NCBI GenBank assembly: GCA_937936275.1
Contig: CALHCJ010000112.1
Location: forward strand, 1-60,282
Origin: an uncultured Flavobacteriaceae bacterium
Lineage (GTDB): Bacteria > Bacteroidota > Bacteroidia > Flavobacteriales > Flavobacteriaceae
DNA: 60,282 bases
Direction: 5' to 3'
Below the pieces are notes generated by a model. It saw nothing but the letters and a program-made list of their open reading frames with translations, made no database searches and had not been told where the DNA came from. This document shows positions 1-60,282 of the stretch, one piece after another. The number at the start of each line of letters is the position of its first letter. Within the stretch, counting starts at the first letter, position 1. The position numbers were made by a program, and so were the translations under genes.

Positions 1-498
1 AGTAGCTGGGTAATTCTCAGCGGTACACGCTTCACCTATGATCGTATGCCCTTCAAAAAATAAATGCTTGATATTTTCTTTATAATTGGGGTGATCTACC
101 ATTGTATTGATGTGAGGCCAATACCCTATAGGAGCTAGAACATCAGCAGTTCGTATTTCTTCTTGTTTTGTTCTTTTAAGCTGCCATTCCAGTAAAAAAT
201 CCAATTCAGCACGGGTTTGATCTGAACTATTTTTAGGAAACTCAATTGAGTTTTTCAACGCTTGTACTTGTTCCTGATTTAGGTACTCTGGAGTCATCAT
301 CGTATAGAGTAAGGCCACCGAATTATAATTTTCAGGAAAAAACTTAATACTGTCCATCTGAGCTTTCTCAGAATTAGATCTTGCACTTAATTCTTTTAAA
401 TCTTTGTAATGTCTTGAAACAGGCTCTAAAGGGTGAAGCGATTGTGCTATACCCAAATACCCTTGAAGAAGAGTTAAAAAAAGAAATGCTTTATACAT
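1..498 (-). CDS. Secreted protein, 3'-truncated; possibly PAP2-type phosphatase related
   Basis: An open frame runs from an ATG at 498 to the window edge without a stop, so only the N-terminal 166 residues are present. Residues 1-18 look like a signal peptide (MYKAFLFLTLLQGYLGIAQS), so the product is probably exported. The rest is a soluble, helix-rich sequence with the phrases LLEWQLKRTKQEEIR, IGYWPHIN and FFEGHTIIGEACTAENYP. These remind me of secreted PAP2/acid-phosphatase-like proteins of Bacteroidota, but the catalytic part would lie outside the window, so the family is only a guess. It is the last of three closely spaced minus-strand genes. Confidence 0.55.
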   Translation of the reverse strand, partial: MYKAFLFLTLLQGYLGIAQSLHPLEPVSRHYKDLKELSARSNSEKAQMDSIKFFPENYNSVALLYTMMTPEYLNQEQVQALKNSIEFPKNSSDQTRAELDFLLEWQLKRTKQEEIRTADVLAPIGYWPHINTMVDHPNYKENIKHLFFEGHTIIGEACTAENYPAT

Positions 499-530
499 TG
501 AAAGTATGATTTGTTAAAATTCTGTTTTGT

Positions 531-848
531 TTAGGAGTGGTTTTTCTCAAAATCATATTCTCGCTCCACCAAACAAACACGAACCTTATAACGACTGTAC
601 CAATCTTTGATTCCTTTTTGTTGGGCAAAAAGATGATCTGTATTTGCTTTCCAAGAAGCTATGGCGCTCAAACTTTCCCAATAACTCACGGTAATACCAA
701 TTTCCTCTTTTGCGCTTTCTATACCCAAATAACCTGCTTGTTGTTTTGCTAAATCTTCCATCTGTCGCGCCATTTCTCCGTAACCGTTATCACCTTCTGT
801 TCGCGTAGAAGTAAAAATCACTGCATAATATGGTTTGAAAACTGACAT
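531..848 (-). CDS. Antibiotic biosynthesis monooxygenase (ABM) fold protein
   Basis: This 105-residue protein has the size and pattern of single-domain ABM/dimeric alpha-beta barrel proteins. It starts with YYAVIFTSTRT (first strand), then an amphipathic helix, GYLGIESAKEEIGITVSYWESLSAIASWK and a C-terminal segment ending in VCLVEREYDF. The YWES...SWK phrase is typical of the family. Members are small heme- or quinone-interacting oxygenases or stress proteins, and the substrate cannot be read from sequence. It lies 6 bases after the upstream minus-strand gene ending at 855 and 32 bases before the next, so cotranscription is likely. No signal peptide, so cytoplasmic. Confidence 0.75.
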   Translation of the reverse strand: MSVFKPYYAVIFTSTRTEGDNGYGEMARQMEDLAKQQAGYLGIESAKEEIGITVSYWESLSAIASWKANTDHLFAQQKGIKDWYSRYKVRVCLVEREYDFEKNHS

Positions 849-854
849 TCTTTT

Positions 855-1211
855 TTAAGCGATATATTCCTTCTCTAAAAAATAGCCGACAATGGCTTCC
901 TTCATCAAAACAGACTGCTCTCCTGCTTTTAATGCTGGTAGTTCTTCTTTTGCAGTATAATGAGGCCAATGATCTTCATCAAAATGTGAAAATTCATAAT
1001 AGCCATAAGGCTCAAGCAAACGGCAAATAGCAATATGCATCAAATCTAACTTATCATCTTTCTTATACTTGCGATGATATTGACCTAACTCTTGTACACC
1101 TACCAAATAAATAATAGCGTCAAGTTCTAAGGGGTCTCCATCTGCAAATTGACTGGAAAGTTGTTCTACCAAATTACTCCACCGCTCTTTTAGTTGTATA
1201 TCTCTCGCCAT
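855..1211 (-). CDS. Conserved hypothetical protein, 118 aa
   Basis: I chose the ATG at 1211 (MARDIQLKERWSN). An upstream in-frame start at 1271 would add an unlike hydrophobic stretch that overlaps the promoter region. The protein is soluble and acidic, with a central LMHIAICRLLEPYGYYEFSHFDEDHWPHY segment rich in His and aromatic residues, and no motif I can assign. It heads a minus-strand run with the ABM-fold gene (6-base gap) and the secreted protein. A -7-like octamer TACCTTTG lies on the minus strand at 1276-1269, but no good -33 is seen. Function unknown. Confidence 0.6.
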   Translation of the reverse strand: MARDIQLKERWSNLVEQLSSQFADGDPLELDAIIYLVGVQELGQYHRKYKKDDKLDLMHIAICRLLEPYGYYEFSHFDEDHWPHYTAKEELPALKAGEQSVLMKEAIVGYFLEKEYIA

Positions 1212-1289
1212 TTTCCGAATTCCTATTATAAAATTAAATATTAAACTCAGCACAAGCCGAATACAAATCAAAGGTACAAATCAAAGTTC

Positions 1290-1297
1290 TATATTTG
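1290..1297 (+). promoter_or_regulatory. -7-like element TATATTTG upstream of cvpA-like gene
   Basis: TATATTTG matches the Bacteroidota -7 consensus TANNTTTG and lies 14 bases before the ATG at 1312. No convincing TTTG -33 stands 19 bases upstream, so this is a half-supported promoter. Confidence 0.35.
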
Positions 1298-1311
1298 TTG
1301 AAACACTGCTT

Positions 1312-1812
1312 ATGAACTTGTTAGACATCATTTTAGGGCTGTTGCTTGCATACGGACTATATAAAGGATTCAAAAATGGACTGTTTGTAGAAGTTGCCTC
1401 TTTAATTGCGCTCATAGCAGGAATTTTTGGAGCTATTCATTTTTCATATATCGCAGGAGATTATTTACATCAAAATATGCAATGGGATGAGCGTTATATC
1501 AACATAGCGTCTTTCATAATTACGTTTATCATTATAGTTTTATTGGTTCATGTTGCTGGTAAATTCTTGACCAGAATAGCTGATTTCGCGATGTTAGGAT
1601 TGCTAAATAAACTAGCAGGAGCCCTTTTCGGATCGTTGAAAATAGCTGTTATTGTTGGTGCTTTATTAATCTTTTTTGAACGTGTAAACGCTGCCGCTGG
1701 TTTTGTAAAAAATGAAACTATGCAAGAATCTATTTTTTACGAACCCGTCAAAGAAATTGGGGAATATGTTTTTTCAATGGTTCTGCAAGACGATGAAAAT
1801 TCTGATGAATAA
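1312..1812 (+). CDS. CvpA family membrane protein
   Basis: This 166-residue protein has four predicted membrane segments (about 3-17, 27-47, 63-83 and 106-122). The signature N-terminus is LDIILGLLLAYGLYKGFKNGLFVEVASLIALIAG, with the glycine-rich KGFKNGL turn between the first two helices. This is the CvpA (colicin V production) family, inner-membrane proteins linked to envelope homeostasis and septation in other bacteria. The C-terminus is short and acidic. It is transcribed divergently from the hypothetical gene at 855-1211 and followed by an unrelated acyltransferase 96 bases later. Confidence 0.85.
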   Translation: MNLLDIILGLLLAYGLYKGFKNGLFVEVASLIALIAGIFGAIHFSYIAGDYLHQNMQWDERYINIASFIITFIIIVLLVHVAGKFLTRIADFAMLGLLNKLAGALFGSLKIAVIVGALLIFFERVNAAAGFVKNETMQESIFYEPVKEIGEYVFSMVLQDDENSDE

Positions 1813-1908
1813 ACTTCATCTAACCCAATCTCATTAAAATTTTTAGATTTCCAACCGACCAAATAGAGTTTTGTTCCGTAGATATTATGCCCAAATTTTA
1901 TCTTCGAA

Positions 1909-2955
1909 ATGTATTTGAACTCTATTAATATCTACAGAAGTATTGCTATTTTATTAATCGTTTCAGCACATTGTGATTCAATCTCTGATTTACAGATAGA
2001 TACAACATCAGAAGCTATATTTGCAAATCTCACCGCAGGAAGCACAATTCATTTTATTTTCATTTCAGGATTTTTGTTTCATCATGTTTTCTATCGAAAG
2101 AAAAAAACGAACACTTTTTATTTTGGAAAAGTGAAAAGACTTTTGATACCGTACACCATACTGTCTATTGTGCCAATATTTCTAAAAATTAAATTTGAAC
2201 CTGAATTTTGGAACACCTATTTCATTCTAGATGAGAATGGTATTTTGTATGATTATATAATTCCAAGTTTTTTGTATTATGTCACTGGGGCACATCTGGT
2301 ATCTTACTGGTATATTCCGTTTGCAATGTGCCTTTTTATAATGTATCCGCTGCATATAAAATTTATAGAAGCTAAACCTAAAACCCAGTTTATGATAATT
2401 GGTTTGCTATATGTCATTGCCGTTCTTATTCACAGACCTTTAGGTAGACTTAATATATTACAATCTATCGCCTATTTTACACCTCCATATCTACTAGGTA
2501 TACTTTGCTCAATAAATAAGAGTTTTATTTACAATAAACTGAAGGGTAAAGAATTTTTATTTTTAGCAACTGCGGTAGCCTTAGCAGTTATTCAAGTGTT
2601 GTTTGGCAGATATAACAACTATTCAAAACCAGCCTTTGTATACGACGGTATCGATTTAATTCTTATTCAAAAATCAGTATTGTGTATCTTTTTTGTAATC
2701 TTTTTACACCGTTTTGAACATTCAAAAAATCGATTCATAGTACTCTTGGCTTCAACAAGTTTCGCCATTTTTTTTATTCACGGATACGTATTGCATGCCT
2801 TAACCTTATTGAAATCTGAATTTGAAATTCAAATTGTACATACCTGGTTGTACTATTTTAGTACTTGGGGAATACTTGTTACGCTCAGTTTATTATTAGC
2901 GATTTCTTTAAAAAAAATACTCCCCAAATATTCTAAATATATTATTGGATACTAA
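1909..2955 (+). CDS. Acyltransferase 3 (OafA/YrhL type) membrane protein
   Basis: This 348-residue integral membrane protein begins with the acyltransferase-3 hallmark, an Arg (R10) and His (H21) in NIYRSIAILLIVSAHC, which in this family form part of the acyl-donor/acceptor site. Roughly ten hydrophobic segments follow, with HFIFISGFLFHHVFY and a late FFIHGYVLHAL motif. Such proteins O-acetylate surface polysaccharides or cell-wall sugars. The acceptor is unknown because no glycan genes lie next to it. It stands alone between CvpA and the convergent alpha-2-macroglobulin gene. Confidence 0.85.
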   Translation: MYLNSINIYRSIAILLIVSAHCDSISDLQIDTTSEAIFANLTAGSTIHFIFISGFLFHHVFYRKKKTNTFYFGKVKRLLIPYTILSIVPIFLKIKFEPEFWNTYFILDENGILYDYIIPSFLYYVTGAHLVSYWYIPFAMCLFIMYPLHIKFIEAKPKTQFMIIGLLYVIAVLIHRPLGRLNILQSIAYFTPPYLLGILCSINKSFIYNKLKGKEFLFLATAVALAVIQVLFGRYNNYSKPAFVYDGIDLILIQKSVLCIFFVIFLHRFEHSKNRFIVLLASTSFAIFFIHGYVLHALTLLKSEFEIQIVHTWLYYFSTWGILVTLSLLLAISLKKILPKYSKYIIGY

Positions 2956-3012
2956 TTTGTACAAACTCTTTAAAGGTTTCTACTATTACCAAACTTACTT
3001 TCAAAAATTCGG

Positions 3013-6000
3013 CTATTGTACTACAGCAACCCACTGACCTTTTGTTCTAACCATATAGTCGTTATCATACATTGCTTCTGCTTGAATTCCTGGTAAATAA
3101 TACTTGCCTAAATAGGATGCGTTTAAGAGAATTCTAAAAGTTTTTGTTTCATTACGTTTCATACCGAAATAGAAATTTGCTCGATCATCTCTCAAATCAG
3201 TATGGGTGACTTGATTTTGAGCAAAGCTTCCGAAATCGGTAAAACGGGTGTTTACGATTTCCCAACCGCTCGGAAATAGTTCTGTCAAAGCCATATCTTT
3301 TAATCGATTCGAAGTTGTGTTTGTCAAGGTCACCTCTGCAACAAAATCTGTTCCTTGCGCGATGTTTGCCGGGTCTATTGTTGAACCATTTCTTCCTTTG
3401 AAAACCATTTGAGCAGAAAGATTTTTCTGAAAAGTTTTCTCTTCACCCACGGGCAGAATTCCACTATTCACAATGCTTACATAAACTGAGTTCCCTTCTT
3501 GATTTTTTAAAGTGATATTGTTACTTCCCTTTTTAATTTCTAATGAACGAATCGCCAAGGTTTTTTCAGAATTTATATTCTCAGATTTGCCATTTACTAC
3601 TAGGCTTGTTTTTATTCCTTTTCCATCAACCATATCAGCAAATTTTGCCATGGCTAACAAACTGTAAGAAGTACTTTGCGTACTCATGTATCGCTTATCA
3701 GAAAGGTTCTTAGCTATCTCTTTTGCTAAGTCTTGCGCTTTTATTTTATCCTTCATCAAAACATAAGTTTCCAATGCCATTGCCCTATTTCTGTCAGAGG
3801 AACCATAGGTATAGTAGTGATATTTATTATTCTCTACATCTAATCGCGCTCTACTTAAAATCTTTTTCGCTACCTCAGCTTGACCAATGATCGCGTAGGC
3901 AGCGGCTAAACGGAATTTTCCTTCATTCGAAACTCCAGTACTTTCACGCAGGCGGTTCATACTGGCCACATCAGCATTTCCAGAAAGGGCTAACGTATAT
4001 AAACGATAAGCCTGTGCTAAATCAGAATTGCTGCCTGCTCGCCATTGTTTCGCTACATCCTGCTGATATTTCACCCAGCTTGATTTGAATCCGATAGGCA
4101 GCACATAACCTCTTTTTTCCGCTTCTAATAGGAAATGACCAGCATAGGTCGTTCCCCAATCATTAACATAATTTTGACCTGGCCAATAGGAGAATCCGCC
4201 TCCAGGCTTTTGGAAGCTTCCCAACCGCTTAATTCCTCTTTCAATATGCTGTTGAATACGTTTTTTCTTATCCGATGGAATATCGAAAATATCACTCAAA
4301 AATAACTGTGGAAACGCCCCAGAAGTAGTCTGTTCAACACAACCGTGCGGATAGCGAATCAAATATTTCATTCTTCCATTGAAATTCATAGGAGGCAAAG
4401 TCGAAAATTCGATTTCCGCCGTGTTGGTTCCAGCTATTCCAAAGGTTTCTAAATTAATCGTCTGACTAGTATTCGGTTCAAGAACCACTTCTGTAATTTC
4501 AGAAGTCAACGGATTCGGATTGACCACATCAATTGGAATCTCAAAAGATGCTTTTTCTCCGCCACCAGAAGCTTCGACAACTACTTTTCCTATTCCCGAG
4601 AAATCCGAAACATTCAATTGAAAGTAGGCCATCTTCTCGTCGGGCTGCGAAAAGCTTAGTTTTTGTGTTTGTTCGCCCTCAATTGTAAATGCTTTGTCTT
4701 GCTTGATTTTCAAGGTCACGTTTTTCACCTTCTTTTCCATGGCAAAAACAGTTACCGGTAAGGTCACTTTTTCACCCGGTGTTATTTTTCTGGGTAACGA
4801 AGCCAAAATCATCAAAGGTTTACGAACGGGTGTGGTTTTCTCCGTTTGTCCGTATGCCTCTTTGGAATTATCGCCTGCAACAACCATAGTACGAACAGAT
4901 CCCACATATTTTGGAATCTTAATTTCATGTGACTTAGTTTCTCCGCCTTTCAAACTAAACGGACCTAAATGCACTACCATAGGTTCAAAACGATTTGCTT
5001 TTTTATTCTTTGCCCCAGCCAATTCACCATCACCACCGATAGCGAATACTTGATCAATTTTTCCGCCAAAAGCACCAATAACATCATCGTATACATCCCA
5101 AGTTTTTACTCCCAATGCTTCTTTCGCGTAGAACGTGTTCCAAGGGTTTGGAGTTTTGAATCTTGTTAAATCTAACAAGCCCTCATCGACAATTGCGATG
5201 CTATAGGTCATGGCTTTTTTGTTCTGCTCACTAACTTTTACCGTGATAGTTTCTTCTGGCCTTAAAACATCTGGCATCTTGATAACAGGTGCCAATTTTG
5301 TTTCTTTATTTTCAACGGATATTCCCGTAACCCCGTACATGCGAATGGGCGAATCATTTTTCGTAGTTGCATGTGGTTGTAATGAAGCAATATTGATAAA
5401 TACATTTGGCGTGTATAATTCTGAAATTGGCAGCTTAAATTTTGTCTCTCCTTCAACGGTCTCTACCCAAAGTGATTCTAACACTTCACTACCATTTTCA
5501 ACGGTCACCAAAGCACGTCCTCCAGAAGAACTTGGAAAGCTTACTGTAGCCGTTTCACCAACGTTATAGGTTTCCTTATCTGTAGAAAAATTTAACATTG
5601 TTGCTGCAGAAGGATCCCCTTTTCTAGACTTACCCGCCCAACCCGGCCAGTCGATATAAATTGTTTTTCCAGTGGCATGACCTCCGTTAGGGTCTTCTAC
5701 ACGTACTAAATATCTTCCCCAATCAGGATATTTTAATTCAAAATCAAAAGTTGCTTTTCCATTCGAACCTGTATTTATAGTTTTCTCAAAAAGCATTTCT
5801 CGATATTGACTGCTACTGTAAGACGATAGATTATCGGATGAAGTATCCCACCACCATCTCCAACTTACTTTATGGACAGTTACTTTTAAATTCTTGGCAG
5901 CTTTCGCGTTTCCTTTTTCATCTACAGAAACTACTTCAAATTTATGTTTGACATCAGTCAATAACATACCTCTGCGTTTATCTCCTTTCGGAGTGTTCAA

Positions 6001-8538
6001 ACCTATGTAAGTACTGTAAGGAGAATAAGGTTTTGTAAAAACATCAGTACTGAAATCACCTCCATTTTCATAGACTTTGGTAATGAATGCAGCATTCAAC
6101 ATACCTGGAGCCTTACTATTCAATTGAGGATTTAGATTGAATTTCGCCTTGCCCTCACCATCAATTTTACTATCAAAAACCACTTGGTCTTCTACAGAAA
6201 AACTCCGCGTAGGGTCATCAAAAATATATCCAGGAAATCTCTCAAATTTCGTTGTCGTCGTATTGAACTTCGCTGTTATATCTGCCTTAAGATTTTTGGC
6301 AATGGCACCATGCAGCCACTTCACTTCCATATCACCTTTGATAGGGTGTGATCCGTTTAAAATCTCAGCATCAAACTCCGTTCTAATTTTAAGGCGATTC
6401 GGTTTGATGGTCTCCACTTTCAAGGTTTTCGTAAAAGATGCACCTCCAACAGACACTTTAGCCAACCAATTACCAGTTGGAGCATTTTCATCTGTTTTAA
6501 TGTTAAAATTAAAAAAGTTGTTTAGTCCGTTTTTAGAAACTTCTCGATGTACCACCTTGTTGTATGGATCCATCAACTCTAACTTCACAGGATGATTCTT
6601 AGGAAGTTTATTAGCATTATCATTTAATAAAAACGATAAGAAAATCTTATCTCCGGGTCTCCATACGCCACGTTCTCCGAAAATAAAGCCTTTGATTCCT
6701 TTCTGTAGTCTTGTTCCAGAAACGTTAAACTTACTTACTGATAAGGCGTTGCCATCATTTAGTTTTACGTAATTTTTTTGTCCTTTGTTTTCGGCAACTG
6801 CAAAGAAGGCCGGCTTCTCAGCATCGAAAATTGCGATGCCATCCGCATCAGTTATTACATTGCCAACAGGTTGTTGCTGAAAATTATAAAAGGTAACTTT
6901 TGCTCCAGCAATAGGGTTTGTATTCAAAAGGTCATTCACTGCAACAAAATAACTCTTATTGAGTCCCCTCTTTACAGTAACCCCGATATCAGTCGCCAAA
7001 ACATTCATGCCTATTTTCTTGTCATAATAATATGACTTGTCACAAGGGTTTTCACGCTCGTTCCAGTTATAACCATAATAGCCATATTCATCATAGTAGT
7101 TTTCAATACCATCCCAAGAGCTGTCTTCTTGCTCTTCATCAAAATTTTCAGCATCTTCATCAATAGGATCAAAATTTGTACTATCACATTTGTAGGAACT
7201 ATAGTTTGGTCTATAATTGAATTCTACACGATAAATGGCTCCCACTTCGGGAGAAATTAATGAGCTTAAATCTAAGGCATGTGCTGACCATTTACCATTT
7301 GCATTTGTCAGATTGTTTTCAAGCACAATCTTTTTACGGGCGATGGGTCTAGCAACACTTCGTAAATTCGACTGACCATTGATGTTATTACTCTGTAAAA
7401 ATTGAAGTACATTATTTTCATAAATTTTAAAAACAGAAACATCTACAGCGTTCAGGTTTACAGCCTCAAAATTAATTTTCAAGTTATTCGAGGAAGGCAA
7501 GATTGTTCCGTTTGACAGTAGCCTCACTTCGGGTTTCAACTGTTCAAAAGCGACACGTTGGTCGTATTTGTTTTTCAATTTATAACCATCTTTACTTTCG
7601 ATACCTTGAAGTATCTCAAGTACCGCCGTACCCTTCAATTCTTGCGATGGATAGAGTTTTAAGGTATTACCTTCAATTTTATATTTAGGGTTTGTACTTC
7701 CTTCTAAAACAACCAATCCTTTAAAATTCTGACCTTTTTTTAAGGGGTCTGAAAAGTTAATTAAGACTACCTGTCCGTCGCCAGTTTCAACACGAGCATC
7801 CAAAACAGTAAAATTATTTTTGCCCGGAATATTGAGAACGTTTTTACCTTCACTCTCAATATCAAATTTTCGCCCATCCCAAGAAACGGCTAACTTAGAA
7901 TCTTCTTCGAAACGCTGAATACTATCTATCTTGAATTGAAATTGCGTTCCTTTGTTTACTGCATCATCAAACTTTACTTTCAATGATTTTCCTTTTTGGC
8001 TGACCTTAATGAGTTGTTTTGCTGTTTCTAACGTAAGTATATCAGCAGCTCGTAGTTGTCCATTGATATATTGTTTTTCTTTAGAATAGGACTGTATCGC
8101 TTCCGTATACACATTGAACTGTTGTTGCAATGTTTTTACCCTAAAAGTCATTGTTTTTAATTCGTTCGGAAGATCACTAATAATTTCTGATAAGGCCAGC
8201 TCAAAAGCGTATTCTGTATCTTGTTTAAATCCGTTTTGTGGTATAAACGCTATGGTTCTAGAATCTAAGGCTACTACTTTCCCTGCGGTATTGGGAGAAA
8301 CTTCTAATAAGTCAGCAGCTAACTCATCGCCATTATTCCATGATCCAATTGGGGTATTGAAAACTACGCGAACATCACTTTGTGCTGAGATAATTCCGTG
8401 AGAAACCTCAGTAATGTATTCTTGATACTTATTTAAATTTTCAAATTCTTCTGCTGGAGAGGGTTTTTCTTGCTCTGTTTTGCATCCCGTGAAAGCAATT
8501 AATAAGATTGCGATAGCAAGAATAGACTTTTTGTACAT
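3013..8538 (-). CDS. Bacterial alpha-2-macroglobulin lipoprotein with intact thioester
   Basis: This 1841-residue protein starts with a lipoprotein signal (lipobox ending at C19, IAFTGC). It then has tandem MG-type beta domains, an MG2 region near 620-720, a bait/A2M region with the MTYSIAIVDEGLLDLT segment, and a thioester site GCVEQ with Cys1400. An alpha-helical TED region (GGGFSYWPG, LAQAYRLYTLALSG) and a C-terminal receptor-binding-like domain follow. It matches the large YfaS-type family, thought to trap attacking proteases at the cell surface. In many bacteria it pairs with penicillin-binding protein 1C, which is not adjacent here. A Tyr/Asp/Glu-rich insertion bounded by cysteines lies near residues 445-510. 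Confidence 0.92.
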   Translation of the reverse strand: MYKKSILAIAILLIAFTGCKTEQEKPSPAEEFENLNKYQEYITEVSHGIISAQSDVRVVFNTPIGSWNNGDELAADLLEVSPNTAGKVVALDSRTIAFIPQNGFKQDTEYAFELALSEIISDLPNELKTMTFRVKTLQQQFNVYTEAIQSYSKEKQYINGQLRAADILTLETAKQLIKVSQKGKSLKVKFDDAVNKGTQFQFKIDSIQRFEEDSKLAVSWDGRKFDIESEGKNVLNIPGKNNFTVLDARVETGDGQVVLINFSDPLKKGQNFKGLVVLEGSTNPKYKIEGNTLKLYPSQELKGTAVLEILQGIESKDGYKLKNKYDQRVAFEQLKPEVRLLSNGTILPSSNNLKINFEAVNLNAVDVSVFKIYENNVLQFLQSNNINGQSNLRSVARPIARKKIVLENNLTNANGKWSAHALDLSSLISPEVGAIYRVEFNYRPNYSSYKCDSTNFDPIDEDAENFDEEQEDSSWDGIENYYDEYGYYGYNWNERENPCDKSYYYDKKIGMNVLATDIGVTVKRGLNKSYFVAVNDLLNTNPIAGAKVTFYNFQQQPVGNVITDADGIAIFDAEKPAFFAVAENKGQKNYVKLNDGNALSVSKFNVSGTRLQKGIKGFIFGERGVWRPGDKIFLSFLLNDNANKLPKNHPVKLELMDPYNKVVHREVSKNGLNNFFNFNIKTDENAPTGNWLAKVSVGGASFTKTLKVETIKPNRLKIRTEFDAEILNGSHPIKGDMEVKWLHGAIAKNLKADITAKFNTTTTKFERFPGYIFDDPTRSFSVEDQVVFDSKIDGEGKAKFNLNPQLNSKAPGMLNAAFITKVYENGGDFSTDVFTKPYSPYSTYIGLNTPKGDKRRGMLLTDVKHKFEVVSVDEKGNAKAAKNLKVTVHKVSWRWWWDTSSDNLSSYSSSQYREMLFEKTINTGSNGKATFDFELKYPDWGRYLVRVEDPNGGHATGKTIYIDWPGWAGKSRKGDPSAATMLNFSTDKETYNVGETATVSFPSSSGGRALVTVENGSEVLESLWVETVEGETKFKLPISELYTPNVFINIASLQPHATTKNDSPIRMYGVTGISVENKETKLAPVIKMPDVLRPEETITVKVSEQNKKAMTYSIAIVDEGLLDLTRFKTPNPWNTFYAKEALGVKTWDVYDDVIGAFGGKIDQVFAIGGDGELAGAKNKKANRFEPMVVHLGPFSLKGGETKSHEIKIPKYVGSVRTMVVAGDNSKEAYGQTEKTTPVRKPLMILASLPRKITPGEKVTLPVTVFAMEKKVKNVTLKIKQDKAFTIEGEQTQKLSFSQPDEKMAYFQLNVSDFSGIGKVVVEASGGGEKASFEIPIDVVNPNPLTSEITEVVLEPNTSQTINLETFGIAGTNTAEIEFSTLPPMNFNGRMKYLIRYPHGCVEQTTSGAFPQLFLSDIFDIPSDKKKRIQQHIERGIKRLGSFQKPGGGFSYWPGQNYVNDWGTTYAGHFLLEAEKRGYVLPIGFKSSWVKYQQDVAKQWRAGSNSDLAQAYRLYTLALSGNADVASMNRLRESTGVSNEGKFRLAAAYAIIGQAEVAKKILSRARLDVENNKYHYYTYGSSDRNRAMALETYVLMKDKIKAQDLAKEIAKNLSDKRYMSTQSTSYSLLAMAKFADMVDGKGIKTSLVVNGKSENINSEKTLAIRSLEIKKGSNNITLKNQEGNSVYVSIVNSGILPVGEEKTFQKNLSAQMVFKGRNGSTIDPANIAQGTDFVAEVTLTNTTSNRLKDMALTELFPSGWEIVNTRFTDFGSFAQNQVTHTDLRDDRANFYFGMKRNETKTFRILLNASYLGKYYLPGIQAEAMYDNDYMVRTKGQWVAVVQ

Positions 8539-8888
8539 GGAGATTATTTTTGTTAAAAATAATTGAGCTTATAACAAAAAACATCCCAATATACGGTGAA
8601 TATAAAGCCCCAAATATCACCATATTCAGTTAGAACGAATACCGTTCCTTATTTATTACTTTGTATCAACCGAATTCTACTAATGTTAAAAATGTACGTT
8701 TTGACTTACAAAAGTCTATGTAGAGTATGTTATTCATCGAAAAAAATGATTTTTTCAAAGATCAAGACTCTATTTTACGTATCATTACCATCGCTAAAGA
8801 CCCCAGTTAGCCATAGAACACGAGAATTCCCCTTTCTTCTCTACCTACCTATCTTTTTTAGAACACCTACTTACAAATAGAACTTTGT
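8539..8888. other. Divergent intergenic region
   Basis: These 350 bases separate the divergent alpha-2-macroglobulin and CAP lipoprotein genes. The only structure I can point to is a perfect inverted repeat at 8543-8563 (ATTATTTTT, GTT, AAAAATAAT). It sits four bases upstream of the alpha-2-macroglobulin start codon and so overlaps its ribosome-binding region. I find no consensus promoter with both elements and no small gene I would support. Confidence 0.4.
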
Positions 8889-9368
8889 ATGAAAATGAGA
8901 ACGCAATTTATTGCCCTCGTTTTATTTGTATGTACGTTGGCTTCTTGTTCAAAAGAGTCATTAGAACCAGCAAATATTATCGAGGCCGAAAACGCTAAAG
9001 AGGTTGAGGAAGAACTATTAGGTGTAGTTAATAACCACCGTATTTCAATCGGTCAGAATGTTTTAGAATTCAGTGCGGTAGCATACGAATTTGCAAATGA
9101 GCACAATGATTATATGATTTCGATAGGGTCAATTAATCACGATAATTTTAGTTCACGTGCTTCAAAAATTTCTTCTCAAATTGGTGCTGAACTAGTTGCG
9201 GAAAATGTAGCGAAAGATTACGACAACGCCGTAGAAGCATTCCAAGGATGGTATAATAGTTCAAGTCATAAAAAAACGATGGAAGGTAATTTTACACATA
9301 CCGCTGTCAGTGTAAAAATAAATGAAAGCGGTAACTACTATTTTACACAGATATTCTTTAGACAATAA
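8889..9368 (+). CDS. CAP/SCP-domain lipoprotein
   Basis: This 159-residue protein has a lipoprotein signal peptide with the lipobox Cys at residue 20 (TLASCSKES). The mature part is one CAP (SCP/PR1) domain. LGVVNNHRISIGQNVLEFS is the first helix and loop, HNDYMISIGSINHDNF resembles the CAP1 HxxYM...GxxxHD element, ENVA is the second conserved motif, and AFQGWYNSSSHKKTM is the typical GWxxSxxHxxxM signature. Bacterial CAP proteins are secreted and of mostly unknown activity. Tandem terminator-like hairpins follow it. Confidence 0.88.
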   Translation: MKMRTQFIALVLFVCTLASCSKESLEPANIIEAENAKEVEEELLGVVNNHRISIGQNVLEFSAVAYEFANEHNDYMISIGSINHDNFSSRASKISSQIGAELVAENVAKDYDNAVEAFQGWYNSSSHKKTMEGNFTHTAVSVKINESGNYYFTQIFFRQ

Positions 9369-9398
9369 TAACTTCTATTTATACGCCTAACATTTAAA

Positions 9399-9448
9399 GA
9401 AAAGGCTTTTTTAGGCCTTTTTTTAGTATCAAAGCTTAGCTTTTTTTA
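9399..9448 (+). terminator. Tandem terminator-like hairpins after CAP gene
   Basis: AAAAGGC and GCCTTTT flank a short T-rich loop and are followed by a T run near 9420. A second small stem, AAAGC-TTA-GCTTT followed by T residues, lies at about 9432-9446. Together they likely end the CAP transcript before the dioxygenase gene. Confidence 0.6.
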
Positions 9449-9469
9449 ACTTTCCGGTAAAACTCCTAA

Positions 9470-10009
9470 ATGGGCATTCAGAAACCGTTTAATCTAAACA
9501 CTTGGATTGAAGAAAACCGAGAAATATTAAAACCCCCTGTAGGTAACAAAAACCTTTACAAAGATGCTGGGGACTATATCGTTATGGTGGTTGCTGGCCC
9601 CAATGCTCGCAAAGATTATCATTATAATGAAACTGAAGAACTTTTTTACCAATTAGAGGGTAGTATTGAAATTCATATTCAAGAGGACGGGCAAAAGAAA
9701 ACTTTCGAACTTGGGGCAGGTGATATGTACTTACACCCTGCAAAAGTACCTCATTCGCCGGTTCGTCATAAGGGAAGCATCGGCTTGGTAATTGAACGTA
9801 AACGGGCCGAAATGAATGTTGATGACGGCTTACTTTGGTTCTGCGATAATTGCAATCATAAACTATACGAAGCTTATTTTACATTAAACGATATTGAAAA
9901 AGACTTTCTAGGGCATTTCAAACACTTCTATGGTTCAGAAGAATTACGCACCTGTGATAAATGCAATATGGTGATGCCAGTAGATGAACGCTTTGTAACA
10001 CAAGACTAA
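9470..10009 (+). CDS. nbaC: 3-hydroxyanthranilate 3,4-dioxygenase
   Basis: This 179-residue cupin opens the ring of 3-hydroxyanthranilate in the kynurenine route, giving the precursor of quinolinate or of 2-aminomuconate. The active-site residues known from the Cupriavidus enzyme are at the same numbers here: Arg47, the iron ligands His51, Glu57 and His95, and Arg99; a conserved Glu sits at 109. The C-terminal rubredoxin-like site is formed by C125xxC128 and C162xxC165, as in the bacterial form. No other kynurenine gene is in the window. Three bases separate it from the DUF1304 gene. Confidence 0.95.
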   Translation: MGIQKPFNLNTWIEENREILKPPVGNKNLYKDAGDYIVMVVAGPNARKDYHYNETEELFYQLEGSIEIHIQEDGQKKTFELGAGDMYLHPAKVPHSPVRHKGSIGLVIERKRAEMNVDDGLLWFCDNCNHKLYEAYFTLNDIEKDFLGHFKHFYGSEELRTCDKCNMVMPVDERFVTQD

Positions 10010-10012
10010 TCT

Positions 10013-10396
10013 ATGGATATGCTTATTAAAATTCTAATAGGATTAGTCGCGTTTCTTCATCTCTATTTTCTGTACTTTGAAATGTTCGCTTGGACAACCA
10101 AAGGGCCAAAAATCTTCAGAAACTTTTCTAAGGAATTATTTCAGCCAACGAAGGCAATGGCAGCGAATCAAGGCTTATATAATGGTTTTTTAGCAGCCGG
10201 ATTGATTTGGACTTATTTCATTACGGATGATCGTTGGGCAGAAAATATTGCCTTATTCTTCTTAGGGTGTGTTGCGACTGCAGGAATTTATGGTGCGCTA
10301 ACAGTTACCAAGAAAATATTCTTTATTCAAGCGTTACCTGCCATTATTGCTATTGTTTTAATCTTAATTAAAAACTTTTTCTTACATTTCAATTAG
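10013..10396 (+). CDS. DUF1304 family membrane protein
   Basis: This 127-residue protein has four hydrophobic helices. Features typical of DUF1304 are LVAFLHLYFLYFEMFAWTTKGPKIF near the N-terminus, AANQGLYNGFLAAGLIW in the middle, and a C-terminal AxYGxxTVTxKIFFIQxLPAIIAI segment. The family is conserved but of unknown function. It starts three bases after the 3-hydroxyanthranilate dioxygenase stop, so it is probably cotranscribed with it, though a functional link is not established. A hairpin terminator follows. Confidence 0.85.
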   Translation: MDMLIKILIGLVAFLHLYFLYFEMFAWTTKGPKIFRNFSKELFQPTKAMAANQGLYNGFLAAGLIWTYFITDDRWAENIALFFLGCVATAGIYGALTVTKKIFFIQALPAIIAIVLILIKNFFLHFN

Positions 10397-10452
10397 ATTT
10401 TATTTATAAAATCTCTAAAACTATCATAAAGTGTAGTTCATCGATACTATTC

Positions 10453-10478
10453 GGCTAGACAAGGCGTTCTAGCCTTTT
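10453..10478 (+). terminator. Intrinsic terminator after DUF1304 gene
   Basis: GGCTAGA at 10453-10459 pairs perfectly with TCTAGCC at 10468-10474 and is followed by TTTT. It separates the dioxygenase-DUF1304 pair from the histidine kinase. Confidence 0.65.
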
Positions 10479-10489
10479 ACGATGGAATT

Positions 10490-12115
10490 ATGAAAACTAC
10501 CCCATTAGCCAAATATTGGATGATTGCCACCTTGGGAATTGCAATCTCATTTTTCTTATTTTATTTGATAAACGAAATTAAAGTGCAAAAAAGCGCTTTG
10601 ACAATTGATGGCGCCGTTGCCAAAACAGAACTAAAAATTACTGAGGAAATTCATAAAATTGACTTAGTAATAGAATCAATGTCATTTTTCTTTGAAAATA
10701 CCCCGCATATTTCTCAAGAACTATTTGAACGTTTTACAAATCCATTTAGGCAAGATTTAAAGGGAATTGGGGCACTCATGTGGGCTCCTAAAGTTGTTCA
10801 TGATGAAAATGATTTATATCATCAGAAAATGCCAACTATAAAAAAAGCAAACGCTTCTAACGAGCTAGTAGCTTCTCAACCACAAGCTATTCATTATCCT
10901 TTAGCACTAATTAATCCTTTAAAAAATCTAAAAGACGCTTTAGGTTTCGATAACTATTCAGAACCAAAAAGGAAAAATACTGTCGATGAAGCAAATAAAT
11001 CGAAAACTATGGCAATTAGCGCGCCTATAAAATTAGTCAAACGAGATAATGGCGTACCAGGAGTACTCGCAATGAAAACGGTTTTTGAACCTAACCAAAG
11101 CGATGTTAAAGGAATTGTAGAAGTTGCTTATCGTATGGATGACTTTTTCAATAGCACACTTGACGCTGAAATGAATGTGCTCGATATAGTCATTACAGAT
11201 GCCGCTGCAAACAACCAACTATTATTTACCAGCTTTGATAAAGGCAGCACATCAACAAAAGCGAAAAAATTGATTAAAATTAAGGTAGCCAACAGGACAT
11301 GGAACATAAATATTTATCCTAAGATTGCTTATACGAAGTTTCCACATACCGCAGAATCTTATTTCATATTAGCTTTTGGGTTGATCACGACAGTATTGAT
11401 TGTATTAAACTTAAAGGGTAGAGACGAGCGAAGTTATAAACTTGAAACCGTGGTTGCTCAGCGAACTAAGGCCTTAGAAGTATCAAACAAACAAAAAGAA
11501 AATCTTCTTAGAGAAATACACCACAGAGTCATGAACAACCTGCAAATTACCTCAAGTTTAATGAATCTTCAAAAAAGAAAGTTACAAGATGAAGAAGCTA
11601 TATATGCCCTTTCAAGTAGTCAAGATAGAATAAATGCTATAGCTTTAATTCATCAAAAAATTTACCAACATGATGGTGTCGATGCAGTAGATCTGAAAGG
11701 TTATCTAGAAAATCTGATTAAAAGTCACAAACGTATTTCTCCATCTGTACAGTATGAAATTGATTGCCCAGAAGTGTTTATTGATTTAGATTCAGCTGTT
11801 CCACTGGCAATAATCACTTCAGAAATTGTGGTCAATGCTTTAAAACATGCATTTACTGCGGACAGTCAAACAAACATGCTTTATATTTTAGTGACTGTGA
11901 AGAAAAATGATGTTCTTAACCTCGTTATTTCTGACAATGGAAAGGGACTCAATAAAAACCTAGACTCCTCAAAAGACAGGGGGCTTGGTTATGACATCAT
12001 TAAAAAATTATGCAGACAACTCGAGGCGGATTATGAATATACCTCATCCACATCGGGTACTGCATTCAGTCTGAGTTTCAAACAAAGAAAACTTCAAATT
12101 CCCGTTTTCGCTTAA
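10490..12115 (+). CDS. CHASE-domain sensor histidine kinase, HisKA_2 type
   Basis: This 541-residue membrane kinase has a first transmembrane helix (about 10-28), a periplasmic CHASE-like sensor (about 45-280; ITEEIHKIDLVIESMSFFF and GIGALMWAPKV are characteristic) and a second membrane helix (about 287-305). A coiled linker follows, then the HisKA_2 motif EIHHRVMNNLQ with the likely phosphorylated His344 or His345. The ATPase domain shows the N box (SEIVVNALKHAF), G1 (DNGKGL) and GLGYDIIKKL. No response regulator is encoded next to it, so it is an orphan kinase whose ligand and partner cannot be read from context. Confidence 0.9.
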   Translation: MKTTPLAKYWMIATLGIAISFFLFYLINEIKVQKSALTIDGAVAKTELKITEEIHKIDLVIESMSFFFENTPHISQELFERFTNPFRQDLKGIGALMWAPKVVHDENDLYHQKMPTIKKANASNELVASQPQAIHYPLALINPLKNLKDALGFDNYSEPKRKNTVDEANKSKTMAISAPIKLVKRDNGVPGVLAMKTVFEPNQSDVKGIVEVAYRMDDFFNSTLDAEMNVLDIVITDAAANNQLLFTSFDKGSTSTKAKKLIKIKVANRTWNINIYPKIAYTKFPHTAESYFILAFGLITTVLIVLNLKGRDERSYKLETVVAQRTKALEVSNKQKENLLREIHHRVMNNLQITSSLMNLQKRKLQDEEAIYALSSSQDRINAIALIHQKIYQHDGVDAVDLKGYLENLIKSHKRISPSVQYEIDCPEVFIDLDSAVPLAIITSEIVVNALKHAFTADSQTNMLYILVTVKKNDVLNLVISDNGKGLNKNLDSSKDRGLGYDIIKKLCRQLEADYEYTSSTSGTAFSLSFKQRKLQIPVFA

Positions 12116-12189
12116 TTTATTGTGGTTTACAATACCATCTATAAGGCAGCATAAAGCTATTGCTTAAATCTTCTTACTATATTTAATAG

Positions 12190-12612
12190 ATGTTAAAGAA
12201 TCTATATTTATATCTAGTTGCGGGTTTGAGTTTATTAGTTTTACATTCTGTAGCAGCCCAAGAAATGAGCCCTGAAGAAGTAGTTCAAAAACAATTAGAA
12301 GCATACAACAATAGAGATATTGATGGTTTTATGTCTGTGATAGATCAAAAGATTACCATGTATGACTTTTCTAGCGGAGAAATAACACTGCAAGGGTACG
12401 AAGCGTGCAAAAAAGTATATCAAGCATTATTTGAAGCTTCCCCTAATTTGCACTCTCAAATACTTACGAGAACCGTTTTCGAAAACAAGGTGATAGATCA
12501 TGAATATATCACCGGAAGAAAAGGTAGTACAACACCTATTGAATTGGTCTTAATTTATGAGGTAAACAATGAAAAAATTATAAAAATGACCGTTATTCGA
12601 AAGCAAAAATAA
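12190..12612 (+). CDS. SnoaL-like/NTF2-fold secreted protein
   Basis: This 140-residue protein has a signal peptide (about 1-23, ending VAAQE) and one NTF2-like domain. MSPEEVVQKQLEAYNNRDIDGFMSVIDQKITMYDF is the classic N-terminal helix pair of SnoaL-like proteins, and the C-terminus forms strands ending in KIIKMTVIRKQK. The fold holds small hydrophobic ligands, and here no catalytic residue can be claimed. It stands alone, 62 bases before the aldehyde dehydrogenase gene. Confidence 0.75.
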   Translation: MLKNLYLYLVAGLSLLVLHSVAAQEMSPEEVVQKQLEAYNNRDIDGFMSVIDQKITMYDFSSGEITLQGYEACKKVYQALFEASPNLHSQILTRTVFENKVIDHEYITGRKGSTTPIELVLIYEVNNEKIIKMTVIRKQK

Positions 12613-12673
12613 TTCAGGACTTTATTCGTAGCTTTGTCAAATATTTAACAATACTCGCTTAAAAAGTTATAAA

Positions 12674-14227
12674 ATGTCAAAAATAACAACAGAATTTGGT
12701 ATCGATGAAGCCTTAAAAACATTAGGTCTGAATGAAATCAATGAAGGAACTTCAACTGGGTCTGATAATTTTTCTTCTGGAGGAATCATTGAGTCTTATT
12801 CGCCAGTGGATGGAACCTTAATAGGGAAAGTCAAGACAACTTCAAAAGATGATTATAACAAAGTAGTGATCTCTGCGACAGAGGCATTCAAAACTTGGCG
12901 TCAAAAACCGGCTCCTTTACGAGGAGAAGTTGTGCGTCAGTTTGGCGAAAAACTTAGAGAGAAAAAGGAGGCTTTAGGAAAATTAGTCTCTTATGAAATG
13001 GGAAAAAGTTACCAAGAAGGTTTAGGCGAAGTTCAAGAAATGATTGACATTTGTGATTTTGCAGTTGGGCTTTCAAGACAGCTTCATGGCCTAACCATGC
13101 ACTCCGAACGCCCTGGTCACAGAATGTATGAACAGTATCACCCACTTGGCGTTGTGGGAATCATCTCCGCATTTAATTTTCCCGTTGCGGTTTGGGCTTG
13201 GAATACAGCACTTGCATGGATCTGCGGTGACGTTTGTGTTTGGAAACCGTCAGAAAAAACACCTTTGTGCGGAGTCGCCTGTCAAAATATTGCTGCTGAA
13301 GTATTTAAAGCAAACGACCTTCCTGAAGGGATTTCTTGTTTGATCAATGGAGATTACAAAGTTGGGGAAATGATGACCCAAGATGGTCGTATTCCTTTAG
13401 TTTCTGCGACGGGATCTATTAGAATGGGTAAGATCGTTGCTCAAGCTGTTGCAGCTAGATTGGGTAAATCATTGCTTGAATTGGGTGGAAACAATGCCAT
13501 CATCGTTACTCCTGATGCGGATATTAAGATGACTGTTATTGGAGCTGTTTTCGGAGCGGTAGGTACCGCAGGCCAACGTTGTACTTCAACCAGAAGATTG
13601 ATCATCCACGATTCTATTTATGATAAAGTTAAAGATGCTGTTGTTGCAGCATACAGTCAATTAAGAATTGGAAATCCTTTGGATGAAAATAATCATGTTG
13701 GACCATTAATCGATACTGATGCCGTTGATCATTATAACAAAGCACTTGAGCAAGTAGTTGCAGAAGGTGGAAAAGTTATAGTTGAAGGAGGTGTTTTAAA
13801 AGGTGAAGGATATGAAAGCGGCTGCTACGTAAAACCTGCGATCGCCGAAGCAAATAACGATTTTGAAATCGTACAACACGAAACTTTTGCCCCCGTACTT
13901 TATCTTTTGAAATATTCAGGTGAACTTGATAATGCAATCGCTATTCAAAATGGAGTTGTACAAGGACTTTCGTCAGCTATTATGACAAACAATTTACGCG
14001 AAGCAGAACATTTCTTGAGTCAAACAGGAAGTGATTGTGGTATCGCCAACGTAAATATTGGGACGTCTGGAGCAGAGATTGGTGGTGCCTTTGGAGGAGA
14101 GAAAGAAACTGGAGGCGGTCGTGAAAGCGGCTCAGATGCCTGGAAAGTATATATGCGTAGGCAAACTAATACCATCAATTACACCACAGAACTTCCATTA
14201 GCTCAGGGTATCAAATTTGATTTATAA
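12674..14227 (+). CDS. amaB: ALDH7-family (aminoadipate-semialdehyde type) aldehyde dehydrogenase
   Basis: This 517-residue NAD-dependent aldehyde dehydrogenase has the catalytic Glu269 in LELGGNNA and Cys303 in GTAGQRCTSTRR. NAD-binding segments are GIISAFNFPVAVWAWN and SATGSIRMGK. The GGGRESGSDAWKVYMRRQTNTINYT ending is typical of the ALDH7 group, which oxidises alpha-aminoadipate semialdehyde or piperideine-6-carboxylate in lysine breakdown. The gene symbol follows that group and is not backed by neighbouring lysine genes. A -7-like TAGCTTTG lies at 12629-12636 and a clear terminator follows. Confidence 0.88.
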   Translation: MSKITTEFGIDEALKTLGLNEINEGTSTGSDNFSSGGIIESYSPVDGTLIGKVKTTSKDDYNKVVISATEAFKTWRQKPAPLRGEVVRQFGEKLREKKEALGKLVSYEMGKSYQEGLGEVQEMIDICDFAVGLSRQLHGLTMHSERPGHRMYEQYHPLGVVGIISAFNFPVAVWAWNTALAWICGDVCVWKPSEKTPLCGVACQNIAAEVFKANDLPEGISCLINGDYKVGEMMTQDGRIPLVSATGSIRMGKIVAQAVAARLGKSLLELGGNNAIIVTPDADIKMTVIGAVFGAVGTAGQRCTSTRRLIIHDSIYDKVKDAVVAAYSQLRIGNPLDENNHVGPLIDTDAVDHYNKALEQVVAEGGKVIVEGGVLKGEGYESGCYVKPAIAEANNDFEIVQHETFAPVLYLLKYSGELDNAIAIQNGVVQGLSSAIMTNNLREAEHFLSQTGSDCGIANVNIGTSGAEIGGAFGGEKETGGGRESGSDAWKVYMRRQTNTINYTTELPLAQGIKFDL

Positions 14228-14241
14228 AATTTTAATGTAAA

Positions 14242-14279
14242 AAAGCTTCCTAACATTATCGTTAGGAGGCTTTGTTTTT
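14242..14279 (+). terminator. Intrinsic terminator after aldehyde dehydrogenase
   Basis: AAAGCTTCCTAAC (14242-14254) pairs with GTTAGGAGGCTTT (14261-14273), with one G-U pair and a six-base loop, followed by a T-rich tail. Confidence 0.85.
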
Positions 14280-14291
14280 ATCAAATGAAAA

Positions 14292-14348
14292 CCCGCTACT
14301 ACGCAGACATACCGTTCCCCCGATAGGTAGTTTCGTATTAATAGCGGG
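14292..14348 (-). terminator. Extended hairpin downstream of the broken small gene
   Basis: CCCGCTA (14292-14298) pairs with TAGCGGG (14342-14348), with further short inner pairing (TACG/CGTA and ACC/GGT). On the minus strand the stem is followed by GTTTTCATTT. It begins one base after the TAA that ends the alternate frame of the small minus-strand gene at 14350, as expected of a terminator for that transcript. The loop is long, so it could also be another structured RNA. Confidence 0.4.
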
Positions 14349-14349
14349 A

Positions 14350-14522
14350 TTAACCAACTAACTCAAGTACTAATTTTATCTCATTGATTACCTCGAATGT
14401 GGTCGGCTTTCTTGAAGACTTTTTGCCTTCTCTACGTGCCAACTTCCTCTAAGCAATGCTTGTGTTCCTAGGACTAAGACCATACAAACAAAATGGACGG
14501 TTTTGATTATTTTGGTTTTCAT
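14350..14522 (-). pseudogene. Small membrane/secreted protein gene broken by a one-base frameshift
   Basis: From the ATG at 14522 the first frame reads MKTKIIKTVHFVCMVLVLG and stops after 44 codons at 14388. The lower frame is open from just upstream of the GGAAG at 14447-14443. It reads on as a well-formed C-terminus (KLARREGKKSSRK, then PTTFEVINEIKLVLELVG) to a TAA at 14350-14352, immediately before a hairpin. Joining the frames at ALLRG/KLARR gives about 57 residues with one hydrophobic segment. A consensus promoter lies directly upstream. I read this as a real small gene with a one-base deletion; a sequencing error or recoding is possible. No family recognised. Confidence 0.45.
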
Positions 14523-14552
14523 AATTTTTATGTTCTAAATTCCAATTACACT

Positions 14553-14583
14553 CAAATATATGCTTCAACAATCAGAATCCAAT
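14553..14583 (-). promoter_or_regulatory. Promoter of the small minus-strand gene
   Basis: On the minus strand ATTG (14583-14580), 19 bases, then TATATTTG (14560-14553) matches the Bacteroidota pattern TTTG-N19-TANNTTTG with one mismatch. The predicted start leaves a leader of roughly 25 bases before the ATG at 14522. Confidence 0.6.
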
Positions 14584-14676
14584 TTAAGGATGTATCGTTG
14601 GTAATTATTTCTGTATAAATGGTAAACAATGATTGCAGGAAATTTATCCCACTAAAATAAAGAAGGCGATTGTAAG

Positions 14677-14757
14677 TTCTTTGAAGATTTCAAAGAAATA
14701 AAACCCTATCTCAATGCCGGAACTTTGTCGGGAGAGATGAGGTTTTATTTTGTTTTA
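14677..14757 (+). ncRNA. Two adjacent hairpins ending in a T tract; candidate structured RNA
   Basis: TTCTTTGAA (14677-14685) and TTCAAAGAA (14689-14697) form a perfect nine-base inverted repeat with a three-base spacer. Immediately after, the 16-base arm at 14697-14712 pairs with 14734-14749 at 14 of 16 positions. The loop has an internal CCG/CGG, and TTTTGTTTT follows. The second hairpin is terminator-like on the plus strand, but no protein gene lies upstream on that strand before the aldehyde dehydrogenase terminator. It may end a small RNA of unknown 5' end. No promoter was identified. The rest of 14523-14959 shows nothing I can name. Confidence 0.4.
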
Positions 14758-14959
14758 CTAAGAACGAAAATAGAATTAGAAATTAGAATCTAATTTTTAC
14801 CAATGGTGTTGAAAACTGTATAAACAGCCTTAAAATCAAAATTTAAAACCATATTTCAAAGCTTAATCAACTGATTGCTAGTATAGAATTCACAAAAATT
14901 TAACATTTTAAGAAAATTTTTTAATACATTGTGCTTTAAACACTAAATGATTTTTAACA

Positions 14960-15865
14960 ATGACAAAAACAACAACTAATCTGATCGGGATCTTGCTCAC
15001 GATTCTGGCAGGTACTTATCTCTATTTTATGCTCTGTAGTTCGTGCGGAGTTACGGTAGCGGAAGAGCCAGTCAAAAAAGAAGTAGTTCCCGTTACTCCG
15101 AAAGCTACGTCATACCCCTTTGCCTTTAGCAATGGTGACTATGCGTACAACGAAAATGACAACTATAACTTTAATACTTCGTCATCAAACATTCTCACAC
15201 CATTATCACAAAAAGTGACGAATGGTATTGCTAGTTTAAAAACGTTTTTGGCTGAAAATGCTGACAAGGTTATTAACATTACAGGCTATTACAAATCTGA
15301 TGAGGTTAATGAAACTATGTTTTCAAATTTAGGTCTAGCCCGAGCGAACGCGGTTAAAAATGACTTAGTTAAAAATGGTATTTCATCTACTCAAATTAAT
15401 ACTATGGGCAAGCTAATGGATGAAATGATTGCCAAAGATAACGTCTACCTAGGTCCAATAGCTTACAGTTTAGCCGATAAATCAGCGGACGCCGACGATG
15501 CTTTGAAAGCACTCTATGAGAAAATAAAGGCCAATCCATTGGTCCTATATTTCGACACAGCACAAGCTTCCATAAATTTAACAGCTGAACAGCGCCAAAA
15601 AGTTTCGGATATTTCGAGATATTTGGATAAAGTTTCAGACGCAAAAGCTTTGGTGGTTGGTCATACCGATAATACCGGAAAAGCTTCTACGAACATGAGA
15701 CTTGGTCAAAATAGAGCTGACTTTGCAAAAGAATACCTTATTAAGAATGGTATTGTTGCAACAAAAATTGACGCTAGTTCGAAAGGAGAAACACAACCTA
15801 TTGAAAGCAACACCACCGAAGATGGTCGTGCTAAAAATAGAAGAACAGTAATTACTTTAAATTAA
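14960..15865 (+). CDS. OmpA-family protein with membrane anchor and two OmpA-like regions
   Basis: This 301-residue protein has an N-terminal hydrophobic segment (about 8-26) ending in a CSSC-containing stretch that is not a standard lipobox. A linker follows, then two OmpA-like parts. The first (about 85-155) is degenerate, with INITGYYKSDEVN and LGLARANAVKNDLVKNGI. The second (about 195-301) is full: LVLYFDTAQASINLT, VVGHTDNTGKASTNMRLGQNRADFAKEYLIKNGI and a C-terminal GRAKNRRTVITL. OmpA C-terminal domains bind peptidoglycan. Twenty-two bases separate it from the helix-hairpin-helix protein gene, probably one operon. Confidence 0.85.
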   Translation: MTKTTTNLIGILLTILAGTYLYFMLCSSCGVTVAEEPVKKEVVPVTPKATSYPFAFSNGDYAYNENDNYNFNTSSSNILTPLSQKVTNGIASLKTFLAENADKVINITGYYKSDEVNETMFSNLGLARANAVKNDLVKNGISSTQINTMGKLMDEMIAKDNVYLGPIAYSLADKSADADDALKALYEKIKANPLVLYFDTAQASINLTAEQRQKVSDISRYLDKVSDAKALVVGHTDNTGKASTNMRLGQNRADFAKEYLIKNGIVATKIDASSKGETQPIESNTTEDGRAKNRRTVITLN

Positions 15866-15887
15866 CTAACTAATAAAACAATTAAAC

Positions 15888-16439
15888 ATGGATTTTTCAA
15901 ATATTTGGTGCTGGTTAATACCACTTTTATGTACGCTATTAGGTGCTATTTTCGGGTATTTCTTAGGAAAAGGTAAAACAACTACTATAGATAATTCAGC
16001 TGATCTTAAACTTTGGCAAGATAAAAATGCTAAGCTACAAGCAGACTTAGATGCCTGTAACGGGAAATTAACAGCTGCTTCAACAGCCGCAGCCGCAGCT
16101 ACGGTTGCTGCAGTCGCTCCCGTAGTTGAAAAAGATCTGCCTTTTGATGCGGCAGCGGCAAAAGCAGTTTTCGGCAAAACCATTAAACAAGATGATCTCA
16201 AAGTAATTGAGGGAATAGGACCTAAAATCGAAGGAATGTTTAAAGATGGTGGTATCAAAACTTGGAAAGCTCTTTCACAAGCTTCTGTTGCTCAATGTCA
16301 AGAAATTCTAGATGGTGGCGGAGATCGTTATAAAGTCCACAACCCAGCATCTTGGCCTATGCAAGCCAAAATGTGTTATGAAGGTCAATGGGCAGATCTT
16401 TTGAAATGGCAAGATGAACATGATCACGGAAAATTATAG
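15888..16439 (+). CDS. Membrane-anchored helix-hairpin-helix-like protein
   Basis: This 183-residue protein has one transmembrane helix (about 6-27, with GAIFGYFLGKG) and a short coiled coil (LKLWQDKNAKLQADLDACNGKL). An alanine-rich linker (about 63-78) leads to a C-terminal domain with a helix-hairpin-helix-like LKVIEGIGPKIEGMFKDGGI segment, ending in a conserved-looking NPASWPMQAKMCYEGQWADLLKWQDE. The GIGPKIE hairpin resembles DNA-binding HhH motifs, but a membrane-tethered version next to an OmpA protein suggests an envelope role. Function unknown. It shares a transcript with the OmpA gene and ends at a strong terminator. Confidence 0.75.
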   Translation: MDFSNIWCWLIPLLCTLLGAIFGYFLGKGKTTTIDNSADLKLWQDKNAKLQADLDACNGKLTAASTAAAAATVAAVAPVVEKDLPFDAAAAKAVFGKTIKQDDLKVIEGIGPKIEGMFKDGGIKTWKALSQASVAQCQEILDGGGDRYKVHNPASWPMQAKMCYEGQWADLLKWQDEHDHGKL

Positions 16440-16460
16440 ACCCGTTTGTTTATAAAAAAT

Positions 16461-16490
16461 AAAAGATCCGCCCATTGGCGGATCTTTTTG
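16461..16490. terminator. Strong bidirectional intrinsic terminator
   Basis: AAAAGATCCGCC (16461-16472) pairs perfectly with GGCGGATCTTTT (16477-16488) around a CATT loop, with A and T tracts on both sides. It lies between the convergent helix-hairpin-helix and desaturase genes and can serve both. Confidence 0.88.
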
Positions 16491-16512
16491 TAAATTCAAG
16501 TGATATTACTTT

Positions 16513-17508
16513 TTAAATCATTCCGTTTGCCTCTACCCATTTGAACCGATAGTCATCCTCAGGAAATTTCATACGCTCTTGAATACGCAATAATCTAGAA
16601 GGCAACTTCATTAAATAGTCTCTTGCTTTTTCGGCTTCATCAGATAAGCCTCTCATCGCATCTATCTCCCAGTATGTGTTCAGTTTGCTCAAAATATCAA
16701 TATAATCTTGAGCTGTATAGACTCCCAGACGTTGCGCACAATTAGAAAAATTTTCAAAAGCCGTTCCTATACTTCCTCCTGATTCACGAAGAAAGTGAGC
16801 AGGCATTACAATTTTCTTCTTCATCATGTCAGTGAAAGCTAACATCATACCAGAAGGATCTTCTCCAAAAATAGTCTTAACAAATTCACGATATGCCAAA
16901 TGATGCCGCATTTCATCACCTGCAATAATAGTACACATTTTTCCCAACAATGCATTTCCTTTTTTCTTAGCCATTTGACCAACTCTTTTGTGTGAAATGT
17001 TTGTGGCCAATTCTTGAAAAGAGGTATATACAAAGTTTTTATACGGATCTCTATCTGTACCAATATCAAATCCGTCTGAGATTAAATGCTGTGTAGTAAT
17101 TTCTACCTCTCGCATATTCACTCTTCCTGATAGATATAAGTACTTATTCAAAACATCGCCGTGGCGATTTTCTTCACCTGTCCATTGTCTTACCCATTTT
17201 GACCAGCCATTTGCCTTTCCATCATGTTGATTGATCCCCTCAACATCCATTAACCAAGATTCGTAAGTAGGTAAGGCCTCTTCAGTAATTGTATCAGCAA
17301 CCATAGTTACCCAAAAGTCGTAACCTAGTTCTTTTGATTCTCCTCTCAAGGTCTCAACCTCATCTAAAAAACTATCACTTTGAGAATCGGGCAAGAAATC
17401 AGTGGGTTGCCATATGTCCTCTATCGGAATTAGAAAAGAATCTATAAACCCTTCTACCTTATGCTCAATGGCTTGCATCACTTCTAACCTAATGTTCTTT
17501 TCTACCAT
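16513..17508 (-). CDS. Acyl-[acyl-carrier-protein] desaturase
   Basis: This 331-residue soluble di-iron enzyme places a double bond in ACP-bound fatty acids. Both EExxH-type iron motifs are present: EENRHGD at 112-118 and DEMRHH at 198-203. Additional carboxylate ligands lie in EEALPTYESW (about 76-85) and near ELATNISHKR. Its length and the LEVMQAIEHKVEGFI start agree with the bacterial FA_desaturase_2 family. It is preceded on the minus strand by the SPFH operon with a 63-base gap, so it may have its own promoter. It likely adjusts membrane fluidity, as expected in a cold or marine organism (inference). Confidence 0.93.
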   Translation of the reverse strand: MVEKNIRLEVMQAIEHKVEGFIDSFLIPIEDIWQPTDFLPDSQSDSFLDEVETLRGESKELGYDFWVTMVADTITEEALPTYESWLMDVEGINQHDGKANGWSKWVRQWTGEENRHGDVLNKYLYLSGRVNMREVEITTQHLISDGFDIGTDRDPYKNFVYTSFQELATNISHKRVGQMAKKKGNALLGKMCTIIAGDEMRHHLAYREFVKTIFGEDPSGMMLAFTDMMKKKIVMPAHFLRESGGSIGTAFENFSNCAQRLGVYTAQDYIDILSKLNTYWEIDAMRGLSDEAEKARDYLMKLPSRLLRIQERMKFPEDDYRFKWVEANGMI

Positions 17509-17571
17509 TATTTAAATTTTTACAAAGTTCGGAAATAATACATAGTTATATGCCGATAATGAACATCTATT

Positions 17572-18309
17572 TTAATTTCGCCCGAGTTCATCTGGATATA
17601 GGCATTGTACCGTATCACTTTGCCAAACTTCTTTCGTATCGATATCCATCATAGAAAGTGGTCCTTTGAAGGCAGCTCCGGTATCAAGGTTCCAAACGTT
17701 TGCTTCGTTCCCTGGAACTATCTCAGCCTCAGTTTTGGAAATTGGTGTATGACCAATATAAATTTCTTTATAATGTTTTAATCGTTTAGGATATCGAGAA
17801 TCGTCAGGAGTTAGCTCTGGATTTAATGATTTGACCATTTCCCATAAGGTTCTATCCCAATAAAATGTTTTCTTAAAATATTCGTACTCAACACCTTTCA
17901 GATTCGTAAACCCTGCATGTAAAAAAAGTCGATTTGATTGATCAACATAGTAGTTCTTTAAGTTTTTATAAAACTTTAAATGTTCAGTTACGGTTTCTCT
18001 ACTAGCCTTTGAATACGATGTTTTAGTAGCTCCTCCTCCGTGTTTATGCCACATCGGATTGTCTTTTCCTTTCGTCAACCAATCATAACACAACTCATCA
18101 TGATTTCCACGAATAAAAATACATTGTTGAGTTTCGTTAAGCTTTAAAAGAAAATCAATGGTTTCAACTGCTGTACTCCATCCGTCGACATAATCGCCTA
18201 AAAAAATAAGTTGATCTTCAACTGAGACCTTCGCTCTTAATAGTAGTTGTTCTAAGGCTCTTACTCCCGAATGAATATCCCCAACAACTAGTGTTCTTTT
18301 TTTACTCAT
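17572..18309 (-). CDS. Metallophosphoesterase (calcineurin-like)
   Basis: The ATG at 18309 is chosen (MSKKRTLVVGDIHSG, 245 residues). It overlaps the TGA of the preceding gene as ATGA, and the metal-binding motif comes at the expected distance. Visible motifs are GDIH (10-13), GDYVDG (38-43), GNHDE (68-72), LFLHAGF and YIGHTPI, which together give the two-metal site of PPP-like phosphatases. It probably acts on phosphoproteins or a diadenosine-type nucleotide, which cannot be decided here. The stop-start overlap implies translational coupling to the zinc-ribbon membrane protein and SPFH gene. Confidence 0.9.
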   Translation of the reverse strand: MSKKRTLVVGDIHSGVRALEQLLLRAKVSVEDQLIFLGDYVDGWSTAVETIDFLLKLNETQQCIFIRGNHDELCYDWLTKGKDNPMWHKHGGGATKTSYSKASRETVTEHLKFYKNLKNYYVDQSNRLFLHAGFTNLKGVEYEYFKKTFYWDRTLWEMVKSLNPELTPDDSRYPKRLKHYKEIYIGHTPISKTEAEIVPGNEANVWNLDTGAAFKGPLSMMDIDTKEVWQSDTVQCLYPDELGRN

Positions 18310-19394
18310 TGTGCAAAAATCGCAATTACCACAATGATGACAATGATGAACAGTACCAAAAAGAAAATTTTCCAAAAAGAATAAGGCCTTGCTCCGCTTA
18401 AAGTTCCTGTCTGTCCATTAATGTAGAAGTGATACTCTTTCCCGTTAAAACGATATGAACTGATGTAAACGGGCAGAAGAATGTGTTTGAAAGTCTCATT
18501 AGATAATTTGATATCAGAATGACTTATGCGTTGTGTGTCTCCACCAATATCTCGCCTTATCCAGCTATGGGCAATTTGCTTTGCTTCCTGAAAAGACTGA
18601 TGATGCCCTTCTTTTAGTGACACGGTATATTTCTCGGTAACGAAGCCAGACAGATATTTAGAGTTGAAAACTACCAATTCTTTAGTGTTCCAATATGCAA
18701 TTTTAGATGGAATATCTCTTCTTTTTTTCTGAGATGCATTAATTAAAATATCATCTACAAACCCCTTTACAGAACCTGAAGCAGAAGACCAGCGTGTTTT
18801 ACGTACGCGTTGATTTCGCATTCCATTCTTAGTCTGAACGCGACGATTTTCATAATAATAATCTCCGCGTTGTCCTTGATAAGCTGCAAATAAATTCGCA
18901 TCAAACGTCCAATAAGGAACGTACAGCCCATGAAGACCTTCAGGGTCTAAAGCTGCTCGTCTTAATTTGTTCGGCGCAAACCATAAACCATTAGCCCAAT
19001 TCTTAAAAATGGATTTAGCTTTTTTTGCGTCCAGTTGAAACGGTACTAAAGCTCCAGGAAGAATCCATCCCTCTTTTTCAATATCCTCACGAATTAATGG
19101 TTCACCGCAATAGACACAACTTAACGATTTGTAATTTTCTTCTACATGTTGATTGGCTCCGCAATGCTTACAATTTAGTAAGTCAATCGTGTTGGTGTAT
19201 GCGTTTTCTCCTACAACTTTTAAATAATGTTTTAGTTCTAATTCTTCAAAACTGCTTTTGGTTTGTTCAATAAATTCTTCATAACCGCAGTATTCACATT
19301 TTAACTGATGTGAGCCAGGTTTAAATTTAAGTTCTGCCCCGCAGTTAGCACAGTCCTTTTTATGTTCTGAATTTAAGGTCTCTTGGTTTTGCAT
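18306..19394 (-). CDS. Zinc-ribbon protein with C-terminal membrane anchor
   Basis: This 362-residue protein begins with two zinc ribbons: CANC...CEYC (residues 15-37, separated by GAELKFKPGSHQLK) and CKHC...CVYC (about 76-97). A large beta-rich middle follows (YVPYWTFDANLFAAYQGQRG, a stretch of basic residues, ILLPVYISSYRFNGKEYHFYINGQTG), then a single C-terminal transmembrane helix. Such proteins are sometimes mislabelled as PriA-like helicases, but there is no helicase domain here. It lies 3 bases after the SPFH gene and overlaps the phosphoesterase start by 4 bases. The combination suggests a membrane-associated complex of unknown function. Confidence 0.8.
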   Translation of the reverse strand: MQNQETLNSEHKKDCANCGAELKFKPGSHQLKCEYCGYEEFIEQTKSSFEELELKHYLKVVGENAYTNTIDLLNCKHCGANQHVEENYKSLSCVYCGEPLIREDIEKEGWILPGALVPFQLDAKKAKSIFKNWANGLWFAPNKLRRAALDPEGLHGLYVPYWTFDANLFAAYQGQRGDYYYENRRVQTKNGMRNQRVRKTRWSSASGSVKGFVDDILINASQKKRRDIPSKIAYWNTKELVVFNSKYLSGFVTEKYTVSLKEGHHQSFQEAKQIAHSWIRRDIGGDTQRISHSDIKLSNETFKHILLPVYISSYRFNGKEYHFYINGQTGTLSGARPYSFWKIFFLVLFIIVIIVVIAIFAQ

Positions 19395-19397
19395 TGA

Positions 19398-20528
19398 TTA
19401 GGCAGTAGGCAATGGCGGAGGTGTATTTCCTCCTAAGAAAGGTTTTAATTCTTCTACATCTTTTAAAGCTGTCCAATTTTGCATGCCCTGTTTCCAAACT
19501 AACGAATCTTTATTTACGGTTCGGCTTGCAAACAACTCTTTCAATTTATCAACTGATACTGGCCCCAATTGCTGTCCATTTACAGCGTAGTGATATAGCG
19601 ATTGGTTTGGCATTGGTGGAGGTGTAGTCTGTTGCTGTGTACCAAAAACTTGTTGAGGAGCTTGTGGGTTCATCATACTACCCATCTGTTGTGCGAGTAC
19701 AAAACCCATTCCCATTCCCATCCCGGCACCTGCTGTTCCACCTTCATTTTTAGCAGCCGCTTCCATCGCCTTAGCCGCTTTGAATTGGGCTAGTTTCGTC
19801 ATATCTAATTTATCTAAACGGCTATACTCGAAAATCTCCTTTTTGAGTTCTTCAGGCATGGATACGTTCTCGATATAGAATTTTTCTAGCTCAATACCGA
19901 CTCTACCAAATTCTGGTTGCATTACCTCTTGACAAGTTTCCGAAAGTTCTGAAGTGTTAGCAGCATATAATTCAATAGGAAGATTGGCCTCGCCTACAGT
20001 ATCTGTAAAACGGGTGACTATAAGACTTTTTAAGTGTTCGTTTACCTCATAACTCGTAAAATTTCCATCTGTACCAACAACATCAACCACAAATTTACCT
20101 GGATCATTTATTCGAAAACTATAGGTGCCAAATGCCCGAATTTCGACAAGTCCGAAACGCTCATCGCTCAACATAAAGGGGTTTTTGGTACCCCACTTCT
20201 CGTCTGTAAATAATTTCGTATTCACAAAGTATATTTCGGCCTTAAACGGGCTATCAAAACCATATTTCCATCCTTTTAGTGTGGTTAAAATTGGTAAGTT
20301 TTGAGTGTTTAAATCATAGGTGCCTGGTTTAAACACATCGGCAAGCGTTCCCTCATTAATAAAAACAGCAACCTGCCCCTCACGAACGATTAGTTTTGCA
20401 TTGTTCTTAATCTCATTTTGATAGCGCTCAAAACGGTGAACTATGGTATCATTAGTATTGTCAAGCCATTCAACTATATCAATAAATTCATGACTCAGTT
20501 TCTTTTTAATTTCATCAAATAAGCCCAT
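19398..20528 (-). CDS. SPFH/band-7 domain protein with C-terminal GYF_2 domain
   Basis: This 376-residue protein has an SPFH domain covering about residues 25-215 (IVREGQVAVFINEGTLADVFKPGTYDL, FGTYSFRINDPGKFVVDVVG). A short helical part follows (LDKLDMTKLAQFKAAKAME), then a Gly/Met-rich AGMGMGMGFVLAQQMG segment and a Gln/Pro linker. It ends in a GYF_2 domain (YHYAVNGQQLGPVSVDKLKELF, WKQGMQNWTAL). There is no N-terminal transmembrane helix, so it matches the soluble YdjI/virion-core-like SPFH branch. It heads the operon with the zinc-ribbon and metallophosphoesterase genes, and GYF_2 domains usually bind proline-rich partners. Confidence 0.85.
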   Translation of the reverse strand: MGLFDEIKKKLSHEFIDIVEWLDNTNDTIVHRFERYQNEIKNNAKLIVREGQVAVFINEGTLADVFKPGTYDLNTQNLPILTTLKGWKYGFDSPFKAEIYFVNTKLFTDEKWGTKNPFMLSDERFGLVEIRAFGTYSFRINDPGKFVVDVVGTDGNFTSYEVNEHLKSLIVTRFTDTVGEANLPIELYAANTSELSETCQEVMQPEFGRVGIELEKFYIENVSMPEELKKEIFEYSRLDKLDMTKLAQFKAAKAMEAAAKNEGGTAGAGMGMGMGFVLAQQMGSMMNPQAPQQVFGTQQQTTPPPMPNQSLYHYAVNGQQLGPVSVDKLKELFASRTVNKDSLVWKQGMQNWTALKDVEELKPFLGGNTPPPLPTA

Positions 20529-20705
20529 TGTAAGTGTCTTTAATTAGTTTTTGAAAAGTTAAGAATTTCTTTTAACCGTGCAAAGCTGTATTCTGAACTT
20601 TGTAGGCACGGTCATTTAATTACACGATTATTAAAGTTTTTAAAAACAACTATCCTTTTTTGGCTACTAACTGATTATATTGCATATCTATATTAAAATA
20701 TTTCC

Positions 20706-21668
20706 ATGAGAAGCGTTTATTGTATTGGAGAACTTCTAATTGATTTCGTTGCAGAAAAGCAACGAAGCAATCTATCAAAAGCTCACGAGTTTACTAAGAA
20801 GGCTGGAGGAGCTCCGGCAAACGTGGCATGTGCTATCTCTAGATTAGGAGGAACTAGTAAATTTATTGGGTGTGTCGGTAATGATCCTTTTGGAGATTTT
20901 CTAATGGATACCTTAGAAAAAAATAATGTAGACATTTCTTTGGCACAACGCTCAAAAACCTTTACAACCCTTGCTTTCGTTTCTCTTTCTGAAGAGGGCG
21001 AAAGGGATTTTGTTTTTAGTCGAGGGGCAGATAAACGGCTTGAGTACAATCCTACAATTCGTAAAGATTTTAAAGATAATATTCTTCATTTAGGTGCCGC
21101 AACAGCACTACTGGGTGGTAACTTAGAAAAGGCATACAGCCGTTACTTTTTTGATGCTTTAACAGAGAATGCGTTTATTAGTTTTGATCCTAATTTTAGG
21201 GGAGATCTTTGGCGAGATGATGAGGAAAGTTTCATTAAAAAATGTATCCCCTTCATTCAAAAATCACATTTATGCAAGTTTAGTCTAGAGGAGGCTCAGT
21301 TGCTTTCTGGCAAGAGTGATATAAGCGAATGTTGCAATCATTTGCATGATATGGGCGCCCAAATTATTACGGTTACATTAGGTAGTGACGGAACATTGGT
21401 GAGCAGCTCTAAAGTAAAAGAAACAATTCCAAGCATTAAAGTTAGTCCGGTAGATACAACAGGGGCAGGCGATGCCTTTATTGGTTGTCTGCTGCAGCAA
21501 ATTTCAACACTTCAGAATCCTCATGACATCTTAAATGACACCCACTTATTGTTAAAAATGGTGCAAAATGCAAATAAAGCTGGGGCTATTACAACTACAA
21601 ATTTTGGCGCAATTCCTTCACTTCCCACACGGGAAATGGTTTTTGACTCCTCTGAACCGCATCTTTAG
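20706..21668 (+). CDS. PfkB-family carbohydrate kinase (fructokinase-like)
   Basis: This 320-residue ribokinase-fold sugar kinase carries the first PfkB signature GGAPANVACAISRLGG (about 34-49). The second, VSPVDTTGAGDAFIGCLL, contains the anion hole and the catalytic Asp of the GAGD motif (about 258). N-terminal YCIGELLIDFV is the usual substrate-binding strand. Fructokinase is the closest general label; the sugar is not determined. It is transcribed away from the SPFH operon and converges with the AlbA_2 gene, sharing three bases at the stop codons. Confidence 0.88.
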   Translation: MRSVYCIGELLIDFVAEKQRSNLSKAHEFTKKAGGAPANVACAISRLGGTSKFIGCVGNDPFGDFLMDTLEKNNVDISLAQRSKTFTTLAFVSLSEEGERDFVFSRGADKRLEYNPTIRKDFKDNILHLGAATALLGGNLEKAYSRYFFDALTENAFISFDPNFRGDLWRDDEESFIKKCIPFIQKSHLCKFSLEEAQLLSGKSDISECCNHLHDMGAQIITVTLGSDGTLVSSSKVKETIPSIKVSPVDTTGAGDAFIGCLLQQISTLQNPHDILNDTHLLLKMVQNANKAGAITTTNFGAIPSLPTREMVFDSSEPHL

Positions 21669-22801
21669 TTATATTTTACTTTGCGTAAAATACGTTGTGC
21701 TTCTTTGAGTTTTTGATAGCTCGATTTATCATATCCTTTTAAGAGTCTTTGTGCTCTTTCCATACTTTGTTTTACTTCTTCAAATTCATTGAGATAACAT
21801 ATTAAGTACGTATCTGGCAGATATTTTAAGTCGATTTTTTCTGAAGGGCTCAGACTGATTTTGTTCTCTATTTTCTGTAAAAGGGAATTGTTTGCGTTTA
21901 AGATATGGTATAAAGTTTTTTTATCATACTGTGGCGGTTCGAAAATCAGATTACTCTGCATTTGGTAGGTTCCGTTCTCTGAAAATGTAATAACTACCTT
22001 TTCTAAAGGAAAGTACTTTTGTTTTTTACCTAAGCCAAGTTTTACATATTCAATAGTAGTGAATGAGTGGTCATTGTAGGCTATCATTACCTCATCCAAA
22101 GTGGAATAAAATAATTTAACTTGCTCATTTATGAGCTCAATGTCTACCCGTGAATAGTACAACTCATCTTTAACAATTTTGGTATTCCCAGCCCAACAAA
22201 CTACGAACTGTTCTTTAAAAACTTTGTAGTGACTTTCTAAATCTTTGTGTCGGTTATTGATAAAATCGATAACTCCATCTAAGGTAAGTTCAATATTATT
22301 TCGCGCATGCAATTCAATATTTGATACTGCTTCAGCATTAATATCTTTCAGCTCAATGTCAAATGCCTTTGGCATACTAATACTTCCTTCTCTAAAGAAT
22401 ACCATTCCCCCATAGTATTTCCAAATATTCTTTCGAAGCGCACAAACTTTTCCATTCGATTTGATGGTTACTAAACCCACAACCTTTCCTTCAGGCAGAT
22501 TTGGAAATGGAATATTTTCATAAGAAATTAAAGGAGGATTTTCTAAATAGGCATTTACAAAATTTTGAATTTTGCTGTCGTCAAAAAAGTCTACACCCAC
22601 AATTTTATTATCCTCATCTTCAACACCAATTACAATAAATGAATTGTTCATGGGATTACTGTTTGCCAGTGCACAAACATGCTTCAAAAACTTTGCTTTC
22701 CCTTCTTTTTCACCGATAGCTATAAAGCGCTTTTTGTCATAAAAACTGTTCTCATCATTATGAGCGAGAAGGTTTTTTATCAATAAGCGTTTATTGATCA
22801 T
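21665..22801 (-). CDS. AlbA_2 (Schlafen AAA_4-like) domain protein
   Basis: This 378-residue protein has an N-terminal AlbA_2/divergent AAA-4 domain (about 10-135): KFLKHVCALANSNPMNNSFIVIGVEDEDNKIVGVDFFD and a strand-rich GKVVGLVTIKSNGKVCALRKN. The remainder is a poorly conserved alpha/beta region with a C-terminal basic helix. AlbA_2 domains occur in transcriptional regulators and nucleic-acid-binding proteins, including Schlafen-like nucleases, but no catalytic set can be confirmed. Its start codon overlaps the stop of the short-chain dehydrogenase gene by one base (TAATG), indicating coupling. Confidence 0.75.
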   Translation of the reverse strand: MINKRLLIKNLLAHNDENSFYDKKRFIAIGEKEGKAKFLKHVCALANSNPMNNSFIVIGVEDEDNKIVGVDFFDDSKIQNFVNAYLENPPLISYENIPFPNLPEGKVVGLVTIKSNGKVCALRKNIWKYYGGMVFFREGSISMPKAFDIELKDINAEAVSNIELHARNNIELTLDGVIDFINNRHKDLESHYKVFKEQFVVCWAGNTKIVKDELYYSRVDIELINEQVKLFYSTLDEVMIAYNDHSFTTIEYVKLGLGKKQKYFPLEKVVITFSENGTYQMQSNLIFEPPQYDKKTLYHILNANNSLLQKIENKISLSPSEKIDLKYLPDTYLICYLNEFEEVKQSMERAQRLLKGYDKSSYQKLKEAQRILRKVKYN

Positions 22802-23553
22802 TATACTTTATTGATTATGGTTGAAGATGCCTGTGCCGTTGGCATAACGACCAAATCGGCAATATTAACGTGATAGGGTCTCGTAACCACGAAATGAATA
22901 ATGTCAGCTATATCTTCAGCCTTTAATGCTTGAAAACCTCGATAGACTGTTTGAGCTCGAGCCTCATCTCCTTTAAAGCGAACATTACTAAACTCTGTTT
23001 CAACTAAACCTGGGTTAACTGCACCTACACGTATGCCATGGGCATTCAAATCTATACGCATGCCCTGATTAATTGCATCTACTGCATGTTTGCTCGCACA
23101 ATACACGTTTCCTTTAGGATAAACTTCTTTACCAGCAGTTGAACCAATATTAATGATGTGTCCGCTTTTTCTAGCTACCATTTGGGGTATTATAGCTTTA
23201 GATATATATAGTAACCCCTTTACATTAATATCTAACATCGCATCCCAATCATCAAGACTTCCTTTATCAATCGTATTTAATCCGTGAGCATTTCCTGCGT
23301 TATTCACAAGAATATCAATATTCGAAAACTCGTCAGGTAAGGTCTCCATAGTTTTAGCTATTGCAGATCGATCTCTAACATCAAAGTTTAATGTCAATAC
23401 TTTAGTTAATGGCGAAAGATCTGTTTGCAGTTGATTCAGCCGCTCTTGCCTTCTTCCACACAGAATCAATTGAATTCCATTCGCAGCAAACAATTCAGCA
23501 GTAGCTTTTCCAATTCCGCTGGTAGCTCCTGTAATTAATGCAGTTTTTTTCAT
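22801..23553 (-). CDS. Short-chain dehydrogenase/reductase
   Basis: This 250-residue classical SDR has the cofactor motif TGATSGIGKATA (about 7-18), with an Arg after the second strand (CGRRQERL) favouring NADP. NNAGNA follows, then the catalytic Ser in INIGSTAG and the YxxxK pair in YCASKHAVDAI. It resembles the YdfG type that reduces 3-hydroxy acids or serine-type substrates, though the substrate is undetermined. It sits between the aldo-keto reductase (15-base gap) and AlbA_2 genes, all on the minus strand. Confidence 0.9.
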   Translation of the reverse strand: MKKTALITGATSGIGKATAELFAANGIQLILCGRRQERLNQLQTDLSPLTKVLTLNFDVRDRSAIAKTMETLPDEFSNIDILVNNAGNAHGLNTIDKGSLDDWDAMLDINVKGLLYISKAIIPQMVARKSGHIINIGSTAGKEVYPKGNVYCASKHAVDAINQGMRIDLNAHGIRVGAVNPGLVETEFSNVRFKGDEARAQTVYRGFQALKAEDIADIIHFVVTRPYHVNIADLVVMPTAQASSTIINKV

Positions 23554-23568
23554 TTTACATTGTATAAG

Positions 23569-24447
23569 TTAAGCAACTTCGTGTCCATTACTAGCTTTTA
23601 ATAAAAGAAACCAATCTTCTAGTTCTAGATCGATTTTTGTTGCTTCTAAAGATGTTTTTAAACGCTTCTCGGATGACGTGCCTACAACTGGATAAACCCT
23701 TGCTGGATGTTTCAAAATCCATGCTAAAAGCAGTTGATCTTCCGTAGCATCGTATTTAACAGTCAAAGCGTTCAATACTTTTCCAATACGTTCTGTTTGT
23801 TTGTTATTTTCTCTGAAATAGGACCCTAACGGACTCCAAGACATCATCATCCGCTTGTTCCGCAACCCCTCATTCAAAATGCCATTATTCATTACATCAT
23901 TAGCGGTTAATGAAAACTCTACTTGATTCCCTTTAACAGGCACTTCTGTTTCTAATAAAGCGATCTGAGTTGGATTAAAGTTCGATACTCCAAATTCTTT
24001 TATTTTGCCCTGTTCTACTAATTTTGAAATAGCGGAGGCAATTTCTTCAGCTCGCATTAACGGACTCGGACGATGAAGTAAGAACAAATCAATATAATCT
24101 GTCTGAAGATTTTTTAAAGATTGCTCCGCAGACCAAACGATATATTCTTCTGAATAGTTGTAGTGCTTCACGATATTGAGTCTCGAATCATCGACCATTT
24201 GAATACCACATTTAGTAATCAACTGAATTGAATCTCGCTCTGCACCACTTTCAATTAGGGCTTTTCCGAAATCTGCTTCGGTAGAGTACCCTCCATAAAT
24301 ATCAGCATGATCAAAGGTTGAAATGCCATGTTTCAAGCAAAATTGAATCAAATTGCTCATTTCATTTTTTGAAAAATTTTTGCCCCATTTGCCCCAAGTC
24401 ATGGCACCGGCAATAATCTTTGAATACTGTATTTTATTATTGTTCAT
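23569..24447 (-). CDS. Aldo/keto reductase
   Basis: This 292-residue TIM-barrel NADPH oxidoreductase has the catalytic set visible as FDHADIYGGYSTEADFGKAL (Asp and Tyr), LITKCGI (Lys) and LFLLHRPSP (His). C-terminal VVGTSSEKRL binds the cofactor phosphate. The sequence resembles the YdhF subgroup. It begins a minus-strand run with the SDR and AlbA_2 genes. No consensus promoter with both elements was found in the 267 bases up to the divergent moxR gene, a stretch in which I see no other feature. Confidence 0.9.
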   Translation of the reverse strand: MNNNKIQYSKIIAGAMTWGKWGKNFSKNEMSNLIQFCLKHGISTFDHADIYGGYSTEADFGKALIESGAERDSIQLITKCGIQMVDDSRLNIVKHYNYSEEYIVWSAEQSLKNLQTDYIDLFLLHRPSPLMRAEEIASAISKLVEQGKIKEFGVSNFNPTQIALLETEVPVKGNQVEFSLTANDVMNNGILNEGLRNKRMMMSWSPLGSYFRENNKQTERIGKVLNALTVKYDATEDQLLLAWILKHPARVYPVVGTSSEKRLKTSLEATKIDLELEDWFLLLKASNGHEVA

Positions 24448-24714
24448 AGATTGGTGAAATTAAAAAATTAAAATGGTAATTCTTACAGCGTGGTTTTTTT
24501 CTTAAACTTGCGGAATAATTTCTATAAAACCCACTATTAACTCATAAAACCGCTAATTGAAATTTCAATATCAAGAATACCTTAATATCTTCATAAAAAT
24601 TAGGGGTTTAAACCATTTTTTAACCAATCATTAACAGGGTCTCAATGAATAAATTTTCATTTTGCACAACCATTAAATGACAAACTGATCAATACCAAAA
24701 TTTTATAAAAATAT

Positions 24715-25716
24715 ATGGAAGAAAATACTAATGTTGACATTAGCGCCGTAAATGACAAAATTACTCAAGAAAGTGCTTTTATCGATTTGTTAATCATGGA
24801 GATGAATAAAGTGATTGTTGGTCAAAAACATATGATTGAACGATTACTCATTGGACTATTAGGTCAAGGTCATATCTTGCTCGAAGGGGTGCCAGGTCTC
24901 GCAAAAACTCTGGCGATAAATACGCTTTCAAAGGCTGTGAAGGGCGATTTCAGCCGAATTCAGTTTACTCCCGATCTTTTACCCGCTGATGTTGTTGGCA
25001 CGATGATTTACAACATGAAAGTAAATGACTTTTCTATAAAAAAAGGACCAATTTTTGCCAATTTTGTTTTGGCGGATGAGATTAACCGTGCACCCGCAAA
25101 AGTACAATCAGCACTACTAGAGGCTATGCAAGAAAAACAAGTGACAATTGGTGACGAAACTTTTGTTTTAGACAAACCATTTTTGGTAATGGCGACTCAA
25201 AATCCGGTAGAACAGGAAGGTACCTATCCACTTCCTGAAGCACAGGTCGATCGTTTTATGTTAAAAACGGTTATAGATTACCCGAAGATGAATGAAGAGC
25301 AGATGATCATGCGTCAAAATTTAAAAGGCGCCTATGATCAAGTAAAACCCGTAGTTAGCTTAAAACAAATTTTAAGTGCACAGCAAGCAGTTCGTGAGGT
25401 TTACATGGATGAAAAAATAGAGAAATACATCCTAGACATTGTTTTCGCTACTCGATATCCTGAGAAATATAACCTTGAAAATTTAAAGCCTTTAATAAGT
25501 TTTGGTGCTTCCCCACGTGGTAGTATCAATTTAGGTACGGCTGCCAAATGTTATGCTTTTATCAAGAGGAGAGGGTATGTTGTGCCTGAAGATGTACGTG
25601 CGGTAGTGCATGATGTTCTGCGTCATAGAATTGGTATTACTTACGAGGCTGAAGCAGAAAATATAACTTCCGAAGAAATCATTAACAAAATAGTTAATGA
25701 GATTGAAGTGCCCTAA
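24715..25716 (+). CDS. MoxR-family AAA ATPase, first gene of the Bat operon
   Basis: This 333-residue ATPase has Walker A LLEGVPGLAKT (about 55-65), Walker B FVLADEINRAPAKVQSALLEAM, sensor 1 MATQNPVEQEGTYPLPEAQVDRF and a C-terminal lid (SFGASPRGSINL). MoxR proteins act as chaperones with VWA-domain partners, which here follow as DUF58, BatA and BatB. The order MoxR-DUF58-membrane protein-BatA-BatB-BatC-BatD-BatE is the standard Bacteroidota aerotolerance operon. Confidence 0.95.
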   Translation: MEENTNVDISAVNDKITQESAFIDLLIMEMNKVIVGQKHMIERLLIGLLGQGHILLEGVPGLAKTLAINTLSKAVKGDFSRIQFTPDLLPADVVGTMIYNMKVNDFSIKKGPIFANFVLADEINRAPAKVQSALLEAMQEKQVTIGDETFVLDKPFLVMATQNPVEQEGTYPLPEAQVDRFMLKTVIDYPKMNEEQMIMRQNLKGAYDQVKPVVSLKQILSAQQAVREVYMDEKIEKYILDIVFATRYPEKYNLENLKPLISFGASPRGSINLGTAAKCYAFIKRRGYVVPEDVRAVVHDVLRHRIGITYEAEAENITSEEIINKIVNEIEVP

Positions 25717-25793
25717 ATGAGAGTTTGCAGTTGCGGTTGGTATAAAACGTCCCGTAACAAATTCCCTACTACTGAATACTGCTAACGAAACAC

Positions 25794-26660
25794 ATGGATA
25801 CTAAAGAATTACTTAAAAAAGTACGCAAGATCGAGATAAAGACTCGTCGTCTTTCCGATCATATTTTTGGTGGGGAATATCACTCTACCTTCAAAGGCCG
25901 CGGTATGACTTTCAGCGAGGTTCGACAGTATCAATTTGGTGATGATGTTCGAAGTATTGATTGGAATGTTACTGCACGTTACAATGAACCGTATGTAAAG
26001 GTTTTTGAAGAAGAACGCGAATTAACGATGATGCTCATGGTGGATGTGAGTGGTTCTGAACTCTTTGGAACAACCAATCAATTTAAAAAAGATGTTATAA
26101 CTGAAATCTCAGCGACCCTAGCTTTTTCAGCATTGCAAAATAATGACAAGGCGGGCTTAATACTCTTCTCCGACGAGGTTGAACTTTTCATACCTCCTAA
26201 AAAAGGTAAGAGCCATGTACTTCGCATTATTCGCGAGCTATTAGAATTTAAACCTCAAAGTAATAAGACCGATATTGCCGGAGCCATGAAATATTTGACC
26301 AATGTAATGAAGAAAAAAGCTATTGTTTTTGTGCTATCTGATTTCATTGCAGAAGATTATGAGCGAACGATGAAAATAGTGGGCAACAAACATGATGTTA
26401 CTGGTATTCGAATTTATGATGAGCGAGAGGAATCTATTCCTAATTTAGGAATGGTACAAATGCAAGATGCCGAAACAGGTGCGATACAGCTGATAAACAC
26501 CCAATCTAAAAGTGTACGTAATTCTTATGGGAAATATCATATCGACAGGGTTGATTATTTTAAGAATACATTTACAAAGTCTGGCTGTGGTGTAATTGAT
26601 TGTAGAGTTGATGAAAGCTACGTGAAAAAATTACTAGGTTACTTTAAGCGAAGAGGTTAA
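25794..26660 (+). CDS. DUF58 protein (VWA-like)
   Basis: This 288-residue protein has the DUF58 signature YHSTFKGRGMTFSEVRQYQFGDDVRSIDWNVTARYNEPYVKVF (about 27-69). A VWA-like domain follows in which MLMVDVSGSELFGT keeps the DxSxS metal site. It is expected to work with MoxR on envelope or stress functions. Its last A-base overlaps the start of the next gene (TAATG), showing tight coupling within the Bat operon. Confidence 0.93.
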   Translation: MDTKELLKKVRKIEIKTRRLSDHIFGGEYHSTFKGRGMTFSEVRQYQFGDDVRSIDWNVTARYNEPYVKVFEEERELTMMLMVDVSGSELFGTTNQFKKDVITEISATLAFSALQNNDKAGLILFSDEVELFIPPKKGKSHVLRIIRELLEFKPQSNKTDIAGAMKYLTNVMKKKAIVFVLSDFIAEDYERTMKIVGNKHDVTGIRIYDEREESIPNLGMVQMQDAETGAIQLINTQSKSVRNSYGKYHIDRVDYFKNTFTKSGCGVIDCRVDESYVKKLLGYFKRRG

Positions 26661-28327
26661 TGGAAAGTAGCAAGTACGTTATACGAAATAAGAAGTCAGT
26701 GCGTGATTTTATGTCTAATGCCTGTCTATGCTTGTTTCTTGCGTTTTCTTTTTTTGGATATGCCCAAGTGGATTCAAAAATCAGTTCAAAAGTAGACACT
26801 ACTTTTATTAAGATTGGAGAACAAATCATTTGGACGGTTTCCGTGGATGTGGATTCAACCGCTAATGTCGTTTTCCCCGAAGGACAAACCTTTTCGCCTT
26901 TAGAAACCGTAGAAGCATACAAAACAGATACTACGCGTAAAAAAGATAGAGTCATACTTGAGAAATCGTATGCGCTCACTCAATTTGACTCAGGCTCTTA
27001 TAAATTACCCTCGCAATTTATTGATATTAATGGCAAAGGCTTCTACACTGATTCGCTACGCATTAATGTTGCTACCGTACCCGTGGATACCTTGAACCAA
27101 AAAATGTACGATATCAAAGATTTGATAGTGGTTGAAAAAAGCATTTCAGATTGGTGGAAATGGGTTTTAGGTATTTTATTGGCGCTGGCTGTGCTAGGTG
27201 GTTTATTATACTGGTTTGTTTTTCGAAAAAAGCCATTGACTGAAGAAGAACAAGTTGCGTTGTTACCGCCCTATGACCGCGCCCTATTAGAGTTAAAAAA
27301 GCTAGAAAATTCTAAATACTTAATTCAAGACGAGTATAAAAAATACTATTCAGAGTTAACAGATATCGTTCGTTCTTATTTGGAAGAAGATGTGCAAGTA
27401 TCAGCGCTGGAAAGTACTACAGATCAACTCATCGATAAGTTAGAAATGATGACTGATGCCGGAGAGTTAGAGTTAGATAAAGATACTATTCAACAGTTCA
27501 AACGAATTTTGCAAACCGCAGATTTAGTGAAATTCGCCAAATCAAAACCAGAGACTTCGGTTGCGGAACAAGATCGAAAATCTATTGAACAAATAGTGGT
27601 TAAAACACATGATGCATTACCTGAGCCTACAGAAGAAGAATTAATGCAACAGGCCGAATATCAAGAAGAATTAGAGCGTAAGCAACAACGCCAAAAAGTT
27701 CGTCTAGCAGTCGGCATAGTTGCGGGATTTATTGTTGCGGTCGCCGCTTTTACAATTTCCTACTTTGGTCCGAAATACGTTTGGGATACAGTTAGTGGCC
27801 ACCCTACCAAACAATTGTTGGAGGGCGAATGGATTACGAGCACCTATGGATATCCCGGTGTGAATCTTGAAGCTCCAGAAGTACTAGTACGACAAGAGAT
27901 GAAGTTACCACCCGAACTTCAGGGCACAATCAAAGAGCTTCAGGTGTTTATGTATCGAAACTCCGAGGGACTGTTGACCATTGGAACTACCTCAACATCA
28001 TTAGCAAACCCCGAAGAGGAACCCGATTACGATAAAGCCGTTGAAGGTTTTATAAAACAAATGGAAAGTAAAGGCGCTAAAAATATTATCACGAAACAAG
28101 AGGAGTTCGTAACAGTCTCTGGTGCTAAGGGCGTTAAAGTCTATGGTAGTGGTAAATTTTCAGTTCCAGAGTCAGATGACTTAGTACGTGGAAAATATAA
28201 TATTATTCTATTCGGTGGAAAAGGATTTCAAATTCAAGTCATGTTAACTTGGTTAGAAGATGACCCATACGCGCAACAAATTATAGATCGTATTTTGGCA
28301 ACGTTAGAAGTAAAATTAGAAGCTTAA
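26660..28327 (+). CDS. Bat operon membrane protein, DUF4381-like
   Basis: The 555-residue reading starts at the coupled TAATG. A later in-frame ATG at 26711 (MSNACLCLFLAFSFFGYAQ) directly precedes a signal peptide and may be the true start. An extracytoplasmic beta domain (about 38-160) is followed by a transmembrane helix (about 168-190), a cytoplasmic part, a second helix (about 350-372) and a C-terminal periplasmic domain. Proteins at this place in Bacteroidota Bat operons are poorly named. It overlaps batA by one base (TAATG). Confidence 0.82.
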   Translation: MESSKYVIRNKKSVRDFMSNACLCLFLAFSFFGYAQVDSKISSKVDTTFIKIGEQIIWTVSVDVDSTANVVFPEGQTFSPLETVEAYKTDTTRKKDRVILEKSYALTQFDSGSYKLPSQFIDINGKGFYTDSLRINVATVPVDTLNQKMYDIKDLIVVEKSISDWWKWVLGILLALAVLGGLLYWFVFRKKPLTEEEQVALLPPYDRALLELKKLENSKYLIQDEYKKYYSELTDIVRSYLEEDVQVSALESTTDQLIDKLEMMTDAGELELDKDTIQQFKRILQTADLVKFAKSKPETSVAEQDRKSIEQIVVKTHDALPEPTEEELMQQAEYQEELERKQQRQKVRLAVGIVAGFIVAVAAFTISYFGPKYVWDTVSGHPTKQLLEGEWITSTYGYPGVNLEAPEVLVRQEMKLPPELQGTIKELQVFMYRNSEGLLTIGTTSTSLANPEEEPDYDKAVEGFIKQMESKGAKNIITKQEEFVTVSGAKGVKVYGSGKFSVPESDDLVRGKYNIILFGGKGFQIQVMLTWLEDDPYAQQIIDRILATLEVKLEA

Positions 28328-29325
28328 TGTTTAAAGATATAGAATTCGCTAACCCAGATTTGTTTTGGTTGCTGTTAATGCTTCCTCTGGCTGCGCTTTG
28401 GTATTTTTTTAAACGTAAAGAGCAAACTGCATCCTTGAAAATTTCAACTATAAAAGGTTTTTCTTCGCATAGTTTTCTTCCCAAGCTAAAGCCTTTTTTA
28501 TTCATTTTAAGATTATTTGCATTGGCTGCGATTATTGTTGCCATGGCACGTCCACAAACAAAAGATGTTTCTACAAAAACAAAAACCACCGAAGGTATCG
28601 ACATTGTGATGGCAATTGATGTCTCATCGAGTATGTTGGCACGCGATTTGAAACCAAATAGATTGGCAGCTTTAAAGAAAGTGGCTGCAGATTTTATTGG
28701 AAAACGACCTAATGACCGCATTGGTCTTGTAGTCTATGCTGGTGAAGGCTATACGAAAACACCTATTACCACCGATAAATCCATTGTCCAGAGTGCTTTA
28801 AGAGAAATTACTTATGGTCAATTAAATGATGGTACTGCTATCGGAATGGGATTAGCAACCTCAGTAAATAGACTGAAAGAAAGTAAAGCCATTAGTAAAA
28901 TCATCATCCTTTTGACGGATGGCGTGAATAATTCAGGATTCATTGAGCCGCAAACTGCAGCCGATCTTGCCGTGGAATTTGGTATTAAAACATATACCAT
29001 AGGCTTAGGCACCAACGGAAACGCACTAACGCCAATGGCTTACAATGCAGATGGCTCATTCAAGTATGGCATGCGGCAAGTTGAAATTGACGAAGGTCTG
29101 TTAAAGGATATCGCTAACACTACAGGTGGAAAATACTTTCGAGCTACAAACAATGAAAAGTTGGAAGAGATTTACGATGAAATAAACAAACTTGAAAAAA
29201 CTGAAATTGAAGAGTTTAAATATACCAGATATGATGAAAAGTTTCGTCCTTGGGTTTTTTTAGCAGGTGGCTTGCTTTTATTAGAATGGCTATTGAGAAA
29301 TACACTATTTAGAAGTTTTATTTAG
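28327..29325 (+). CDS. batA: BatA, VWA-domain membrane protein
   Basis: This 332-residue protein has two N-terminal hydrophobic segments (about 9-25 and 58-75), then a VWA domain. The metal-ion site is DIVMAIDVSSSMLARDLKPNRL, with later ITTDKS and LLTDGVNN motifs. A C-terminal transmembrane segment near 305-325 ends the protein. Bat proteins form a membrane complex linked to oxidative stress tolerance in Bacteroides and to virulence or envelope functions elsewhere. It shares one base with the preceding stop and lies three bases from batB. Confidence 0.93.
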   Translation: MFKDIEFANPDLFWLLLMLPLAALWYFFKRKEQTASLKISTIKGFSSHSFLPKLKPFLFILRLFALAAIIVAMARPQTKDVSTKTKTTEGIDIVMAIDVSSSMLARDLKPNRLAALKKVAADFIGKRPNDRIGLVVYAGEGYTKTPITTDKSIVQSALREITYGQLNDGTAIGMGLATSVNRLKESKAISKIIILLTDGVNNSGFIEPQTAADLAVEFGIKTYTIGLGTNGNALTPMAYNADGSFKYGMRQVEIDEGLLKDIANTTGGKYFRATNNEKLEEIYDEINKLEKTEIEEFKYTRYDEKFRPWVFLAGGLLLLEWLLRNTLFRSFI

Positions 29326-29328
29326 CAG

Positions 29329-30369
29329 ATGAGGTTAGACGAAAAAATATACTTTTACTTCTTAGCTATCATTCCAGTAATGGTTGTGCTCTTTGTATTG
29401 CTTCAAATTTGGAAAAGAAATACGCAAAAAAAGTTTGCGCACTCTCCTTTGTTAAAAAGATTAACTCCAGATAAATCTGACTTTAAATCAAGTTTAAAGT
29501 TGATCTTATTGGTACTGGCAATTTCGTTGTTAACAGTGGCTTTAGTGAATCCTAAAATCGGAACAAAACTGGAAACCGTTAAACGTGAGGGTGTTGATAT
29601 TGTTTTTGCCGTTGATGTATCTAAGAGTATGTTGGCAGAAGACATTGCTCCTAATCGATTGGAAAAAGCTAAGCGATTGGTTTCTGAAATAATTAATCAG
29701 TTAAATAGTGATAGAATAGGCATCATTGCTTACGCAGGGCAAGCGTTTCCGCAATTGCCGATTACTACTGATTACGGTGCAGCAAAAATGTTCTTGCAAA
29801 GTATGAATACAGATATGCTTACCTCACAGGGTACAGCAATTGATCAAGCTATTCAATTGGCTACTACTTTTTACGACGACGAAGAGCAAACGAATAGGGT
29901 TTTATTCATTATTTCAGATGGCGAAGATCACTCAGAAGGAACTACTTTAAAGGCAGTGGAGGAAGCTCGAGAAGAGGGTATTCGCATCTTTACTGTAGGA
30001 GTAGGAAAAACTAAAGGAGCGCCAATACCTATTAAAAGAAAAGGAGTTGTTGAAAGTTTGAAAAAGGATAATAAAGGTGAAGTCGTCATCACTAAATTAA
30101 ATGAAGTGGTTTTGGCAAGTATTGCCGACGATGGTGATGGCGTATATATTGATGGCTCAAATACTGAAAGTGCTGTAGAATTAATCAAAGAACAGCTCAA
30201 CCAAATGGATAAAACGGAATTTGAGGCAAAACAGCTTGCGGAATTCAAAGATCAATTTCAATGGTTTCTAGGTGCAGCCTTATTACTTTTATTTTTAGAC
30301 ATCTTTGTTTTAGATAGAAAGACAAAGTGGCTACGTAAATTAAATTTATTTAACGAAAAAAGAGGATAG
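29329..30369 (+). CDS. batB: BatB, VWA-domain membrane protein
   Basis: This 346-residue paralogue of BatA has N-terminal membrane helices (about 7-25 and 56-75) and the metal site DIVFAVDVSKSMLAEDIAPNRLEKAKR. ITTDYGAAKMFL and IISDGEDHSEGT complete the VWA fold, with a C-terminal helix near 305-323. BatA and BatB are thought to act together. It lies between batA and batC with gaps of 3 and 4 bases. Confidence 0.93.
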   Translation: MRLDEKIYFYFLAIIPVMVVLFVLLQIWKRNTQKKFAHSPLLKRLTPDKSDFKSSLKLILLVLAISLLTVALVNPKIGTKLETVKREGVDIVFAVDVSKSMLAEDIAPNRLEKAKRLVSEIINQLNSDRIGIIAYAGQAFPQLPITTDYGAAKMFLQSMNTDMLTSQGTAIDQAIQLATTFYDDEEQTNRVLFIISDGEDHSEGTTLKAVEEAREEGIRIFTVGVGKTKGAPIPIKRKGVVESLKKDNKGEVVITKLNEVVLASIADDGDGVYIDGSNTESAVELIKEQLNQMDKTEFEAKQLAEFKDQFQWFLGAALLLLFLDIFVLDRKTKWLRKLNLFNEKRG

Positions 30370-30373
30370 TATC

Positions 30374-31210
30374 ATGAATAAGATGATTTTACTTTTTGTT
30401 TTACTACTTGGTTATTTTTCTTTTGCCCAAGACGAGGAGAAAGAAAAAGCAAAAGCCTTAAGTGCCTCTACTGATCTTACTTGGGAGGCTAATAAAGAAC
30501 TTTCTGAAGAAAACTTTATAGAAGCAGAAGTCAACTATAGGAAGGCAATATCTAAAAGTGATGAAAACGTTGCTGCACCATTCAATTTAGGTAACGCTTA
30601 TTACAATAAGGAAACATATGGCGAAGCTTTTGGTCGTTTCAAAAAAGCTGGTGAATTAGCAACAGATAAAAAAAGTAAGCATAAGGCGTATCATAATATG
30701 GGTAACGTATTCATGAAACGTAAAGAATATGCGAAAGCTGTGGAAGGTTATAAAGAGGCATTACGCAATGATCCTACAGATGAAGAAACAAGATATAATT
30801 TGGCCTTAGCTAAAGAGATGCTTAAAAAGCAACAAGACGAACAAAAAGACGACAAAAACGACGAGAATAAAGACAAAGACGAACAAAAAGATAAAGACAA
30901 AAACAAGGATCAAAAGGAAGGCGACGACGGTGACAAAGACAAAGACGATAAGAAAGACGAAGGAGATAAAGGAGACAAAGAGAAAGATGAAAATAAAGAG
31001 GGTGATGGCGATAAAAAAGAGAAAGAAAATAAAAAACCTGAGGAAGGTGATCAAAAAGAAAAGCCTCAGCAACCAAGACCCAATCAGCTGTCAAAACAAC
31101 AAATTCAAAATTTGTTAGACGCGATGCAAAATGAAGAGAAAAAAGTACAAGAGAAAATAGACGCCCAAAAAGTAAAAGGGGTTAAAGTCAAAAATGAAAA
31201 AGACTGGTAA
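30374..31210 (+). CDS. batC: BatC, TPR protein with a very highly charged C-terminal half
   Basis: This 278-residue protein has a signal peptide (about 1-19), TPR repeats (about 40-145; FNLGNAYYNKETYGEAFGRFKKA, YHNMGNVFMKRKEYAKAVEGYKEAL), then an extremely Lys/Asp/Glu-rich segment (about 152-235) that must be disordered. A short C-terminal helix with NQLSKQQIQNLLDAMQNEE closes it. The charged block makes long antisense open frames on the minus strand, which I discount. It probably scaffolds the Bat complex on the periplasmic face. Confidence 0.9.
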   Translation: MNKMILLFVLLLGYFSFAQDEEKEKAKALSASTDLTWEANKELSEENFIEAEVNYRKAISKSDENVAAPFNLGNAYYNKETYGEAFGRFKKAGELATDKKSKHKAYHNMGNVFMKRKEYAKAVEGYKEALRNDPTDEETRYNLALAKEMLKKQQDEQKDDKNDENKDKDEQKDKDKNKDQKEGDDGDKDKDDKKDEGDKGDKEKDENKEGDGDKKEKENKKPEEGDQKEKPQQPRPNQLSKQQIQNLLDAMQNEEKKVQEKIDAQKVKGVKVKNEKDW

Positions 31211-31215
31211 TTTCC

Positions 31216-32991
31216 ATGAAGTTTAAAAAATATCTCATACTAGTTTCGGCACTTTTTCTTTCGATTTCTTCGATGGCACAAGATACAGATGCTGTCACTT
31301 TTGAAATGTTGGTCAGTAAAGAAAAGCTCGGTATTAATGAGCGACTTCGTGTAGACTTTAAAATGAACAAAGATGGTGATAACTTCGTGCCACCTGATTT
31401 TTCTGGTTTTCGAGTTCTTATGGGTCCATCTCAATCTATAAGCTCCTCATGGATTAATGGTGTACGTAGTTATTCCAAGACATATTCATATACTTTAGCC
31501 CCTAACGCTCGCGGTAAGTTTCGAATTAAACAAGCGTCCATAGATATTGGTGGAAAAACCTATAAGTCACTAGCTAAAAATATTGAAGTGACAGCCGCCG
31601 TTGACAAACCCAATGGTCAAATGACGGTTGACGATGTTGCTGACGAGAGTCTACATTTAGTTGCTGAAGTTTCTAAAACGAGCCCATTTTTGAATGAGGC
31701 TATTACTGTTGTCTATAAACTATATTTTAGTGCTAATGTGGGTATCTCTAACTACCGTGCCTTAGACAATCCGAAGTATAATAATTTTTGGAGTCAAGAC
31801 ATTCCGGTTTCGAGGTTAAGTGCTCAAAATGGAACCTTTAAAGGAAAACCTTTTCGCTATGTTGTTTTAAAGCGAGTTGTCTTATATCCTCAAAAATCTG
31901 GGGAGCTTGAAATTGAACCCCTCTCGTTAGATGTGACGGTAGATGTTCTTACCAATAAGAGAGACTTTTTTGGAGGTCGCATCTATTCACAAACAAATAA
32001 AACAGTATCGGCAGGCAAACGTGCCATTAACGTAAAGGCACTTCCAACAAATGGAAAACCTGCTGATTTTGGTGGGGCCGTCGGAAGCTTTGATTTTTCG
32101 GTAACCACAAGTAAAACGAAGTTAAACGCTTCAGAATCACTTCAAGCCAAAGTAGAAATCACCGGTAAGGGAAACTTAAAACTGTTTCAACTGCCTGAAC
32201 CCAATCTGCCAAGTGCATTGGAAGTATACGAGCCTGAGTTTGATGAAAAGGTAAGAACTACACTATCAGGAATGCAAGGCAAGGTGAGTAACAATTATAC
32301 TATCGTACCTTCGTTTAAAGGTAAATATCCTATACCAAGTATTTCGTTTAGTTATTTTGATCCAAAGGCGGAGAAGTATAAAACGCTTTCTTCTGACGAA
32401 ATTGTCATTGATGTCATTCAAGGACCATCAAACGGCGAAGTTGCCAATAAGGTGGGGGCAAATAACAAGCAATCGGTTCTCACAGCTGGTAACACTTTTA
32501 GCTTTATAAAGACCACTACAAATTTATCAGCCATAAACAATCCGTATTTCTTTGGATCTACTAGTTTTTATCTTTGGTTGCTTTTGCCCTTACTGTTGAT
32601 TCCAATAGCTATTTTATTAGGCAAGAAACGCAAAGCTATGGCGGGTGATGTGGTCGGAAACAAAATAAGAAGAGCCAATAAGTTAGCTCGTAGATATTTG
32701 TCAGCTGCTAAAAAATCTTTGGGTAACAAAGAATCTTTTTATGTTGCTTTAGAAAAAGGTTTACATAATTACCTGAAAGCTAAACTTAAAATTGAAACCT
32801 CTGAATTTAGTAAAGACAAAATTACCGCCTTACTACGTGAGAAAGAAGTTGACCAAACCACTCAAAATGGTTTTATAAACCTGCTTAAGAATTGTGAAAT
32901 GGCACGTTATAGTCCATTTTCAGATGTACAGATGCAGCAAGACTATGACAAAGCCAGTGAAGTAATTTCGTATTTAGATAAACAGTTGTAA
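31216..32991 (+). CDS. batD: BatD, membrane protein
   Basis: This 591-residue protein has a signal peptide (ending SSMAQ, about residue 22) and repeated beta-sandwich domains. The first is VTFEMLVSKEKLGINERLRVDFKM, followed by ESLHLVAEVSKTSPFLNEAITVVYKLYF, the repeat units expected of BatD/oxygen-tolerance proteins. One transmembrane helix lies near 452-472, with a basic cytoplasmic tail after it. It lies five bases after batC and two before batE. Confidence 0.92.
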   Translation: MKFKKYLILVSALFLSISSMAQDTDAVTFEMLVSKEKLGINERLRVDFKMNKDGDNFVPPDFSGFRVLMGPSQSISSSWINGVRSYSKTYSYTLAPNARGKFRIKQASIDIGGKTYKSLAKNIEVTAAVDKPNGQMTVDDVADESLHLVAEVSKTSPFLNEAITVVYKLYFSANVGISNYRALDNPKYNNFWSQDIPVSRLSAQNGTFKGKPFRYVVLKRVVLYPQKSGELEIEPLSLDVTVDVLTNKRDFFGGRIYSQTNKTVSAGKRAINVKALPTNGKPADFGGAVGSFDFSVTTSKTKLNASESLQAKVEITGKGNLKLFQLPEPNLPSALEVYEPEFDEKVRTTLSGMQGKVSNNYTIVPSFKGKYPIPSISFSYFDPKAEKYKTLSSDEIVIDVIQGPSNGEVANKVGANNKQSVLTAGNTFSFIKTTTNLSAINNPYFFGSTSFYLWLLLPLLLIPIAILLGKKRKAMAGDVVGNKIRRANKLARRYLSAAKKSLGNKESFYVALEKGLHNYLKAKLKIETSEFSKDKITALLREKEVDQTTQNGFINLLKNCEMARYSPFSDVQMQQDYDKASEVISYLDKQL

Positions 32992-32993
32992 TT

Positions 32994-33752
32994 ATGAGGA
33001 ACATATTTACATTCATTCTAATTCTTTTTATGTTTTCTGTTAAAGCGCAGGGCGAAGCCTTATTTAATACCGCTACTGATGCTTATAACGCGGGTGATTA
33101 CAATAAGGCAATTGAAAATTACTTAGAGATTATTGAAGATGGTCAACACTCAGCAGAACTATATTTTAATTTGGGTAATTCCTATTACAAATTGAACCAA
33201 GTGGCACCTAGTATTTATTATTATGAAAAGGCACTTTTGCTAAAGCCCAATGATTCTGAGATCAAGAATAATTTGTCCTATGCCCAAAATATGACCTTAG
33301 ATGCTATCGAAGTTATGCCCGAAACAGGATTCTCCAAAATTTACGCTGATATCGTACAATTCTTATCTTTTGACCAGTGGGCATATACAGCAATAGTCTT
33401 TATACTATTGTTCGTACTCTTATATATTGGTTTCTATTACTTCAAATATGCTACCCAAAAACGAATTGCTTTTATTACAAGTATTGTTTCACTCTTTGTT
33501 GCCATTGTTTCAGTCGTTTTTGCTTTTCTACAATTTTCAGACTATAAAGAAGACCAACCTGCGATCGTATTCGACGACGAGGTCAAGGTTACGTCGGAGC
33601 CTAATAAAAGAGGTCAAGCCGTTTTTACCCTGCATGAAGGCACCAAATTGAATGTGCTTGAAGAATTAGAGGAGTATAAGAAAATACGTATAGCAGATGG
33701 TCAAACAGGTTGGCTTACTTCCGATAGTATAAGGTTATTGAAAGATTTTTAA
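32994..33752 (+). CDS. batE: BatE, TPR and SH3-like protein
   Basis: This 252-residue protein has a signal peptide (about 1-17), two TPR units (AYNAGDYNKAIENYLEIIEDG; LYFNLGNSYYKLNQVAPSIYYYEKALLLKP) and two transmembrane helices (about 126-146 and 157-177). It ends in an SH3b-like domain (DEVKVTSEPNKRGQAVFTLHEGTKLNVLEELEEYKKIRIADGQTGWL). This is the usual last gene of the Bat operon. Confidence 0.92.
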   Translation: MRNIFTFILILFMFSVKAQGEALFNTATDAYNAGDYNKAIENYLEIIEDGQHSAELYFNLGNSYYKLNQVAPSIYYYEKALLLKPNDSEIKNNLSYAQNMTLDAIEVMPETGFSKIYADIVQFLSFDQWAYTAIVFILLFVLLYIGFYYFKYATQKRIAFITSIVSLFVAIVSVVFAFLQFSDYKEDQPAIVFDDEVKVTSEPNKRGQAVFTLHEGTKLNVLEELEEYKKIRIADGQTGWLTSDSIRLLKDF

Positions 33753-33814
33753 AATTTATTAACAGAAAAATAATAGTATTACTCTTATATTAGTCTTCTA
33801 TTATTTAGGTTTTT

Positions 33815-34099
33815 ATGAAATCATCTGTTTTAGTCATATTGACAATGCTCTTAACCATGGCCATTTTAGCCCCATCGGTTATTATGTTGGTCAATATTGA
33901 CGAGAAAGCGATCACTTTTGATTTCAATGAGGAGGATAAAAAGGAGGTAAACGATAAAGAATTTTTTCTCGATTCTAGTTTTCAAACGTTAAGACAACAA
34001 CAAATAAAGGAAAATAACTCACTGATTAATTTCTATTTAGAACGCACCTATCAAACTTCTCTGTTTGTATTTCTTCCTCCTCCGCGAACCACTATCTAG
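33815..34099 (+). CDS. Small membrane-anchored hypothetical protein
   Basis: This 94-residue protein has one N-terminal hydrophobic segment (about 4-27, with MLLTMAILAPSVIMLVN) followed by a short acidic domain (FDFNEEDKKEVNDKEFF). It could be a single-pass protein or a cleaved exported one. The C-terminus ends in a proline-rich FVFLPPPRTTI. No family recognised. It sits between the Bat operon and the first SulP transporter, 65 bases upstream of the transporter. An inverted repeat (AATAATAG/CTATTATT) lies in its upstream region. Confidence 0.55.
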   Translation: MKSSVLVILTMLLTMAILAPSVIMLVNIDEKAITFDFNEEDKKEVNDKEFFLDSSFQTLRQQQIKENNSLINFYLERTYQTSLFVFLPPPRTTI

Positions 34100-34164
34100 C
34101 TCACTTGTTTATTCAATTAACTAACCTATCTTCATTTTCTTGAAAGTTTTAAAAAACTATACAT

Positions 34165-35745
34165 ATGTTTAAATATTTAAAAAACGACCTGCCTGCCAGT
34201 ATCGTAGTATTTTTTGTGGCATTACCGCTTTGTTTAGGTATTGCTTTGGCTAGTGGTGCACCTTTATTTTCTGGTCTTATAGCTGGTATTATTGGTGGTA
34301 TAATCGTAGGTGCCTTAAGTGGATCTCAAATTGGTGTAAGTGGTCCAGCAGCGGGGTTGGCAGCAATAGTGTTAACCGCAATAGGTGCTTTGGGGGGATT
34401 TGAGAACTTTCTTCTAGCAGTAGTTCTAGGAGGGGCGATTCAACTAGGTTTCGGTATTCTCAAGGCGGGTATTATCGGGTATTACTTTCCATCATCGGTA
34501 ATTAAAGGAATGCTTACAGGTATAGGAATTATTATTATTTTAAAACAGATTCCTCATTTCTTTGGATATGACCCTGATCCAGAGGGTGATTTCGCTTTCT
34601 TTCAGGTAGATGGCGAAAATACTTTTTCAGAAATCTTAGAAACTTTTAATAATATAAGTCCTGGTGCCACTTTGATAGCGATAATAGGATTGGCTATTTT
34701 GCTACTTTGGAGCAATGTTTTATCCAAAAAGGGAAAGATTTTTCAGCTTGTGCAAGGACCGTTAGTGGCCGTGGTCTTAGGTATTGTTTTTTATAACCTA
34801 ACCAAAGGTAGTGACATGTGGGGCATCTCGTCCGAACATCTGGTAAGTGTACCTGTTCCTAAAGATGCTTCCTCGTTCCTAGCTCAATTTAGTTTCCCTA
34901 ATTTTGGTGCGATAACCAATCCACAAATATGGGTTACAGCCTTTACTATCGCGCTAGTAGCGAGCTTAGAAACACTTCTATGTGTTGAAGCAACCGACAA
35001 GCTAGATCCTGAAAAAAGGGTTACACCGACTAATCGTGAATTATTGGCTCAAGGCACCGGTAACATTATTTCAGGAATGATCGGTGGTCTGCCTATTACA
35101 CAGGTCATTGTAAGAAGTTCAGCAAATATTCAATCAGGAGGAAAAAGTAAAATGTCAGCTATCATTCACGGGTTTTTTCTTTTAATTTCTGTTATGCTAA
35201 TTCCGACCTTGTTAAATATGATTCCTCTTTCTGTATTGGCGGCAATATTATTTATAGTGGGATTCAAGCTTGCAAAACCATCCCTTTTCAAAACCATGTA
35301 TAAGCTTGGCTGGAAACAATTTCTCCCATTTATTGTTACCGTTCTCGGAATTGTTTTCACTGATCTATTGATCGGTATCGGGCTGGGTCTGGCCGTAGGA
35401 ATCGTTGTGATTTTGGTAAAAAGTTATCAAAATTCGTATTTCCTCCATATGGAAGGAGAAGATGTCGATGACGGAAAAATAAAAATGACTCTAGCGGAGG
35501 AGGTAACATTTTTTAATAAAGGAGCAATACTAAAGCAGTTAGATAGTTTACCTGAAAACTCCTATCTTGAACTCGATGTACGGAAGACGAGATATCTAGA
35601 TAATGACATCATTGAAATTCTTGAAGATTTTGCCAGTAAGGCTAAAAATCGCAACATAGACATCAAGTTAATTTCTGAACGTGGAACGGTAGAAAACCCT
35701 CCAAGTTATATAGAGTTTTTCAAACTAAGACCTAAGACCACTTAG
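34165..35745 (+). CDS. SulP-family anion transporter (likely bicarbonate) with STAS-like tail
   Basis: This 526-residue protein has about 12 membrane helices. It shows the SulP signatures PASIVVFFVALPLCLGIALASGAPLFSGLIAGIIGGIIVGALSGSQIGVSGPAAG and, later, LETLLCVEATDKLDP. A STAS-like domain covers about 440-515 (LELDVRKTRYLDNDIIEILEDFA). SulP proteins exchange or take up sulfate, bicarbonate and related anions. The immediately following beta-carbonic anhydrase (36 bases) argues for bicarbonate. Substrate is inferred. Confidence 0.9.
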   Translation: MFKYLKNDLPASIVVFFVALPLCLGIALASGAPLFSGLIAGIIGGIIVGALSGSQIGVSGPAAGLAAIVLTAIGALGGFENFLLAVVLGGAIQLGFGILKAGIIGYYFPSSVIKGMLTGIGIIIILKQIPHFFGYDPDPEGDFAFFQVDGENTFSEILETFNNISPGATLIAIIGLAILLLWSNVLSKKGKIFQLVQGPLVAVVLGIVFYNLTKGSDMWGISSEHLVSVPVPKDASSFLAQFSFPNFGAITNPQIWVTAFTIALVASLETLLCVEATDKLDPEKRVTPTNRELLAQGTGNIISGMIGGLPITQVIVRSSANIQSGGKSKMSAIIHGFFLLISVMLIPTLLNMIPLSVLAAILFIVGFKLAKPSLFKTMYKLGWKQFLPFIVTVLGIVFTDLLIGIGLGLAVGIVVILVKSYQNSYFLHMEGEDVDDGKIKMTLAEEVTFFNKGAILKQLDSLPENSYLELDVRKTRYLDNDIIEILEDFASKAKNRNIDIKLISERGTVENPPSYIEFFKLRPKTT

Positions 35746-35781
35746 TTTAGGGTTATTACAATACTTTTAAAATAAAAAATA

Positions 35782-36408
35782 ATGAAAGCACACACTAAAG
35801 AGACACAGGCTTCAATAACACCTGATGCCGCTATAACACTTTTAAAAGAAGGCAATCAAAGATTTGTTGCAAACAAAAAAGCCGATCGTAACCTTTTAGA
35901 CCAAGTAAACGATACAGCATCGGGGCAATATCCTTTCGCGACGGTTTTAAGCTGTATTGATTCGAGAGTATCCGCAGAACTTATTTTCGATCAGGGAGTT
36001 GGCGATATTTTTAGCGCTAGAGTGGCAGGCAATATTGTCAATGAAGATCTCTTAGGTAGTATCGAATTTGCCTGTAAACTGGCGGGCACTAAGGTCGTGG
36101 TGATTTTAGGTCATACCGCTTGTGGTGCGGTCAAGGGCGCGTGTGATGATGCAAAATTAGGAAACCTTACGACCCTTTTACATAAGATTAAGCCTGCAGT
36201 AAAAGCTGTTTCAGAGCCTGCTGATTCAAGCCTAAGAAATTCTAAGAATATCGACTTTGTAAATGAGGTTGCAATGAAAAATATAGCTTTAACTATTGAA
36301 GATACCCGCAGTTTGAGTCCAGTTTTGAAGGATATGGAAGATAACGGAGAAATTAAAATAGTTGGTGCTATGTACGACATCAATAATGGTAAGGTAACCT
36401 TTCTATAA
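35782..36408 (+). CDS. Beta-class carbonic anhydrase
   Basis: This 208-residue cytoplasmic enzyme interconverts CO2 and bicarbonate. The zinc ligands and catalytic pair of beta-carbonic anhydrases are all visible: Cys58, Asp60 and Arg62 in SCIDSRVS, and His111 and Cys114 in GHTACGAVKGA. There is no signal peptide. Its place directly behind a SulP transporter gene suggests a coupled bicarbonate uptake and use module. A strong terminator follows. Confidence 0.95.
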   Translation: MKAHTKETQASITPDAAITLLKEGNQRFVANKKADRNLLDQVNDTASGQYPFATVLSCIDSRVSAELIFDQGVGDIFSARVAGNIVNEDLLGSIEFACKLAGTKVVVILGHTACGAVKGACDDAKLGNLTTLLHKIKPAVKAVSEPADSSLRNSKNIDFVNEVAMKNIALTIEDTRSLSPVLKDMEDNGEIKIVGAMYDINNGKVTFL

Positions 36409-36431
36409 AAATGGTTTATGTCAAATAGTTC

Positions 36432-36465
36432 AAGAGCCGATTGTTTCAACAATCGGCTCTTTTAT
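36432..36465. terminator. Intrinsic terminator after carbonic anhydrase
   Basis: AAGAGCCGATTGTT (from 36432) pairs perfectly with AACAATCGGCTCTT around a two- to three-base loop, followed by TTTT. Confidence 0.9.
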
Positions 36466-36498
36466 AAAGTATAATAGTTAATGTTTTATTTTCTTCCG

Positions 36499-36529
36499 TT
36501 TAAAAGCTAATTATAAAGTTTTAAATTTG
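36499..36529 (+). promoter_or_regulatory. Promoter of pheS
   Basis: TTTA (36499-36502), 19 bases, then TAAATTTG (36522-36529) matches the Bacteroidota TTTG-N19-TANNTTTG pattern with one mismatch. It lies 18 bases before the pheS ATG. Confidence 0.55.
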
Positions 36530-36547
36530 CTGGCTTAGTGAACCGTC

Positions 36548-37567
36548 ATGATTGATAAATTAAAAGAACATATTGCAGAAGTTGAACAATTTACAACAGA
36601 TTCAAAGGAAGCTGTTGAAGCCTTCCGTATCAAATATTTAGGAAAGAAAGGTTTATTAAATGACTTCTTTGCTGAGTTCAAAAACGTAGCTAGCGATCAA
36701 AAAAAAGAATTTGGGCAAACTATAAATACGCTGAAGCAAGTCGCTACGGAAAAGGTAAATGCTCTAAAGGACAATTTAGAAAACCAATCTGATCATGTAG
36801 GGGAGTATAACGATCTTACGCGGCCAGGTGAGCCAATTGAAATTGGCGCCCGTCACCCCATTTCTATAGTAAAGAATCAAATTATTGAAATTTTTTCTAG
36901 AATAGGGTTTAACGTCTCTGAAGGTCCTGAAATTGAAGACGACTGGCATAATTTTACGGCATTAAATCTTCCTGAGTATCACCCCGCTCGTGATATGCAA
37001 GATACCTTCTTCGTACAAACAAATCCTGACGTTTTATTGCGTACGCATACTTCATCGGTTCAGGTGCGCTATATGGAAAATAATCAACCTCCTATTAGAA
37101 CGATTTCACCAGGCAGGGTGTATCGTAACGAAGCGATTTCAGCACGTTCGCATTGTTTCTTTCATCAGGTGGAAGGCCTTTATATTGATAAGAATGTCTC
37201 TTTTGCAGATTTAAAACAAACATTACAATTTTTCACCACGGAGCTTTTTGGTAAATCGAAAATTCGATTAAGACCCTCTTATTTCCCTTTTACGGAGCCT
37301 AGTGCAGAAGTTGACGTTTATTGGGGCTTAGAAACAGAAACAGACTATCGAATGACCAAAGGTACAGGTTGGTTAGAAATCATGGGTTGTGGTATGGTTG
37401 ACCCAAATGTACTTACTAATTGTGGTATTAATGCTGAAGAATATTCTGGTTTTGCTTTCGGTATGGGTATTGATCGAATAGCGTTGTTGCTTCATCAAAT
37501 CTCTGATATTCGACTGCTAAGTGAAAATGACGTTCGTTTCTTAGAACAGTTTCGAGGTGCATTATAA
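36548..37567 (+). CDS. pheS: Phenylalanyl-tRNA synthetase alpha subunit
   Basis: This 339-residue protein has an N-terminal coiled coil (about 1-85) and a class II synthetase core. Motif 2 is RTISPGRVYRNEAISARSHCFFHQVEGLYID. The region GCGMVDPNVLTNCGINAEEYSGFAFGMGIDRIALL carries motif 3. It joins phenylalanine to its tRNA as an alpha2-beta2 enzyme with PheT, which is not adjacent here. It is flanked by the two SulP transporter genes, an arrangement that looks incidental. Confidence 0.97.
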   Translation: MIDKLKEHIAEVEQFTTDSKEAVEAFRIKYLGKKGLLNDFFAEFKNVASDQKKEFGQTINTLKQVATEKVNALKDNLENQSDHVGEYNDLTRPGEPIEIGARHPISIVKNQIIEIFSRIGFNVSEGPEIEDDWHNFTALNLPEYHPARDMQDTFFVQTNPDVLLRTHTSSVQVRYMENNQPPIRTISPGRVYRNEAISARSHCFFHQVEGLYIDKNVSFADLKQTLQFFTTELFGKSKIRLRPSYFPFTEPSAEVDVYWGLETETDYRMTKGTGWLEIMGCGMVDPNVLTNCGINAEEYSGFAFGMGIDRIALLLHQISDIRLLSENDVRFLEQFRGAL

Positions 37568-37726
37568 TTAGAAAAGTGACTTGATTATTATAGGAGGTAA
37601 GAATCAGCGAAGACAAGCTTAGTTTTACTCTTTCTTTTCTAATTCTACTGAACTATATTTATCCTTCACATAGTACCCCAAGATTTTTTAGTATCCGCAT
37701 TATTAGATTTTAAAGAAATAGAGCTT

Positions 37727-39385
37727 ATGTTCAAAAAGTTATTTGATTTCAGTAATATCAAAGGAGACCTTACAGGAGGTCTGGTCGCCGGAGTTGTAGC
37801 CCTTCCATTAGCACTTGCATTTGGAGTTCAATCAGGACTTGGTGCCATCGCCGGACTATACGGAGCAATTGTGGTCGGCATTCTGGCCGCACTTTTTGGA
37901 GGCACCTTAACCCAAGCAAGTGGACCAACAGGACCGATGACCGTTGTTTCGGCTGCTTTGGTAGCAAGTGCAATTGATATTGCAGGAAGCTTAGAAAGTG
38001 CTATGGGTATAATTATTATGGCATTTCTCCTTGGAGGTATCTTACAGATCTTATTCGGTCTTATTAATATAGCTAGTTACATCAAATATTTTCCATACCC
38101 TGTTGTTTCAGGCTTTATGAGTGGCGTAGGTTTAATCATTGTCATTTTACAGTTATTTCCTTTTGCTGGTTTAGATTCTGCGAAATCAACAGTAGCTGTG
38201 ATGACAGATCTTCCAAGGCTTTTTACAGATTTTAATTGGCAGGCATTGGCCCTCGGGGGTTTGACCGTTCTTATATATTATGTTTTTCCCAAAATTACAA
38301 AGGCGGTTCCTAGTCCTTTAGTGGCTTTGATTGTAGCATCATTAGCGGCCTATTTTTTAAAGTGGGATGCGCCTGTTATCGGTGAGATTCCATCCGGTTT
38401 ACCAAGTCTTCAACTTGATGGTATTTTAACTATCGATAGTTCTGCTTATTCACTTATTGCAGAGTATGCTCTCGTTCTTGCAGTACTCGGTTCTATTGAT
38501 TCTTTGCTTACGTCAGTCATTGCAGATAATATGACAAAGACCAAACACAATAGTAATCGCGAATTAATAGGTCAAGGTATTGGTAACGCTGTTGCTGCGA
38601 TATTTGGTGGTATTCCTGGTGCAGGAGCGACCAAAGGAACCGTAGTTAACATAAATTCTGGTGGAAGAACACGTTTATCAGGTATGTTTCATGGTCTATT
38701 TCTTTTAGCTGTCTTATTAGGACTTGGCTCTTTAGCGGCGCATATTCCACTTGCCGTTCTTGCAGGAATATTGATTCCTATTGGTTTCAAAATAATTGAT
38801 ACAAAAGGTTTAAAACACTTAAGAAGTGTACCAAAAGCAGACGCTCTAGTACTGATTGTGGTTTTGCTTTTCACCACCTTTGGAAGTTTAATACAAGCGG
38901 TTGGCATTGGTCTCATTTTAGCTTCATTATTATTTATGAAGAAAGCAAGTGACCTTGGAGAAGAAGGAATTCAAGTTGGTTCTTTGGCTGGTTTTGACGG
39001 TGAAAAACCTTGGAAAGATGAAGAGAAATTTTATGAAAAATACAAAGATAAGGTGATTATTAAGCACCTTTACGGACCTCTTTTCTTTGGTTTCACATCT
39101 CATTTTAAAGATCAGCTGCAAGAAATATCTGATGTAGATGCTCTGATCATACGTTTTGATGAGGTACCCTACATGGATCAATCTGGGTTGTATGCTTTAG
39201 AAGACGCTTTACAAGAACTCCAGAAAAAAGAAATTAAGGTCTTATTTACGGGTCTTAAAGATCAACCATTAGACTTGATGACTTCTATAGATATTATTCC
39301 CGATGTTATTCCTGAGGAACAACTATTCACGAATATCAATGAAAGTTTTGAATGGCTAAGAACACATTTAAAGAATTTTGAGTGA
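37727..39385 (+). CDS. SulP-family anion transporter with STAS domain
   Basis: This 552-residue second SulP paralogue starts DLTGGLVAGVVALPLALAFGVQSGLGAIAGLYGAIVVGILAALFGG and has the conserved GGIPGAGATKGTVVNINSGGRTRLSG stretch. A C-terminal STAS domain (about 435-545) contains IIRFDEVPYMDQSGLYALEDAL. It belongs to a different SulP branch from the transporter at 34165, being closer to the group with an intact SGL STAS motif. It may be cotranscribed with the short hypothetical gene 24 bases later. Its substrate is not determined. Confidence 0.9.
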   Translation: MFKKLFDFSNIKGDLTGGLVAGVVALPLALAFGVQSGLGAIAGLYGAIVVGILAALFGGTLTQASGPTGPMTVVSAALVASAIDIAGSLESAMGIIIMAFLLGGILQILFGLINIASYIKYFPYPVVSGFMSGVGLIIVILQLFPFAGLDSAKSTVAVMTDLPRLFTDFNWQALALGGLTVLIYYVFPKITKAVPSPLVALIVASLAAYFLKWDAPVIGEIPSGLPSLQLDGILTIDSSAYSLIAEYALVLAVLGSIDSLLTSVIADNMTKTKHNSNRELIGQGIGNAVAAIFGGIPGAGATKGTVVNINSGGRTRLSGMFHGLFLLAVLLGLGSLAAHIPLAVLAGILIPIGFKIIDTKGLKHLRSVPKADALVLIVVLLFTTFGSLIQAVGIGLILASLLFMKKASDLGEEGIQVGSLAGFDGEKPWKDEEKFYEKYKDKVIIKHLYGPLFFGFTSHFKDQLQEISDVDALIIRFDEVPYMDQSGLYALEDALQELQKKEIKVLFTGLKDQPLDLMTSIDIIPDVIPEEQLFTNINESFEWLRTHLKNFE

Positions 39386-39409
39386 TATACTTCAATCTCA
39401 AATCTCGCA

Positions 39410-39805
39410 ATGAAAAAAGATATTGAAATCCCAATTGCTAAAGACGTTTATCTTGCCGCTGTTCATGAGTGGAATGAAGAGTTTTTAGCGAAAGATTGGA
39501 ACGTGTATATAATCAACAATCGAACCACTCAAATCGATATGGTTTTGATTGTCTCAAAAGGTTATGATGAAGAGCGAAAGACCTCATTAATGCGCCATGC
39601 TATAGGAGTTGTGGCTGCCAAATCATTCGCAAAAGTAGAATTAATGCAAGAAGATGTTCTGGCATTAAATAATGAGTTCTTTGTTACATATTATGCAGAC
39701 AATAAGATCTATGAAAAGCGCTTTTTATTTGAAAAGAACACGGTTAACGAGCATAGTCTTTCAGAAATCCCTTTAATTGAAAAAGAAGGAGTGTTTGCTA
39801 AATAA
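39410..39805 (+). CDS. Conserved hypothetical protein, 131 aa
   Basis: This soluble alpha/beta protein without a signal peptide starts EIPIAKDVYLAAVHEWNEEFLAKDWNVYIINN and has the central stretch HAIGVVAAKSFAKVELMQEDVLALNNEFFVTYY. I know no characterised family for it. It lies 24 bases after the SulP gene and converges with the CYTH gene, six bases apart. Confidence 0.7.
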   Translation: MKKDIEIPIAKDVYLAAVHEWNEEFLAKDWNVYIINNRTTQIDMVLIVSKGYDEERKTSLMRHAIGVVAAKSFAKVELMQEDVLALNNEFFVTYYADNKIYEKRFLFEKNTVNEHSLSEIPLIEKEGVFAK

Positions 39806-39811
39806 TTCACG

Positions 39812-40285
39812 CTATTTTTTCCACTTCCGAAAAGGGTGTTTACTTAGTTGTGAATTATAATATTTCACCACCCCCGTGACCTCTTTACCCAACCAATCGG
39901 GCTTTTCGAAAGTTTCATTTTCATCGCCTAATTCTATTTCAGCCACCACTAGTCCTTTATTTTCTCCTTGAAACTCATCTACTTCATAAACATGTTTTCC
40001 TAAAGAAATTTCATGTCGAATTTTATCCAAAACACCTTTTTCACAAAGCTCTAGCAAAGCTTGTGCATCTGACAAATTGATTGATTTTTCCCATTCAAAA
40101 CGAGAAGTTCCAGAGGTATTCGATTTTCCTTTTACAGTTAAAAATCCACTATCTCCTTTAATTCTAACTCTTACGGTTCGCTCTGGATCTGTATTTAAAA
40201 ATCCTTGAACGATATGGGTTTTCGAAGAAGCCTGGTTTTTATACGCGTCAGATACTACTAGATATTTACGCTCAATTTCTATCAT
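39812..40285 (-). CDS. CYTH-domain protein (adenylate cyclase/thiamine triphosphatase fold)
   Basis: This 157-residue protein opens with the ExExK motif MIEIERKYLVV (Glu3, Glu5, Lys7). VRVRIKGDSGFLTVKGKS supplies further basic residues lining the triphosphate tunnel, and GENKGLVVAEIELGDE carries the late acidic metal ligands. CYTH enzymes act on organic triphosphates or tripolyphosphate, and which one cannot be read. It is divergent from dinB with a 51-base gap. Confidence 0.92.
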   Translation of the reverse strand: MIEIERKYLVVSDAYKNQASSKTHIVQGFLNTDPERTVRVRIKGDSGFLTVKGKSNTSGTSRFEWEKSINLSDAQALLELCEKGVLDKIRHEISLGKHVYEVDEFQGENKGLVVAEIELGDENETFEKPDWLGKEVTGVVKYYNSQLSKHPFRKWKK

Positions 40286-40336
40286 TTAACTTGAACTAGG
40301 GTTACAATCTCTTTTAAGTTATTATAAATTTACAAT

Positions 40337-41437
40337 ATGGAGACCGATTTTTCTTTACGTAAAATTATTCATGTTGATATGGATGCGTTTTATGCGTCTG
40401 TGGAGCAATTGGATAATCCTGAACTACGAGGTAAACCTATTGCCGTTGGGGGAAGCTCTGAAAGAGGAGTTGTATCAGCGGCAAGTTATGAAGCTCGAAA
40501 ATTTGGAGTGCGTAGTGCAATGAGTAGTGTTATTGCAAAGCGCAATTGCCCAGAACTCATCTTTGTGAAAACACGTTTCGATCGGTACAAAGAAATTTCA
40601 AAAGCTATCCGTAAAATATTTTATGACTACACAGATTTAGTAGAACCACTTTCTTTAGATGAAGCGTATTTAGATGTAACCGTTAATAAAAAAGGAAATC
40701 CGTCAGCTACCCTAATAGCTCAAGAAATTAGACAACGCATTTTTGATGAATTAAAGCTAACTGCTTCTGCTGGCATTTCAATCAATAAATTTATTGCTAA
40801 AGTGGCAAGTGATTATCACAAGCCGAACGGACAAAAAACAGTTAACCCGGAGGAAGTTCTTCAATTTTTAGAAGATCTTGATATTCGTAAATTCTACGGC
40901 GTTGGTAAGGTTACAGCTGAAAAGATGTACAAACTAGGTATTTTCACTGGAAAGGATCTAAAAACTAAATCACTTGAATTTTTAGAAAATACCTTTGGAA
41001 AAAGCGGAAATTACTATTATCAAGTTGTCAGAGGCATTCATAATAGTTTGGTAAAACCTCACAGAACACCAAAATCGGTAGGTGCAGAAAGAACATTCAA
41101 TGAAAATTTAAGTAGTGAAGTTTTCATGTTAGAACGATTACAACATATTTCTGAAGAATTGGAGAGACGCCTAAAAAAATCGAATATCGCTGGGAAAACA
41201 ATTACCCTAAAAATTAAGTATAGTGATTTCACACTACAAACCAGAAGTAAAACACTCCCCTATTACGTGTCAGACAAAGATCTACTTCTAGAAACAGCCA
41301 AAAATTTACTTTATCAAGAAGAACTCAATAATTCCGTACGCTTATTAGGCATTTCTCTTGCAAATCTAAATACAGAAAAAAAGGAAAGAAAGAGTGAAAA
41401 ACAAGAAGTGTTAGTACAGCTAAAATTTGATTTTTAG
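40337..41437 (+). CDS. dinB: DNA polymerase IV (Y family)
   Basis: This 366-residue translesion polymerase has the catalytic carboxylates in IIHVDMDAFYASVEQ (about 11-25) and EPLSLDEAYLDVT (about 100-112). A KVASDYHKPNGQKTV thumb, a helix-hairpin-helix region (FYGVGKVTAEKMYKLGI) and a little-finger domain with KTITLKIKYSDFTLQTRSKTLPYYV follow. The C-terminus, VLVQLKFDF, resembles a beta-clamp-binding tail. Confidence 0.96.
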   Translation: METDFSLRKIIHVDMDAFYASVEQLDNPELRGKPIAVGGSSERGVVSAASYEARKFGVRSAMSSVIAKRNCPELIFVKTRFDRYKEISKAIRKIFYDYTDLVEPLSLDEAYLDVTVNKKGNPSATLIAQEIRQRIFDELKLTASAGISINKFIAKVASDYHKPNGQKTVNPEEVLQFLEDLDIRKFYGVGKVTAEKMYKLGIFTGKDLKTKSLEFLENTFGKSGNYYYQVVRGIHNSLVKPHRTPKSVGAERTFNENLSSEVFMLERLQHISEELERRLKKSNIAGKTITLKIKYSDFTLQTRSKTLPYYVSDKDLLLETAKNLLYQEELNNSVRLLGISLANLNTEKKERKSEKQEVLVQLKFDF

Positions 41438-41568
41438 CAGACAATATGTGTGGTGAAGCAGTTAATCAAAAAAGATGTAGTTTGTCGAATTTTATACCTT
41501 TTTGCAATAATATTAACATTTGTCGGTTCTTAATGAAGATATTTTATAACCCAACAAAATCTTAAACC

Positions 41569-41721
41569 ATGAAAATTTCATTAAGAAGTACCAAATTAAT
41601 CGCATTATTCGCTGTTTCTTTATTCGCTGTTTCTTGTAGCGTAAAAGGAGAATTAGAAGATTTGGCAGAAGAGTTAGAAGAAACAAATGATGCTAAAGTT
41701 GAGCAAGTTGAAGCAAACTAA
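41569..41721 (+). CDS. Small lipoprotein, 50 aa
   Basis: The ATG at 41569 opens 50 codons to TAA at 41721. Residues 1-22 form a lipoprotein signal peptide with lipobox FAVSC (Cys23). The short mature part is strongly acidic (GELEDLAEELEETNDAKVEQVEAN) and may form one helix. It has its own terminator right after. Entericidin-like small lipoproteins are similar in size, but the sequence is not recognisably of that family. Function unknown. Confidence 0.7.
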   Translation: MKISLRSTKLIALFAVSLFAVSCSVKGELEDLAEELEETNDAKVEQVEAN

Positions 41722-41741
41722 GAATTATTTCTTTACATAAA

Positions 41742-41770
41742 AAAAGCCTAAGCATAAGCTTAGGCTTTTC
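41742..41770. terminator. Bidirectional intrinsic terminator
   Basis: AGCCTAAGC (41745-41753) pairs with GCTTAGGCT (41758-41766) around ATAA, with A and T tracts on both sides. It ends both the small lipoprotein and the convergent cupredoxin transcripts. Confidence 0.88.
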
Positions 41771-41788
41771 TATTTCAATAGTTTTCGC

Positions 41789-42196
41789 TTATTCAACAAT
41801 CAACGTATTATCAGTGGCTGTTGGGTTCATTGGGCAAAAGTAAACGTACTCTCCCTTAGCCAATTTTGTAGGTTGAGAAGTTTGCGTTTTACCTGTGCCA
41901 ACTACCTCAGTTACATAGGCCGTTTGAATATGATTTTCAGGTTTACTGATATCTTTTCCTTTAGGAACTAAAACGAAACCTACATCATGACCAACAGCGT
42001 TGTTGGCAATTTCAAAAACATAAGTCCCTTCAGAAACTGTAATTTGTTTTTGTACAAACTCACCAGGAGTTTGCTCTAAAGCAATCGTACTCACAGTTTC
42101 TTTCATCATTTTATCTTTTTTCATCATCTGATCTTGAGCATTCATTGAAAATGCTGCTCCGAATGCTAATACTACTAATGCTAATACTTTTTTCAT
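41789..42196 (-). CDS. Cupredoxin-like secreted protein
   Basis: This 135-residue protein has a signal peptide (about 1-20, ending MNAQ) and a Met/Lys-rich start to the mature chain (DQMMKKDKMMK). Its single cupredoxin-like beta sandwich contains GTYVFEIANNAVGHDVGFVLV and YVYFCPMNPTATDNTLIV. A His (GHDV) and a Cys (CPM) occupy type-1 copper positions, but the usual second His after Cys is missing. Copper binding is therefore plausible but changed. It is last in a minus-strand run behind AraC, the 51-residue protein and the AhpD-like gene. Confidence 0.8.
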   Translation of the reverse strand: MKKVLALVVLAFGAAFSMNAQDQMMKKDKMMKETVSTIALEQTPGEFVQKQITVSEGTYVFEIANNAVGHDVGFVLVPKGKDISKPENHIQTAYVTEVVGTGKTQTSQPTKLAKGEYVYFCPMNPTATDNTLIVE

Positions 42197-42257
42197 AATT
42201 TCTTGTTTTTGTTTTACCCTCTAAATAGAGGAATTTTTGATTACTAATTATTTGTTT

Positions 42258-42806
42258 TTATACTTCTAGAACTTCTAAGGTTTGTGCTGCTGGAAAATCT
42301 ACAGGTACGTTTGTAGTTTTATGTAAATAGTTTGAAATGGTCTTATCACCTACCAAAACTATAGTGTCAATCAAATTTTCTTTTGACCAGCCGGCAGCAA
42401 AAAAATTGTCTAACACTGGTGTGTCTGCGGCTCCTCGGTTTTCAGTAATGTTCTTTGATAAACGTGCAAGTGCATCCAACTTCGTATCGAAAGATGCTTC
42501 TCCTCGTCTTAATTCCAGAATTTGAGCATCATCGAATCCGTTCATTTTCCCAATTGCAGTATGGGCAGCTAAGCAATAGCTGCATTCGTTAACTTGACTT
42601 ACAGCAAGGTTTACAACTTCTTTTTGCTTTGCACTCAATGAAGTTTTAGCATTGCTAAGACTTAGGTAATTTTCTAACGCATTTTCTGAATGCGCGTAGG
42701 TAGCATATAGATTAGGAACAAAACCCACTGCTTTTTCAAGCGAGTCAAAAATCGCTTGGTTCTTTTCACTTACTTCTTCTCTTTTAGGTACATTAAATGT
42801 GCTCAT
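42258..42806 (-). CDS. Carboxymuconolactone decarboxylase/AhpD-like protein
   Basis: This 182-residue all-helical protein has the redox motif C75xxC78 in NECSYCLAAHTAIGK, with His82 as in AhpD-type peroxidatic proteins. The flanking QKEVVNLAVS and a C-terminal NLIDTIVLVGDKTISNYLHKTTNVPVDFPAA are typical of the family. Such proteins reduce peroxides or act as disulfide partners. It lies between a cupredoxin gene and a 51-residue Cys/His-rich gene downstream of an AraC regulator, which may control the set. Confidence 0.9.
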   Translation of the reverse strand: MSTFNVPKREEVSEKNQAIFDSLEKAVGFVPNLYATYAHSENALENYLSLSNAKTSLSAKQKEVVNLAVSQVNECSYCLAAHTAIGKMNGFDDAQILELRRGEASFDTKLDALARLSKNITENRGAADTPVLDNFFAAGWSKENLIDTIVLVGDKTISNYLHKTTNVPVDFPAAQTLEVLEV

Positions 42807-42835
42807 AATTAAATTGTTTTTTTGTTGTTAATAAA

Positions 42836-42991
42836 TTAAATGGATATAAATGGCCATTCTGCATCACAATAAAAATCGTGATGATGGCTTTTTGCGCAAT
42901 ATGCTTTGGCATTGATTGTTTTGTCTTCAATCTTCTTCGATCGTCGAAAAATCTCAATTAAATTGAAAATGGATTTAATCTGTGCGTTCAT
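42836..42991 (-). CDS. Small Cys/His-rich protein, 51 aa
   Basis: The ATG at 42991 opens 51 codons to TAA at 42836. The N-terminal half is basic and helical (NLIEIFRRSKKIEDKTINAKA). The C-terminal half has YCAKSHHHDFYCDAEWPF, where two Cys and three adjacent His could bind a metal or heme. The gene fits between the AraC-type regulator gene and the AhpD-like gene on the same strand, 29 bases before the latter, so it is probably part of that operon. No family known to me. Confidence 0.55.
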   Translation of the reverse strand: MNAQIKSIFNLIEIFRRSKKIEDKTINAKAYCAKSHHHDFYCDAEWPFISI

Positions 42992-43088
42992 TTTGCTTTG
43001 TTATTAATTACAAGGCAAAGATGCGTTAGAAAAGAAGGTAATTGTTATTATGAATTGCCCGAAGACTTGTAGATATTTCCCTTTATGC

Positions 43089-43931
43089 TCAAATCGCCTG
43101 CTTTTCGCGATATCGGGTTGGTGAAAAATCTGTTATTTTCTTAAAAAATCCGCTAAAATGAGCAGGATCATTAAAACCCAGCTCATACGCAATTTCTTGA
43201 TTTTGTTTTTCAGTAAATTGTAGTAATCGCTTTGCTTCAAGTGCTAAACGGTCTAAGATAATTTGTTGAGGCGATTTCTGGTTATACAACGCAAATAAAT
43301 TAGAAAGCGTTTTAGGGCTCTTAAAAAGTAGTTCGGCATAATCGCTAACTTTACGTTTGGTCTTATAGTGTATGTCAACTAAAACATTGAATTTACGAAC
43401 TACGTCAATTTGATCATTATCAAGTTTTTTAATAATCAATTGTTCTTTCGCCAAACGGGTACAGATAATTATCAACCTCTTTAATAGCATTTGTAGCATG
43501 TCTCCCTGTATTTGATCTGGAGTAGCAAATTCATCTTCAAATACTTCGTATAAAGTATTGAACTTTCGTTCTTGCCCTTTTGGTATAGTTATGATCGGAA
43601 GATCTTGAGTTCCAAAGAACAAAATTCCATTACAAGAAACCTCGCTATCGTGATCTGAAATACAGTAGAATTCACGGTTAAATAAAAACGCAGTTAATGG
43701 TAAAACTGTTTTATCGTATGATATATATTGTAAATATGTAGTAGTCATTAGTTGATTTGGAAACAATTGAAATGCCATGTCGTCAACTTTAACTTCAACA
43801 GCTATTTTATTTCTATTCCATAAAATAGTTATGTTCCCAGCGTTCACAGAAAATCCAATTTTATTGCTTTTTATATCATCTGTAAATCCGAATAGAGAAC
43901 CTATTTTTTGATTATAAAATTCGTGTGTCAT
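43089..43931 (-). CDS. AraC-family transcriptional regulator
   Basis: This 280-residue protein has a C-terminal AraC helix-turn-helix pair (about 185-280). KVSDYAELLFKSPKTLSNLFALYNQKSPQQIILDRLALEAKRLLQFTEKQNQEIAYELGFNDPAHFSGFFKKITDFSPTRYRE matches both helices and the linker. The N-terminal part (about 20-150) looks like a cupin-type ligand domain. Lying upstream of the small Cys/His, AhpD-like and cupredoxin genes on the same strand, it is the natural candidate regulator of them. Confidence 0.9.
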   Translation of the reverse strand: MTHEFYNQKIGSLFGFTDDIKSNKIGFSVNAGNITILWNRNKIAVEVKVDDMAFQLFPNQLMTTTYLQYISYDKTVLPLTAFLFNREFYCISDHDSEVSCNGILFFGTQDLPIITIPKGQERKFNTLYEVFEDEFATPDQIQGDMLQMLLKRLIIICTRLAKEQLIIKKLDNDQIDVVRKFNVLVDIHYKTKRKVSDYAELLFKSPKTLSNLFALYNQKSPQQIILDRLALEAKRLLQFTEKQNQEIAYELGFNDPAHFSGFFKKITDFSPTRYREKQAI

Positions 43932-44179
43932 ATGTATGAAATACCGTTAGAAGTTGAGCTTACAGAGAATTAGTCCGTTTTTTTGTTTATCCTTAAGAGA
44001 TCAAAACCACTTGAAAACCAACTATCTATTAAACAAGATTGTTAATCATCATTGAAAATTTTAACAACCTGTATGGTTTATCTAATTTTAACAAAAATGC
44101 TGTGAGAATGAAAGGAATAATTTTCTTCTTCTCTTGCCAATAATGAAAATATTTGACGCCCTAAAATTTAGAAGAAATC

Positions 44180-44701
44180 ATGAGTGAAATCAAAAGTTAC
44201 GATATAGCAGCAAACAGGTTTAATACTAATTTGAAAATAAATAGTCTTCCTATAAACTCTTGGGATTTGTTCGCTCCTTTTTTTGATAAAATTTGCATGG
44301 CGTACAGGGATATTACTATCCTTTCGGCTATTTCTAAAAAACAGCAATGGGAATATAATAAAGAATTTAATCAGGCACTGTTTGAAAAAGAGCATGTTAT
44401 TGTTGTCACAGATGCACATTTAAACATAGTACATGCTACGCGAAATATCACAGATATGAACGGATATAAGCCCGAAGAAATAGTTGGTAAAAAACCAAAA
44501 ATATTTCAGGGCGCTGAGACCTGTGAGAAAACAACCAAACAGATTGGGGCCGCAGTTAAAAATAAAAAACCTTTTGAAGCAATAGTACTTAACTATAGAA
44601 AAGACGGTTCGACATATAATTGTTGGATAAAAGGAGAACCTATTTTTAACGCCTCAGGAAAAGTAGTGAACTTTATAGCCTATGAAAAGGAAGTAGCTTA
44701 A
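44180..44701 (+). CDS. PAS-domain protein
   Basis: This 173-residue protein has an N-terminal helical region (about 1-70) and one PAS domain (about 75-170). Signature stretches are IVVTDAHLNIVHATRNITDMNGYKPEEIVGKKPKIFQG, AVKNKKPFEAIVLNYRKDGSTYNCWIKGEPIFNASGKVVNFIAYEKE. No output domain follows, so it may act as a sensor subunit or be a stand-alone regulator. It is between the AraC gene and pyk, on the opposite strand to both. A terminator follows. Confidence 0.82.
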   Translation: MSEIKSYDIAANRFNTNLKINSLPINSWDLFAPFFDKICMAYRDITILSAISKKQQWEYNKEFNQALFEKEHVIVVTDAHLNIVHATRNITDMNGYKPEEIVGKKPKIFQGAETCEKTTKQIGAAVKNKKPFEAIVLNYRKDGSTYNCWIKGEPIFNASGKVVNFIAYEKEVA

Positions 44702-44721
44702 GTGTTTTTTGCTCCTAACTG

Positions 44722-44760
44722 AAAAGTCCTAACTAATTAGCTTTAGTCAGGACTTTTTTA
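44722..44760. terminator. Intrinsic terminator between PAS gene and pyk
   Basis: AAAAGTCCTAACTAA (44722-44736) pairs with TTAGTCAGGACTTTT (44743-44757) with one mismatch, followed by T residues. It serves the PAS gene and possibly pyk on the other strand. Confidence 0.8.
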
Positions 44761-44778
44761 TAAAAGTAAATGTAGATA

Positions 44779-46221
44779 TTAGAAATTACATGATTCTATT
44801 TCAGTAACTCTTAGGGTATTCACCATTCCTTTTTCCTTTATTGGCATCGCAGCGAGACTGATAAGCATATCTCCAACATCTAAAAACCCTTTCTGACAAG
44901 CTATCTTATTTACATCTTCAATAGTTTCGTCAGTCGATACATATTTATCATAGTAAAATGCTTTAACACCCCATAACAAATTCAGTTGTGTCAAAATTCT
45001 TTTATTCGAAGTAAAGACTAAAATATGCGCACTTGGTCTCCACGCAGAAATTTGAAAAGCCGTATACCCACTATTGGTCAAAGTAGAAATAGCTTTAGCT
45101 TTTATTTCATTCGCCATAAAGGCAGCGTGATAACAAACTGATTTTGTTATATACCGATTTGTTCTAATGTGAGGTGGTTCATGTGGAACATTAATTAATT
45201 CTGAACCCTCCACACTCTGCAAAATACTAGACATCTTTTCAATAACCTGAACAGGATAGTTTCCAACAGAAGTTTCACCGGAAAGCATTACAGCATCAGC
45301 CCCATCCATCACAGAATTGGCAACATCGTTTACCTCTGCTCTTGTTGGCGTAAGACTTGTGATCATAGTCTCCATCATTTGAGTTGCAATAATCACAGGA
45401 ATTCTAGCTTTTTTAGCTCTTAAAACCAATTGCTTTTGAATAAGTGGCACTTCTTGCGCTGGTACTTCTACACCTAAATCACCACGTGCAACCATCAAAC
45501 CGTCACAATAAGCAACAATTTTATCAATATTTTCAACAGCTTCTGGCTTTTCAATTTTTGCAATGATCGGAATTTTTTCGTCGGAGTGTTCATTGATGAT
45601 TTTTCGCAAGTCAATTAAATCTTGGCTAAACCTAACAAATGAGAGCGCTATCCAATCTACATCTAACGAAATAGCAAAAATTGCATCCTTTACATCCTTT
45701 TCAGTTAAGGCTGGTAACGAGATATTTGTGTTTGGTAGGTTGACTCCTTTTTTTGATTTCAAAGGACCGCCTTGAATTACCTTAGCTTTAACTTCGTCCT
45801 TGCCATTTGTAGCAATAACTTCAAACATTAGTTTTCCATCATCCAATAAAATACGTTCTCCAGCTTTTACATCTTTTGGAAAGTTGGTATAGTTCATATA
45901 CACTTTCTCAGCCGTACCTTCAAATGGAGTCCCGGTTACAAAAGTTATTTCATCTCCTGGAGCCACTACAACTTCACCCGCCATCACACCCACACGTAAT
46001 TTTGGCCCCTGTAAATCTGCTAAAATCGAAGTGTAAATTTGCATCTCTTCATTCAACTCTCGAATCATACTGATTCGTGCTTTCACATCGTCATAATCAG
46101 CATGCGAAAAATTGATTCGGAAGACATCAACGCCTGCCTTTATCATATCTCGAAGTACTTCTTTTCTACTTGTAGCAGGCCCTAAGGTGGCAACGATCTT
46201 GGTTTTTTTCTTGTTTGGCAT
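44779..46221 (-). CDS. pyk: Pyruvate kinase
   Basis: This 480-residue glycolytic enzyme makes pyruvate and ATP from phosphoenolpyruvate. The ATG at 46221 (MPNKKKTKIVATLGPATS) is preferred over an upstream TTG at 46227. Hallmarks are RINFSHAD, ILLDDGKLMFEV, IIAKIEKPEAVENIDKI, DGLMVARGDLGVEV, PVIIATQMMETM and the C-terminal regulatory domain beginning around ITKSVCYHAAF. It begins two bases after the stop of the IPExxxVDY gene, indicating a shared transcript. Confidence 0.97.
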   Translation of the reverse strand: MPNKKKTKIVATLGPATSRKEVLRDMIKAGVDVFRINFSHADYDDVKARISMIRELNEEMQIYTSILADLQGPKLRVGVMAGEVVVAPGDEITFVTGTPFEGTAEKVYMNYTNFPKDVKAGERILLDDGKLMFEVIATNGKDEVKAKVIQGGPLKSKKGVNLPNTNISLPALTEKDVKDAIFAISLDVDWIALSFVRFSQDLIDLRKIINEHSDEKIPIIAKIEKPEAVENIDKIVAYCDGLMVARGDLGVEVPAQEVPLIQKQLVLRAKKARIPVIIATQMMETMITSLTPTRAEVNDVANSVMDGADAVMLSGETSVGNYPVQVIEKMSSILQSVEGSELINVPHEPPHIRTNRYITKSVCYHAAFMANEIKAKAISTLTNSGYTAFQISAWRPSAHILVFTSNKRILTQLNLLWGVKAFYYDKYVSTDETIEDVNKIACQKGFLDVGDMLISLAAMPIKEKGMVNTLRVTEIESCNF

Positions 46222-46223
46222 TC

Positions 46224-46685
46224 TCAAAAAATTAGGTTGTTCTTAGATTTTAAATGATCTGTATTTAAAATGTAAGCAGTTATTATCTTGGGTATTGTAA
46301 GTAATGATTTCAGCACATCTTCATCAAAAGCAAAGTCATCGGACTCAATCTTTAGAATATAATCTACTTCTCTATATTCTGGCAGTAGATATTGTTTGCT
46401 AAACGACGGTTCATTTTCGAAAAGATCATTTCCCGTAGATTTTTCCTGAAATTGGCTCTTGTTGCTAATAAGGGTCCAATAACTTTCGGTGCTATCATCT
46501 TTCCATTCAAAAATTGGAAATGAGACCTTTTCTGATAAATCCAAATCTTCCGAAGCCCGTTTGAACTTCGATTTCAAATAAGAATTTATTGTATATACTA
46601 TAGAAAAATCTTCTAGACTACTGTGCAAAGCCACGAGCGCAAAAGAATCTTCGTAAAAATCATCTGTGATTTTATGTACTGCCAT
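46224..46685 (-). CDS. IPExxxVDY family protein
   Basis: This 153-residue protein contains the defining pattern LPEYREVDYILKIES (about 105-119), with the usual surrounding phrases FPIFEWKDDSTESYWTLISNKSQ and a C-terminal KIITAYILNTDHLK. The family is restricted to Bacteroidota, is normally found beside pyruvate kinase and RNase III, and has no known function. It lies two bases before pyk. Confidence 0.88.
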   Translation of the reverse strand: MAVHKITDDFYEDSFALVALHSSLEDFSIVYTINSYLKSKFKRASEDLDLSEKVSFPIFEWKDDSTESYWTLISNKSQFQEKSTGNDLFENEPSFSKQYLLPEYREVDYILKIESDDFAFDEDVLKSLLTIPKIITAYILNTDHLKSKNNLIF

Positions 46686-46797
46686 TATGTATTAGCGAAC
46701 TTCAAATATAAAGCTAAAAAAGAAAATAGCCTAAAGCACTGTGTTCGAAAACACTTTTAGGAGAAATTTTAACGATTTGGTAACTATAAATTTCTTT

Positions 46798-47535
46798 TCA
46801 AGATTTCTCCATCTTGTCTTGCAATGCGAAATAAGCCCTTTTCGAAGCTCTTTCCTCAGCCTTTTTTTTAGAAGTTGCTCTTGCTTTAGCAATAACATGA
46901 TTTCCAATGGAAAGTTTGACAGCGAAATGTTTTAAACTGTCATTTCCTGTGTCTTCGTAAACATTAAAATTAAAAGACTTTTTTTGCTTTTGACACCATT
47001 CAATAACAAGACTTTTGTAACTGATTACTTTGCCTTCTAATTGCTCGATATCTACATATGGCGCAATCACTCTCTCATTAATAAATTTTTCACAGTACTT
47101 ATATCCCCTGTCTAAATATATTGCACCTACTAAGGCTTCAAAAACATTACCGTGTATATTGTCACCGAAATGAGATTTTGGTATTCTGCTTTCAACATAG
47201 TGAATTAGGTTTAAATCTTTTCCCAACTCATTAAGATGTTCGCGACTTACTATCTTAGATCGCATCTTTGTTAGATATCCTTCATCTCCTAAGGGCACTT
47301 CGTTGTAAAGATGTCTTGAAATTATGGTGCCTAGCATGGAATCTCCCAAAAATTCCAAGCGCTCATAATTCATTGGATTGCCTTCTTTATCTTTCTTATT
47401 TGCAGACCGATGTAGAAAGGCTTTTTTATATACTTTAAGTCGTTTAGGTTTGAATCCTAAAATGTTCACCATTCCCAAAAAAAAATTCCCATCTTCTTTA
47501 GAATGGGAATTAAATAAATTAGATGGAAAGTTCAT
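46798..47535 (-). CDS. rnc: Ribonuclease III
   Basis: This 245-residue double-strand RNA endonuclease has the signature NYERLEFLGDSMLGTII (about 56-72), the second catalytic acidic site in NVFEALVGAIYLDRGY, and a C-terminal double-stranded RNA-binding domain (about 165-245, YKSLVIEWCQKQKKSF, ATSKKKAEERASKRAYFAL). It starts eight bases after the fabF stop in the acpP-fabF-rnc order common in Bacteroidota. Confidence 0.96.
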   Translation of the reverse strand: MNFPSNLFNSHSKEDGNFFLGMVNILGFKPKRLKVYKKAFLHRSANKKDKEGNPMNYERLEFLGDSMLGTIISRHLYNEVPLGDEGYLTKMRSKIVSREHLNELGKDLNLIHYVESRIPKSHFGDNIHGNVFEALVGAIYLDRGYKYCEKFINERVIAPYVDIEQLEGKVISYKSLVIEWCQKQKKSFNFNVYEDTGNDSLKHFAVKLSIGNHVIAKARATSKKKAEERASKRAYFALQDKMEKS

Positions 47536-47543
47536 TTTTGGGC

Positions 47544-48794
47544 TTAGTCGATTTTCTTAAAAACTACACAAGCGTTATGACCCCCAAATCCAAACGTGTT
47601 ACTTAGCGCCACGTTTACTTCTCTTTTTTGAGCCTTATTAAGCGTTAAGTTCAATTTCGGATCTATATTTTCATCAACTGTGGTATGATTTATCGTTGGT
47701 GGTACAATGCCGTGTTTCATTGCTAAGATTGAAGCAATAGCTTCAATAGCACCAGCAGCACCTAATAAGTGCCCCGTCATTGATTTCGTAGAATTAATAT
47801 TTATGTTGGGCGCATGATCTCCAAAAACTTCAGAAATTGCTTTCAGTTCTGCAACATCTCCTAACGGAGTAGAAGTGCCATGTGTGTTAATAGCATCTAC
47901 GTCTTCAGGTTTTAAACCTGCATCTTTCAGGCAGTTTTTCATTACTTGAACTACACCTATTCCATCAGGGTGCGGTGCGGTCATATGATAGGCATCGCTT
48001 GACAACCCGCCGCCAACTACTTCAGCATATATTTTTGCTCCACGTGCTTTGGCATGCTCATATTCTTCTAAAATCAAGGCTCCTGCTCCCTCTCCCAATA
48101 CAAATCCATCACGGGTTCCATCAAAGGGTCTTGAAGCTGTTTCAGGACTGTCATTTCTGGTTGAAAGTGCGTGCATAGCACCAAATCCTCCCATCCCTGC
48201 TATAGTTACTGCTGCTTCACTTCCCCCGGAAACAATAACGTCACAATAACCTAATCGAATATAGTTTAAAGCATCAATCAAGGCATTTGCAGAAGATGCA
48301 CAAGCCGAAACTGTTGTATAATTCGGCCCCATAAAACCATGTTTGATAGAGATATTACCTGGAGCAATATCGGCGATCATTTTTGGAATAAAAAAAGGAT
48401 TAAATCTCGGTGTTCCATCTCCGGCTGCGAAGTTTAATACTTCATTTTGAAAAGTTTCGAGTCCACCAATACCAGCACCCCAAATAACTCCAACTCTAAA
48501 TTTATCGATAGCTTCAAGGTCTAAACCTGAATCAATTATGGCCTCATCAGAAGCTACAAGTGCGTACTGCGCAAATTTATCTAATTTACGACCCTCTTTT
48601 CGATCGAAAAAATCAGCGGAATTATAGTTTTTTAATTCACATGCGAATTTTACTTTAAATTTCTCAGTATCATAGTACGTTACAGGAGCTGAACCGCTCT
48701 TGCCATTTACTAATCCTTCCCAATATTCATCAATGTTGTTTCCTATGGGGGTAAGGGCTCCCATTCCGGTAACTACAACTCGCTTTATCTGCAT
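47544..48794 (-). CDS. fabF: Beta-ketoacyl-ACP synthase II
   Basis: The ATG at 48794 (MQIKRVVVTGMGALTPIG, 416 residues) is the natural start. Upstream extension to 48842 adds 16 unlike residues. The condensing Cys lies in TVSACASSANALID and the two His in NTHGTSTPLGD and MTGHLLGAAGA. It elongates fatty acyl-ACP chains by Claisen condensation with malonyl-ACP. acpP lies 104 bases upstream and rnc 8 bases downstream. Confidence 0.97.
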   Translation of the reverse strand: MQIKRVVVTGMGALTPIGNNIDEYWEGLVNGKSGSAPVTYYDTEKFKVKFACELKNYNSADFFDRKEGRKLDKFAQYALVASDEAIIDSGLDLEAIDKFRVGVIWGAGIGGLETFQNEVLNFAAGDGTPRFNPFFIPKMIADIAPGNISIKHGFMGPNYTTVSACASSANALIDALNYIRLGYCDVIVSGGSEAAVTIAGMGGFGAMHALSTRNDSPETASRPFDGTRDGFVLGEGAGALILEEYEHAKARGAKIYAEVVGGGLSSDAYHMTAPHPDGIGVVQVMKNCLKDAGLKPEDVDAINTHGTSTPLGDVAELKAISEVFGDHAPNININSTKSMTGHLLGAAGAIEAIASILAMKHGIVPPTINHTTVDENIDPKLNLTLNKAQKREVNVALSNTFGFGGHNACVVFKKID

Positions 48795-48898
48795 TGAACT
48801 AAATTTTACACGCTTATTAGGCAAATTAAAAAAAATATCCATGCGATATTGTTACCGCATGGATAATTTCAAATCTTGTTCAAGAAATCATTTTAAGA

Positions 48899-49132
48899 TT
48901 ACTTCGCTTCTTCTATATAACTTATGGCTTGGCCAACTGTTGCAATATTTTCAGCTTGATCGTCTGGAATCTGAATATCGAATTCTTTTTCGAACTCCAT
49001 AATCAACTCAACAGTATCTAGAGAATCTGCCCCTAAATCGTTCGTAAAGCTAGCTTCAGTAACCACTTCGTTTTCATCAACTCCTAATTTATCAACGATG
49101 ATAGCTTTAACTCTTGATGCAATGTCTGACAT
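48899..49132 (-). CDS. acpP: Acyl carrier protein
   Basis: This 77-residue acidic helical protein has the phosphopantetheine-attachment Ser37 in [37 protein letters not shown] is the standard first helix. It carries growing acyl chains to FabF, encoded next, and to the acyl-ACP desaturase encoded elsewhere in this window. It is divergent from purN. Confidence 0.97.
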
Positions 49133-49166
49133 AATAATATTTGGTTTTAAAAATTTAAATTGATGG

Positions 49167-49174
49167 CAAAAATA
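49167..49174 (-). promoter_or_regulatory. -7-like element of acpP
   Basis: TATTTTTG on the minus strand (49174-49167) matches TANNTTTG and precedes the acpP ATG by 34 bases. The -33 is weak. Confidence 0.35.
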
Positions 49175-49293
49175 AAAAACTTTAGATTAATAACACGTTT
49201 TGCCGTTAAAATGTCTCGTAATTTAAGAAATTTAAATGCAAGAGTACTAATTTAGCTTCAAATTATTCTTCTTTAGTAACGCTGTTTCTTTTC

Positions 49294-49863
49294 ATGAAAA
49301 ATATTGTATTATTTGCCTCTGGTTCTGGTTCAAATGTTGAAAACATCATACATCATTTTCATGACAAGCCTAACGTTACTATAGCCGGTGTGCTAACCAA
49401 CAAAAGAGATGCCAAAGTTTTAGACAGATGTAATAAATTGAAAATCAATGGTTTATATTTTAATAGAACCGCCTTTTATGAGACAGATTGTGTCGTAAAT
49501 ATTCTTAAAAGTCTACAGCCAAATTTAATAGTTTTGGCAGGTTTTCTTTGGAAGATACCTTCTGGTCTTATAGAACATTTTCCCAATCAAATTGTAAATA
49601 TTCATCCTGCTTTGCTTCCCAAATATGGTGGGAAAGGTATGTATGGAAACCATGTACATCAGGCGGTAAAAGACAATCACGAAATAGAAACTGGAATCAC
49701 AATTCACTATGTGAACGAAAACTACGACGATGGAGCTATTATTCATCAGTCAAAAACAGTACTATCTCCAAAAGATGGCGTGTTAGAGATCGCTCAAAAA
49801 GTGCATGCTCTAGAATACGAGCATTTTCCAAAAGTAATTGAACAATTATTGTCGGAAATGTAA
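49294..49863 (+). CDS. purN: Phosphoribosylglycinamide formyltransferase
   Basis: This 189-residue enzyme transfers a formyl group from tetrahydrofolate to GAR in purine synthesis. It shows GSGSNVENII (phosphate binding), VVNILKSLQPNLIVLAGFLWKIP, the catalytic Asn/His in NIHPALLPKYGGKGMYG and the Asp in NYDDGAIIHQ. It shares a TAATG with the RNase H gene. purF follows two genes later in the same direction. Confidence 0.96.
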   Translation: MKNIVLFASGSGSNVENIIHHFHDKPNVTIAGVLTNKRDAKVLDRCNKLKINGLYFNRTAFYETDCVVNILKSLQPNLIVLAGFLWKIPSGLIEHFPNQIVNIHPALLPKYGGKGMYGNHVHQAVKDNHEIETGITIHYVNENYDDGAIIHQSKTVLSPKDGVLEIAQKVHALEYEHFPKVIEQLLSEM

Positions 49864-50498
49864 TGGCAAAAAAAGTAAAATTCTATACCGTCTGGAAAGG
49901 CAAACGACCTGGTGTTTATAATACTTGGAAAGAGTGCAAAGCTGCCATAGAGGGATATAAGGGGGCAGAATATAAGTCGTTTGCTACTTACGAATTGGCT
50001 AAAAATGCCTACAACGGAAGTTATGAAGAATATAAGGGAAAGAAAAAAGGAGTGGTCTCCCTTTCCCAAGAACAATTGCTAAAAATAGGACAACCCAATT
50101 ATCATTCCATTTCCGTTGATGCCGCCTCTAGCGGAAACCCTGGCATAATGGAATATCAAGGGGTCGACACGAAAACAAAAAAGAAACTATTCAAACAAGG
50201 CCCATTCGCACAAGGCACTAACAATATCGGAGAGTTTCTAGCACTAGTTCATGGGCTGGCCTATTTAAAAGAGCGTAAAAGCGACCGCATAATTTATACT
50301 GATTCACGTACTGCCATGAGTTGGGTTCGCAAAAAATCGTGCAATACTAAGCTTGTAGAAACAGCAAAAAACAAGACACTTTTTGATTTGATTAGACGTG
50401 CAATTGATTGGCTCAAAAAGAATTCTTATGACACCCCTATTGTGAAATGGGAGACTAAGGCTTGGGGGGAGATTCCAGCAGACTTTGGTAGAAAATAA
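49863..50498 (+). CDS. RNase H1 with N-terminal viroplasmin domain
   Basis: This 211-residue enzyme has an N-terminal viroplasmin/RHBD domain (about 3-48; FYTVWKGKRPGVYNTWKECKAAIEGYKGAEYKSFATYELA) that grips RNA/DNA hybrids. A linker leads to an RNase H fold with Asp86 (SVDAASSGNP), Glu124 (NIGEFLALVHG) and Asp147 (IIYTDSRTA). It cuts the RNA in RNA/DNA hybrids. The one-base overlap with purN indicates coupled translation, although the two functions are unrelated. Confidence 0.93.
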   Translation: MAKKVKFYTVWKGKRPGVYNTWKECKAAIEGYKGAEYKSFATYELAKNAYNGSYEEYKGKKKGVVSLSQEQLLKIGQPNYHSISVDAASSGNPGIMEYQGVDTKTKKKLFKQGPFAQGTNNIGEFLALVHGLAYLKERKSDRIIYTDSRTAMSWVRKKSCNTKLVETAKNKTLFDLIRRAIDWLKKNSYDTPIVKWETKAWGEIPADFGRK

Positions 50499-50560
50499 CC
50501 TTTGTAATCAAATTTTATAATTTGATATAAACACTGCTATATTTTACTTTGACAAAACCC

Positions 50561-50568
50561 TATATTTG
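50561..50568 (+). promoter_or_regulatory. -7-like element before PfkB kinase
   Basis: TATATTTG matches TANNTTTG and lies 29 bases before the preferred ATG at 50598. The -33 is only half-matched (TATA at 19 bases). Confidence 0.35.
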
Positions 50569-50597
50569 CAGCTTAATTTTTACTCCACAAATTGACT

Positions 50598-51524
50598 ATG
50601 GGAAAATTAGTAATTGTAGGTACAGTTGCTTTCGATGAAATTGAAACTCCCTTTGGGAAAACTGAAAAAATTCTCGGTGGGGCTGCTACATTTATTGGTC
50701 TTGCCGCTTCTCAATTCAATGTTGATTCTGCTATTGTATCTATCGTTGGAGATGATTTACCACAAACATATTTAGACCTTCTTTCTTCAAAAGGAATTGA
50801 TATTTCAGGAATTGAAATCGTCGAAGGTGGTAAAACCTTTTATTGGAAAGGGAAATATCATAATGATCTTAATTCAAGAGATACGATAACAACAGAATTG
50901 AACACTCTCGCAGATTTTAATCCCGTGGTGCCAGAAAATTATAAAGATGCTGAAGTAGTGATGTTGGGTAATTTACATCCAATGGTACAATTGAGTGTAA
51001 TAAATCAAATGACAAAACGACCAAAACTAATCGTATTAGACACGATGAATTTTTGGATGGATAACGCCTTGAACGATTTAATAAAGGTGATCAAACATAT
51101 TGATGTCATCACTATTAACGATGAGGAAGCTCGACAGCTAACTGGGGAGTATTCTTTAGTAAAAGCGGCCGCCAAAATTCAAACCATGGGGCCGAAATAT
51201 GTGGTTATTAAGAAAGGTGAGCATGGAGCACTGTTGTTTCATGATGGCAATATATTCTTTGCTCCCGCCCTGCCATTGAAAGAAGTGTTTGACCCCACTG
51301 GGGCAGGTGATACTTTTGCAGGAGGATTTTCAGGCTATTTGGCAGCCACCGATAATATTTCTTTTGAAAATATGAAAAATGCCGTAATTCATGGATCTAA
51401 TCTTGCATCGTTCTCGGTTGAACGATTTGGTACTGAGCGTATGGAAACTTTAGAAAGGGATGAAGTCAATAAGCGCCTGCATCAATTTAAAACATTAACG
51501 CAATTCGACATTGAACTAAAATAA
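50598..51524 (+). CDS. PfkB-family sugar/nucleoside kinase
   Basis: The ATG at 50598 (MGKLVIVGTVAFDEIETPFGK, 308 residues) is preferred; a TTG six bases upstream is less likely. The first PfkB motif is LGGAATFIGLAASQF and the second is VFDPTGAGDTFAGGFSGYL with the catalytic Asp. The N-terminal form resembles the Bacteroidota kinases that sit with purF, so a nucleoside substrate such as adenosine or inosine is possible. It lies 43 bases before purF, with an intrinsic terminator between. Confidence 0.88.
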   Translation: MGKLVIVGTVAFDEIETPFGKTEKILGGAATFIGLAASQFNVDSAIVSIVGDDLPQTYLDLLSSKGIDISGIEIVEGGKTFYWKGKYHNDLNSRDTITTELNTLADFNPVVPENYKDAEVVMLGNLHPMVQLSVINQMTKRPKLIVLDTMNFWMDNALNDLIKVIKHIDVITINDEEARQLTGEYSLVKAAAKIQTMGPKYVVIKKGEHGALLFHDGNIFFAPALPLKEVFDPTGAGDTFAGGFSGYLAATDNISFENMKNAVIHGSNLASFSVERFGTERMETLERDEVNKRLHQFKTLTQFDIELK

Positions 51525-51531
51525 ATACACG

Positions 51532-51556
51532 CCCTGACATTCGGGGCTTTTTTAAT
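51532..51556 (+). terminator. Short intrinsic terminator before purF
   Basis: GCCC (51532-51535) pairs with GGGC (51545-51548), with a G-U extension, and TTTTTT follows. The stem is short but GC-rich. Confidence 0.6.
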
Positions 51557-51567
51557 TTATATAACTA

Positions 51568-53466
51568 ATGAGTGACGCTATCAAACACGAATGTGGTATA
51601 TCGGTAATACGATTGTTGAAACCATTGGAGTACTATAAAGATAAATACGGTACCGCCTTTTACGGAGTTAACAAAATGTATTTGATGATGGAAAAGCAGC
51701 ACAATCGCGGTCAAGACGGGGCTGGTTTTGCAAGTATTAAATTAGACATGAATGCTGGTGAACGATATATGAGTCGTGTTCGCTCAAATGAGCAGCAACC
51801 TATTCAAGATATTTTTGCACAAATTAATGATCGCATTAATAGTGAGATTGAGCAAAATCCTGAATATGCTGAGAATGTTGCTTTACAGAAAAAGTATATT
51901 CCGTACATCGGCGAGCTGTTGCTTGGTCATGTGCGTTATGGAACGTTTGGGAAAAATAGTATAGAAAGCGTACACCCCTTCTTGCGTCAAAACAATTGGA
52001 TGCACAGAAACCTCATCATGGCGGGTAATTTCAATATGACCAATGTTCATGAGCTTTTTGACAACTTAGTACAATTAGGTCAGCACCCTAAGGAAATGGC
52101 TGATACGGTCACAGTAATGGAGAAAATAGGCCATTTTCTAGATGATGCCGTTGCCAAATTATATAAGCAAATAAAAAAAGAAGGCTACAACAAACGAGAA
52201 GCTTCTGCTATTATAGCAGAACGGCTAAAAGTATCTAAGATATTACGAAGAGCGGCTAAAAATTTTGATGGTGGTTATGCAATGGCCGGACTTATTGGTC
52301 ACGGCGATGCGTTTGTTTTAAGAGACCCTGCTGGTATTCGACCCGCATATTATTATCAAGATGATGAAGTAGCAGTGGTGGCATCAGAGCGACCTGCAAT
52401 TCAAACAGTTTTTAATGTTTCGTACGATGATGTTCATGAACTAGATCCTGGTCATGCCTTTATTATAAAGAAAAATGGAACAACTGCGGTAAAGCAAGTT
52501 CTCGAACCTACCGAAAGAAAAGCCTGTTCTTTCGAGCGTATTTATTTTTCTCGGGGAAGCGATAAAGAAATCTATCAAGAGCGTAAAGAATTGGGGAAAC
52601 TTATTTTTCCTAAAATCTTAACCGCCATAAATCATGACATCAAGAAAACCGTATTCTCTTACATTCCGAATACTGCCGAAACTTCTTTTTTCGGCATGGT
52701 TAAAGAAGCACAGAACTATCTGAATAAGAAGAAAGAAGAACAGATTCTTTCTATCGGATCAAAAATTACGAGTGAAGAGCTTCATGAAATTTTAGAGGTT
52801 CGTCCTAGAATTGAAAAAGTAGCTATCAAGGATGCAAAGCTAAGAACATTCATCACTCAAGACAGTAGTCGAGATGATCTTGTAGCGCATGTTTATGATA
52901 TTTCCTATGGCTCTGTAGACAGAGGCGATAATTTAGTAATTATTGATGATAGTATCGTAAGGGGAACTACGCTAAAGAAAAGTATACTTCGTATTCTTGA
53001 TCGTCTATCTCCAAAAAAGATCATTGTTGTCTCTTCTGCACCCCAAATTCGCTATCCTGATTGTTATGGTATTGACATGGCTAAGCTTGAAGATTTTATT
53101 GCCTTTAAGGCTGCTCTAGCATTGCATGAAGATAAAGGCACCATGGACATTGTAGAAGGTATCTACAAAAAATGCCTTACCCAAATCAATCGTAAAGATG
53201 CTGATGTTATCAACTATGTAAAGGAGTTTTATGCTCCTTTTACAGCAGATGAAATTTCAAAGAAAAGTGGCGAGCTATTAAGTCCAAAAGACATTAAGGC
53301 GGAAGTCGAAATAATCTATCAAACTATTAGTAACCTTCATCTGGCATGTCCGAAAAATTTGGGGGACTGGTATTTCACTGGAAACTATCCAACTGCAGGA
53401 GGAAACAGAGTAGTCAATAGAGCTTTTATCAACTTCTATGAAGGTAAAAATGAACGGGCCTATTAA
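51568..53466 (+). CDS. purF: Amidophosphoribosyltransferase, long Bacteroidota form
   Basis: This 632-residue enzyme starts purine synthesis, making phosphoribosylamine from PRPP and glutamine. The glutaminase Cys9 in HECGISV would need removal of an eight-residue propeptide to be N-terminal. GHVRYGTFG and RGQDGAGFA belong to the same domain, and the PRPP loop is LVIIDDSIVRGTT (456-468). It is longer than the usual 470-510 residues. The FTGNYPT motif near the end lacks the neighbouring cysteines of the iron-sulfur forms. Some annotators call this group PurF-like. Confidence 0.93.
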   Translation: MSDAIKHECGISVIRLLKPLEYYKDKYGTAFYGVNKMYLMMEKQHNRGQDGAGFASIKLDMNAGERYMSRVRSNEQQPIQDIFAQINDRINSEIEQNPEYAENVALQKKYIPYIGELLLGHVRYGTFGKNSIESVHPFLRQNNWMHRNLIMAGNFNMTNVHELFDNLVQLGQHPKEMADTVTVMEKIGHFLDDAVAKLYKQIKKEGYNKREASAIIAERLKVSKILRRAAKNFDGGYAMAGLIGHGDAFVLRDPAGIRPAYYYQDDEVAVVASERPAIQTVFNVSYDDVHELDPGHAFIIKKNGTTAVKQVLEPTERKACSFERIYFSRGSDKEIYQERKELGKLIFPKILTAINHDIKKTVFSYIPNTAETSFFGMVKEAQNYLNKKKEEQILSIGSKITSEELHEILEVRPRIEKVAIKDAKLRTFITQDSSRDDLVAHVYDISYGSVDRGDNLVIIDDSIVRGTTLKKSILRILDRLSPKKIIVVSSAPQIRYPDCYGIDMAKLEDFIAFKAALALHEDKGTMDIVEGIYKKCLTQINRKDADVINYVKEFYAPFTADEISKKSGELLSPKDIKAEVEIIYQTISNLHLACPKNLGDWYFTGNYPTAGGNRVVNRAFINFYEGKNERAY

Positions 53467-53470
53467 TACG

Positions 53471-53512
53471 ATTATCGACGAAATGCACAAATTCTTGTAC
53501 TTCATCGATAAT
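53471..53512 (+). terminator. Long hairpin directly after purF
   Basis: ATTATCGA (53471-53478) pairs with TCGATAAT (53505-53512). Pairing continues inward (GAA/TTC, ACAA/TTGT) around an ATTC loop. It lacks a T tract, so it may be an RNA 3' stabiliser or processing site, not a classic terminator. Confidence 0.5.
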
Positions 53513-53557
53513 ATGTGCCATTCAGCGTGTTTTTAGCCGCTTTGAAAGCCTGCCGCT

Positions 53558-53565
53558 TACTTTAG
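53558..53565 (+). promoter_or_regulatory. -7-like octamer of sRNA copy 1
   Basis: TACTTTAG has one mismatch to TANNTTTG and ends five bases before the repeated head. A T run at 53530-53534 is 23 bases upstream of it. Confidence 0.5.
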
Positions 53566-53569
53566 ACTT

Positions 53570-53647
53570 GCCATAGCATAAGTAGGTTAAGTTCATGGTA
53601 AGATTTGGGGCAAAAAAGGTGGAGACTTCTCCACCTTTTTTATTTTC
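53570..53647 (+). ncRNA. Tandem small RNA copy 1
   Basis: The 40-base head (53571-53610) begins CCATAGCATAAG and ends GATTTGGGG. CCAT at its start can pair with ATGG at 53595-53598. Directly behind is a terminator, GGTGGAG (53618-53624), ACTT, CTCCACC (53629-53635), flanked by A and T runs. Predicted length is about 75 nt. There is no open frame with a stop before the terminator. The head is identical to copies 2 and 3. Confidence 0.8.
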
Positions 53648-53715
53648 TGGTCTTTCACTTTTTCATTTTCCCAAACTACACTTCAACCGAATAATAGACG
53701 CTTCAACAAAGAATT

Positions 53716-53746
53716 TTTAACTCTCATCAGCCTTCATTTATCTTTG
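53716..53746 (+). promoter_or_regulatory. Promoter of sRNA copy 2
   Basis: TTTA (53716-53719), 19 bases, then a perfect TANNTTTG element TATCTTTG (53739-53746). It ends five bases before the head. Confidence 0.7.
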
Positions 53747-53750
53747 GAGA

Positions 53751-53825
53751 ACCATAGCATAAGTAGGTTAAGTTCATGGTAAGATTTGGGGAAAAGGCGG
53801 GGCAATGCTCCGCCTTTTTATTTTA
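53751..53825 (+). ncRNA. Tandem small RNA copy 2
   Basis: The head at 53752-53791 is identical to copy 1. The terminator differs: GGCGGGGC (53796-53803), AAT, GCTCCGCC (53807-53814), followed by TTTTT. All eight pairs hold (one G-U), although the bases differ from copies 1, 3 and 4, which supports RNA pairing. A preceding A allows ACCAT/ATGGT pairing in the head. Confidence 0.8.
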
Positions 53826-54025
53826 CTTTTGATCCAGACTTCGACCCTACCTCATGATTATTTTAACTTGTGTATTACATTATATGTACCTTTAATTACA
53901 CTGTTTTCAATACTTGAAACCTCAGTAAAATCTCAATTTTAAGTACTGCTTTTTGAGGTAATCACCCAAGTTATTTACATATAGAAAGCCTTTCAACCAG
54001 ATAAAAAGGCATTCATCCAAAACCT

Positions 54026-54056
54026 TTTTTTAAAGACTATCAATACGATACTTTTA
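54026..54056 (+). promoter_or_regulatory. Promoter of sRNA copy 3
   Basis: TTTT (54026-54029), 19 bases, then TACTTTTA (54049-54056), one mismatch to TANNTTTG, ending five bases before the head. Confidence 0.6.
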
Positions 54057-54060
54057 GAGA

Positions 54061-54136
54061 ACCATAGCATAAGTAGGTTAAGTTCATGGTAAGATTTGGG
54101 GCAAAAAAGGTGGAGACTTCTCCACCTTTTTTATTT
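54061..54136 (+). ncRNA. Tandem small RNA copy 3
   Basis: The head at 54062-54101 is identical to copies 1 and 2. Its terminator is the same as in copy 1 (GGTGGAG, ACTT, CTCCACC, T run to about 54136). The five bases before the head (GAGAA) match copy 2 and differ from copies 1 and 4. The 238 bases between copies 2 and 3 contain a nested inverted repeat around 53919-53959 (ACCTCA/TGAGGT) but no gene. Confidence 0.8.
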
Positions 54137-54230
54137 GAAAACCTTAGTATTTTCCACAGCTCACCCATTTTTTAAGTAAAATCTTACTTTTTTCAAAAAA
54201 AGTCAAGCTCTTAAAAAATACCAAAATTCC

Positions 54231-54261
54231 TTTTTTATTTAACACAATACCAGTAATTTAG
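54231..54261 (+). promoter_or_regulatory. Promoter of sRNA copy 4 inside an inverted repeat
   Basis: TTTT (54231-54234), 19 bases, then TAATTTAG (54254-54261), one mismatch to TANNTTTG. CAATAC (54245-54250) and GTATTG (54261-54266) form a perfect inverted repeat around the octamer, a possible operator. Confidence 0.6.
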
Positions 54262-54265
54262 TATT

Positions 54266-54345
54266 GCCATAGCATAAGTAGGTTAAGTTTATGGTAAGAT
54301 TTGGGACGAAAAGGGTGGAGACTTCTCCGCCCTTTTCTATTTTTA
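54266..54345 (+). ncRNA. Tandem small RNA copy 4
   Basis: The head at 54267-54306 differs from the other three at two places: C to T at head position 24, next to the ATGG, and G to A at position 40. The terminator is GGGTGGAG (54313-54320), ACTT, CTCCGCCC (54325-54332), pairing with one G-U, followed by T residues. It is the copy nearest to sod. Confidence 0.78.
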
Positions 54346-54354
54346 AACTAGACA

Positions 54355-54390
54355 AAAAAGCATCCTATCAAAATTGATAGGATGCTTTTT
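54355..54390. terminator. Strong bidirectional terminator between sRNA array and sod
   Basis: AAAAAGCATCCTATCAA (54355-54371) pairs perfectly with TTGATAGGATGCTTTTT (54374-54390). It can end sod on the minus strand and any read-through from sRNA copy 4. Confidence 0.9.
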
Positions 54391-54419
54391 AATTATGCAA
54401 TTTATGTAAAGAGACGGCT

Positions 54420-55028
54420 CTATTTATGAGATGCGTACAACTCAGACACTTTGTCCCAGTTAATCACATTGAAAAAGGCACTAACATAATCTGGTCTTCT
54501 GTTTTGATAATTTAGGTAGTAAGCATGTTCCCAAACATCAAGACCCAAAATAGGATAACCGCCACAACCAACATTTGGCATTAGTGGATTATCTTGATTT
54601 GGTGTCGAGCAAACTTCAACCTTACCTCCTGGGTGCACGCAAAGCCAAGCCCATCCTGACCCGAATCTTGTTCCTGCGGCTGCACTAAATTTCTCTTTAA
54701 AAGAATCAAATGACCCGAAAGCGGTGTTGATTGCATCAGCTAATTCGCCTGAAGGCGCTCCACCTCCGTCAGGAGACATTACACTCCAGAAAAGCGAATG
54801 ATTAAAAAACCCACCTCCATTATTTCTAACGGCTCCGTTAGACATATCGAGATTTGATAAAATATCTTCAATTGATTTTTCTGCTAAATCGCTTCCTTCG
54901 ATAGCCGTATTTAATTTAGTAGTATATCCATTGTGATGTTTAGTGTGGTGTATCTCCATCGTTCTGGCATCAATATGTGGTTCCAATGCGTCATAGGCAT
55001 AGGGTAATTTTGGTAATTCAAAAGCCAT
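54420..55028 (-). CDS. sod: Iron/manganese superoxide dismutase
   Basis: This 202-residue enzyme converts superoxide to peroxide and oxygen. Metal ligands are visible as His27 in [12 protein letters not shown], a His in [11 protein letters not shown], and the Asp and His in [28 protein letters not shown] is typical. The iron or manganese preference cannot be told safely. No signal peptide. A -7-like TAAATTTG lies on the minus strand at 55069-55062. The gene is convergent with the small-RNA array. Confidence 0.95.
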
Positions 55029-55061
55029 AATTATCGTATTTGTATGTTATTAATGTATTTT

Positions 55062-55069
55062 CAAATTTA
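55062..55069 (-). promoter_or_regulatory. -7-like element of sod
   Basis: TAAATTTG on the minus strand (55069-55062) matches TANNTTTG, 33 bases before the sod ATG. A TTTG occurs upstream at too short a spacing (14 bases). Confidence 0.4.
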
Positions 55070-55157
55070 CAAATATTAACATTCAAAAACCTATAATTAT
55101 TTGTTAAGTACGGTAATAGAAATTGGTCAGTTCTGTGTAATTTGCAACAAAAATTAA

Positions 55158-58100
55158 GTGCGCGAAACGTCATTCAAAATATATAATGCTTCTGCTGGAT
55201 CGGGTAAGACCTACACTTTGGCAAAAGAGTATTTGCGTATACTTTTATCCTCTAAAGAAGGCTATCGTCAAATTTTAGCGATCACTTTTACGAACAAGGC
55301 GGTCAACGAAATGAAGGACAGAATTTTAAATAGTCTTTTCGAATTCAGTCAAACACAAGCTCTCGAAGACCCTTCCCCTATGTTTACTGCGCTCATTAGC
55401 GAACTACACATTAGCGCTAAAGAACTTCAAGAGCGGTCTAAACATGCATTAAAAAAAATATTACATAACTATGCTTTTTTTGATATTTCTACCATAGATA
55501 AATTCACACATCGCCTTATAAGAACTTTTGCCAAAGACCTTAAGTTGCCACAGAATTTTGAAGTTGTATTAGACACCGCATTGTTGCTTGATGAAGCTGT
55601 GGGTAGACTGATTAGCAAAGCAGGTGTTGATCAGCAATTGACCAAAGTGCTTCTAGATTTTGCTTTAGAAAAAATAGATGATGATAAAAGCTGGGATATC
55701 GCTTTAGATCTAAACAAAGTTGGAGCCCTTATCTTCAATGAGGCCAACAACAATCATCTTAAACAATTTGAAGATAAAAAAATTGAAGATTTTTTAGACC
55801 TTCAAGACGCAATTAGGGCAAGTATTAAGAGTATATCAGCACAAATTCGTGCCGATGCCGCTCAAATACTTCTAATTATCAATGAGAACGAACTGGAATA
55901 TTCAGATTTTAAATCAAGCTGGTTTCCCAAGTTTATTCTTAAAATTGAGCAAGGCGACTTCAATATTGACTTCAAAGCTGGGTGGAAACAAAATTTTGAT
56001 TCATCACCGTTATATTCAGGAAAATGCGAGCCAGCAAAAAAAATAATCTTAGATGGTTTACACCCTCAATTTATAGTACTTTTCAATACCATCAAAGAGA
56101 ATACCTTTTCTTTTCAACTTTTTAATAACATCTATAAAAATATCGTTCCGCTCACAGTCTTGAATGCCATTCAACAAGAAATAAAACACATACAGGTCGA
56201 GCGCGATCAATTACCCATTTATGAGTTTAATAGTATTATCTCAAACGAGATAAAAGACCAACCTGCTCCATTTATTTATGAACGCTTAGGTGAAAAATAC
56301 AGTCATTATTTTATCGATGAGTTTCAAGACACTTCTGAAATGCAATGGCAGAATCTCGTACCATTAATTGACAACGCTCTATCTACCGAAAATGGATCTC
56401 TTTTCCTAGTTGGTGATGCAAAACAGGCCATATATAGATGGCGAGGAGGTAGAGCCGAACAGTTTCTGAATTTGGTTAATGGTAAAGCAAACCCCTTTGT
56501 AATAGCTCCTCGAGTCGAAAATCTTCCCAGTAATTACCGCAGCCTCCCAGAAATTGTAAGATTTAACAATGATTTTTTTACCAATACTAGTTCTTACTTC
56601 AACAGCGAAATATATCAAAGCCTTTTTGAAAAAGGAAACAAGCAAACGAGCAATACCAAAGAAGGTGGTCTTGTGCGACTAACTTTTTTAGAGGAGAATG
56701 AAACTCAAACAATTGACGAATTATATGGTCAAGAAGTACTCAAAACCATTCATGAGGTCATTAATAAATCATATGTCTACAAGGACATTTGCATTTTAGT
56801 AAGGGGCAATAAAGAGGGAATTGCACTGGCAAATTTTCTTGCTCAAGAGAACGTTCCGATCATATCTTCAGAAAGTTTACTACTTCAAAGTAGTTCTAAA
56901 ATTCGATTTCTGATTAACTTATTACGCTTGCAAAATCAACCTGACGATAAAGCCATAGTTTTTGAAATTCTTTCTTATTTATCCGTAGAAAAAGAAAATC
57001 GACATGACTATATTGCCTCAAACTTAGAAAAGGTTAAACTTCTTTTAGAACATGATTTTAGCTTTAAACTAAGTCGTCTTAGACAAGCTTCTGTTTATGA
57101 CGGAATGGAATATGCGATCAAACAATTTAATCTCGCGCCTAAACCAGATGCATATATCAATTTCTTTATGGATACGGTACTTGATGTTGAGCAAAAAGAA
57201 GGCGTGGGCATTCCAATTTATTTATCCTATTGGGAAAAGAAAAAAGATAGGCTGAGTATTACCGCTCCATCTACTATGAATGCTGTACAAATCATGACTG
57301 TTCATAAAGCAAAGGGGTTAGAATTTGATATTACAATTTTCCCTTATGCACATACTAAAATCTACAAGGAACAAGAACCTAAATTGTGGCTTCCAGTTGA
57401 TAAAGAAAATTTTAACGGATTTTCAGAGGTGTTAATCAACAAAAAACAAGAAGTTACTGAATATAATGAATTGGCCGCTCATCTATTTAATGAAGAGAAT
57501 AACAGATTAGAATTAGATGCTTTTAATGTTCTCTATGTTGCACTTACCAGAGCTGTCAAAGCATTGTACATTATAACAAGTCTAAAAGTAACTTCTAGTG
57601 ACACTCCAAAAACTTATACTGATTTATTCACTTCATACCTGATTAAGAAAGGACTATGGGAGGAGAATAATTTCATATACACCTTTGGTTCATTGACTAA
57701 TTTTGTTGGTGAGATGACCATTAAAGACCAAGAAGATATTCCATTTCAGTATTCTTATAAAGATCGCTCTGCTTTCAGAATCTTAACAACTTCAGGAATG
57801 CTATGGGATACCGACCGCGAAGACGCTATATCTCAAGGAAATCTCATACACCATGTTATGAGTCTTGTTGAAACTGAAAAAGATATTGATATCGCACTAG
57901 ATACCTTAGCTCAAACAGGAGCTATTGCTTCAGTTGACAGGAGCAAGCTCCGAAATAAAATAGCTATGATTATTAATCACAAAGAGTTATCAGCATATTA
58001 TGATTTTGGTAAAGGAAATGTCATTAAGAACGAAAAAGATATAATCACCAAAACCGGAAGTATTTTACGACCAGATCGTGTTGTTCTAAAAAATAATAAA

Positions 58101-58253
58101 GCAACTGTTATTGATTATAAAACTGGCAAACGTGATTCAAGATATCAAGAACAAGTTTACGCTTATGCTGATGCGTTGCAAGAGATGGGGTATCAAATAG
58201 AAAACAAAATCATTATATATATTAACGAAGAAGTAACACCAGAATTTATTTAA
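55158..58253 (+). CDS. UvrD/AddA-like helicase-nuclease
   Basis: This 1031-residue protein starts with GTG at 55158. Walker [10 protein letters not shown] (about 10-18) follows within 20 residues of the start. Helicase motif II is [13 protein letters not shown] (around 387), [18 protein letters not shown] is motif III/IV-like, and [13 protein letters not shown] is motif V (as [12 protein letters not shown]). A RecB-type nuclease domain lies at the C-terminus (about 972-1025; [26 protein letters not shown]). It resembles AddA/RecB subunits that process double-strand breaks. The AddB-like partner is not in the window. kbl follows by eight bases. Confidence 0.9.
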
Positions 58254-58261
58254 GAATTATT

Positions 58262-59455
58262 ATGTACGGAAAAATAAAAGAACATCTACAAACCGAAATC
58301 GATCAAATAAAAGAAGACGGTCTCTACAAAACGGAACGGATTATTACATCTGCTCAAGACGCTGTTATCAAGATCTCAACAGGCCAAGAGGTCATAAATT
58401 TTTGTGCCAATAACTACTTAGGGCTTTCATCTCACCCAGAAGTTATTCAAGCAGCAAAAGATGCTATGGACACTCATGGTTTTGGTATGTCATCTGTTCG
58501 TTTTATATGTGGTACACAGAATATTCACAAAGAGTTAGAGCAAAAAATTGCAGATTTCTATGGTACTGAAGATACTATATTGTATGCTGCTGCCTTTGAC
58601 GCAAACGGTGGAGTTTTCGAACCTTTACTTACAGCAGAAGATGCAATCATATCTGATTCTTTAAACCATGCTTCCATTATCGACGGTGTTCGCTTGTGCA
58701 AAGCAAAACGTTTTCGATACGCCAATAACAATATGGCTGATCTTGAAAAACAACTACAACAGGCCAATGCGGACAATGCTCGCTTCAAAATAATAGTTAC
58801 GGATGGTGTTTTTTCTATGGATGGTTTAGTGGCGCCTTTAGATAAGATCTGCGACTTAGCTGATAAATACGATGCTTTAGTTATGATTGACGAATGCCAT
58901 GCAACAGGGTTTATTGGTAAGACCGGCCGTGGCACCCTAGAAGAAAAAGGCGTGATGGATAGAATTGATATCATCACAGGTACTTTAGGAAAAGCTCTCG
59001 GAGGTGCGATGGGAGGTTACACCACCGGTAAAAAAGAAATTATTGAAATCCTGCGTCAGCGCTCGAGACCATACCTCTTTTCAAATTCTTTAGCACCAGC
59101 TATTGTAGGAGCATCTATAAAAGTCTTTGAGATGCTTCAAAATGACACCTCTTTACGCGATAAACTTGAACAGAATACAAACTATTTTAAAAAAGGGATG
59201 AAAGCTGCAGGTTTCGACATCATCGATGGCGATTCTGCTATTGTTCCCGTAATGCTTTATGATGCCAAGCTTTCTCAGCAAATGGCCAATATGCTACTAG
59301 AGAAAGGAATTTACGTCATCGGATTCTTTTTTCCTGTTGTTCCTAGAGATAAAGCAAGAATTCGTGTTCAACTTTCTGCCGCCCATGAATTAGAACATTT
59401 AGACCAAGCGATAACGGCATTTGTAGAGGTTGGGAAAGCATTAAAAATCGTTTAA
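58262..59455 (+). CDS. kbl: 2-amino-3-ketobutyrate CoA ligase (glycine C-acetyltransferase)
   Basis: This 397-residue pyridoxal-phosphate enzyme cleaves 2-amino-3-ketobutyrate with CoA to glycine and acetyl-CoA in threonine breakdown. [68 protein letters not shown] and [16 protein letters not shown] (with the PLP Lys) all fit. Threonine dehydrogenase is not adjacent. It shares a transcript with the helicase-nuclease gene. Confidence 0.96.
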
Positions 59456-59503
59456 ATACCCGTTTTTATCTATCAAATGCGTTAAAAAAAATAAGAAATG
59501 TAT

Positions 59504-59534
59504 TTTGTTAATAATATTTAACAAGTTACATTTG
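59504..59534 (+). promoter_or_regulatory. Consensus promoter of the OmpA-family gene
   Basis: TTTG (59504-59507), exactly 19 bases, then TACATTTG (59527-59534) matches the Bacteroidota promoter consensus in full. It leaves a leader of roughly 30 bases before the ATG at 59569 and is the best promoter in the window. Confidence 0.85.
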
Positions 59535-59568
59535 CAGCTAATAAACACTTAAACTTAAAATTTTAAAC

Positions 59569-60282
59569 ATGAAACATCTTAGCAAATTAATGGCTTTGGC
59601 CCTATTATTAGTAGGTCTTCAAGGCATACAAGCGCAAGACGAGAATAATCCTTGGCAAGTGCAATTTGGTGTCAATGCTATTGACGTCTATCCTACTGGA
59701 GATGTAAGTTCTTTTGGTAATGAATTGTTCAATGTGAACGATCACTGGAACATACTTCCTTCCGTATCTTATATCGGCGTATCTAAATCGGTAGGTGACG
59801 GTTTCGCAGTTGGAGTAAGAGGATCTCTTAACAAAATAAGCAAATTAGGAGATGTAAGAGTAGATGATTTATCTCATTATGCTTTAGATGGTACGATAAA
59901 GTACAGCTTTCTTAAAAACACCGTTATCGATCCTTTCTTGGAAATAGGCGGTGGTTATACTTGGGTTGATGAAATTGGTGCTGGTACTGTTAATGGTGGT
60001 ATTGGCGCAAACATCTGGTTTTCTGACAATCTTGCATTGACTCTTCAAACTGGATATAAGCATGCTTTTGAAGATTATGGAGTAAAGCACTGGCAACATT
60101 TAGCTGGTATTTCAGTTAAATTTGGTGGTACTGATACTGACGGTGATGGTATTTATGACAAAGATGATGCTTGTCCAGAAGTTGCTGGTCTTGAAGCATT
60201 CAATGGTTGTCCAGATGCTGACGGTGATGGCATTGAGGACAGTAAAGATGCTTGTCCTAATGAAGCTGGTTCAAAAGAAATG
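59569..60282 (+). CDS. OmpA-family outer-membrane protein, 3'-truncated
   Basis: The frame from ATG 59569 stays open to the window edge (238 residues seen). A signal peptide (about 1-24, ending GIQAQD) precedes an N-terminal beta-barrel (about 26-185) with alternating strands and a [13 protein letters not shown] turn. Calcium-binding thrombospondin-type-3-like repeats follow ([30 protein letters not shown]). The peptidoglycan-binding OmpA domain would lie beyond the window. A full-consensus promoter suggests high expression, as expected for a major outer-membrane protein. Confidence 0.92.

What the first reader, a model, noticed from the sequence alone, without database searches (positions are those of the whole stretch)
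53558..54345. Four tandem small-RNA genes sharing a 40-base head, each with its own promoter and terminator
Seen directly: a 40-base sequence starting CCATAGCATAAG recurs at 53571, 53752, 54062 and 54267. Three copies are identical and the fourth has two changes. Each is followed at once by an intrinsic terminator. Spacers of 100-240 bases between units are unrelated, so the conserved parts are the units themselves, not a long duplication. Inference: four small RNAs of about 75-80 nt with a common 5' region, possibly additive or differently controlled regulators like other multi-copy sRNA families. I cannot place them in a known family; comparison with described flavobacterial motifs such as Flavo-1 would be the first test.
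Basis: partly seen in the sequence, partly recalled or inferred. Interest (0 to 1): 0.88.

Follow-up and report, generated by a model that had tools for sequence, protein, structure and literature searches.

The report
Conserved small-RNA array with matching antisense RNA
Marine and freshwater flavobacteria carry one to six near-identical small-RNA genes in one fixed chromosomal spot, and many of them carry a second small RNA elsewhere that is complementary to the shared part, which looks like an undescribed regulator and its built-in antagonist.

Summary
Four units start at 53571, 53752, 54062 and 54267; heads are 40/40 or 38/40 identical. Each has a Bacteroidota-type promoter box and an intrinsic terminator, between a purF-like and a superoxide dismutase gene. 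No Rfam family reaches its cut-off (FopS 19.8 bits against 56). The units are a Flavobacteriaceae family: 33 of the 34 genomes hit in a 395-genome phylum sample belong to the window's family, and 114 of 118 loci from a named collection lie beside purF and/or sod. A one-base deletion in many genera rules out a conserved peptide.

(1) Two thirds of the promoters (202 of 305) carry a direct repeat near -70 and -50, the layout of LytTR response-regulator sites. (2) A second small-RNA gene, usually convergent with yidC, found with high confidence in 65 of 397 family genomes, mostly begins with the complement of the conserved tail (CCCAAATCTTACC). In the window's genome it pairs with nearly the whole head (-49.7 kcal/mol; shuffles average -15). 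I read this as a multicopy base-pairing sRNA plus a dedicated antagonist RNA, without detectable Hfq and nearly always without an RRM protein. Transcription, targets and the activating regulator are not shown.

The parts
53501..53527 (+). direct repeat upstream of unit 1 (TTCATCGATAA at -70, TTCAGCG at -50), LytTR-like layout
   Evidence: layout compared with PMC4847170
53558..53565 (+). -7 promoter box of unit 1 (TACTTTAG); likely start of transcription at 53570
   Evidence: position profile over relatives
53571..53610 (+). head of sRNA unit 1 (40 nt)
53612..53641 (+). intrinsic terminator of unit 1
53682..53711 (+). direct repeat upstream of unit 2 (TTCAACC at -70, TTCAACAAAG at -50)
53739..53746 (+). 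-7 promoter box of unit 2 (TATCTTTG)
53752..53791 (+). head of sRNA unit 2
53791..53819 (+). intrinsic terminator of unit 2
53992..54022 (+). direct repeat upstream of unit 3 (TTCAACC at -70, TTCATCCAAAA at -50)
54049..54056 (+). -7 promoter box of unit 3 (TACTTTTA)
54062..54101 (+). head of sRNA unit 3
54103..54132 (+). intrinsic terminator of unit 3
   Evidence: inverted repeat; not in the scan list
54229..54261 (+). upstream region of unit 4 (CCTTTTTTATTT...CAATACCAGTAATTTAG, -7 box TAATTTAG at 54254-54261), alike in relatives' last units and different from units 1-3; lacks the direct repeat
54267..54306 (+). head of sRNA unit 4 (TTT and GGGA variant)
54308..54337 (+). intrinsic terminator of unit 4
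51568..53466 (+). purF-like amidotransferase gene, conserved left neighbour
   Evidence: glutamine amidotransferase domains; synteny
54420..55028 (-). Fe/Mn superoxide dismutase gene, conserved convergent right neighbour; a terminator-like hairpin on its strand at 54355-54390
   Evidence: Pfam; synteny

Best explanation
The four units are genes of one multicopy, trans-acting small RNA of about 70-75 nt: a near-invariant, mostly single-stranded 39-nt head and a terminator that is free to vary. Shown by sequence: the unit anatomy, promoter boxes, family-wide conservation and usual purF-sod position; and a second RNA gene elsewhere, usually convergent with yidC, whose 5' end is in most cases complementary to the head's tail. 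Inferred: the head acts by base pairing with mRNAs through the tail (GGTAAGATTTGGG) and the conserved AAGTAGGTTAAG segment; copies 1-3 are switched on by a response regulator, probably of LytTR type, bound at -70/-50, while copy 4 is controlled differently; and the second RNA is an antagonist (sponge) that binds the same surfaces and sets a threshold for the sRNA's action. No Hfq was detected in the genomes searched and an RRM protein in only one family genome, so this would happen without those chaperones.
For: Head variants over 334 matches in the loci then held: 163 canonical, 58 of copy-4 type, 48+27 with CCATAACAT and a one-base tail deletion, 38 others; 313 are distinct with their flanks, 94 of 334 carry the deletion, and one of the 334 is really the reverse strand of the second RNA. 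Promoter box exactly at -13 in 238 of 309 and T-run in 260 of 309; purine before the head in 304 of 305. Direct repeat near both -70 and -50 (each +/-2) in 202 of 305, shuffled mean 0.69, maximum 5 of 200 shuffles. Beside purF and sod in 81, purF only in 21, sod only in 12, neither in 4 of 118 loci. Model search: 34 of 395 phylum genomes, 33 of them in the window's family. Second RNA: own genome and 11 of 13 congeners; 65 of 397 family genomes in 39 genera at E <= 2e-9 (both counted by eye; at least 8 of the 65 supplied sequences to the model); 13/13 pairs to the tail in 52, 12 in 12, 11 in 5, 10 in 2 of 71 placed loci, 0 of 7100 shuffles as strong; own-genome duplex -49.7 kcal/mol against shuffles -15.2 +/- 3.2, lowest -33.6 of 2000. 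It has a -7-like box (CATCTTTG/A) and a terminator. Hfq 0 of 59 genomes, RRM 1 of 36 family genomes.
Against: No transcript has been seen for either RNA. No mRNA target was found: exact 14-nt complements of the loop segment are, apart from units and the second RNA, two stray sites; exact 13-nt complements of the tail whose context was read were units, the second RNA, ends of a mobile element or coding sequence; 40 of the one-mismatch sites listed in a cut list gave one weak recurring candidate, in 2 species. Near-invariance over 39 nt is more than base pairing alone usually needs. The 71-locus count required CC[AG]AA at the 5' end, so it is partly selected; 6 of 77 loci were not placed, and in three of them (L328, L343, and L244 of the window's own genus) the tail complement is largely lost. 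Outside the window's genus pairing with the loop segment is mostly weaker. The -70/-50 motif was defined on the same data it was counted on. Shuffle tests ignore relatedness. Many genera with units have no second RNA, so it cannot be essential for the sRNA's function.
Confidence: 0.62

Rival explanations
1. The head is mainly a protein-binding RNA (a decoy or scaffold, as CsrB/RsmZ RNAs are for CsrA), and multiple copies raise the dose. The complementary RNA would then act by displacing the protein.
For: A head of 39 nt nearly invariant across a family is more than a pairing seed needs; multicopy decoys under two-component control are known (PMC4132741, passage).
Against: The head has no stable consensus fold and no covariation (on an alignment in which the terminators are out of register). 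I see no CsrA-type GGA hairpin in it (motif recalled). No RNA-binding partner is apparent: Hfq 0 of 59 genomes, RRM 1 of 36 family genomes; CsrA and other RNA-binding proteins were not searched. The one-base tail deletion is tolerated in many genera.
Confidence: 0.2
2. Roles are reversed: the yidC-adjacent RNA is the regulator and the purF-sod array is its multicopy sponge.
For: The 5' end of the yidC-adjacent RNA (TCCCAAATCTTACCAAAC) is the best conserved part of the presumed transcript, as expected for a seed; the array is multicopy like a decoy.
Against: The array is more widespread (47 of 59 family genomes; many of these congeners) than the yidC-adjacent RNA (65 of 397) and keeps its head where the partner was not found, so it seems to have a function of its own.
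Confidence: 0.13
3. The repeats are not sRNA genes but a DNA element (REP-like repeat, attachment or protein-binding site), or short peptide genes.
For: Ends of a mobile element in the same genus carry a related sequence; the head holds an ATG that opens MVRFG in most units.
Against: Strand-specific promoter box and terminator at fixed distances. The frame is not kept: MVRFG in most, MVDLG where one base is deleted, with stops scattered from codon 8 to beyond the stretch read. Mostly one syntenic location.
Confidence: 0.05

Closest known systems
FopS family of paralogous sRNAs, Bacteroides thetaiotaomicron (Rfam RF04319; PMC11697453, passages read)
   Same: Same phylum; multicopy sRNAs of similar size with a shared 5' region, a Bacteroidota promoter and terminators; reported to repress translation by pairing near the start codon.
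   Different: 19.8 bits against a cut-off of 56, E 2.6, so not a member. FopS loci are classed there as intergenic (9), antisense (4) or 3'-UTR (1); the word tandem does not occur in that text. FopS is bound and antagonised by the RRM protein RbpB; here an RRM protein was found in 1 of 36 family genomes and the antagonist would be an RNA.
LhrC1-5 of Listeria (PMC4132741, abstract and passages read; tandem arrangement recalled)
   Same: Five sRNA homologues that depend on a two-component system (LisRK), act by base pairing, apparently additively, and do not require Hfq for stability or for pairing with lapB mRNA.
   Different: No Rfam family reached its cut-off here. LhrC uses three redundant CU-rich motifs; here there is one long near-invariant head. 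No dedicated antisense partner is mentioned in the passages read.
Rfp18 and other Rfp RNAs of Flavobacterium psychrophilum (PMC9723704, passages and section 20 read)
   Same: Same family; Rfp18 is described as a conserved sRNA with predicted mRNA pairing.
   Different: Rfp18 is described with at least three stem-loops and conservation in its genus. The table of 85 new RNAs is in a supplement that could not be read here, so one of them may be a copy of this family.
Dedicated sponge RNAs such as SroC or RbsZ of enterobacteria (recalled, no call)
   Same: A second RNA pairs with the seed of a regulatory sRNA.
   Different: Those I recall are Hfq-associated and several are processed from mRNAs; here the partner has its own promoter-like region and terminator and a conserved neighbourhood.

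Membership tests
FopS (RF04319) | covariance-model score above gathering cut-off | tested here: not met
   19.8 bits, cut-off 56
FopS (RF04319) | RRM protein RbpB as partner | tested here: not met
   RRM_1 in 1 of 36 family genomes, inside a 616-aa frame, and not in the window's genome
Flavo-1 and all other Rfam 15 families | score at or above the family's gathering cut-off | tested here: not met
   0 matches in the window and in six related loci
multicopy trans-acting base-pairing sRNA (kind, not a family) | several copies, each with promoter and terminator | tested here: met
   by sequence only:
multicopy trans-acting base-pairing sRNA (kind, not a family) | conserved single-stranded seed | tested here: met
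   near-invariant head without stable consensus structure; prediction only
multicopy trans-acting base-pairing sRNA (kind, not a family) | verified mRNA target | tested here: inconclusive
   one-mismatch search of 14 genomes, 40 listed sites read, one weak recurring candidate
LytTR response-regulator target promoter | two 9-11-nt repeats separated by 11-13 nt upstream of the promoter (PMC4847170) | tested here: met
   layout only: repeats near -70 and -50, 20-bp period, 202 of 305 units; motif defined on the same data
LytTR response-regulator target promoter | binding of a LytTR protein | not testable with these tools
   no binding data; LytTR genes were not searched
sponge RNA | complementary to the sRNA seed, encoded separately | tested here: met
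   complementarity; promoter-like box and terminator; transcription not tested
sponge RNA | lowers activity of the sRNA in vivo | not testable with these tools
   needs experiment
Hfq-dependent sRNA | Hfq in the genome | tested here: not met
   0 of 59 genomes; the model rings in 5 of 14 control genomes, E. coli and B. subtilis among them

The most novel reading that the evidence does not exclude
A two-RNA switch specific to Flavobacteriaceae: a response-regulator-driven array of identical sRNAs is held in check by a conserved, separately encoded antisense sRNA with its own control region, giving a dose-set threshold, in bacteria without Hfq or RbpB. Mobile elements of the same genus carry copies of the sRNA's tail at both ends and may tap into it or be silenced by it.
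Probability: 0.42. Interest if true: 0.86.

Novelty: new variant of a known kind. Interest (0 to 1): 0.76.

Why it matters
Post-transcriptional control in Flavobacteriaceae, major degraders of algal polysaccharides and fish-associated bacteria, is little explored. This gives a concrete, family-wide sRNA with a fixed locus, a predicted start site, a probable class of activator and a partner RNA, all testable in laboratory strains. It would also be a case of sRNA-sRNA antagonism kept over 39 sampled genera without Hfq, which makes the question of chaperone-free pairing in Bacteroidota directly testable.

Tried and rejected
Rfam at gathering and permissive thresholds: nothing above cut-off; the top permissive matches (STnc40, sraA) look terminator-driven and also score on the reverse strand. 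Viral contigs: 0 matches to the head. Peptide reading: rejected on frame. Conserved RNA fold: RNAalifold gives -0.5 kcal/mol with no covariation, though the terminators are out of register in that alignment. Local targets: duplex energies for 57 frames of the window put neither sod (-11.1) nor purF (-18.3) at the top; the 5210 frame that ranked high is antisense to a 1841-aa frame. Exact loop complement: units, the second RNA and two stray sites in G023 and G061. Exact tail complement: the contexts read were units, the second RNA, the mobile element and coding sequence. One-mismatch tail sites: 40 of those listed were fetched (the list was cut); most lie inside or opposite long frames; only L414/L417 recur upstream of related genes. 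Strict pattern for the second RNA over 299 genomes found 3, one a chance site in a FecR-like gene; the model search replaced it. Hits with E about 1e-4 ending near model position 106 look like the reverse strand of the units and are not counted. G077 was a chance match. Partial second-RNA matches L363-L367 did not hold up. Literature searches for a described homologue listed none: 13 of 13 papers shown; 20 of 118; 2 of 2; 15 of 136; 3 of 3; 8 of 5,133; so this is a thin check, and supplementary tables could not be opened. A metatranscriptome paper (PMC5069720, passages) describes no flavobacterial ncRNA in the passages shown. Rows dropped before counts: the unit model used 28 of the 50 units picked; the second-RNA model used 16 of 17 sequences, one (L240) left out because my script had cut it short and one (L238) trimmed; one search left out seven overlapping loci.

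Full report
Observation. The window holds four units, each a 40-nt head followed at once by an intrinsic terminator, at 53571, 53752, 54062 and 54267 on the + strand. Three heads are identical and the fourth differs at two bases. All repeated 30-mers of the window are here. The left neighbour is a purF-like gene (51568-53466, +; one search shows glutamine amidotransferase domains, the name purF is mine), the right neighbour an Fe/Mn superoxide dismutase on the other strand.

The rest of the genome. The window's genome, an incomplete assembly (85%), has one more complete unit, alone, behind a transporter gene on contig C80, and a degenerate match on C254. The C254 match turned out, read on the other strand, to be a second RNA gene (below).

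Distribution. BLAST with unit 1 hits 47 of 59 family genomes (14 of them the window's genus) and, weakly (E above 1e-4), 2 of 39 others. A covariance model from 28 diverse units hits 34 of 395 genomes of the phylum: 33 in the window's family, where 8 more family genomes are listed without a hit, and one borderline elsewhere (E 9e-4). Of those 118, 81 lie between purF and sod, 21 beside purF only, 12 beside sod only and 4 beside neither; two of the four (L051, L104) sit within 170 bases of the stretch's end. Complete arrays hold 1 (30 cases), 2 (18), 3 (18), 4 (9), 5 (5) or 6 (1) units; these counts depend on a head pattern with at most 8 differences. The scanned loci all hold the scan's 24-base pattern by construction, so their core identity is selected; a Flavobacterium-like variant with ATTAG for ATAAG was seen in L291 and would have been missed. 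The BLAST and model searches are less biased.

What varies. Over 334 matches (313 distinct with their flanks, one of them not a unit) the head has 163 canonical copies, 58 of the copy-4 type, and two large classes with CCATAACAT and a one-base tail deletion (48 and 27); 94 of 334 carry the deletion. It shifts any reading frame (MVRFG to MVDLG) and stop positions scatter, so no peptide is conserved. RNAalifold finds no stable fold of the head and no covariation.

Promoters. Of 309 de-duplicated units, 238 have a TAnnTTTG-like box starting exactly at -13, and 304 of 305 have a purine before the head; the exception is the non-unit L008. Upstream, a motif TT(C/T/A)(A/G)NC recurs near -70 and -50: both in 202 of 305 units, against a mean of 0.69 and a maximum of 5 in 200 single-base shuffles. 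The motif was chosen on the same data and relatedness inflates the count, but the repeat is also seen in distant genera such as Flavobacterium (by eye in L291). Two 9-11-nt repeats with 11-13 nt between them are the usual LytTR site, without a common consensus (PMC4847170, passages); a 20-bp period lies at the low end of that. The last unit of the window-type arrays has another conserved upstream region and no such repeat. I infer control by a LytTR-type response regulator for copies 1-3 and a different control for copy 4; no regulator was identified or searched for.

The second RNA. Searching for the reverse complement of the tail in relatives uncovered a gene, convergent with yidC and apparently sharing its terminator in the window's genome, that reads CCCAAATCTTACC-AAG-CTTAACCTACTT-AATGCTA and then a terminator. 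It is present in the own genome and 11 of 13 congeners; the two without it, G008 and G012, are assemblies of over 300 contigs, as are two congeners that have it. Its alignment shows a well conserved upstream block (CATACAAAAA, CTT-ACAACT, a T run, CATCTTT-like -7 box) and the complementary body. A sequence-only model finds it at E <= 2e-9 in 65 of 397 family genomes, in 39 genera (counted by eye); at least 8 of the 65 supplied sequences to the model. Weaker hits there look like the reverse strand of the units. YidC was found in 32 of 42 three-kilobase loci tested, some genomes twice, in convergent orientation by eye. One genome, G180, has four copies in tandem.

Pairing. In the own genome the duplex of head and second RNA is -49.7 kcal/mol against -15.2 +/- 3.2 for 2000 dinucleotide shuffles. 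In 71 of 77 loci (some genomes twice) whose 5' end could be placed, the tail complement, G-U allowed, has 13/13 pairs in 52, 12 in 12, 11 in 5 and 10 in 2, and none of 7100 single-base shuffles is as strong. Placement required CC[AG]AA, so this is partly selected. Of the six not placed, L328, L343 and L244 (a congener) have largely lost the tail complement, while L237, L354 and L357 keep most of it. Pairing with the loop segment is full in much of the window's genus and in G262 and mostly partial elsewhere. In 20 carriers whose arrays were fetched no tail deletion was seen, but those spots were picked through matches that favour the undeleted tail. Six relatives with the deletion are known (L031, L032, L034, L036, L037, L038), and three of these genomes (G020, G026, G037) are listed without a second RNA. 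Lineage alone could explain this.

Chaperones. Hfq was found in 0 of 59 genomes, 36 of them of the family, with working controls. RRM proteins, the RbpB type of Bacteroides, occur in 1 of 36 family genomes, inside a 616-aa frame. If the RNAs pair in vivo they do so without these; other RNA-binding proteins were not searched.

Targets. None established. See Tried and rejected; the only recurring candidate is a one-mismatch site 71 nt upstream of large secreted-looking proteins (44% identical over 171 aa) in two species (L414, L417).

Comparison. It works most like LhrC of Listeria (multicopy, two-component control, Hfq not required; PMC4132741 abstract and passages) and FopS of Bacteroides (PMC11697453 passages), but it is not FopS by the model score and no Rfam family reaches its cut-off. 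So single transcripts of the family may already have been seen in one species. The multicopy array, its fixed locus, the promoter repeats and the complementary RNA were not found described in the searches, three of which showed only part of their lists.

Verdict. I rate it a new variant of a known kind: a multicopy sRNA with a conserved, separately encoded antisense partner.

Noticed in passing
G000 contig C76:5652-7691 (L218, L281), also L277, L278, L279: A 2.1-kb stretch with mobilisation-type genes whose two ends are inverted copies of a hairpin followed by GGTAAGATTTGGG; several ends extend the likeness to the sRNA head (for example GTTAAGTTATGGTAAGATTTGGG in L278). An integrase-like gene lies beside it in L218 and L279. 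Single ends lie a few hundred bases from contig ends in G007 and G001.
   Followed up: partly
G180 contig C9:58755-59479 (L317, L329): Four tandem copies of the yidC-adjacent antisense RNA, so the partner can be multicopy too.
   Followed up: no
L005 1501-1570 (G000 contig C80:12297): A fifth complete unit alone behind a DASS/SLC13-like transporter gene (name recalled from the sequence); units whose terminator begins the same way (GAAAAGACAGGGG) stand in L172 and L173.
   Followed up: no
second-RNA promoters, alignment A2 columns 1-45: A nearly invariant block GCATACAAAAA-N6-CTTGACAACT about 40-70 nt before the presumed start; I recognised no known regulator site.
   Followed up: no
L414 and L417, about position 725: CCCAAATTTTACC (pairs with the sRNA tail with one G-U) 71 nt upstream of related large secreted-looking proteins in two species.
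   Followed up: partly
window 53472-53511: An imperfect inverted repeat TTATCGACGAA ... TTCATCGATAA between purF and unit 1, the right half of which is the -70 repeat.
   Followed up: no
L088, about position 3122 (reverse strand): A third, diverged unit (TCATGACATAAG...TTTAGATTTGGG) with its own terminator, without the usual promoter box.
   Followed up: no
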